This document shows positions 1 to 27,579 of a stretch of DNA of 27,579 nt, piece after piece. The notes beneath the pieces were generated by a model. The model did not search any database. It was not told the DNA's origin and was given only the letters and a program-made list of their open reading frames with translations. The translations under genes were made by a program, and so were the position numbers. Origin of the DNA: a virus; the IMG/VR virus record IMGVR_UViG_3300040946_000173, positions 1 to 27,579 of that record, one strand, 5' to 3'. The first letter of the stretch is position 1, and each line of letters begins with the position of its first letter.

Positions 1-376
1 GGTACTGCTCGTATTTCTCCCGGTCGATCAAATCGAGGAAATTCGGGCTGATAATCTGGGCTTCGGAGAAGTTTAGCTCCAAGACTTCTCCCCGGCGATG
101 TTCTTGGCCGAGGAATTCGAATCCCTCGGTCACCTCGAATTTGAAGGTTGGGATTTCTGGCGGAGCGAGAGCTTTCGGAGTTTCAGCGGCTCGCGAGACG
201 ACAGGAAGAGCGGGCGAGCGAACCTCGATGATCTTTCCGAACTGCACCGACCTCTTGTAGAGGACCGTCTCGCGAACCCAGTCCGGCACTTCCTGGGGGT
301 TCGCGGAGGCGTGGAAGACCACTTCCTGATGCCCCGGAGCGCTGAACCTCGGGGTCGCCTTGAATATCGCTTGCAC
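1..376 (-). CDS. Hypothetical phage protein, partial (C-terminus beyond window)
   Basis: An open frame of 125 codons runs from a GTG at 376 off the left edge with no stop, so the C-terminus is missing. A strong ribosome-binding site (GGAGG, about 5 nt upstream of the GTG) supports this start. The product begins MQAIFKATPRFSA and includes a stretch EVPDWVRETVLYKR. No catalytic motif, membrane segment or signal peptide is visible. It lies directly downstream of the major capsid gene on the same strand, where head-completion or connector genes are usually found in tailed phages. I do not recognise the family. The plus-strand frames over this region lack ribosome-binding sites and are shadows. 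Confidence 0.75.
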   Translation of the reverse strand, partial: MQAIFKATPRFSAPGHQEVVFHASANPQEVPDWVRETVLYKRSVQFGKIIEVRSPALPVVSRAAETPKALAPPEIPTFKFEVTEGFEFLGQEHRRGEVLELNFSEAQIISPNFLDLIDREKYEQY

Positions 377-398
377 TTGAATCCTCCGATCGAATCAA

Positions 399-418
399 GT
401 CGGCCCTCCGGGGCCAAC
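399..418 (-). terminator. Hairpin just downstream of the major capsid gene (possible attenuator)
   Basis: On the minus-strand RNA, GUUGGCCC pairs with GGGCCGAC (8 bp including one G-U) around a CGGA tetraloop, 15 nt after the capsid stop codon. Only a poor U tract follows (UUGAUUC), so it may be a partial terminator, a processing site, or chance structure in G+C-rich DNA. Confidence 0.3.
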
Positions 419-432
419 CCCGCGGCGAGAAC

Positions 433-1506
433 TCAAATCTCGTCGAGGTAGGTGATCGTCGTCGGCCGGATCTTCTGCACGACGCCGATGTTGCCCGCGA
501 ACCCCGTCTGGTAGCCCATGCCCTTGCCGACGGTCGGGACGGTCATCACCTTCATGATCGGCTGCGGGATTGAGAGGTAGATGCAGCTCTCGTCCTTCCG
601 GTAGGCGACCATCCGCGAGCTGGTGCTGTAGCCCTGGGTCGAGATCCAGTCGTCGGGCAGCGGCAGGATCGACAGGTCGATCCCGTGCCTCCGCGCGACG
701 TTGTTCGCCAAGATGAACTCGAGGGCGGAGTTGAACCCGCCGATCGTCATGGGTTCGTTCAGGAGCGACCAGTGCTCCACATCGACCAGGATCGTGTCGG
801 CCATTCCCTCCGGGTCGTATCCCGAGGCCTTCCAGGTCGCCAGCAAAACCTGGTTGACGTCGGTCTGGATCTCCGTCGTCGTCTTCTTCGACCAGAGCGT
901 CGAGCCCGACGCGCCGGCCGTGGCGATGTTGTAGGTCACGTTCGAGTCGTTGATGAGGCCGGGAGTTCCCGCCCATCCGAGGTAGGTCACGTAGTCGAGC
1001 GCCTTGCCCCAAATCAGCTTCACTCCCTTGTCGAGCAGGTCTTGGAGGGAGTAGGGAGCCGGGATGCCGTTCTTCTTGGCGTCGATCAGGCGCTGGAGGT
1101 CGAGGAAGTCGATGAACATGGCCTGCGCCCAGTTGATGGTGGGCCATGTCCCCTTCACTACGTTCACCTGGACTTGGGAGAGGTCCGTCTTCTCCGTCCC
1201 CTGGAGTCCGAGCTTGTTCGCCCCGGTGGTGGCGAAGTCCACGGCCCACGCGCTCGTGTACTCGACGAACCCGCCGCCGGTCTTCACCGGGATGTCTCGC
1301 GCGTGGGTCACCGCCGCGAGAGGCATGACCAAGTTCACGTTCGGGTATTCGAGCTGAGAAGCCAGGAAGGCCAGGCCCGATCCGGACGCGGCATCGAAGG
1401 CGTAGTCCCTCGGGTAATCTATCCCGTTCCTCTGGGAGTCGAACGCGTATCCGCGGTTGCTGTAACTCCATCCCCCCATGGGGGCCGCATTCCGTTTAAT
1501 CAACAT
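433..1506 (-). CDS. Major capsid protein, DUF2184-like
   Basis: This 357-aa protein probably forms the capsid shell. Length, composition (balanced, no signal peptide or membrane segment) and position fit a HK97-fold major capsid protein: it lies downstream of portal, MuF, protease-scaffold and cement genes. The sequence resembles the DUF2184 family that accompanies DUF1073 portals and DUF2213 proteins, with features such as ARDIPVKTGGGFVEYTSAWAVD near residues 69-90 and the C-terminal QTGFAGNIGVVQKIRP. The start ATG is preceded by GGAGGATCACA. DUF2184 capsids usually lack a cleaved delta domain, consistent with the separate scaffold gene upstream. The fold is an inference from family resemblance and synteny. 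Confidence 0.8.
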   Translation of the reverse strand: MLIKRNAAPMGGWSYSNRGYAFDSQRNGIDYPRDYAFDAASGSGLAFLASQLEYPNVNLVMPLAAVTHARDIPVKTGGGFVEYTSAWAVDFATTGANKLGLQGTEKTDLSQVQVNVVKGTWPTINWAQAMFIDFLDLQRLIDAKKNGIPAPYSLQDLLDKGVKLIWGKALDYVTYLGWAGTPGLINDSNVTYNIATAGASGSTLWSKKTTTEIQTDVNQVLLATWKASGYDPEGMADTILVDVEHWSLLNEPMTIGGFNSALEFILANNVARRHGIDLSILPLPDDWISTQGYSTSSRMVAYRKDESCIYLSIPQPIMKVMTVPTVGKGMGYQTGFAGNIGVVQKIRPTTITYLDEI

Positions 1507-1552
1507 TGTGATCCTCCGACTGATTCAGTGGTCGATGCTTCCGAACTCCCGA

Positions 1553-2386
1553 CTACGCCTGGATTCGCTTCAGGATCGTGACTTCGACGACGTTGTCCGA
1601 CCCGTAGGCGCTGACGACCCCGGTGGCGAAGATCACGTCGGGCAACATGATGTTGTAAGAGCACTGGACCGGAGTCCCTGCTGGGATGATGGCCGTGGTG
1701 TTCTGGTTGATCGTGATCGTGTTCGTGCTGACGTTCGTCACGTAGGTTCCGGGCGCGATCCCGACCGACGCTATGACCGCCGTCCCCACCACGGCATCCG
1801 TGCCCGTGACGAAGGTCAGGCTCGTCCCGATGGCTGATGCCGTCATCGTGGTCGCTGTGAGTCCGTCGAGTGACGCCTCGATGCCACCGACGACGGTCGA
1901 AACTCCGGTGTGCGCTAGGATGCGGAGGTAGACCGGGTTGCCGGCCTTCGGCGTCCCGGCCAGCAGCTTTGAGATGCAGGAGCCGCGCTCCAGGACCTCG
2001 CACATCTGGCCCGGCGCGTAATAGCCGACCTGCCCCGTGCCCGCGGGCAGCGGGAAGGTCAAGAGGGTCTTCACCTCGCGCACCGCGAAGCCCGCGAACG
2101 GCAGGATGCCGGTCACGACAGGCTGAGGGGCGGGGAGGGCTGTCAGGTAGTCAGTCCCGCTCGTCCACGTGCTCCCGTTCGCCAGCCAGTCGGCGACCTG
2201 CGTGTAGGTTCCGCCGGTCTGGTCGGGTTGGAGCACGACGGCGTCCGCGAAGGTGATGTTGTTGGCGTTGTTCGCGTTCGCGAGGCGCGCGGCGATGACC
2301 GGCTCTCCGGCGTTCGTCCTCGAGACTTGCCCCAAATACCCGATGCCAGGCCCCGTTACGGGGATTGCAACTCCGAATGCTCCCAT
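1553..2386 (-). CDS. Probable capsid cement/decoration protein
   Basis: A 277-aa protein rich in Gly, Ala, Thr and Val, with no signal or membrane segment, encoded between the scaffold and major capsid genes. That is the usual place of the structural cement protein in phages with DUF2184 capsids. The region YYAPGQMCEVLERG near residues 123-136 looks like a beta-rich core. A Thr/Val-rich segment follows (about residues 180-245), suggesting repeated beta strands exposed on the virion. The start ATG has TGAGGTGAAC upstream. A 15-bp palindromic element sits immediately before that ribosome-binding site, so translation or transcription of this gene may be controlled. The cement function is inferred from synteny and composition. 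Confidence 0.65.
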   Translation of the reverse strand: MGAFGVAIPVTGPGIGYLGQVSRTNAGEPVIAARLANANNANNITFADAVVLQPDQTGGTYTQVADWLANGSTWTSGTDYLTALPAPQPVVTGILPFAGFAVREVKTLLTFPLPAGTGQVGYYAPGQMCEVLERGSCISKLLAGTPKAGNPVYLRILAHTGVSTVVGGIEASLDGLTATTMTASAIGTSLTFVTGTDAVVGTAVIASVGIAPGTYVTNVSTNTITINQNTTAIIPAGTPVQCSYNIMLPDVIFATGVVSAYGSDNVVEVTILKRIQA

Positions 2387-2400
2387 GTTTGTTCACCTCA

Positions 2401-2415
2401 GTCCAAAATTTGGAC
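2401..2415. promoter_or_regulatory. Palindromic element copy 1 (GTCCAAAATTTGGAC)
   Basis: A near-perfect 15-bp inverted repeat in the 54-bp gap between the scaffold stop and the cement start. Read on the minus strand, it ends right before the TGAGGTGAAC ribosome-binding site and 14 nt before the ATG. The same sequence recurs at four other gene boundaries in the window. Confidence 0.7.
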
Positions 2416-2440
2416 GACCAGCAAAATCTTCTCCGATGCG

Positions 2441-3373
2441 CTACCGCGCCGGGACCACGGGCTTGAACGGCCTCGTCCTCTCCGTGCGCTCCTTCTTGTA
2501 GGCCGCGTCCAGCTCGGCGGCCATCTTCTGGGCTTCCGTGATCTTCTCCCGGCCCTGGGCGTCCGACGCCATGCTGACGTGCGAGGCGTCGAGGAACTTG
2601 CTGTAGCTCCCGTCCTGGTGGGCCCCGCCGGTGATGAGCTGGCGCAGCCTCCGGGCCTCGGAGTCGTAGGCCGCGATGAGCTTCTTGTTTCCGGACTTGG
2701 CGACGAACGGCTTCAGGGTGCGGAGGATGGCCCGCGCCTCGTCGAACTGCGGCTTCGGCTCGTCCTTCTTTTCCAGCTCGGGCTCGGGGCGAACGACCTC
2801 GGAATCGCCGGCGGCCTTCTTATCGTCGTCCCTGCCCTTGTCGTCGTCCTTCCCATGCGCCTTGTCGTCGTCATCCTTGACCTTCTTGTCGTCGTCGTCG
2901 GCGGCGCGGCGCTCTTCCCCGCCTCCAGCCTCGATCGGCTTCAGCTCTTCAGGAATGGCGTCGTTGTCTTCGTGCGCGGGCTCCTTTTTTTCTTCCGTGA
3001 AGAACTCGGTCAAGAGCGATTTCAGCTCGTCGAGGTCGACGTCCCCGGCCGCCTCCTGCTCTTCCTTCTCAGTCAGGATCTTGTCCAGAGCGGAGTGCAG
3101 TTTCGATCGCCGGTCATCCTTCGCGCTCTTGCGGTCGTCGTCATCCTTGCCGTGGCGCTTGTCGTCGTCCTTCGCCTTGTCGTCGTCGGTCGCCACTTTC
3201 CCGGTGGGAAGCTGGGTCTTCGGGGGCTCGGCCTTCCCCTCCTCCTTCGTGACGGCGCCTGGGGCGTGCTGGTCCATGACTTCCGCAAGGTCTTCCGGTG
3301 TGGTCTTCTCATCGGCGGCGAACGCCTTCAAGCCACGCGCCCAGATTTGCTTCAGGATGTTGTCTTTTGCCAT
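2441..3373 (-). CDS. Scaffold protein from internal in-frame start
   Basis: Met198 of the protease-scaffold gene is preceded by AAGGAG with a 7-nt spacer, a better initiation site than the GTG of the full-length gene. Translation from here gives a 310-aa acidic, helical product without the protease domain, starting MAKDNILKQIW. This copies the nested protease/scaffold layout known from lambda C/Nu3. The spacer and ATG contain GTCCAAAAT, nine bases of the dispersed 15-bp element. Independent expression is inferred from the ribosome-binding site only. Confidence 0.5.
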   Translation of the reverse strand: MAKDNILKQIWARGLKAFAADEKTTPEDLAEVMDQHAPGAVTKEEGKAEPPKTQLPTGKVATDDDKAKDDDKRHGKDDDDRKSAKDDRRSKLHSALDKILTEKEEQEAAGDVDLDELKSLLTEFFTEEKKEPAHEDNDAIPEELKPIEAGGGEERRAADDDDKKVKDDDDKAHGKDDDKGRDDDKKAAGDSEVVRPEPELEKKDEPKPQFDEARAILRTLKPFVAKSGNKKLIAAYDSEARRLRQLITGGAHQDGSYSKFLDASHVSMASDAQGREKITEAQKMAAELDAAYKKERTERTRPFKPVVPAR

Positions 3374-3964
3374 TTTGGACTCCTTCTTTGGCGCGGCGTC
3401 GTTTATCCTCGCCTCGCCTCCAGCCCTCGCGCTCTGCACCAGGGCGACGTGGTTCCCAATGATGTCGTGCTGCTCAAGGCGCTCGCCGTTCTTGACGAGC
3501 CGATAAGAATAGCCGCAGGAAAGCTCGCGCTCGCCACCCTTGACGGCTCGGATGCCCTCGGGGTCTTTGACCATGATGTCCGCGACCATCGGCCAGTCGC
3601 CGGATTCCAGTGCCTCGCTCCCCTTGCGCACGTTCTGGCAATGCCCGATTCCGACCTCTTTCTCGTCGTCGGGGCCGATGAGTTTGGGGGGATGGCGGAG
3701 GGTGAAAGTCTTTCCTTCGAAGCTAGCGATAGTCGCCGGTCGGAAGACTTCTTCCGGGGGTCGCCACACTTCGACCTCCGATCCAGGGTCTCGATCCTTG
3801 ACCAGCCCCTCGGGGTCGGTGAGTTCTGAGACGAGGTATTTTTGGGGTCCGCTGCGGCCGATGACGGTGTTGAGGCAGAGGAGATAGCCTTCGGGGCTCT
3901 CGGCGATGTTCGAGCTGAGGGTCTGTCCGAAGTAGCGGATTTTCGCATCCAGCGCGACACTCAC
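2441..3964 (-). CDS. DUF2213-like prohead protease fused to scaffold domain
   Basis: A 507-aa protein from a GTG start. Residues 1-185 resemble DUF2213, a domain regarded as related to prohead proteases: EGYLLCLNTVIGRSG near 25-39, VWRPPEEVF at 66-74, GIGHCQNVRKG at 105-115, ELSCGYSYRL at 147-156 and GNHVALVQSARAG at 170-182. Residues 198-507 form a highly charged region with two acidic DDDK-type tracts (about 259-283 and 356-386) and predicted helices, typical of a scaffold. The expected role is to organise capsid assembly and then be cleaved out. An internal in-frame start at residue 198 probably gives a separate scaffold. The ribosome-binding site for the GTG is weak (AAAGAGAGA). A coupled start from the gene 20 nt upstream is possible. 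Confidence 0.75.
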   Translation of the reverse strand: MSVALDAKIRYFGQTLSSNIAESPEGYLLCLNTVIGRSGPQKYLVSELTDPEGLVKDRDPGSEVEVWRPPEEVFRPATIASFEGKTFTLRHPPKLIGPDDEKEVGIGHCQNVRKGSEALESGDWPMVADIMVKDPEGIRAVKGGERELSCGYSYRLVKNGERLEQHDIIGNHVALVQSARAGGEARINDAAPKKESKMAKDNILKQIWARGLKAFAADEKTTPEDLAEVMDQHAPGAVTKEEGKAEPPKTQLPTGKVATDDDKAKDDDKRHGKDDDDRKSAKDDRRSKLHSALDKILTEKEEQEAAGDVDLDELKSLLTEFFTEEKKEPAHEDNDAIPEELKPIEAGGGEERRAADDDDKKVKDDDDKAHGKDDDKGRDDDKKAAGDSEVVRPEPELEKKDEPKPQFDEARAILRTLKPFVAKSGNKKLIAAYDSEARRLRQLITGGAHQDGSYSKFLDASHVSMASDAQGREKITEAQKMAAELDAAYKKERTERTRPFKPVVPAR

Positions 3965-3984
3965 TTGTCTCTCTTTCGGCTAGC

Positions 3985-4236
3985 CTATATCTCTCCCTTG
4001 TTCTTCATCGACCAGGCGACGGCAAAAGGATTCGCAACTCCAGGTTCTTTCTTCAGCTCACGCACTACGTGCTCTCCTCCCGGAGGCGCCACGTCCCTCG
4101 CGATCTTGAACTTCCTTCCGATGGCGTCCATGCCGGTGCAGCCCGCCGGGGTCTTCCCGGCGTCGAGGGCGTACTTCTGCGAGGTCTTGAAGGCTTCCTC
4201 GGTTCGCTTTTCCTGGCCCGCAGACGTTATCGGCAT
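3985..4236 (-). CDS. Small hypothetical protein, 83 aa
   Basis: Begins MPITSAGQEKRTEEAFKTSQ, is basic, and contains GRKFKIARDVAPPGGEHVV. It has no signal peptide, membrane segment or cysteine cluster. It starts one base after the stop of the preceding 48-aa gene and ends 20 bases before the protease-scaffold start, so it is part of the tightly packed head operon and probably translationally coupled (GGGGAGAGTGAG before the ATG). Function not recognised. Confidence 0.65.
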   Translation of the reverse strand: MPITSAGQEKRTEEAFKTSQKYALDAGKTPAGCTGMDAIGRKFKIARDVAPPGGEHVVRELKKEPGVANPFAVAWSMKNKGEI

Positions 4237-4237
4237 C

Positions 4238-4384
4238 TCACTCTCCCCGCTTCTCTTTCCTAAGCTCTTCCAGCCAGTGCTTGCACTCGGCGATTGCCCC
4301 GTTCCAAGAGTTCGCGGCCGCTAGAGCCTTGTCCTTCTCCTGCTCCAAGAACTGGAGCCTTTCGATCAGCTTCTTCTCGTCCAC
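4238..4384 (-). CDS. Small coiled-coil protein, 48 aa
   Basis: A GTG-started frame of 48 codons fills the gap between its neighbours: it starts 7 bases after the upstream stop and ends one base before the downstream ATG. GAGG lies just upstream. The product is strongly helical and charged (MDEKKLIERLQFLEQEKDKA at the start, WLEELRKEKRGE at the end), with heptad-like Leu/Ile spacing that suggests a short coiled coil. Exact fit between neighbours and biased codon use argue that it is real. Its role is unknown. Confidence 0.65.
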   Translation of the reverse strand: MDEKKLIERLQFLEQEKDKALAAANSWNGAIAECKHWLEELRKEKRGE

Positions 4385-4391
4385 CCCAGCC

Positions 4392-5027
4392 TCACGACGT
4401 GTAGAGCGGGATGTAATAGTCCGTGCCCTTCACGTGGACCTTGAGTTTCATGCTCGCCAAGCCGCTGGCCTGGGCCGCGACGCAATACTGCGCGCCGTAC
4501 CCGCCGGTCGGGTCGTCGGTGATGTCCATGAGGTACGAGGCGCGCGCCTCGACCTGAAAGACCGAGTGGATCAGGCACGCCGTGGTGTTGAGCAGGGCTT
4601 CCATGTAGGCGTTGGCGTCGGTCGCGAGGTTCGCCGTCGCCCCGAAGTCGCCCATGATCGGCGCCAGGTAGCCGGAAGTGTGCGCGAAGTTCGCGTTCGA
4701 TGTGTCGACCTGCCCGAAGATGCCGGCATTGAACCCGGACCCGTTGTTGAGCGTGCCCTGGAGGATCAGCTTGCCCTGGACTCCGTATTCATACCCGGAC
4801 GCCACGGTGGTCGCGGAGGAAAGCGTGGCGCATCCCCGCACCGCGGCGACGCTGCCGCTGCCTCCGCCGACGCTCATCGAGCCCGAATAGTTCAGGTAGA
4901 GTTCTGAATCGATCAGCCTGTAGGTCGGCTGCGCGGCCACGCTCAAGGCCACCGGGGGAACAAGCTGGCTTGGGAAGATCGAGCTTTCCCCCGCGGGCTG
5001 GCACAGCATCAAGACCGGGCTTCCCAT
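4392..5027 (-). CDS. Virion structural protein, beta-rich, 211 aa
   Basis: A 211-aa Ser/Gly/Ala/Thr-rich protein without signal or membrane segments, in the middle of the head operon. Its N-terminus, MGSPVLMLCQPAGESSIFPS, resembles that of the upstream neighbour (MGTQIMTLGAPAGEAATPN), which suggests an ancient duplication or a shared docking peptide. The C-terminus, KVHVKGTDYYIPLYTS, looks like a terminal beta strand pair. The start ATG has ACTGAGGCGATC upstream and is 7 bases from the upstream stop. It is probably a virion decoration or appendage protein, inferred from position and composition. Confidence 0.65.
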   Translation of the reverse strand: MGSPVLMLCQPAGESSIFPSQLVPPVALSVAAQPTYRLIDSELYLNYSGSMSVGGGSGSVAAVRGCATLSSATTVASGYEYGVQGKLILQGTLNNGSGFNAGIFGQVDTSNANFAHTSGYLAPIMGDFGATANLATDANAYMEALLNTTACLIHSVFQVEARASYLMDITDDPTGGYGAQYCVAAQASGLASMKLKVHVKGTDYYIPLYTS

Positions 5028-5034
5028 GATCGCC

Positions 5035-5610
5035 TCAGTTCAGGATTTCCAAAGTCGCCGAGCGCAGCGTCAAGCTGGCGAGCGTGCTTGTGGCCGCGAA
5101 CTGGATCGCGACCGCGTTCGCGACCGTGTGGTCGTATCCCCCGCCAGGCTGCGCGGAGGTGTTCGTGTCGGGATAGACCGCAGCCGCGGCCGCGGCCGTG
5201 GTTCCAAGAGTGAGAGTCAGGGTGCAGTGCGCCTCGTCGGTCCCGGTCGTCCCCACCGTCGCCGTGGTCACCGTGAACTCGAACGAGAACGGCATGGTCG
5301 TGGCGCTGGCGGTCGTCGCCGCCGACTCCGAGCTCGCGACCGTGGAGGCCCCGATCAGCAGGCTCACCGTGATCTGCGGAGTCTGTCCGCCCGAGGTCGT
5401 GTACGTCCCGTAGCCCTTGACTCGGAAAGTCTTCCCGACCGAGTTCATGAGTCCAGCGGGAAGCGAGAAGCTGCCCGCCGTCGCCGCCGTCGTGAAGGAG
5501 GTCAAGGCCGTCTGCGCGTTCAGCGAGGGGAAGATGCCGCCCTTGAGGAAATAATTGGGCGTCGCCGCTTCGCCCGCCGGGGCACCGAGCGTCATTATCT
5601 GAGTTCCCAT
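5035..5610 (-). CDS. Virion structural protein, beta-rich, 191 aa
   Basis: First gene of the capsid-assembly block on the minus strand. GGAGGAAC lies just upstream of the ATG, and a minus-strand promoter-like sequence sits about 50 bases further up. The 191-aa product is rich in Ala, Thr, Ser and Gly, with alternating hydrophobic patterns (VSLLIGASTVASS, FSFEFTVTTATV) that suggest a jelly-roll-like beta sandwich. It shares an MGxxxMxLxxPAGE-type N-terminus with the next gene. A role as virion fibre or decoration protein is an inference. No enzymatic motif is visible. Confidence 0.65.
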   Translation of the reverse strand: MGTQIMTLGAPAGEAATPNYFLKGGIFPSLNAQTALTSFTTAATAGSFSLPAGLMNSVGKTFRVKGYGTYTTSGGQTPQITVSLLIGASTVASSESAATTASATTMPFSFEFTVTTATVGTTGTDEAHCTLTLTLGTTAAAAAAVYPDTNTSAQPGGGYDHTVANAVAIQFAATSTLASLTLRSATLEILN

Positions 5611-5660
5611 TGTTCCTCCGTGGGCGGGTTGGTGGCGTCGCGAGGCTCTTGCACGCTATA

Positions 5661-5688
5661 AACATAAGTCTGATTTCACGCGATGCAA
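5661..5688 (-). promoter_or_regulatory. Promoter for the 5.6-0 kb minus-strand operon
   Basis: On the minus strand, TTGCAT (5683-5688) and TATGTT (5661-5666) are separated by 16 bp, upstream of the 191-aa gene. It is divergent to the plus-strand promoter at 5707-5735. CTTGCA and TGCAAG flank this region (5649-5654 and 5684-5689). Confidence 0.4.
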
Positions 5689-5706
5689 GAGGAAACCGCG
5701 CGGGCG

Positions 5707-5735
5707 TTGCATTATCATTGTCACTTGTATATAAT
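5707..5735 (+). promoter_or_regulatory. Strong sigma70-like promoter for the 5.8 kb cassette
   Basis: TTGCAT, 17 bp, then a perfect TATAAT at 5730-5735. The predicted transcript starts near 5742, leaving a leader of about 48 nt before the regulator gene. TTGCA repeats around it (5650, 5707 and inverted at 5684) could be operators for the adjacent ribbon-helix-helix protein. Confidence 0.65.
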
Positions 5736-5789
5736 TTGCCACGACGTTGTATCGACCGCGTAAGACCCAGCAGTCATTGGAGGGATGAG

Positions 5790-5981
5790 TTGAGCGACAA
5801 CGGAGCGAGTAAGGTCAAAGCGAGCGGGCGCCTCTCGGAACGCAAGCTCGTCAGCTACAGATTGAGCGTCGAGGCGCTGGAGATTCTCCAAAGGATAGCC
5901 CAGCAGAGAAAGATTTCCAGGACCTACGTCATGGAAAACGCGATCAGGGAGTGGGCGAAGAAGCACGACGGGGAGATTTGA
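5790..5981 (+). CDS. Ribbon-helix-helix (CopG/Arc-like) regulator
   Basis: A 63-aa protein started by TTG at 5790, with GGAGGG 5 nt upstream. Residues from about 18 on show an RHH pattern: a beta strand (KLVSYRLS), helix 1 (VEALEILQRIAQQRK), a turn (ISR) and helix 2 (TYVMENAIREWAKKH). Such dimers bind DNA through the paired strands and often repress their own promoter. It leads a plus-strand cassette inserted between minus-strand structural genes, directly downstream of a strong promoter, so autoregulation is likely. An earlier in-frame TTG at 5736 lies too close to the -10 box to be the start. Confidence 0.7.
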   Translation: MSDNGASKVKASGRLSERKLVSYRLSVEALEILQRIAQQRKISRTYVMENAIREWAKKHDGEI

Positions 5982-6064
5982 TGCTCGTCCTCGGAGCGAG
6001 GCGTCTCCTGGCCAGGCTCGCGTGGCGGCTCTATCTCTGGCTCGACCAAAGGCGCGGGAAATGA
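5981..6064 (+). CDS. Very small Arg/Leu-rich ORF, 27 aa
   Basis: The ATG overlaps the stop of the regulator gene (TGATG) and is preceded by GGGGAG at a 5-nt spacing. The product, MLVLGARRLLARLAWRLYLW plus a short basic tail, would be an amphipathic, possibly membrane-active peptide. It ends 3 bases before the next ATG. Tight packing supports translation, but the length is too short to be certain. Confidence 0.4.
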   Translation: MLVLGARRLLARLAWRLYLWLDQRRGK

Positions 6065-6067
6065 GAA

Positions 6068-6271
6068 ATGAACGAGACGTGCAGGGTTTCAAGGAACGAC
6101 GCTGATTTGTGCGGTCGGGAGGCGAAGTACGTCTACGCCGGGGAGATTCAGGTCTGCGACCTGCACGCGAAGGAGATTCGCTCGAAGGGCGGGGCGAAGT
6201 TTTTGCAACTGATCTCACCGGCTCCGGTGATGACGCGCAAGACACAAAATCTTGAACGGGGGATGAAATGA
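6068..6271 (+). CDS. Small Cys/His protein, possible zinc binder, 67 aa
   Basis: The 67-aa product has Cys5, Cys15, Cys30 and His33 (VCDLH), a spacing compatible with one structural zinc site. There is no membrane or signal segment. Its stop overlaps the ATG of the secreted-protein gene (ATGA), so the two are probably translationally coupled. It belongs to the plus-strand cassette under the 5.7 kb promoter. Function unknown. Confidence 0.65.
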   Translation: MNETCRVSRNDADLCGREAKYVYAGEIQVCDLHAKEIRSKGGAKFLQLISPAPVMTRKTQNLERGMK

Positions 6272-6762
6272 TTAAATCATTCTGCTTGCTCGCGACTCTG
6301 TTTTTAGTAATGCCGCTCGCGGCGCAGGACGCGCACGTCGTGCCGCTGTCTTCCGAGGACGCGGAGATGGCGAAGCGAACCTATGAGGCCATGAAGCTGG
6401 CCGAGACAAATTGGAAGATGTTTCAGGACAGGATTTCTAAGAAGTATCTCATCGTCCAGGCCACCGACCCGGATGCGTCGAGCCAGCACTACACCGAGCC
6501 GGTTTCTATCAACGGATTCGGAGTAGTGAGCAATGCCACCCTTTTCCTCTCTGCATCCGACTCTGGCGGGTGTGTGAATAGTTGCGGCGACGTCGTGGAT
6601 TGTCAGACCGGGAAACCTCTCCACTTGAAGACGGTGGCTGACGCTCAGAAAGAAGAAGAGGAGCGCGAGGCTCGAAATAAGAAGTATGACTCCGAGCCGC
6701 GCCAGCGCAAGGGATTCGATACGTCTTGCTCGAATTGCCTTCCGGAGTTCGATTTCAGCTAA
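6268..6762 (+). CDS. Secreted hypothetical protein with signal peptide, 164 aa
   Basis: Residues 1-20 form a clear Sec signal peptide (MIKSFCLLATLFLVMPLAAQ) with a likely cleavage after an Ala. The mature part contains an Asp/Glu-rich helix, a beta-rich middle, four cysteines (GGCVNSCGDVVDC, then CSNC near the C-terminus) and a charged helix KEEEEREARNKK. An exported, disulfide-containing protein in a moron-like cassette could act on the host envelope, for example in superinfection exclusion or lysogenic conversion, but that is a guess from context. ATGA overlap with the upstream gene. Confidence 0.7.
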   Translation: MIKSFCLLATLFLVMPLAAQDAHVVPLSSEDAEMAKRTYEAMKLAETNWKMFQDRISKKYLIVQATDPDASSQHYTEPVSINGFGVVSNATLFLSASDSGGCVNSCGDVVDCQTGKPLHLKTVADAQKEEEEREARNKKYDSEPRQRKGFDTSCSNCLPEFDFS

Positions 6763-6777
6763 GGGTTCAAGTACCTC

Positions 6778-6984
6778 GTGCCGAAGGCTCCGAAGCCGAG
6801 CCCGTCGGTCGATCCTTGGAGCAGATATTATCTTAGCCCGGCCACTATGACTCCAAGCTGGACTATCGGCCCGACTGGGATTATCTCACCGATACCGACG
6901 ACTTCAGCTTCTGGTGGGTTGCTTGGTATTAGCGGTTCTTCGGCGAACTCTGCAACTCTCCCTCCGGGAACAGTTATTCAATGA
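6778..6984 (+). CDS. Pro/Ser/Thr-rich short protein, 68 aa
   Basis: A GTG-started frame, 15 bases after the secreted-protein stop. The product (MPKAPKPSPSVDPWSRYYL at the start) is low in charge and rich in Pro, Ser, Gly and Thr, like a flexible linker. The ribosome-binding site is weak. It may be a real last gene of the cassette or a remnant of a longer protein. Confidence 0.4.
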   Translation: MPKAPKPSPSVDPWSRYYLSPATMTPSWTIGPTGIISPIPTTSASGGLLGISGSSANSATLPPGTVIQ

Positions 6985-7002
6985 AGCGAATTCGAGGGCG
7001 TT

Positions 7003-7068
7003 GCGGCCCCGCCTGAGGAGGTTCCCGCCGCTGTCCGTTGCAGTCGAGACCTTCCGAGGCGGGGCCGC
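7003..7068. terminator. 12-bp perfect inverted repeat between convergent genes
   Basis: GCGGCCCCGCCT (7003-7014) and AGGCGGGGCCGC (7057-7068) are perfectly complementary, with 42 bp between. The inner sequence can extend the stem in part (GGAGG with CCTTCC). It lies exactly where the plus-strand cassette and the minus-strand Ig-like gene converge, so a bidirectional transcription stop is plausible. The U tract is weak on both strands. Confidence 0.45.
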
Positions 7069-7078
7069 GAGGGGCTGC

Positions 7079-7444
7079 TTACTTCTTTGCCGAGACCGGC
7101 AGGTCTGCCAAGGTCAAGGTGAAGACGACGCTGACGGCCCCCTGGCTCGTCACGGTGAAGGTCGCCGTTCCGTTCACCTGGGCGCCGGAGGCGTTCAAGG
7201 CCGACCAACTCACGGAGGTCGAGCCGATCTTCAGCGGGCTGGCGAGCCCGAAGGTGGCCGTGAGCCCGTCGGCGCTCTGGAAGTTCGCGATGATCGTCGA
7301 GTCGAGCCCGGACGTGTTGTAGGCCGGGTTCGTCACCGGGGCCGACTGGCCCGCAGGGTCTACCGGGTTCGCGACCAGGGTCGGGATCGGGCTGGCCGGG
7401 GTGTTGTCGGGGATGTTGAAGGCGGTTCCTGTCTGTACGCTCAT
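7079..7444 (-). CDS. Ig-like virion decoration protein candidate, 121 aa
   Basis: The ATG at 7444 is preceded by AAGGAGAG. The 121-aa product has a Pro-rich N-terminus (DNTPASPIPTLVANPVDP) followed by alternating hydrophobic strands: SGLDSTIIANFQ, TATFGLASPLKIGSTSVSWSA and FTVTSQGAVSVVFTLTLADL. This is the pattern of a bacterial Ig-like sandwich, a fold often found on phage capsids and tails, where it may aid weak surface binding. No catalytic motif is present. It follows the MuF gene on the minus strand after about 150 bases that hold a palindromic element and a possible promoter. Confidence 0.65.
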   Translation of the reverse strand: MSVQTGTAFNIPDNTPASPIPTLVANPVDPAGQSAPVTNPAYNTSGLDSTIIANFQSADGLTATFGLASPLKIGSTSVSWSALNASGAQVNGTATFTVTSQGAVSVVFTLTLADLPVSAKK

Positions 7445-7553
7445 GTGGTGCTCTCCTTTTCGGGTCGCGAGCCTCAGGGTGAAGACCACCCGCGTGGCTC
7501 TGCGGCGGTGGTGGTGCCTGGAAAAATCTTCTGGCATTTCTGCTCCGGGGAGA

Positions 7554-7562
7554 ATCATAGCA
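7554..7562 (-). promoter_or_regulatory. Possible extended -10 promoter (TGCTATGAT)
   Basis: On the minus strand TGC-TATGAT gives an extended -10 motif, upstream of the Ig-like gene and 22 bp downstream of the palindromic element copy 2. No good -35 box is visible. Confidence 0.3.
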
Positions 7563-7583
7563 CAGGCCGGGATTTTTCGCCCC

Positions 7584-7598
7584 GTCCAAATTTTGGAC
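7584..7598. promoter_or_regulatory. Palindromic element copy 2 (GTCCAAATTTTGGAC)
   Basis: The same 15-bp element in reverse orientation relative to copy 1. It overlaps the first base of the MuF stop codon and starts the 150-bp gap before the Ig-like gene. Confidence 0.7.
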
Positions 7599-8461
7599 TA
7601 GGCATAGACCTGTGCGCCTGTTCCCGCAAGGAACTTCTTGGCGAAACCGTTCTTGGTCATCATGCGGATTCGGCCGTTCGCATAGACTTTGTGAGGCCAT
7701 TGAACGTTGGAGAGCCTGAGCATGGGGTATCCGTCGCAGCGGCAGTTGGGCGCTCCGCCTGCGTTGTAGCGGCCGAGAGTCGAGCGGACTCCGATCAAGG
7801 ATTCGGGGTTTGGAGGATCGTCCCACCTCACCAACACTCCCTGCAAATTTCGGTGCGATTCCCTCACTCTCTGGTCTCGGCTCGTCTGCCACTCGTACCA
7901 CGGCAAGTCCAAATCTTCCGCCCGCGCCTGGGTCAAGGCCATCGCGGATTTGCTCGTCTCGGTTCTGGCGATGAGGTTAGCTTTGCTTTTCACCAGGTGG
8001 GGAATTTTATTCTGGAGGTATCCCGCGATCGCTTCAGCCCGGTAGCCACCCTGCTCAAGCTCCGAGATTTCTTCGTTCACGCTGGCGCGAATCTCTTCGG
8101 GAATGCTCGAAATCAGGCTGGCATTTTCTCTGACGAGTTGCCGCACGCGGTCCCCGACGTCGCCCTCCATCTCGTGTTTCAGGGCTTCGTAGATTTCCCT
8201 TCCTCGCCCGCCCTTGCGCGCGGCCTCGCGCCAGCTTCTGGCGTTGGAAGCCATCGTGTGCGTCACCATGCGAGCGGCGATGCTCTCGGCGGATTGCTGG
8301 AGGAAGTTCTGGAAGCGCATCCAGTCGGAGAGGGCGGAGACGATCTGGCCCAGGCTCGCCATCTCGGGAAGGTCCAGATATTCGGAGACGAGGTTGAGGA
8401 TTTGCGCTCGATAGTCGGCTTCAATGCGTTGAGACGGGCTCCACTCGGTTCCGAAGGCCAT
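7598..8461 (-). CDS. Phage head morphogenesis protein (SPP1 gp7 / MuF family)
   Basis: This 287-aa protein matches the minor head protein family that binds the portal and is packaged inside the capsid. The diagnostic C-terminal part reads ARTETSKSAMALTQARAEDL, then YEWQTSRDQRVRESHRNLQG, then GGAPNCRCDGYPML, with the conserved cysteine pair. The N-terminal 160 residues are helical, as expected. It lies after the portal and accessory genes on the minus strand, only 3 bases from the upstream stop, with GAAGAGTGAG as ribosome-binding site. Unlike many relatives it carries no extra toxin or enzyme domain; those domains are found on the portal and the neighbouring gene instead. Confidence 0.85.
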   Translation of the reverse strand: MAFGTEWSPSQRIEADYRAQILNLVSEYLDLPEMASLGQIVSALSDWMRFQNFLQQSAESIAARMVTHTMASNARSWREAARKGGRGREIYEALKHEMEGDVGDRVRQLVRENASLISSIPEEIRASVNEEISELEQGGYRAEAIAGYLQNKIPHLVKSKANLIARTETSKSAMALTQARAEDLDLPWYEWQTSRDQRVRESHRNLQGVLVRWDDPPNPESLIGVRSTLGRYNAGGAPNCRCDGYPMLRLSNVQWPHKVYANGRIRMMTKNGFAKKFLAGTGAQVYA

Positions 8462-8464
8462 CGC

Positions 8465-8731
8465 TCACTCTTCGTCGTCCTCTCGCACGAAGTACCCGTC
8501 ACGCAGCAGCATCTCCTCGACCAACGCGGGGGAATCGACCGCGACCTGTTGCTGCCCGTCGACGATGACGCCTTCCTCTTGCGGGGTTCCCTCGGGCGGC
8601 GGCGCCATCACCTCCAGCGGCTTCTGCTTCGCTGCTTCGAAGTAGGATTGGAACTCCGGCGTGGCGCTGGTAAGTTCGAGGCTTTGGTCATCGATCGTGG
8701 CAACCAGGGTTTCAGTATTATAGACTTTCAT
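8465..8731 (-). CDS. Small acidic hypothetical protein, 88 aa
   Basis: Starts at an ATG with AAGGAGTG and a 7-nt spacer, 5 bases after the metallopeptidase stop. The product (MKVYNTETLVATIDDQSLEL at the start, LLRDGYFVREDDEE at the end) is acidic and Pro/Gln-rich in the middle. There is no signal or membrane segment. It is tightly placed between the metallopeptidase and MuF genes, so it probably belongs to the capsid interior set. Family not recognised. Confidence 0.65.
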   Translation of the reverse strand: MKVYNTETLVATIDDQSLELTSATPEFQSYFEAAKQKPLEVMAPPPEGTPQEEGVIVDGQQQVAVDSPALVEEMLLRDGYFVREDDEE

Positions 8732-8736
8732 AACAT

Positions 8737-9867
8737 TCACTCCTTGAAGAACTTCCCCGCCGCCAGCGAGTCCATGTAGGCGAAGGTCTTGGGGAAGCGC
8801 CGCGCCAGCCGGTCCCTTCTCCCCCCTCCGGAGCACCACTCGTTCCAGTTCACGGCGAACCACTCGCTCTTGTTCGTCAGCGCGTAGCCGTTGTGCGGCG
8901 CCAGCTTCCCCAGGATCGGGCGGTTCTTCTTTCTCCGTTCCAGGGCCTCGTAGTCGAACTCGTGGGCCGGGACCTTCAGGGCCTGCGCCGCCTTGAGCCT
9001 CGTGGCCTTGTATTCGTCGAGCATCTCGGCGAAGGCCGGGACCATCGCCTGCCGGTTCATGCCCTTCATTTGGGACTTCGTCGGGTCGGTGAGGTAGTCG
9101 ACGTGGTGGCCGACCTCGTGGCAGAGGATCTCGCCCATCGACTGAGATTCCCTGCCGTGCTGGAGGCCGATGGAATCGTGGCCGGGCCAGTACCAGCCGG
9201 CGTCGCCCTCGCCCATCTCGTGATCGACCGAGACCGTGATCGGCTCGGCGAGCAGGCGGGAGTCCACGCCCGCGGACTCGAAGATCTGGCCCAACGAAGA
9301 AATAACTCCGGCGCAGTCGCCCTCGGGGTTCCGGCAGAAACCCTTGACCGACTCCCTCGTGGCGGCGCGGTTCGAGCGCGAGCCAGCTTGGACATTCGAA
9401 GCCTTGCCAGGCGGCGGAGGAGAGATGGATTTCTTCTGCTCCTCGGCTGGCTTCTCTTTTTCTCCCGCTGCACCTCCCTCGTGCCCCTTGCTCGTGAATT
9501 GCCCGCCGCCCTCTCCAGACCGCACGCGGGGGTGCTTGCTCTCTTCCCACTTCGCGTCCCACTCCTCGTCAGTCGACTCCTCCGAGTCGTCCTGGCCGGT
9601 GTCGGAGATGATGATGAACCCGCCGGACTTCGAGGCGAGGTCCGCCAAATTTCTCAGGGTCTTGCGCACGCTGCTCGGAAGTTCGGGCTCGATGCTCCGC
9701 TCGGCGGCTTCGTTGGCGATCTCGGAGGCCTCGGAAGAATGCCCCCGGGTGAGGAACTCCGAGAGTAGCCCGTCTCGTCTGCCCACGGTGTGCAAGACGT
9801 CGCGGAAGCCCGAGACGCTGGCGAGCTGGCCGAGCCATCCGTCCTCGTTGTAGAGAGAGTAGCTCAT
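8737..9867 (-). CDS. Capsid-associated zinc metallopeptidase-like polyvalent protein
   Basis: A 376-aa protein started at the ATG that overlaps the upstream stop (ATGA). Residues 1-90 form a helical region. Residues 104-128 hold the linker W-x-EESKHPRV-x-GEGGGQFTSKG, which also occurs in the portal C-terminus. Residues 205-376 look like a metallopeptidase: HEVGH at 250-254 and a possible third zinc ligand Glu335 in SEWFA. Such domains occur in phage polyvalent proteins that may be delivered with DNA. The position between portal and MuF supports packaging in the virion. Protease activity is inferred from the HExxH motif; the substrate is unknown. Confidence 0.7.
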   Translation of the reverse strand: MSYSLYNEDGWLGQLASVSGFRDVLHTVGRRDGLLSEFLTRGHSSEASEIANEAAERSIEPELPSSVRKTLRNLADLASKSGGFIIISDTGQDDSEESTDEEWDAKWEESKHPRVRSGEGGGQFTSKGHEGGAAGEKEKPAEEQKKSISPPPPGKASNVQAGSRSNRAATRESVKGFCRNPEGDCAGVISSLGQIFESAGVDSRLLAEPITVSVDHEMGEGDAGWYWPGHDSIGLQHGRESQSMGEILCHEVGHHVDYLTDPTKSQMKGMNRQAMVPAFAEMLDEYKATRLKAAQALKVPAHEFDYEALERRKKNRPILGKLAPHNGYALTNKSEWFAVNWNEWCSGGGRRDRLARRFPKTFAYMDSLAAGKFFKE

Positions 9868-10253
9868 CGGATCAAGGCTCCCTTCAGCTCTGCCAGGTTC
9901 GCAGCCTGCCGCATCGTGCCAAGGCGGAAGGCACCGACGCCCTCGCGGTAGTAGTACCGCTCCGTCTTCTCGCGGCGGTCGACGACCACCGTGAAGGATC
10001 TCACCTTGAGGGATTTCGCGGATTCTTCTTTGGCTCTCTTGCACTCCGGCCTCATATTGACCCTGCCGGTCGCTTCAGGATCGATCAAAGTTTTCACTTC
10101 GATAGCTACTTTTGGCCTATCTTGAGACGGCCACAAGAGGTCGAACGGCGCGTTGTCGGGGGTGCTCTCCGCGTCGAGGGCCTTCGTGATTCGCTGCTCG
10201 GACTCGAAGCTAATGGCCTCTTTCTCGGCGGTCAGGGGCTTGTAGTTCTTCAG
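9864..10253 (-). CDS. PD-(D/E)XK nuclease-like domain, possibly detached portal C-terminus
   Basis: The meaningful sequence runs from about 10253 to 9864 (129 codons). Glu in ISFESEQRI, Asp in PFDLLW, then the pair AIEVKT and later KSLKVRSFTVVVDRR match the E...D...ExK order of PD-(D/E)XK nucleases. The end, YYYREGVGAFRL, completes the domain. No ATG or good GTG start exists near its beginning: the frame opens inside the portal gene (a GTG at 10409 would overlap the portal by 160 bp), while a CTG overlaps the portal stop. It sits one frame away from the portal, immediately after a linker that elsewhere joins domains, so a frameshift (natural or an error) may have split a fusion. Confidence 0.6.
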   Translation of the reverse strand: MKNYKPLTAEKEAISFESEQRITKALDAESTPDNAPFDLLWPSQDRPKVAIEVKTLIDPEATGRVNMRPECKRAKEESAKSLKVRSFTVVVDRREKTERYYYREGVGAFRLGTMRQAANLAELKGALIR

Positions 10254-13200
10254 CGCGGCGGCGCGCCTCTCTTCCCGACTGCGCTCGCGCTGCGGGGAGC
10301 GCGCTCCGGCTTCTCGGGCTCCTGGGCCTTCGCGCCCTCTCCGCCCTTGGAGGTGAACTGGCCTCCACCTTCTCCGCCCTTGACTCTCGGGTGAGCCTCT
10401 TCTCTCCACGGCGCGTCGTCGGCCACTTTCTCGGGCTTTGTGCTGCCTGTCTTGGCGTGGCGTTCAAGGAGTTTTGATATGAAGGAGCGCTCTTCCTCCA
10501 GAGAAGCTCGGCGCTCCTCCGGGTCTTTCCATTTCCAGAGATAAGATTCGTTGGCTAAAAAACCGTCGATGATTTCTGCGGCTTTGGCGAGATACCTTGC
10601 TGGTAAGTTTGTCCTTTCTTTGGCCTGGAGGATCACCGGCCCAAGGTATTTTTCTTTTCCGAAATCATCGTCTGTTGGGATTGAGTCGAGATAGGCCAGA
10701 AAGTTCTGGAGGTTGGATTCTTGTACCGGCTCTCTAAAACCTTCATCGTGGCTTCCTTTGTCATGGTTTCGGAAAATATCGAGAACGTCCTGAGCATGAT
10801 CATTTTCGTATGACGCTGTTCCCCATGCTCCATCCTTTGCGATCATTTCCGGCTTCTTTTTCGTCGCCAGCACCTTGTCGATGAACTGCCCGACAGGGAC
10901 AGCTTCCATCGAGCCGAAGTGCCGGGGGTCGGTGTAGCTGTCGAAGAACGCCTTGCTCGCGTCGCCCTCGGAGGGAAAATCCAACATGCACTTCTGCTCG
11001 TCCGGCTCCTTGAATCCCGGAGACTTCAAGGTGGTGACGACGTAGACGGTCTCCGATTTCGGGTCGGGGCCCAGGAAGACGTCGACGTGGTCACCGTCCA
11101 CGCCCTCGGTCCTTCGGATGTACCCGTAGTCGTGGCTCATGCGGACGCGCCATTCGAGCCCTTCAGCCGAGTGGCCGACGCGCTCTTTCCCGGCCGGGGT
11201 CTCGATCGACACGTCCAGGCCGTGCCATGTCGCGCGCTTCGGGATCGAGCGGGCATCCTTCGTCGGCTCCAAGTCGGAGCGCAAGGGAGCGGCTTGGTCA
11301 ACCGCGCCTTTTTTTGAGGCAGTTGCGCCTGTGCTCTCCGGCTCTATTTCGGGCAGAGACGCTGCGTCTCTCGCTTCGCCCTTCTCTTGCCCGAGGCTCG
11401 CGAGTCCTTGGAACCCCTGCCGGGTCTCGAAATGCGGTCCGCCGTTCCCTTCTTTCGCCTCGGCGAGCGTGGCGTCTCTCACCTGATTCCCGTCATAGCG
11501 CACGGCCAGCATCTTCGCGCCCTTCGACCAGATGGAAAAATCGCGCTTGTGGTCTTCGGGAGTCCACCCCTCTTTTTTGAGGAAGGCAGCCACGACGTCC
11601 GGGCCAACCTCTTTCTCTTGCGGTTCCCCGCGGGCCCTCTTGAGCTTCGTCAGCGCGCTCTCTTCCCTCTTCGGGCGGTCGTGCTTCGTCGGTTCGTGCC
11701 TGGTGAAGCTCGTCACCCCGCCCTGGCCTTGGGGGACGGACTGGCCCGCCTTCTGCCCGCTCGCCGCGCGCGGGTGGAGCTTCGGGTCCCAGGCATCGAG
11801 CAGGTCCTTGAGCCCCTCCATCCCGCCGCCGCCGTCCGTCTCCTCGTCGCGGAATTTCCGGACTTTCGGCTTCCTGCCGGCGAGTTGAGCCACCATGCTC
11901 TTGATCTTGTCGGCCAGCGTCCGCTTTCGGTCGCCCTCTTCGGCGGGCTTGCCGAGGGCTTCGCGCTCCATCTGGCGCGAGACCTGAGAAGACGCGCTGG
12001 GGATCGAGATGCCGTGAGTAGAGAGCTTCGGCTGGCCCTTCGCCCTGACTCCCCCGCCTCCCAATCCGCCAGACCCCTCTTCGGGCAATTTCCCTTCCTG
12101 GCCCCCGAAGCCTCCCATCTCCTCGCCCGGCATCTCGGGCTCGTCCGAGGCCGCGTCGATCATCTCGTCTGTGATGTTGGTGAAGATTCCGGTCGAATCT
12201 CCGAGCTGGCGAAGTTCCTTCAGGGCAGTCTTCTTGCCGATCACCCCGGCGTTGTAGGCCGCCAGGACGGGCGCCGACCACTTGTCGGCCAGCTCGCCCT
12301 TTTCTTCCTCCGTCAACACCCTGACGGACGGGAACTTGAAGTCGAGGTCGTCGGGCACGTCCCCGAACTCGGACATGCAGATGACGGGATACAGCTTCTC
12401 GACCTGCGGGCGGATGCGGGAGTCCTGCTCCATGGCGATGGTCTCCTCGTAGTACCGCTCGTCGGCGTCGTTCGACTGCCCCAGTCCGGTGATGGTCCGC
12501 CCGAAGAGTCGGGTCACCGGAATCTGCGCGGCCCCGGCGACGTCCATCTGAAATTGAGCATAGACTTCTCCCAGCCCCGAGAAGGAGTACTGCGTGGCGA
12601 AGAGCTGTCCGTCCTTCGGCAGTATCAGCATCGACTGGTTCGAGAGGAGCTGGTTCTGCGCCTCCATCCTCTTGTAGAACTGCTCGAGGGCTTGCTGGCT
12701 CGACCCCACGCCGGAGAGAAACTGCGCGAGGTCGTTGTTGGTCTGCGCCAAGATTTGGGCGCGGAAAAGGAGTTGAAGCATCGACCACGAGGCGTTGTCG
12801 CGCTTCTTCAATTCCTCGAAGGCCAACTCCAACACGGAAATCCCCCAGTACATTTGAGCCTGAAACTCCGGCTTGGGAACTTCTGGACCGAGGAAGCGGA
12901 GGATGCGCGAGGAGTGAACCATGAAACTCTGCCCGCTGTCCGGCAGCGTGCATTGGTAGAACTCCGGAAGCCCGAAATCGTTCGGGCGGTCGAAGTCCGA
13001 GGAGATTTGGCCGTAGGGCCAGATGCCCACCCAGCGGTCGAAGGGGATCAGCCCGAGGAAGGAGTGGGGCGAAACGTCGTCGATGTCCAGAGGCTCGTCC
13101 AGGTGGTCCTCGTGGCCCTTGATGCACATCAGGCAGCCAGCGCCTCCGTAGAGCCGCGCCCACTTGACGGCCTGCTGGATTCGGGCGACCGTGTGCGTCC

Positions 13201-13588
13201 GCGCCACGATGCGGTCGAAGCGCTGGATGTCGTCCGGCTCCAGGTCGCTCTCCAGGCGGCACCAGGCGCGCGTCATGTCGCTCGCCGGCAGATCGACGAT
13301 GCGGCGGCTGACCCAGGAATTCCGGTAGAGCGTCAGCATCAGAAAGTAGTTGTAACTCAATCGCACCATCTGGTATTCGGTGCCCTCGGGAAGAGAGCTA
13401 GTTCCGTAGCCCATGCGGGCCGCGAAGTTGCTGAAGTAGTCGAACCCCGCCGAGCGCGCGACTTCCTCTATGGCGGTCTCGCCCTCCGGCAAGGCGTCGG
13501 TCAGGACCACCCCGCTTCGCAGCGTTCCGTCCCTGTTGTGGCTTCTCTTGTCGACCACCGAGAACCCGCTACCATTGTCACCGGCCAT
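10250..13588 (-). CDS. Portal protein (DUF1073-like) with polyvalent C-terminal domains
   Basis: A 1112-aa protein; DUF1073-type portals are usually about 400-550 aa. Residues about 40-480 are the portal core (LPASDMTRAWCRL at 100-112, GGAGCLM at 148-154, PVTRLFGRTITGLG at 357-370), the ring through which DNA is packaged. A Gly-rich linker and a WDPKLHPR motif (600-607) follow. Residues 785-915 resemble the inorganic-pyrophosphatase-like domain of phage polyvalent proteins (YGYIRRTEGVDGDHVDVFLG at 821-840, DEQKCMLDF at 863-871). A helical region and the linker WREEAHPRVKGGEGGGQFTSKG end the protein. The ATG at 13588 has GGAGGG upstream. The accessory part probably faces the capsid interior or is injected with DNA. 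Confidence 0.85.
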   Translation of the reverse strand: MAGDNGSGFSVVDKRSHNRDGTLRSGVVLTDALPEGETAIEEVARSAGFDYFSNFAARMGYGTSSLPEGTEYQMVRLSYNYFLMLTLYRNSWVSRRIVDLPASDMTRAWCRLESDLEPDDIQRFDRIVARTHTVARIQQAVKWARLYGGAGCLMCIKGHEDHLDEPLDIDDVSPHSFLGLIPFDRWVGIWPYGQISSDFDRPNDFGLPEFYQCTLPDSGQSFMVHSSRILRFLGPEVPKPEFQAQMYWGISVLELAFEELKKRDNASWSMLQLLFRAQILAQTNNDLAQFLSGVGSSQQALEQFYKRMEAQNQLLSNQSMLILPKDGQLFATQYSFSGLGEVYAQFQMDVAGAAQIPVTRLFGRTITGLGQSNDADERYYEETIAMEQDSRIRPQVEKLYPVICMSEFGDVPDDLDFKFPSVRVLTEEEKGELADKWSAPVLAAYNAGVIGKKTALKELRQLGDSTGIFTNITDEMIDAASDEPEMPGEEMGGFGGQEGKLPEEGSGGLGGGGVRAKGQPKLSTHGISIPSASSQVSRQMEREALGKPAEEGDRKRTLADKIKSMVAQLAGRKPKVRKFRDEETDGGGGMEGLKDLLDAWDPKLHPRAASGQKAGQSVPQGQGGVTSFTRHEPTKHDRPKREESALTKLKRARGEPQEKEVGPDVVAAFLKKEGWTPEDHKRDFSIWSKGAKMLAVRYDGNQVRDATLAEAKEGNGGPHFETRQGFQGLASLGQEKGEARDAASLPEIEPESTGATASKKGAVDQAAPLRSDLEPTKDARSIPKRATWHGLDVSIETPAGKERVGHSAEGLEWRVRMSHDYGYIRRTEGVDGDHVDVFLGPDPKSETVYVVTTLKSPGFKEPDEQKCMLDFPSEGDASKAFFDSYTDPRHFGSMEAVPVGQFIDKVLATKKKPEMIAKDGAWGTASYENDHAQDVLDIFRNHDKGSHDEGFREPVQESNLQNFLAYLDSIPTDDDFGKEKYLGPVILQAKERTNLPARYLAKAAEIIDGFLANESYLWKWKDPEERRASLEEERSFISKLLERHAKTGSTKPEKVADDAPWREEAHPRVKGGEGGGQFTSKGGEGAKAQEPEKPERAPRSASAVGKRGAPPR

Positions 13589-13688
13589 CTGCGGCCCTCC
13601 GAAGGCATGTGCCTGGGCGCAATGTAACACAGTTCGACGGCCGAGGGTTAGATTTATTTCGACGCGCTGGAATTTGAGGATATTTTTA

Positions 13689-13717
13689 TTGCAATCTATT
13701 TGCATTTGCTTTACAAT
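13689..13717 (+). promoter_or_regulatory. Promoter for the 13.7 kb cassette, leaderless geometry
   Basis: TTGCAA (13689-13694), 17 bp, TACAAT (13712-13717), and 8 nt to the ATG of the regulator gene, so the transcript would start at or next to the start codon. TTGCA repeats at 13689 and 13700 may be operator half-sites. No Shine-Dalgarno sequence is present. The divergent portal gene starts 138 bp away. Confidence 0.65.
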
Positions 13718-13725
13718 TTACCGAT

Positions 13726-13929
13726 ATGAGACAGAGACCAAACACCAAGGGTGGATTGAGAGTCGTTTTGCCGCTCGAACTCATTCAGGCGCTCAAGCGG
13801 GAAGCCGAGGATGGCCCGACGCTGATTTCAATCGTCGAGTCTGCGTTGAGGGAGCACGTCATCAGAAGGGAATTGGCTCAGAGCAAGAAGAAAGGGCGCT
13901 CTGTCCAAAATTTGGACAGGCAGAGATGA
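13726..13929 (+). CDS. Ribbon-helix-helix (Arc/CopG-like) regulator
   Basis: A 67-aa basic protein. GGLRVVLPLELIQALKREAE, then GPTLISIVESALREHVIRR, fits strand, helix, turn, helix of the RHH fold. It leads the long plus-strand cassette and starts only 8 nt after a -10 box, without a ribosome-binding site. This suggests a leaderless message and likely autoregulation through the TTGCA repeats in its promoter. Its last codons (SVQNLDR) are written in the palindromic element copy 3, so the element is both coding and possibly regulatory. A second RHH regulator heads the 5.8 kb cassette. Confidence 0.75.
   Translation: MRQRPNTKGGLRVVLPLELIQALKREAEDGPTLISIVESALREHVIRRELAQSKKKGRSVQNLDRQR
13903..13917. 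promoter_or_regulatory. Palindromic element copy 3 (GTCCAAAATTTGGAC)
   Basis: Lies within the last codons of the regulator gene and 16 nt before the GTG of the next gene. The flanks extend the symmetry to CT...AG (13901-13919), giving the longest palindrome of the five copies. Confidence 0.7.
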
Positions 13930-13933
13930 ATCT

Positions 13934-14149
13934 GTGCAATTAACTCGCGGCGAGATCGGCGACCTCATTACGGCGCTCAACCAAGCCATCGAGTTGAACG
14001 AGATGAACGTGCGCTCGGAGCTTCCCCCGAAAGGCGCGCGCCTGACGCCGGAAGAGCGCGAGGACCGCGACGAGTGGCAGGGCAACATCCTGGTCTTCAG
14101 GAGACTCCGCCGGAAGCTAGTGCGAGTTGAAAACGAGAAAGCGAGATAG
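13934..14149 (+). CDS. Helical hypothetical protein, 71 aa
   Basis: A GTG start 4 bases after the regulator stop, with AGAGATGA upstream. The product (MQLTRGEIGDLITALNQAIE at the start, LVFRRLRRKLVRVENEKAR at the end) is charged and predicted helical; the middle carries GARLTPEEREDRDEWQ. No cysteine or membrane segment. It ends one base before the next ATG. The family is not recognised. Confidence 0.65.
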   Translation: MQLTRGEIGDLITALNQAIELNEMNVRSELPPKGARLTPEEREDRDEWQGNILVFRRLRRKLVRVENEKAR

Positions 14150-14150
14150 C

Positions 14151-14381
14151 ATGGCGATCATCGTGTTGAAGGAGTGGAGGGTCAAGCTCGTGGACAACCC
14201 GAAGCCGCTGATCCTCTACTCGGACGAGGACCTCGCCAACCTCGACAAGCTGCTGATGAACTCGATCTCGATCGAGCCGACTGGCAGGTGCGGGCTCGGA
14301 ACGGACGGCAAGAACACCTACGACGGGCACCCCTCCAGGGGGCTGGTGCGGACCAGCAAAGGGATGGTTTTAGAGGAGTAG
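14151..14381 (+). CDS. Small hypothetical protein, 76 aa
   Basis: Starts MAIIVLKEWRVKLVDNPKP and continues with YSDEDLANLDKLLMNSI. It is mixed alpha/beta in pattern and has no signal or membrane segment. The ATG follows the upstream stop by one base and the ribosome-binding site is weak (GCGAGA), so it may be coupled to the gene before it. Codon use is like its neighbours. Function unknown. Confidence 0.65.
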   Translation: MAIIVLKEWRVKLVDNPKPLILYSDEDLANLDKLLMNSISIEPTGRCGLGTDGKNTYDGHPSRGLVRTSKGMVLEE

Positions 14382-14406
14382 ATCATTCTGAGCTAGGAGG
14401 CAGGAG

Positions 14407-14793
14407 ATGACTCAACCTAAGTGGTGGGGGACGTTTCATACGCTGTGGACATGGGCTGTCGGCAAAGAGGGCTATGAGAAGAAGCTCTGGAAGAAGCTTG
14501 AGGCGGAGATCGAAGAGGCCGCTGCCGAGGCGCAAGCCGCTACGGTGGAGAGGTGCATTGACGCAATGAAGCGTGCGGACGGAGCGTACAACCCGAATGC
14601 CGAAACGCTAATTCGCCAGCTCTCTCCCTCCCCAGACCCGCTGGCCCGCGTGCGGCTGGAGGCGAAACTGGAAGAGGCGGAGTTGACGCCCCACGATGAT
14701 ATGAGTCATATACCCGGAGGGAAGAATACTCACTGCCGGAAATGTGCGCGCGTCGCCGATCTCGAAGAGCAGCACGCGGCATTGGGAAAGTGA
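14407..14793 (+). CDS. Helical protein with C-terminal CxxC, 128 aa
   Basis: A strong ribosome-binding site (AGGAGGCAGGAG) precedes the ATG. The N-terminus has a Trp-rich segment (WWGTFHTLWTWAVG), then a long charged helix (KKLEAEIEEAAAEAQAATVE) and a C-terminal THCRKCARV motif that could bind zinc with nearby His residues. Plus-strand cassette gene of unknown function. Confidence 0.7.
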   Translation: MTQPKWWGTFHTLWTWAVGKEGYEKKLWKKLEAEIEEAAAEAQAATVERCIDAMKRADGAYNPNAETLIRQLSPSPDPLARVRLEAKLEEAELTPHDDMSHIPGGKNTHCRKCARVADLEEQHAALGK

Positions 14794-14799
14794 GGGATT

Positions 14800-14997
14800 G
14801 TGGGACCAGAAGATAATCCGATAGACGATAATCACGGCGCTGCAAGCGAGGAAGAGGCCGAGTTCTGGAACGCTCTAGAAATCGCATGGTGTGAGTTCCG
14901 CGCCGGTAAAGACCCGAGTGAATTTACCAAGGACGAAATGTTCCAGCAAGGGTACGGAATGGCGTGGAGAGACTGCCATAAAACGCTGAGCAAGTGA
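14800..14997 (+). CDS. Small acidic protein, 65 aa
   Basis: A GTG start with GAGGGA upstream, 6 bases after the previous stop. The acidic product contains EEEAEFWNALEIAWCEFRAG and ends YGMAWRDCHKTLSK. No signal or membrane segment. It probably belongs to the same transcript as the flanking genes. Function not recognised. Confidence 0.6.
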   Translation: MGPEDNPIDDNHGAASEEEAEFWNALEIAWCEFRAGKDPSEFTKDEMFQQGYGMAWRDCHKTLSK

Positions 14998-15001
14998 GTT
15001 T

Positions 15002-15199
15002 GTGAGCGCGTGCGGCGTGGCAGCGCCGGGTAAGCGGTATCACGACCGTGGTAAGTTCGACCAATGAGAAGCGCGTACTGCCTATCGAGAGGCTAGCATC
15101 CCCGCGTGGACTTGGTCGGACATGGTGCCGGGTGGGGAATCCGGCCACGCGCTCTCCAGGAAGGCGCAATCACGCAGGAAGGGAGTGAATCGCCAATGA
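15002..15199 (+). pseudogene. Short ORF interrupted by in-frame TGA, or two tiny ORFs
   Basis: A GTG at 15002 opens 21 codons, then a TGA at 15065-15067, then the same frame continues for 43 codons to a TGA that overlaps the ATG of the next gene (ATGA). The second part (ASIPAWTWSDMVPGGESG, then HALSRKAQSRRKGVNRQ) looks protein-like. An ATG at 15122 could start a 25-aa version of it. The TGA is one C-to-T change from CGA. It could be a decayed gene, a sequence error, or unrelated short ORFs. Confidence 0.35.
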
Positions 15200-15414
15200 C
15201 GAACACTGGAAACCCCGAGAGGACCATCGACTGTTTCATTTGCGGAGGCGCTCGATACCTCGGCCTGACGCATAGTTGCGGATCATCGGGACTTCCGAGG
15301 CCGTCCCTGGTGCCAAGAACCTCAGCCGACGATTTGCTGGATTGGTTGCTTATCGAAAATCGCTGGCTGAGGGGCGATCTTGAAAGGGCGAAAATACTGC
15401 TTCAGGGCCGCTGA
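15196..15414 (+). CDS. Small zinc-binding-like protein, 72 aa
   Basis: The ATG at 15196 has GGGAGTGA upstream. The product carries Cys13-x2-Cys16 (DCFICGGARYLGL) and Cys28, a likely zinc knuckle, followed by an acidic helix DDLLDWLLIENRWLRGDLERA. Short cysteine-knuckle proteins are common in phage accessory regions; a nucleic-acid or protein-binding role is possible but not shown. Confidence 0.65.
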   Translation: MTNTGNPERTIDCFICGGARYLGLTHSCGSSGLPRPSLVPRTSADDLLDWLLIENRWLRGDLERAKILLQGR

Positions 15415-15469
15415 GTAAAACGATCCGGCAGAGGCGCAACCGGCGCGAAGAGGACGGTGAGGCTAGGCG

Positions 15470-15757
15470 ATGAGAAACATCCTCCCGAAAAAACGTAAAT
15501 GGATTTATGTCCAGAATCCGAAATCCTAAGGGATTACATGTGATAAGTGTGGCGGAACCAAGATCGAGTGGAGTGAGTTCGAGCACCTTATTTGGTGCTA
15601 TGACTGCAAAATAGATACAGCAGGAACGAAAGGGGTTTTTGATGGCCCAATCCCTATCAATGCCGCTGGGCTTATTGGAATGAGCTTTGATCGTTTTTAC
15701 CTTAAATCGCGGAGGCTCACGACATGGGACGGTAAGTTCAAGCGCACTCTAGTCTGA
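15470..15757 (+). pseudogene. Zinc-binding phage protein interrupted by in-frame TAA
   Basis: From the ATG at 15470 (GAGGCTAGGCG upstream) the frame reads MRNILPKKRKWIYVQNPKS, hits TAA at 15527-15529, and continues in the same frame with TCDKCGGTKIEWSEFEHLIW, then CYDCKIDT, GTKGVFDGPIPI and MSFDRFYLK to a TGA at 15755. Cys24, Cys27, Cys43 and Cys46 form two CxxC pairs of a zinc ribbon. The block after the TAA resembles a phage protein family I recognise as hypothetical (EWSEFEHLIWCYDC). There is no good start after the TAA, so the gene is broken by a point change, relies on readthrough, or carries a base error (CAA to TAA is one change). Confidence 0.7.
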
Positions 15758-15845
15758 GTGCCCAGATTGACCCGCGCCCAGCCGGTACCGACGGGAGGTA
15801 AGGGCGGACGGGTGACAAAGCCGGCGTGAGAGGGGGAGGACACAG

Positions 15846-16145
15846 ATGCCCGGAAATTTAGACGGTTTAGTTGATTGGCTCGAACGTGAAGCAACACAGC
15901 GCATCCAGAATGCCAAGAGCCGTCGAGAGTATTCTTCTGCTGTGAGAAATGCTACGACAGCGGAACTGCGTTACGCCAAGGACTTGGCCGAGAAAATGGC
16001 TGGGCATAGGCTTGAGGTGAGTGCCAGCAAAAAAGCTGCCGCTGAATCCGCAGACATTGACGATCGCATAGCGAGCAAGTTGGAGGCCGAGGCTCGGCAA
16101 CTCAAGCAGTGGGCCGAGGCGATGAAAGGGGAAGGACATGAATAG
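15846..16145 (+). CDS. Helical coiled-coil protein, 99 aa
   Basis: AGGGGGAGGACACAG precedes the ATG. The product is charged and almost entirely helical: DWLEREATQRIQNAKSRREY, AELRYAKDLAEKMAG, then KLEAEARQLKQWAEAMKG. It overlaps the next gene by 8 bases, so the two are probably translationally coupled. Function unknown. Confidence 0.7.
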   Translation: MPGNLDGLVDWLEREATQRIQNAKSRREYSSAVRNATTAELRYAKDLAEKMAGHRLEVSASKKAAAESADIDDRIASKLEAEARQLKQWAEAMKGEGHE

Positions 16146-16428
16146 GGACGAGGCGTTTGAGAAGTGGTTTAAGGAATACGAAAAGCTCATTGTCGGATAT
16201 CCTAACGAGACTTCAAAGATGGCATCCTTTCTCACGAACGATGCTTGGAACGCCGCCTGGGATACTGCCTTGCTCAAAGCGGCGAAGGCGCAGTGTGACT
16301 GGTGTAATGCTGGAAGGATTCCTGTTAGAAACGCCGATGGAGTTTATTGCCATAGGGACCAATCAGGCGATGATCTAATATGTGCAGCTAATCCAGAGCA
16401 CCGCCTCCGCTCCCAGGCGGGGAAGTGA
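16138..16428 (+). CDS. Hypothetical protein with cysteine cluster, 96 aa
   Basis: Starts MNRDEAFEKWFKEYEKLIVG. A helical N-terminal half (NDAWNAAWDTALLKAAK) is followed by Cys53, Cys56, Cys71, His72 and Cys82, a plausible zinc site. The N-terminal pattern of a short helix, then a W-x3-W helix, is widespread among small phage proteins of unknown role. It overlaps the upstream gene by 8 bases. Confidence 0.7.
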   Translation: MNRDEAFEKWFKEYEKLIVGYPNETSKMASFLTNDAWNAAWDTALLKAAKAQCDWCNAGRIPVRNADGVYCHRDQSGDDLICAANPEHRLRSQAGK

Positions 16429-16435
16429 GGATGGG

Positions 16436-16591
16436 ATGATCGGCCTATCTGTCGGAGATTTCGTTCTAGTTTCCCTGCTACTGGTTTTCCTTGGCTGGCT
16501 TCTTGGTACGATTGGCGAGGAGAACTGGTGGCTTGTCAAACCGGGGCTTTTCTGGAAGCTGATTGAGCGGAGGAGGAACCATGCTGACTGA
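16436..16591 (+). CDS. Small single-span membrane protein, 51 aa
   Basis: The ATG at 16436 has GTGAGG upstream. Residues 4-25 form one strong hydrophobic segment (DFVLVSLLLVFLGWLLGTI), followed by an aromatic and basic cytoplasmic-type tail (NWWLVKPGLFWKLIERRR). It overlaps the following gene by 11 bases. It could be holin-like or an envelope modulator, but nothing in the sequence decides this. Confidence 0.65.
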   Translation: MIGLSVGDFVLVSLLLVFLGWLLGTIGEENWWLVKPGLFWKLIERRRNHAD

Positions 16592-17576
16592 CGAGCAACT
16601 GGAGCTGTTGAAATGCAGCCATTGGTCGGCACCACCCAGCCCGCACATCAAGGCATCTCGGGATGCTGCGGAGGAGATTTGCCAACTGCGCCAGTCTCTC
16701 GCGGAGGCCGAGACATTTCGCAAGGCATCCGTGACGGCCCACGAACTCGATGCCAAGCTATTTAGGGATAAACTCGCGGAGGCCGAGCAAAAGAATGACA
16801 GGCTGCGTGCTTTGGTAGTTTCACAGCTTCCATCAGAGAAGGAAATTGAGGACGTAGAGCAATATATCAAGCATGGGAAGTGCAGCGGAGATGCCCCGAT
16901 TACGCTGCGAGCAAGATTGTTGATCGCCGAGAGGCAGAGGGACGAGGCACAGCGAGCCTCGCGGAACTGGGAGGCCAGTTACAACGCTGCGGTCCGAGAG
17001 CGAGATGCGGCACAGGCTGAGTCACGACGGCTTCGGCCACTGACTTGGAAATGTCCCACTTGCGTGCACACTTATATTGGCCACGACAGTTTTCCTTCAT
17101 GCCCTAAAGACGGCAGCGAATTGGTCCCTCAATCGCCTCAGGAAAAAACTAGCCCCGGACAGCTCTTGCTGGACCGCCTCGACGCGGCAGAGAAGGAGCG
17201 CGATGCGGCACAGGCGAAGTGCGCGGAGATCATTCGTACCGCGCATCGTTTTCTTGAAATTCTAGCAGAAGGAACATCAAAGGGCCGCCCTGTTGACGCG
17301 ATCCCAAACTCGTCTATGAAATACCTGAAGGACTTTGAGGACTCCATTTTCCTGAGCAACCCCGGCCAACCCTTGCTCGACCGCCTAGCCGCGTTGGAGG
17401 CCGTGCGGGAAGCGGCGGGAAAGATTCGCCATTGGCATGATACGCTTTACAACCAGTCTACCGGAGAAACAGAAGGCATGGTCGTATCGGCGGATGCCGT
17501 CAGAGGATTGTGGAAGGCCCTCGCCGCCGCGCAGAAAGTCCTTGCAGCCGGCGCCCTGAAGGAGCAACGAACTTGA
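16581..17576 (+). CDS. Coiled-coil protein with zinc-binding insert and repeats, 331 aa
   Basis: The longest gene of this cassette, with GGAGGAGGAACC before the ATG. Residues 30-80 and 110-152 are long charged coiled coils (RERDAAQAESRRLR near the end). Residues 155-180 hold WKCPTC and SCPKDGSEL, a likely zinc ribbon. Two related units follow, GQLLLDRLDAAEKERDAAQAK near 190-212 and GQPLLDRLAALEAVREA near 268-285, a degenerate internal repeat. No enzyme motif is visible. It may be a structural or scaffold-like accessory protein. It overlaps both neighbours, in line with one operon. Confidence 0.7.
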   Translation: MLTDEQLELLKCSHWSAPPSPHIKASRDAAEEICQLRQSLAEAETFRKASVTAHELDAKLFRDKLAEAEQKNDRLRALVVSQLPSEKEIEDVEQYIKHGKCSGDAPITLRARLLIAERQRDEAQRASRNWEASYNAAVRERDAAQAESRRLRPLTWKCPTCVHTYIGHDSFPSCPKDGSELVPQSPQEKTSPGQLLLDRLDAAEKERDAAQAKCAEIIRTAHRFLEILAEGTSKGRPVDAIPNSSMKYLKDFEDSIFLSNPGQPLLDRLAALEAVREAAGKIRHWHDTLYNQSTGETEGMVVSADAVRGLWKALAAAQKVLAAGALKEQRT

Positions 17577-17746
17577 ATAAACACAGAGTCTCGCTCGCCC
17601 TCTCCGGCGCTGGGGTCTTCGTGGGCGTTGGGGGAGCCATCTTCTACCATGCCACCCTCCGCCACAGCCTCGCCTTTTGGGCCGCGCTCTCCGGGGCGTG
17701 GGCGTTCGACTGCTTGGTGAGGGAACTCATTGGAGGGAAAAAATAA
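17573..17746 (+). CDS. Two-span small membrane protein, 57 aa
   Basis: A TTG start that overlaps the upstream stop (TTGA), with AAGGAG 8 nt before it. Two hydrophobic segments, VSLALSGAGVFVGVGGAIF and SLAFWAALSGAWAFDCLV, are joined by a short HATLRH loop. A short two-span protein next to a one-span one recalls holin pairs, but no lysin gene is nearby. Confidence 0.6.
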   Translation: MNKHRVSLALSGAGVFVGVGGAIFYHATLRHSLAFWAALSGAWAFDCLVRELIGGKK

Positions 17747-17937
17747 TGTGGGCTTGGGAAGGCTTGCTTCCGGTCTTGATCGCGATGCTGTTCGCCGCCG
17801 CGATCGTCGATTATTTCCTCAGAACCTACGCGATCACGCGCCGGATCTCCGTGGGCGACATGAAGGTCGAGGCGACCAGCATGGAGGACGCCAGGGCGTT
17901 GATGGAGCTTCTGGAAAACTATTCTAAGGAGAAATGA
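17746..17937 (+). CDS. Single-span membrane protein, 63 aa
   Basis: The ATG overlaps the upstream stop (TAATG), with GGAGGG upstream. The N-terminal span is EGLLPVLIAMLFAAAIVDYF, followed by a basic stretch (LRTYAITRR) and a soluble tail EATSMEDARALMELLENY. By the positive-inside rule the tail should be cytoplasmic. It forms a coupled pair with the two-span protein. Confidence 0.65.
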   Translation: MWAWEGLLPVLIAMLFAAAIVDYFLRTYAITRRISVGDMKVEATSMEDARALMELLENYSKEK

Positions 17938-18164
17938 AATTGAGCAACGAGAAGCTGACCTTACTCATTTCAGTAGCAGCCTCTGCGGCCGCGCAACAAG
18001 TCCAAATGGGAAGGGGATCGGATTATGCCTGCCAAGTCGTCTTTGATTTGGGCATGATTCCAGATAACAAACTCCCCAAGACCAAGGAAGGACTCAGGAA
18101 TGCGGCAGCGGATTGGATCGACTACAATTTCAACGAAGGCCCTCGCCCTGCATGGTCGAAGTGA
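17934..18164 (+). CDS. Small hypothetical protein, 76 aa
   Basis: Its ATG overlaps the upstream stop (ATGA). The product MKLSNEKLTLLISVAASAAA and the later FDLGMIPDNKLPKTKEGLRN show no strong membrane segment or catalytic motif. It is the last gene of the plus-strand cassette and ends 3 bases from the end of the convergent terminase gene, so no separate terminator fits between them. Confidence 0.65.
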   Translation: MKLSNEKLTLLISVAASAAAQQVQMGRGSDYACQVVFDLGMIPDNKLPKTKEGLRNAAADWIDYNFNEGPRPAWSK

Positions 18165-18167
18165 TTC

Positions 18168-19454
18168 TCACGCCATCACTCTCTGCTTTTCAGCCTCTCC
18201 GTACTTGGGGTCGAGCACGCGCCACTGGGGAACGCAGGTGGCGACGTAGTAGCGGCAGGCGTCGGGCGAATGCGAGTTCGCGTGCAGCGGCTTCTCCTCC
18301 CCGCGCTTCGCCGCGTTGGGGTCCCAGGCGTAGACCTCGAAATCCTTGATGACCTGCCGGCACCGCTCGCGGTGGAAGCGGATCAGCCCCCTGGACAGGC
18401 AGATGGCCGTCCGGTTGATCCCCATCTTCACGTCGTTCTCGGCGTCCGTCACCCAGTAGCCGCGGCTGGATAGCTCCAGCTTCATCGAGGCTGCCGAGGG
18501 ATCGACGACGAACTGCGGGTTGCGGTCACCCCTCAGCTTCTCGCCGAGCCAGTCGGCGTACTGCGCGTCGGTCTTCTGCCTCTGGTCGGCCTCCGGCCCG
18601 GGATCCCAACGCCACTCGTCGACGCACCACGAGACCTGGCCGTCGTCGCGCCAGTCCAGCGCCACGAACGGGCACGACGTCCCGTAGTCGATCGAGATCA
18701 CCCGCTGGTGGTGCGCGCCGGGACCGTAGAAGCCCTCCGGGAGGTCCGAATCGACGAACGTTGACTTCTCGTTCCAGGCGTCGCCGTAGATCGACCCGCC
18801 GGCCATCACCCACAGCCCGAGGATCAGGCGCTGGTAGAAAAGCCCCTTGAAGAGCTTCTCCTGCGCCGAGACGAACTCCGGCGTGAGGTTGGGGTTGTCG
18901 CGCATCGTGCAGTGCATCGACCACAGCAGGCCCGCCCTCCTCAGTTCCTCGTTGTCGAGCACCTTGGCCTTGATGTAGTGCGACGGCGTGTCGGTGTTCG
19001 TCGTCGCGTACAGGCGCGCGCCCTCGGGGGACATGCGGGTGAGGAGCATGTTCCAGAAGTCCTCCGGCATGAGCGTGGCCTCGTCGCAGACGGCGAAGCC
19101 GACCGTCAGGCCGCGGACGTACTTCTCCGAGCCCTCGTCCTTCGCCCCGATGACGAGCCAGTCGGAGCCGCAGAGTTTGAGGTAGCCGGACTGGTGGTTG
19201 TAGACGTAGTTGCGGGGGCCGACGATCGAGAAGAGGTCCTTCAGGACGTTCTGGAAGATCGTCGCCTTCGTGACGCCGGTGAAGACCCTCCACCCCTTGA
19301 CGGGGTAGCGGCATCCGTAGAGGGCCTTCGGGTGCAGGGCCCAGGTCTTCCCGCTCCGCACGCTGCCGTGGAGGATGTTGAGGCGGCGGTCCTCGTCCGG
19401 AGGGCGGTAGGCGAAGGAGGCGAGCCGGGGACCAAAATTGAGCGCTTTACCCAT
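18168..19454 (-). CDS. terL: Terminase large subunit
   Basis: The 428-aa motor and nuclease that packages DNA through the portal. Walker A is GSVRSGKT (residues 30-37), Walker B is FAVCDEA with Asp124 and Glu125, and a coupling motif TTNTD lies at 151-155. The RNase-H-like nuclease domain has acidic residues in SIDYG (Asp256), VVDPS (Asp318) and HSPDA (Asp398). Length is typical for this family. The ATG at 19454 has no Shine-Dalgarno sequence, but a promoter-like TTGACC-N18-CATACT lies 7 nt before it, so the message may be leaderless. The small subunit lies 4.4 kb away, separated by small genes and a plus-strand cassette. Confidence 0.93.
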   Translation of the reverse strand: MGKALNFGPRLASFAYRPPDEDRRLNILHGSVRSGKTWALHPKALYGCRYPVKGWRVFTGVTKATIFQNVLKDLFSIVGPRNYVYNHQSGYLKLCGSDWLVIGAKDEGSEKYVRGLTVGFAVCDEATLMPEDFWNMLLTRMSPEGARLYATTNTDTPSHYIKAKVLDNEELRRAGLLWSMHCTMRDNPNLTPEFVSAQEKLFKGLFYQRLILGLWVMAGGSIYGDAWNEKSTFVDSDLPEGFYGPGAHHQRVISIDYGTSCPFVALDWRDDGQVSWCVDEWRWDPGPEADQRQKTDAQYADWLGEKLRGDRNPQFVVDPSAASMKLELSSRGYWVTDAENDVKMGINRTAICLSRGLIRFHRERCRQVIKDFEVYAWDPNAAKRGEEKPLHANSHSPDACRYYVATCVPQWRVLDPKYGEAEKQRVMA

Positions 19455-19659
19455 CGCGGCGAGTATGGGGGATGCGGCGGGGGAAGGTCAAGCGGGGCGG
19501 CGAGATTCCGAACACGACCTCGCATTTGAAAATCGCGTAAACTCGGCTTTTCGGGAATCCTCTCAATCGGCGCCAGCGCTTCTGCCGGACCGCCGCCAGG
19601 AATTTCCTCAGCGATCTGAAGCTCAGAGCCCGCGCTCCGATCATCTTAGGGCTATGCAT
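19447..19659 (-). CDS. Small basic protein, 70 aa
   Basis: This frame fills the gap between the zinc-ribbon gene and terL, overlapping each by 8 bases, with GGAGAGG upstream of its ATG. The product is strongly basic (SFRSLRKFLAAVRQKRWRRL, then PRRIPHTRRDG), which suggests nucleic-acid binding if it is real. The terL promoter-like sequence lies in its last codons. It may be a real gene or an open frame by chance. Confidence 0.5.
   Translation of the reverse strand: MHSPKMIGARALSFRSLRKFLAAVRQKRWRRLRGFPKSRVYAIFKCEVVFGISPPRLTFPRRIPHTRRDG
19462..19491 (-). promoter_or_regulatory. Promoter for terL, leaderless geometry
   Basis: On the minus strand TTGACC (19486-19491), 18 bp and CATACT (19462-19467) lie 7 nt before the terL ATG. 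The same -35 hexamer, spacer and distance are found at the small terminase gene. AGGTCAAG here resembles one arm of the palindrome at the TerS promoter. Confidence 0.5.
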
Positions 19660-19990
19660 GCGGCAACCTCTCCTCGACCGCGCCCTCGAGCCGCTCGGCC
19701 GACTCGGCCATCTCCCGCGCCGCCTCTTGAATCAAGACGTCCTCGACCGGGCCGAGCTTCGCCGCCGCGACCCGGAGCCTGACGGAGACCTGGCGCATAA
19801 TGCGCCTCAATTCGGGGAGGATCGACGCCGCGGACCGCAGCCCGCTCGCCGCCCTGCCGGGCTCCTCGGAGCGGTTCCAGTCCTTGGCGCGGCAGTTGGG
19901 GCACATCCTCGGAGGCTGCTCGGGGTCGAGTGCCAGCCACTCGTAGTGGCAGCGGTCGCAGTCCCAGACGAGGCGCTGGAGGGCGCTCAT
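19652..19990 (-). CDS. Zinc-ribbon protein, 112 aa
   Basis: ATG at 19990 (a TTG three bases earlier is less likely). Cys11, Cys14, Cys30 and Cys33 (CDRC and CPNC) form a rubredoxin-like zinc ribbon in the first 35 residues. The rest is a long helix pair (ILPELRRIMRQVSVRLRVAA and EDVLIQEAAREMAESAERL). Such proteins next to terminases are common but poorly characterised; a role in protein-DNA contacts is a guess. Start overlaps the end of the small membrane ORF before it. Confidence 0.75.
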   Translation of the reverse strand: MSALQRLVWDCDRCHYEWLALDPEQPPRMCPNCRAKDWNRSEEPGRAASGLRSAASILPELRRIMRQVSVRLRVAAAKLGPVEDVLIQEAAREMAESAERLEGAVEERLPHA

Positions 19991-20084
19991 CAATGACCGC
20001 CCTTGGAGAAGAAGTCAATAGCAACCTTCGCCCCACGGCCACGAAGAGAAGCCAAAACAGCATCCAAGCCTTGAATCGAGTCAT
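19990..20084 (-). pseudogene. Small single-span membrane protein with apparent 1-nt frameshift
   Basis: An ATG at 20084 overlaps the stop of the upstream gene (ATGA) and has GGAGGGAGG before it. It reads MTRFKAWMLFWLLFVAVG, a clear transmembrane start. In this frame the rest would run through the zinc-ribbon gene, but the -1 frame continues as AKVAIDFFSKGGH and stops at TGATG, overlapping the next ATG by one base. Adding one base in the CCCC run at 20031-20034 (plus strand) would restore a 31-aa protein that fits its neighbours exactly. It could be a base-call error or a true mutation. Confidence 0.5.
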
Positions 20085-20713
20085 CGAAGGCCTCCCTCCC
20101 CTCCGGAATCCGGCACGACCCCCTGCCCGCTGAAGTTGCCCGGGTTGACGTAGCCGGGGCCGACGAGAGGGTTCGGCTGCAACGGGTTCGCCGTCAAGCC
20201 GTAGGGGTTCCAGAAGGTCGCCGGCGCCGGGCGCTTGTCGAAGACCACCCTGCCGTGCTGCGGGCAAGCCCACGACAGCGAAGAGAACGGCTCGGCGCGC
20301 CTCTGCATCTCGTCGCAGCAGCAGCGCGAAGAGCTCGCCGGATCCGAGGGCTTCTCGGCATCGTCCCACGGCCCCTTGATGCAGCCCTCGACGATCCCCC
20401 TGACGGCTTCGGAGACCCCGACGTCGCTGTGACGCCCCTCGGTGAGCGCCGAGATGTAGTTCGTGATGCGCCGCGCCAGCTCGTCGCGGAAGAGTCTCGA
20501 GGCTTCCGGCGCGACGACCTCCGCCGTCTCGCCCTCTTCCGGCTCGGGGAAATAGGGGCGAAGGACCTCTTCGACGCTTTCGCGGTACAGCAGCCCGAGG
20601 CCGTCGCCGCTCGACGACCGCAACTCTAGGCTGTCGGCCGGGCCGGCGGGGCCGGTGAACAGCCGATCGCAGATTTCCTTGACCGGGTCGCGCTCTTTCT
20701 TCTGCTCTGCCAT
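20081..20713 (-). CDS. Hypothetical protein, 210 aa
   Basis: Begins MAEQKKERDPVKEICDRLF, has GAGAGGTGAAGA before the ATG, and is acidic in the first half (EPEEGETAEVVAPEASRLF). The second half carries a Cys-rich segment SSSRCCCDEMQRR and CPQHGRV, a possible zinc site, and ends with a Pro/Gly-rich tail (NPLVGPGYVNPGNFSGQG). No membrane segment. It is in the chain of small genes between TerS and TerL; function unknown. Confidence 0.7.
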   Translation of the reverse strand: MAEQKKERDPVKEICDRLFTGPAGPADSLELRSSSGDGLGLLYRESVEEVLRPYFPEPEEGETAEVVAPEASRLFRDELARRITNYISALTEGRHSDVGVSEAVRGIVEGCIKGPWDDAEKPSDPASSSRCCCDEMQRRAEPFSSLSWACPQHGRVVFDKRPAPATFWNPYGLTANPLQPNPLVGPGYVNPGNFSGQGVVPDSGGEGGLR

Positions 20714-20716
20714 TCT

Positions 20717-20737
20717 TCACCTCTCACTTGAAGTTTC
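20717..20737 (-). repeat. 21-bp repeat unit carrying a ribosome-binding site, copy 1
   Basis: The plus strand reads TCACCTCTC, one variable base, then CTTGAAGTTTC. A second unit with 20 of 21 bases identical lies at 20911-20931. Each unit provides GAGAGGTGA upstream of a gene (the 210-aa and 52-aa genes). Copy 1 also ends a 9-codon mini-ORF (MELETSSER), which repeats the last residues (ETSSER) of the 64-aa gene in which copy 2 lies. The initiation region seems to have been duplicated. Confidence 0.6.
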
Positions 20738-20747
20738 GAGCTCCATG

Positions 20748-20906
20748 TCACTGATATTTCGGCGCGATCTTGTAGCCGTTGCCGTGGCACCCCGAGCACG
20801 GCTGCGGGATGTCCGTGACCGTGACGCAGAGTTCATTGACTTCCCACTTGCCGGACGGGTAGGGCCTGAGGCCCGTACCTCCGCATTCCTCGCACTTGTG
20901 CGGCAT
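20748..20906 (-). CDS. Small DnaJ-type zinc-finger protein, 52 aa
   Basis: The ATG at 20906 follows GAGAGGTGAGG. The product has Cys5-x2-Cys8 in KCEECGGTGLR and Cys37-x2-Cys40 in PCSGCHGNG, two halves of the CxxCxGxG motif known from DnaJ zinc centres. A J-domain is absent. Stand-alone proteins of this kind occur in phages and may assist folding or bind zinc for stability. A longer frame upstream lacks a better start. Confidence 0.75.
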   Translation of the reverse strand: MPHKCEECGGTGLRPYPSGKWEVNELCVTVTDIPQPCSGCHGNGYKIAPKYQ

Positions 20907-20910
20907 ATCC

Positions 20911-20931
20911 TCACCTCTCGCTTGAAGTTTC
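20911..20931 (-). repeat. 21-bp repeat unit carrying a ribosome-binding site, copy 2
   Basis: Second copy of the unit described at 20717-20737, here forming the last seven codons of the 64-aa gene and the initiation region of the 52-aa gene. Confidence 0.6.
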
Positions 20932-21105
20932 TCCCGCAACTCGCTGGCGCTTCGGCGGTATCGCCACCGGCTTGGGCGGCTTAAGGTTCGCGGGAGCCGA
21001 AGGGTTGACACCCTCCCGCGGCCCAGCGCGCTCGTCGAGCTTCGCCAGAAACCACCCGGCGAAGAACGACGCGAGCCCGATTCCGGCGACGGCGGTCCAC
21101 ATCAT
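20911..21105 (-). CDS. Small single-span membrane protein, 64 aa
   Basis: The ATG at 21105 overlaps the upstream stop (ATGA), with GGTGAAGA before it. Residues 3-21 are a membrane span (WTAVAGIGLASFFAGWFLA), followed by KLDERAGPREG and a Pro-rich basic tail. With the secreted protein next to it, this recalls spanin pairs (inner-membrane plus exported partner), but no lipobox or lysin is seen nearby, so the idea is weak. Confidence 0.7.
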   Translation of the reverse strand: MMWTAVAGIGLASFFAGWFLAKLDERAGPREGVNPSAPANLKPPKPVAIPPKRQRVAGETSSER

Positions 21106-21416
21106 TTCTTCACCTGAGGCTTCACCGGCGCCAGGGACGCTTCCGGCTGCGGCGCGACCCTCACCAGCGACCCCGTCCGGTAGTCGAGCGTCCAGTCCGA
21201 GCAGGGGCTCAGGCTCTGCGCCTTGCACTCCTCGGCGACCAGCTCGTTGCCGTCGGTCAAGGCTTGCTGGAGCTCCTGCGCCACGGTCCGGAAGGCCATC
21301 TGGCCGGTCTTCGTCAGCGGCCGCGTCTCGGGCGGCTTCGGCTGCTGCGGCGCGGCTCCCTGGGCGGCGAAGGCCCCGAGGGCGAGGATGGCTGCCAAAA
21401 TCCATTGGGTTCTCAT
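21102..21416 (-). CDS. Secreted hypothetical protein, 104 aa
   Basis: The ATG at 21416 is preceded by AGAGGAGAG, right after palindromic element copy 4. Residues 1-20 are a signal peptide (MRTQWILAAILALGAFAAQG). The mature part has a helix TGQMAFRTVAQELQQALTDG, two cysteines (EECKAQSLSPCSDW) that may form a disulfide, and a Pro-rich end. No lipobox cysteine is present at the cleavage site. Overlaps the membrane-protein gene by 4 bases, so the two are coupled. Confidence 0.7.
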   Translation of the reverse strand: MRTQWILAAILALGAFAAQGAAPQQPKPPETRPLTKTGQMAFRTVAQELQQALTDGNELVAEECKAQSLSPCSDWTLDYRTGSLVRVAPQPEASLAPVKPQVKK

Positions 21417-21428
21417 CGGCTCTCCTCT

Positions 21429-21443
21429 GTCCAAAATTTGGAA
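21429..21443. promoter_or_regulatory. Palindromic element copy 4 (one mismatch)
   Basis: GTCCAAAATTTGGAA; the last base deviates from the consensus. On the minus strand it is followed at once by AGAGGAG, the ribosome-binding site of the secreted-protein gene, as at copy 1. Confidence 0.65.
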
Positions 21444-21470
21444 TCTCAACTGTTACTTGAAGTCTTCTCT

Positions 21471-22010
21471 CTAAAGCTCGCAGCGGTCGGTCAGTTGGCG
21501 GATCAAGCGCTCGACCGACTCGATGACGTCGTTGTTGCGGTGGAGTTGGAAAGCGAGCACAACGAAGTTCGCGTCGGCTTTCTCGACTTCGGCGCCCTTC
21601 TCGGCTTTGTCATCAGAAGGATTAGAGCGAAGCGTCGATTTGATCCGATCCGCCAGCGCGGTCGCTGCCTTCTTGAGCAATTCGCAGGCGCGAGCTTGCC
21701 TGTCCAGTTGCTCGGTCACCTGCGACCGGCGCCCGGCCGTCGGCTTGCTGTCGATCCCACTGGTTTCATAGGCTTCCCGTTTCATCTCTCCTCCTCCGGT
21801 GATTGTGTTTTGCCTTGCATCTCTTTCGCCGCCTCTCTTGGACGAGATCGCGTCCCCGGGCGGATACGGCGGGGAGCCGATAGAGGCGACCGACAGACCG
21901 GTGACCGTCCCGCCTCGGCTGACCTTTGCGACGGTCACGCTGCTGGACCCGGAGCGTTTCGGGGGCCCGGCGACGTCCCCGGCGCCGGTCTTCCGCTTCT
22001 TCTCCATCAC
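21471..22010 (-). CDS. Hypothetical helical protein, 179 aa (or 104 aa from an internal start)
   Basis: The ATG at 22010 overlaps the stop of the RHH gene (ATGA), giving a 179-aa product with a Gly/Ser/Lys-rich, disordered N-terminal 75 residues. A second in-frame ATG at 21785 has a far better ribosome-binding site (GGAGGAGGAGAG) and yields only the folded part: KREAYETSGIDSKPTAG, then helices QLDRQARACELLKKAATALA and HRNNDVIESVERLIRQLTD. Either or both may be made. The helical part looks like a short coiled coil. Function not recognised. Confidence 0.6.
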   Translation of the reverse strand: MMEKKRKTGAGDVAGPPKRSGSSSVTVAKVSRGGTVTGLSVASIGSPPYPPGDAISSKRGGERDARQNTITGGGEMKREAYETSGIDSKPTAGRRSQVTEQLDRQARACELLKKAATALADRIKSTLRSNPSDDKAEKGAEVEKADANFVVLAFQLHRNNDVIESVERLIRQLTDRCEL

Positions 22011-22171
22011 TTCGCGCCTCTCTTCTCGACTGCCGGCTTCGAGGCCGACTGGTCGTTAAGCACCCCGCGAATCCACTCCGAAAGTCCCAGCCCCTTTTCT
22101 GCCGCCTGGGCCTTCCACTTCTCCACCTCTCGGCTCTCGGCTCGGAGCTTGATCGTCGCGTCCTTCGGCAT
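22007..22171 (-). CDS. Ribbon-helix-helix-like small protein, 54 aa
   Basis: ATG at 22171 (earlier non-ATG starts lack support). The sequence DATIKLRAESREVEKWKAQA then GLGLSEWIRGVLND fits strand, helix, turn, helix of an RHH fold, as in MobC-like and CopG-like proteins. No Shine-Dalgarno sequence is present; TATCGT lies 6 nt before the ATG with TTGCGT 18 bp further up, a weak leaderless-type promoter. It is divergent to the 22.3 kb gene and may control the shared intergenic region. Confidence 0.65.
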   Translation of the reverse strand: MPKDATIKLRAESREVEKWKAQAAEKGLGLSEWIRGVLNDQSASKPAVEKRGAK

Positions 22172-22218
22172 GGGGAAACGATACTGCGAGTGTGGGTACA
22201 AACGCAAGGGAAATCTGC

Positions 22219-22224
22219 TATACT
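22219..22224 (+). promoter_or_regulatory. -10 box (TATACT) for the 22.3 kb gene
   Basis: TATACT at 22219-22224 with no clear -35 hexamer. The predicted transcript would begin near 22231 and carry a leader of about 67 nt with the hairpin at 22233-22262, then AGGAGGA at 22284. Confidence 0.4.
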
Positions 22225-22232
22225 TCAGCGAG

Positions 22233-22262
22233 GCCGAGACGCCGCGTGGAACGGCGCCCGGC
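22233..22262 (+). other. Structured 5' leader hairpin
   Basis: GCCG (22233-22236) pairs with CGGC (22259-22262), and CGCCG (22240-22244) with CGGCG (22252-22256), around a 7-nt loop and a small internal bulge. It lies entirely between the predicted transcription start and the ribosome-binding site of the 290-aa gene. It may affect translation or be chance structure in a G+C-rich leader. Confidence 0.35.
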
Positions 22263-22297
22263 TTCTTGGCAAGTCCGCGTCACAGGAGGACGCCTTC

Positions 22298-23170
22298 ATG
22301 CCCGAAAACAATCATACCACCGAAACCCGGCTCGCCCGGAGAGATCAGGTCCTTGACCGCCTGGAGCGATGCCGGGAACTTTTGAACGAATGCAAGACCC
22401 TCAAAGACGCCGTAAAGCTCGCGGCGCTCAGCGAGGCCGCGAAAGCCTACGCGAAACGGGTCGGCGTCAGCAAAGAAGTCATCGCCGAGGCCTCCGCACT
22501 CAGGGTCGAGGCAGAACGTAAGCTCGGCCAGATTTTGGAAAAGACACCAAAAGCTAAGGCTGGCCGCCCTGAAAAAATAAATCGGTTACCCAGGTTACCA
22601 ATTTCCGAGACTGATGAAATTGACAAGCCGGAAACGCTCAAGGCCGCCGGTAAGGCTGGCCGCCCTGAAAAAATAAATCGGTTACCCAGGTTACCAATTT
22701 CCGAGACTGATGAAATTGACAAGCCGGAAACGCTCAAGGCCGCCGGCATTCCCAAACACGTCAGCGTCAGAGCACAGAAGCTTGCTGCGATTCCCGAAGA
22801 AGAATTCAAGGCCAAGATTGACGAGACGAAGGAAGCAGGCAAAAACATCACATTCTCGACTTTCATTGAGCGCGAAGCCGCCCATCCCGTACTCGAGTGG
22901 ATTCGCCGCGGAATAACTCTCCGCAAACAATATGATTCGATAGAGTGGCAAGATGAGGAATTGATCGAAGTGAAGTCGTCTTCCCCTCAACTCAGAACGT
23001 GGCTCCTCAGCATGAGCATCGCGGCCGTCCCGGAGTCTCAATCCCAGCTTCGCGTCAGACCGCCGGAAGGCAGCAAGTGGAGCCAGAAGGGATGGAGTTA
23101 TTTCTTGCAGGCTTACAAGCGGGAACCAAACGAGGCCGAGTGGGAACCGTACCAGAAGGGGCGTCTTTAG
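22298..23170 (+). CDS. Phage protein of unknown function with internal 32-aa duplication, 290 aa
   Basis: The ATG at 22298 has AGGAGGA at a 7-nt spacing. Residues 10-85 are helical (DAVKLAALSEAAKAYAKRVG, then ALRVEAERKLGQILEKTPKA). This order, with GRPEK and ETLKAAGIPKHVSVRAQKLA after it, resembles a family of hypothetical phage proteins often near ParB-like or methyltransferase genes. Residues about 87-118 are repeated exactly in 119-150 because of a 96-bp tandem DNA duplication. The C-terminal 70 residues (GSKWSQKGWSYFLQAYKREP) form a separate basic domain. It stands alone on the plus strand between minus-strand genes; a DNA-related role is inferred from neighbours only. Confidence 0.8.
   Translation: MPENNHTTETRLARRDQVLDRLERCRELLNECKTLKDAVKLAALSEAAKAYAKRVGVSKEVIAEASALRVEAERKLGQILEKTPKAKAGRPEKINRLPRLPISETDEIDKPETLKAAGKAGRPEKINRLPRLPISETDEIDKPETLKAAGIPKHVSVRAQKLAAIPEEEFKAKIDETKEAGKNITFSTFIEREAAHPVLEWIRRGITLRKQYDSIEWQDEELIEVKSSSPQLRTWLLSMSIAAVPESQSQLRVRPPEGSKWSQKGWSYFLQAYKREPNEAEWEPYQKGRL
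22555..22746 (+). repeat. Exact 96-bp tandem duplication
   Basis: 22555-22650 and 22651-22746 are identical over all 96 bases and add 32 residues in frame. The lack of any difference, even at third codon positions, shows a very recent duplication or an assembly or sequencing artefact. Confidence 0.95.
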
Positions 23171-23213
23171 CTATTGCCCTTCCCCGTCTTCCCTCGCCGG
23201 GCGCAGCAGCGCC

Positions 23214-23810
23214 TCAGTGATTGCCGTTTCCCTCCGCCCTGACTTGCTCCTCTGGTGAGACGACCTCCGCCGTCACGTCGGCCGAGGGCAGCAGCTTCTC
23301 GATCCCCTGGCGCGCCAGCTTGCGGTGCTCGGTCTGGAATTCCTTGAGGAGGTCGCCGAGCGTGTCCTGCGGAGAGTCGACCGTCACCCGGGCGCCGTAC
23401 TTGTGCGGGTCTAGGCGCGCCAGGACCCACTTGAGCGTGTCCACCTTCAGCTTGCGGTGCTCCGTCATGTCCCGCTGGTGAACCTCCCGCACGCGCTTGA
23501 GCTTGCCCGGCCCGTCGCCGATCTCCTTCGTGATCTTGACCAGGCCCTCTTCCTGCTCGCTCGCCGTCGCAAGCATCTCTTCGTAAAGGACTTCCTTCTG
23601 CGCCTCCCGTGCTTTGGTGTATATCTCAAGAAATCGCTTGTGGGTCATCAGCCAGGTGAACACCGTGGCCGGGGTCGGGAAGTCGTCGCTGCTGGCGCAG
23701 ATGTGCTTCAATCCCTTGGGGGTCGTCGCGATCAGCCGGCAAAGCCGGAGGCCTACTTTGTGGGAGTATTTGGTGGGCCTTCCGCCGTTCTGCGCCTGTC
23801 CTGCACTCAT
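23214..23810 (-). CDS. terS: Terminase small subunit
   Basis: A 198-aa protein beginning MSAGQAQNGGRPTKYS, followed by RLCRLIATTPKGLKHICASS and PTPATVFTWLMTHKRFLEIY, the helix-turn-helix type DNA-binding region of small terminases of the Sf6-like group. The later KEVLYEEMLATASEQEEG and the helix HRKLKVDTLKWVLARLDPHKYG match the central oligomerisation part and the conserved end. It binds packaging sites and hands DNA to the large subunit. No Shine-Dalgarno sequence; a promoter-like TTGACC-N18-TAAACT lies 7 nt before the ATG, so the message may be leaderless. Confidence 0.85.
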   Translation of the reverse strand: MSAGQAQNGGRPTKYSHKVGLRLCRLIATTPKGLKHICASSDDFPTPATVFTWLMTHKRFLEIYTKAREAQKEVLYEEMLATASEQEEGLVKITKEIGDGPGKLKRVREVHQRDMTEHRKLKVDTLKWVLARLDPHKYGARVTVDSPQDTLGDLLKEFQTEHRKLARQGIEKLLPSADVTAEVVSPEEQVRAEGNGNH

Positions 23811-23817
23811 GCCGTGG

Positions 23818-23857
23818 AGTTTACGCCGTCCGAGGGGTTTCGGTCAAGGCTTGACCG
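23818..23857 (-). promoter_or_regulatory. Promoter and 17-bp palindrome for terS
   Basis: On the minus strand TTGACC (23842-23847), 18 bp and TAAACT (23818-23823) lie 7 nt before the TerS ATG. The -35 box is inside a perfect palindrome CGGTCAAG-G-CTTGACCG (23841-23857), so a dimeric regulator bound there would cover the -35 region. Confidence 0.6.
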
Positions 23858-23900
23858 CGAGCCAGCCAGCGAAGCACATCCAGCGCCAGAAGCACTCGGC

Positions 23901-24827
23901 CTATGAAATGGTAGGAGATTGCGATTCGATCCCGATGTCCTCAACCTGAATTTCTGGAAACTCCTTTGGAATCTGCCGGGGGTCTCCATTGAAGAACACA
24001 AGGACGTTCTGGTGCGTCTTCCCCAGCTTGCGGTACTTCCCGAAGGCAGTCCCGATGCGGATAGGCAGGCTTCCGACCGCAGTTACTAGAATAGCCTCGT
24101 TGTACAGCTTCATGTCCGCAGACTCAAAGGCCGCAATGGTGTCCGAAACGAAGTTCCGATAGAACCCTTGCTTATCCCGGTAATCACCCACCACGAAGCA
24201 CGCGAAGCGATTGGGCTTGAGCATCCCGCACGACACGCGAATTACCTGCCTGTACGCGTCCAGAAACTTTTCGTGGGGCATTGTCGAGAGATCACGTGGA
24301 TCGGAGCTGTAGACTTCTAAATCGCCGTAGGGCGGGCAGGAAAAGACCAGATCGTAACTCCCCGGCGCGAGAGCCGCTGCTTTCAGGGCGTCGCCCTCAA
24401 TCCATTGCACGCGCCCGAAGTCCCTCTTTACTGCCCAGCCATTTGAACCTACGGCGAAGATGTCTTTGGCCTGTTTGCGGTTTGCGGCAAGCTGGCCCTT
24501 TGAGAGTTCGATGCCAACGTAGCATAGGCCCAGGACTCCCGCCACTATGCCCCGCACGCTTCCCCCAGCAAAGGGGTCGAGCACATGACCCTTGGGTGGG
24601 CAGAACCAGCGGTAAATCAGCTCGCAGAGCGTCGGATCAAAGATACTCGTCCCGCTCGCCTCTTGGTTCACATCCGAGCCGTCGCGGTTGTACTTCGTGC
24701 TGCTTTCCGTCATCGGGCCGCCACGCCACGCCACGCCCCCTCCACCTCCAGGGACCACTTTATTCGCTCGCATGTGCAGGTCCTTCCGCGCAAATTTCCC
24801 GTCCGGGCCGATTTTACTATCCGGCAT
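23901..24827 (-). CDS. DNA methyltransferase (N6-adenine or N4-cytosine type)
   Basis: A 308-aa protein with FDPTLCELIYRWFC (63-76), motif I VLDPFAGGSVRGIVAG (82-97, binds S-adenosylmethionine), an acidic GIELS strand (105-109) and catalytic motif IV SCPPYGDLE (163-171, equivalent to DPPY). The order motif I then IV suggests the gamma-type arrangement. It would modify phage DNA to evade host restriction, or regulate packaging or expression. The C-terminal half (FACFVVGDYRDKQGF, ILVTAVGSLPIRIG) is the substrate-binding core. The ATG has a weak GGTGG upstream. A tetranucleotide tract lies 23 bases upstream of it and may switch its N-terminus. Confidence 0.85.
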   Translation of the reverse strand: MPDSKIGPDGKFARKDLHMRANKVVPGGGGGVAWRGGPMTESSTKYNRDGSDVNQEASGTSIFDPTLCELIYRWFCPPKGHVLDPFAGGSVRGIVAGVLGLCYVGIELSKGQLAANRKQAKDIFAVGSNGWAVKRDFGRVQWIEGDALKAAALAPGSYDLVFSCPPYGDLEVYSSDPRDLSTMPHEKFLDAYRQVIRVSCGMLKPNRFACFVVGDYRDKQGFYRNFVSDTIAAFESADMKLYNEAILVTAVGSLPIRIGTAFGKYRKLGKTHQNVLVFFNGDPRQIPKEFPEIQVEDIGIESQSPTIS

Positions 24828-24930
24828 CGGCGAGCCACCAGGTGCTACATTCGTTCGTTCGTTCGTTCAGCCATGCCGGTCCTTCTCCCCGCATCAGGTC
24901 TTGCCCGAAGGCTCTCGCATTCTTACCCAT
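24817..24930 (-). CDS. Short ORF upstream of the methyltransferase, 37 aa
   Basis: From the ATG at 24930 the frame gives MGKNARAFGQDLMRGEGPAW then LNERTNECSTWWLADAG and stops within the first codons of the methyltransferase. It crosses the TTCG tetranucleotide tract. Removal of one repeat unit (4 bases) would join it in frame with the methyltransferase as LNERTNVAPGGSPMPDSK, so it may be the detached N-terminus of that protein. Confidence 0.45.
   Translation of the reverse strand: MGKNARAFGQDLMRGEGPAWLNERTNECSTWWLADAG
24850..24868. repeat. TTCG tetranucleotide tract (4.75 units)
   Basis: Four full TTCG units and a partial fifth (GAAC units on the minus strand). Distance between the ATG at 24930 and the methyltransferase ATG is 103 bases, one base out of frame; losing one unit makes it 99. 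Confidence 0.9.
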
Positions 24931-25019
24931 CTATCGGCCTGCCTCTTCCGTCGCCCCGCTGTCGTTTGCTGTAGTCTGCCGCTGGCCTTGGCGACCCGCC
25001 CGGCGACGCTGAAACTCTC

Positions 25020-25748
25020 TTAGCCTGCCTTGGCTCTTGAAGGCCGACGCCTGTTCTGTTCTGTTCTTGCACGCTTCGTCGCCTGATCCGCCGACGGCTT
25101 CAACCGCTGAACCGTCGCGCTAGTTTCAAGGGCCATCTTCGGTGCACCCCCGCGCCCTAGTTCACCCTTTATCCCCAGCGCAATCCACGCCCGCTTGCGG
25201 TCCTGCCAGTAGCCTTGCCGGGCGTCGAGCACAGAGAACGGAGGAACAATAAAGCGCTCGGCTAGTGTCCTACGCGCCTCTTCTGGCGTGACGCCTTCGC
25301 CGCTTCCCTGCCCGAGAGCATCCGCAAACAGCTTCGTCAATTCCTCAGGGAAGAAAAATTTATCCAAATCTGCAAGGCCGTCATCGGAGAGCGCCTTCAA
25401 GACGGCGGGGTCAAATTCGCTCAAATCGGAAGTCCTGTTATCGGCCAAGGCCAACTCTGCCTTTTGCTGGTCTGTAAGGCCCCGGCGCACCACCGCTATG
25501 ATCTCGTGGCCACTCGCTTCAACCGGAACCACTTTCTCGATACCGACATTTGCGGCCGCTTCGATAACGCCGTGCCCAGCGATGATCTGCCCCTCACCGT
25601 CTATGAGGATTGACCGACCCGCGCCGTAGCTTTCAAGTGACCGCTCGATCATGCCGACGTTGCGCTCACCGTGCGTGCGGGCATTCCGCGGATCGGGCCG
25701 AAGGTCTTTGAGGCTGGAAATCTTGTGGCCGTTAGCTTTGGATTTCAT
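25020..25748 (-). CDS. ParB-like nuclease-domain protein
   Basis: A 242-aa product from the ATG at 25748 (a TTG at 25817 would add 23 residues but has no ribosome-binding site). Residues 8-110 match the ParB N-terminal (ParB/Srx) fold: ISSLKDLRPDPRNARTHGER, then GRSILIDGEGQIIAGHGVIE, then ADNRTSD. Such domains bind or cut nucleotides/DNA and are often found beside, or fused to, phage DNA methyltransferases. The end of the domain carries FIVPPFSVLDARQGYWQDRK, commonly seen in such fusions. The gene ends about 190 bases before the methyltransferase ATG. The promoter shows leaderless geometry. Its biological role is unproven. Confidence 0.8.
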   Translation of the reverse strand: MKSKANGHKISSLKDLRPDPRNARTHGERNVGMIERSLESYGAGRSILIDGEGQIIAGHGVIEAAANVGIEKVVPVEASGHEIIAVVRRGLTDQQKAELALADNRTSDLSEFDPAVLKALSDDGLADLDKFFFPEELTKLFADALGQGSGEGVTPEEARRTLAERFIVPPFSVLDARQGYWQDRKRAWIALGIKGELGRGGAPKMALETSATVQRLKPSADQATKRARTEQNRRRPSRAKAG

Positions 25749-25756
25749 CGCTTTAC

Positions 25757-25785
25757 GTTGTACCACGAGATGCGAAGTGCCGCAA
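25757..25785 (-). promoter_or_regulatory. Promoter for the ParB-like gene, leaderless geometry
   Basis: On the minus strand TTGCGG (25780-25785), 17 bp and TACAAC (25757-25762) lie 8 nt before the ATG. No Shine-Dalgarno sequence. The palindromic element copy 5 is about 27 bp upstream of the -35 box. Confidence 0.5.
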
Positions 25786-25811
25786 TCTGAAAGAATTTGA
25801 GCCAGCGCAAA

Positions 25812-25826
25812 ATCCAAAATTTGGAC
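25812..25826. promoter_or_regulatory. Palindromic element copy 5 (one mismatch)
   Basis: ATCCAAAATTTGGAC; the first base deviates from the consensus. It sits in the divergent intergenic region between the ParB-like gene and the 25.9 kb cassette, between two promoters. Confidence 0.65.
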
Positions 25827-25855
25827 GGGAATTCAGGGAAGGTCTAAAATACATA

Positions 25856-25883
25856 TTGACAGCGCTGTATAGTTTAGTATAAT
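25856..25883 (+). promoter_or_regulatory. Consensus sigma70-like promoter with internal palindrome
   Basis: A perfect TTGACA (25856-25861), 16 bp and a perfect TATAAT (25878-25883), 6 nt before the ATG at 25890. The palindrome ACAGCGCTGT (25859-25868) starts in the -35 box and extends into the spacer. A 17-bp block TTGACAGCGCTGTATAG is repeated at 26113-26129. Confidence 0.75.
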
Positions 25884-25889
25884 CAGCGC

Positions 25890-26060
25890 ATGAGCAAGGG
25901 AATTATTAGCCCATCGGAAGCTGCACGCGCCCTTGGTAGGCTAGGTGGTTTAGCGACAAAGGGTATAATCACAGCCAAGAAAAAAAAGTCTGGAAGGCGC
26001 AACGCCGAAAAAGCACGGAAAGCACTTGCGCTGAAAAGAGCCTCCCAGAAATACGCCTAA
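25890..26060 (+). CDS. Small basic protein, GRLGGLATKG type, 56 aa
   Basis: The ATG lies 6 nt after a consensus -10 box, so the message should be leaderless. The product begins MSKGIISPSEAARALGRLGG and ends with a Lys/Arg-rich tail (KARKALALKRASQKYA). The AARALGRLGG segment recalls small proteins of mobile elements with the pattern A-x-LGR-x-GG and a basic helix. It is too short for a full RHH and too basic for most other folds; a nucleic-acid-binding regulator is possible. A strong regulated promoter argues that it is expressed. Confidence 0.7.
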   Translation: MSKGIISPSEAARALGRLGGLATKGIITAKKKKSGRRNAEKARKALALKRASQKYA

Positions 26061-26112
26061 AGCATTCATTCCACGTTAGTTAAAAAATCTTCGTCTTGTC
26101 CCCACTTTTCTC

Positions 26113-26141
26113 TTGACAGCGCTGTATAGAAAAGCTATATT
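26113..26141 (+). promoter_or_regulatory. Second promoter of the pair, same palindrome
   Basis: A perfect TTGACA (26113-26118), 17 bp and TATATT (26136-26141), 6 nt before the ATG at 26148. The block TTGACAGCGCTGTATAG (26113-26129) is identical to 25856-25872, including the ACAGCGCTGT palindrome. Confidence 0.7.
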
Positions 26142-26147
26142 TGCATC

Positions 26148-26342
26148 ATGAACAGGATGCAAAAGGGAGCGGCGAGGAACGAGGGGCAGGAAGCGCTCCG
26201 CCTCGCATCGGTTCATACGGTCCGGTCTGGCAGCTTCGGAAACGGAACAACCAAGGCGGGGAGCACGAACGTAAAAGACTCGCACGCCCGCTGCGGTTCG
26301 ATGGACAGCCGCGTTGCCATTCGACCCGAGGGTAGAAGCTAA
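26148..26342 (+). CDS. Small hypothetical protein, 64 aa
   Basis: The frame starts at the ATG 6 nt after the second promoter, so it would be translated from a leaderless message. The product MNRMQKGAARNEGQEALRLA then GNGTTKAGSTNVKDSHARCG is basic and low in hydrophobic residues. All three frames are partly open here, so coding status rests on the promoter geometry alone. Family not recognised. It may instead be the leader of the long gene downstream. Confidence 0.45.
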   Translation: MNRMQKGAARNEGQEALRLASVHTVRSGSFGNGTTKAGSTNVKDSHARCGSMDSRVAIRPEGRS

Positions 26343-26539
26343 GGCTTCGACATCAGGGTCCCGAGAGGATCAGGCGTCAACGAAGGTAGCGCCCGGACCA
26401 ATTCGATCCGCCGACCAGGAAGCAGTACGGATTCCGGCTCACCGTTTGGGCCGGGCGGAAAGGCCGAAGGGTCTAGCGGTTGTACCGCTACTGAAGATGG
26501 CCGAATCGAAGGCCGAAACCCAACAAAGGAGAGAAGATC
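26343..26539 (+). other. About 200-bp leader of the zinc-finger gene
   Basis: Contains a perfect hairpin TAGCGGT-TGT-ACCGCTA (26474-26490) and three GGCCGAA repeats (26462, 26499, 26511). A TTG-started frame (26314-26592) spans it but overlaps the next gene by 53 bases and is unconvincing. No tRNA fold could be built. AAAGGAGAG before the ATG at 26540 is a good ribosome-binding site. Confidence 0.4.
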
Positions 26540-27577
26540 ATGTCGAAATTAGCGAAGTCAGTCAGCGAAGGAGTGAAGGAACTGAAAAGTAAGAAGGCCA
26601 ATCGCAAGGCGAACGTGGCCGCGAAGACGGCCCCGAAACCGAAGGCAGCGCCCAAGCCGAAGGCACAGAAACCAGTCGAGAGCAAGCCCGCGACCGCCGA
26701 CCTAAACGACCCCCGCGTGCCAACCGCGACCGATGCAAAGATCACGCAGGAACCCGCGCCGGGGTTGAAAGACCTGCGCGTCTATATCAGCAACGGAACC
26801 TACGGATGCAAGGCGTGCAGCGGAACGTTCTCGGGTGTGGAAGCCGTCAACGAGCACATCAAGACAGTGCACGGCGGAGTTGAAACCACCCACTCTGCCC
26901 CGGAAGAGAAGAAAGCCGACGCAAGGGCCACGAAATCCGCTGAGAAAAAGGCGAAGGCTGCGGAAAAGAAAGCCGCGAAAGAAGCCAAGGCAACCGAGCG
27001 GAAAGCCATCAGGGAAGCGAAGCAAGCCGCGAAGAAAGCAGCGAAGGCAGCGCACAAGACCGCCTCAAAGGAATTCAGCGGAGTTGCGGAGAACGTTCGG
27101 GCGGCGATTGAAGGGCTGTTGAAAGAGAAAGGCTCCGAGCAAGGCATCGTGCGCAAGGCGGTCACCGAGGCAGTGGTCAAGGCGCATCCCGAGTACGAAC
27201 CCATGAAAGCGAACCTGCCCATCTCCACCACACTTGAAGGGCTGGTGCGCCGTGGAGTGCTCGTTTCCAAGGCGTCAAAGGAATCGGGCCACAAAGTGTA
27301 TCTCTTGGCGAGCGGTGCCAAGGCGGAGAGCTTCCAGCAGATCACGGGAAAATGGTACTCGGGTGTTTTCGGAACCAAGCAACTCGACGGTGGTCCATAC
27401 TCAAAGGCAAGCGCTGGGCTGCTGGCCGTATCGGGTGGTCGCACGGAGAACGGAAGCAAGGCAGGAGAGGGCTGCTACAAGCGCACGGAGGGCAAGGGCA
27501 AGGACGCGGTGGTTTACGTGGTCATGTCCGCCGCCTACGCCGCCGCGAACGGGTACATCCTGCCCGCGAAGAACTAG
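26540..27577 (+). CDS. C2H2 zinc-finger, Ala/Lys-rich protein, 345 aa
   Basis: AAAGGAGAG precedes the ATG. Residues 1-50 are Lys/Ala/Pro-rich and probably disordered. Residues 88-113 contain Cys90-x2-Cys93-x12-His106-x4-His111, a classical C2H2 finger. Residues 122-180 are a long Ala/Lys/Glu helix (KKAKAAEKKAAKEAKATERK), as in histone H1-like or polyamine-mimic proteins. Residues about 185-255 (NVRAAIEGLLKEKGSEQGIV to LEGLVRRGVLVSKAS) look like a winged-helix domain, and the last 80 residues are a separate Gly-rich domain. A role as nucleoid- or DNA-binding protein of the phage fits the composition. Stop at the right edge of the window. Confidence 0.75.
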   Translation: MSKLAKSVSEGVKELKSKKANRKANVAAKTAPKPKAAPKPKAQKPVESKPATADLNDPRVPTATDAKITQEPAPGLKDLRVYISNGTYGCKACSGTFSGVEAVNEHIKTVHGGVETTHSAPEEKKADARATKSAEKKAKAAEKKAAKEAKATERKAIREAKQAAKKAAKAAHKTASKEFSGVAENVRAAIEGLLKEKGSEQGIVRKAVTEAVVKAHPEYEPMKANLPISTTLEGLVRRGVLVSKASKESGHKVYLLASGAKAESFQQITGKWYSGVFGTKQLDGGPYSKASAGLLAVSGGRTENGSKAGEGCYKRTEGKGKDAVVYVVMSAAYAAANGYILPAKN

Positions 27578-27579
27578 CC

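Follow-up and report, generated by a model that had tools for sequence, protein, structure and literature searches.

We propose, with a probability of about 0.58, that a TTCG tract preceding a viral DNA methyltransferase (MTase) gene is a repeat-bearing, frame-tolerant hinge that would set whether the enzyme is fused to or split from its N-terminal peptide, rather than an ON/OFF switch. The gene is located in IMG/VR record IMGVR_UViG_3300040946_000173, positions 1 to 27,579, which is the whole stretch of DNA analysed and is referred to here as the window. The segment that links the ParB-like gene to the MTase is a frame-shifting hotspot, the MTase N-terminus is conserved and frame changes are present among the relatives. 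In the proposed mechanism, the peptide MGKNARxFGQDLMRGE, translated from position 24930, would enter the tract in one frame, and slippage of the tract would set the frame of exit. One exit frame would fuse the peptide to the MTase; the present frame of the window would lead to a stop just past the ATG at 24827 and the third frame to a stop 20 nt upstream of it, and in both cases the ribosome would restart and produce the MTase alone. The tract would then switch the fused or split state and the N-terminus, with MTase produced in every state. We infer, rather than observe, that the ribosome reinitiates, that the states differ in function and that the 4.75-unit tract slips actively.

The tract reads TTCGTTCGTTCGTTCGTTC and, as a reading of the sequence alone had noted, is placed between a short minus-strand ORF, MGKNARAFGQDLMRGEGPAWLNERTNECSTWWLADAG followed by a stop (24930-24817), and the MTase ORF (24827-23901). 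The former is in register 0 and the latter in register 1, and because 4 = 1 mod 3 the loss of one 4-bp unit joins them in frame; the frame-1 reading across the tract, NERTNVAPGGSPMPDSK, is free of stops, which bears out the junction suggested in the sequence-only reading. Arrays with a period of 4 or 5 and at least 3 copies start at only 24719, 24850 and 25051 in the window, all inside about 350 bp (Table 1). ParB, the ParB tail, the N-terminal peptide and the MTase occupy three frames in the window, with tandem repeats where the frames change. A translated non-triplet repeat is present between the start codon, as judged conserved by homologues, and the catalytic domain.

Table 1. Features of the ParB-MTase region in the window.
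Feature	Positions	Strand	Basis or remark
ParB-like ORF, ATG 25748 (longer reading: TTG 25817)	25020-25748	-	PHROG; early end ...RRPSRAKAG and stop
Pentanucleotide tract CTGTT x3.4 (AGAAC on coding strand)	25051-25067	-	In the stretch where ParB frame and conserved tail separate
Conserved ParB tail LQEPRQAKRVSASPGGSPRPAADYSKRQRGDGRGRPIDG and stop	24923-25042	-	Out of ParB frame in window, in frame in L018; stop overlaps 24930 ATG
Short ORF, conserved MTase N-terminus MGKNARAFGQDLMRGEGPAWLNERTNE..., now out of frame with MTase	24817-24930	-	Homologues; stop 24817-24819 just past MTase ATG, ORFs overlap
FGQDLMRGE motif	24883-24909	-	Alignment; no variation among 38 fused homologues
Tetranucleotide tract, TTCG x4.75 on + strand (GAAC/CGAA on coding strand)	24850-24868	-	Sequence; identical in L002/L289
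DNA methyltransferase ORF (N6_N4_Mtase; PHROG 12517/498), ATG at 24827	23901-24827	-	Pfam and PHROG matches
Third repeat, CGCCA x3.8, within MTase N-terminal extension	24719-24737	-	Two G/T substitutions relative to near-twin L002
GTSIFDP, start of homology across the whole MTase family	24633-24653	-	Alignment and structure prediction

The MTase is open over 308 codons, contains the catalytic motif CPPY (as SCPPYGDLE) and matches PF01555 (1.2e-08), PHROG 12517 (2e-88) and PHROG 498 (2e-75). By homology, position 24930 is the genuine conserved start of the MTase gene, as in Microcystis phage Mae-JY30, in which the gene begins MAKGKARTFGQDLMRGEHVVGERT... The FGQDLMRGE motif was located close to the MTase in 143 non-identical loci and is fused to it in most relatives. 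An AlphaFold2 prediction for one fused homologue placed the beginning of the confidently modelled MTase domain at about residue 47 and left the N-terminus, FGQDLMRGE included, disordered, suggesting that the fold would be complete without the peptide. No Type III model was found among the Pfam, NCBIfam or PHROG matches of the window MTase, and a Foldseek search against the PDB gave generic SAM-methyltransferase matches only. The adjoining gene is ParB-like and not a helicase or restriction gene, so the arrangement differs from that of a Type III mod gene with a res partner. An inserted stretch interrupts the MTase of Erythrobacter phage ZS04 (L004 1071-3509) and that of Pseudanabaena phage Pam4 (L005 1041-3530); the Pam4 protein has the annotation of a pyridoxal-phosphate dependent enzyme.

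The ParB-like ORF directly upstream of the MTase matches PHROG 498 (6e-31) and PHROG 15396 (1e-30), with no Pfam or NCBIfam match at 0.001. ParB and MTase form a single gene in most of the phage relatives translated. Mae-JY30 contains two overlapping genes, the ParB gene having the C-terminus ...APGGSPMVSGYTKDGK...EEASHG and a stop, inside which the MTase gene begins, and this layout is exactly matched in the window by the overlap between the ParB tail and the start at 24930. The sister lineage L018, with an MTase that is 90% identical, has the ParB tail in frame with ParB.

Relatives were gathered from IMG/VR, GTDB genomes and phage records; the search of the genome collection retrieved 0 relatives with a single-sequence query and 68 with an alignment. 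The linker was defined as the segment from the ParB C-terminus to GTSIFDP, and simple repeats with a period of 1, 2, 4, 5 or 7 were counted in 199 clusters. There were 67 repeats in 84 kb of linkers (0.80 per kb), as compared to 0 in 129 kb of MTase bodies; ParB (105 kb) contained 4 and the flanks (992 kb) contained 12. Repeat densities elsewhere were 0.01 per kb in ORFs and 0.06 per kb in flanks outside called ORFs; the latter contained 10 repeats in 162 kb, all of them homopolymers and none with a period of at least 2, and the linker repeats are 13 times denser than in these stretches of the same contigs. First-order Markov shuffles of 197 linkers gave an expectation of 1.2 tracts with a period of at least 2, as compared to 23 observed, and of 7.6 homopolymers, as compared to 44 observed. 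The ParB-MTase linker is a hotspot of simple repeats in this family.

The position of the tract is nearly constant, often starting 35-51 nt past the F of FGQDL, while the unit varies by lineage: G8-13, GA, AGGC/GCAG (15-35 bp), ACCG (25-33 bp) and, in the window, GAAC. One relative (L057) has a 60-bp AGGC tract just upstream of the FGQDL motif. A tree of 103 MTases requires at least 26 changes of the repeat label, 7 of which are forced by well-supported branches, and about 30 of the frame label. With the other parts of these loci as reference, the frame-shifting periods are the most enriched, about 20-fold or more for periods 2, 4 and 5 as compared to only 2.6-fold for period 3; when an approximate random expectation is the reference, enrichment is similar for all of them, so that the bias mainly says that the linker is without the frame constraint of ordinary genes. 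Nor was the lack of stops in the units accepted as a selected trait, since most random units are stop-free; only the strand bias is informative, with 21 of the 23 longer-unit tracts lacking T on the coding strand, in a linker that is itself poor in T (16.5%). A search of all viral contigs located most tracts of the same units elsewhere (GAAC 82/83, AGGC 118/125), indicating that the units are not specific to the ParB/MTase gene. The approximately 118 other AGGC-type tracts in IMG/VR contigs (loci L308-L405) are outside the ParB/MTase family.

The frame relationship differed with the repeat. Counting distinct states, FGQDLMRGE was in the MTase frame in 61/75 without a repeat, 15/29 with a homopolymer of at least 8 and 2/11 with longer units. 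Two pairs of relatives differ by little else than the tract: over 3196 bp, L179 and L169 are separated by 2 substitutions and a single indel directly following FGQDLMRGEHIV (G10 vs G9), and over 3533 bp, L489 and L493 are separated by 4 substitutions and a single indel in that position (G9 vs G7). Both indels are in the G tract after FGQDLMRGE and alter the frame, although homopolymer differences between assemblies could partly be sequencing errors. Copy number also differs between sister lineages that share a unit (ACCG 33 vs 25 bp; GCAG 35 vs 23 bp). A difference in frame by itself was rejected as proof of phase variation, since the repeat-free loci L194, L249 and L277 are stably split with an ATGA overlap.

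The only near-twin of the window, IMGVR_UViG_3300043776_000188 (L002/L289), contains the same number of TTCG units; across 11,365 bp the two show 99.93% identity, differing by 8 substitutions without any gap. Two of these 8 substitutions in 11 kb fall in the CGCCA repeat, which reads GGCGTGGCGT on the coding strand of the window vs GGCGGGGCGG in the near-twin. The tetranucleotide tracts of the L018 group are likewise identical across five near-identical contigs. The comparison with related phages that the sequence-only reading had called for thus gave a divided result, with G tracts that vary in two pairs of relatives and tetranucleotide tracts that do not; the shortness of the window tract and its constancy in the single near-twin count against active slippage here, as does the constancy in the L018 group.

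With regard to the fate of off-frame translation, the present frame of the window ends at a TAG (24817-24819) 8 nt past the A of the 24827 ATG, which is an arrangement that would favour reinitiation. Only this off-frame has an overlapping stop and start, the stop of the third frame being upstream. In another relative (L250; GTGGGGGGGGGAATGAGTAAA), the MTase-frame ATG is overlapped by a TGA at +1 and followed by a TAA at +5. Overlaps in both off-frames were present in 19/39 repeat-bearing loci vs 2/55 repeat-free in-frame loci (Fisher 2e-7), an association between repeat and junction layout that was not significant in phylogenetically independent pairs, of which too few were supported. As off-frame stops are near start codons and the confidently predicted MTase domain does not include the N-terminal peptide, the enzyme is probably produced whatever the frame, as a fusion in one case and by a restart in the other two. 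All three frames downstream of the tract seem compatible with making it.

One alternative is classical phase variation of the kind known from bacterial mod genes, in which the MTase would be active only with the in-frame repeat number and the window would have been caught in the OFF state. The sequence-only reading had suggested a phase switch of the MTase N-terminus, and the part of it that holds is that a repeat able to shift the frame lies within the region coding for the N-terminus, after the start codon and before the catalytic domain, and the altered frame that follows from repeat-length changes at the same place in relatives; the nearly random frames of repeat-bearing relatives and the G-tract polymorphisms also speak for ON/OFF control. 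The part that we do not retain is the ON/OFF state itself, since the fold begins near GTSIFDP, the N-terminal 46 residues are predicted to be disordered and would not be needed by it, the present-frame stop overlaps the region of the 24827 ATG, MTase-frame starts in the family overlap or adjoin off-frame stops and a stable split with an ATGA overlap is present in several relatives that lack repeats. We consider ON/OFF control unlikely. It is also doubtful that slippage is neutral, with repeats piling up to no regulatory effect in a linker where any frame would do, given an MTase with a start of its own. The unchanged repeat numbers in the near-identical contigs of the window group and of the L018 group, the predicted disorder of the linker and the many changes of frame label on the tree are consistent with neutrality, but the density relative to non-ORF flanks of the same contigs and the T-free coding strand of the tracts are not, and the invariance of FGQDLMRGE in the aligned homologues points to a translated peptide under selection.

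Decay of the ParB/MTase pair into a pseudogene through two frameshifts would explain why the window has lost the frame for both the ParB tail and the N-terminus of the MTase. Decay is nevertheless very unlikely given the long open frame of the MTase and its substitutions relative to L018, which number 22/14/125 at the three codon positions; the tail (4/1/9) and the MGK..RGE stretch (2/1/5) also lean to third positions, implying that both are or were translated, and an independent contig has the same state. That the repeats mainly serve as, or lie near, a ribosome-binding site for a separately started MTase, the frame being irrelevant, is suggested by the resemblance of G and GA runs to the Shine-Dalgarno sequence and by G runs 1-2 nt ahead of AATGAGTAA-type starts in some relatives, such as L250. 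GAAC and ACCG tracts have no such resemblance and most repeat-free relatives are plain fusions, which makes this highly improbable. The tract is short and the contig metagenomic, and the sequence-only reading had allowed for a sequence slip; the same tract in the near-identical second contig argues against an assembly artefact, and neither a stable RNA structure (z = 0.67) nor a slippery heptamer was seen that would indicate programmed ribosomal frameshifting, leaving a negligible probability for either. Frame-tolerant control of the fused or split state, our preferred reading, may be extended to a phage contingency locus, in which hypermutable hinge repeats with changing units would switch the MTase between a free form and a form fused to the conserved peptide or the ParB module, stop/start overlaps would keep expression in every frame and virions would differ in modification state; we put this forward only tentatively.

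Bacterial pathogens are well known for DNA methyltransferases whose phase variation is driven by repeats. Haemophilus, Neisseria and Moraxella have phase-variable Type III methyltransferases (mod/ModM, phasevarions) with a non-triplet repeat near the 5' end of the gene, the copy number of which sets the frame. A phase-variable methyltransferase, ModM3, is described in PMC6902483. The window resembles these systems in having a non-triplet simple repeat, often a tetranucleotide in mod, close to the 5' end of its DNA methyltransferase gene. It differs in that the gene belongs to a phage, has a ParB-like partner and lacks any Type III hallmark that we could find, and also in that the repeat type differs between close relatives and the MTase start often overlaps off-frame stops, making a fused/split outcome likely. 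The combination of a ParB-like domain with an N6_N4-type MTase is shared with the PHROG 498 fusions of Mae-JY30, Erythrobacter phages ZS04 and R6L and Listeria phage B054, as are the motifs GTSIFDP, DPFAGGSVRG and CPPY; the linker motif FGQDLM(R/K)GE is common to the window, Mae-JY30 and the Erythrobacter phages. In contrast to these fusions, the parts in the window are in three frames with tandem repeats at the frame changes. The 1-2 bp changes in the G tracts of L179/L169 and L489/L493 shift the frame as in the poly-G phase-variable genes that make up Campylobacter phasomes (e.g. PMC6321876), but here the contigs are viral and the changes fall at a conserved position just past FGQDLMRGE, beside an overlapping restart codon.

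In the open-access literature we found no description of a repeat hinge between ParB and MTase, and no report that repeat-driven phase variation recurs among the methyltransferase genes of phages. Should the hinge vary in living phages, one phage clone could contain several modification states, a possible route around restriction, and off-frame stops that overlap the restart codon would combine slippery DNA with uninterrupted expression. The family offers many natural variants, including the two near-identical pairs in which the frame differs by one indel, which makes the idea directly testable.

Other features of the window include a near-palindrome, TCCAAATTTTGGAC, in five copies (2401-2415, 7584-7598, 13903-13917, 21429-21443 and 25812-25826), each also read with a 1-base offset on the other strand, giving 10 matches on both strands vs 0.09 expected. 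It may be an operator or a site for a repressor. At the last of these copies, near 25817, the window and L289 cease to be homologous, and beyond this point L289 continues with another ParB-like gene and an ATPase/GNAT-like ORF and the window with unrelated ORFs on the + strand. A perfect 96-bp tandem duplication at 22555-22746, also present in L289, adds 32 in-frame codons (KAGRPEKINRLPRLPISETDEIDKPETLKAAG) to the ORF at 21926-23170.
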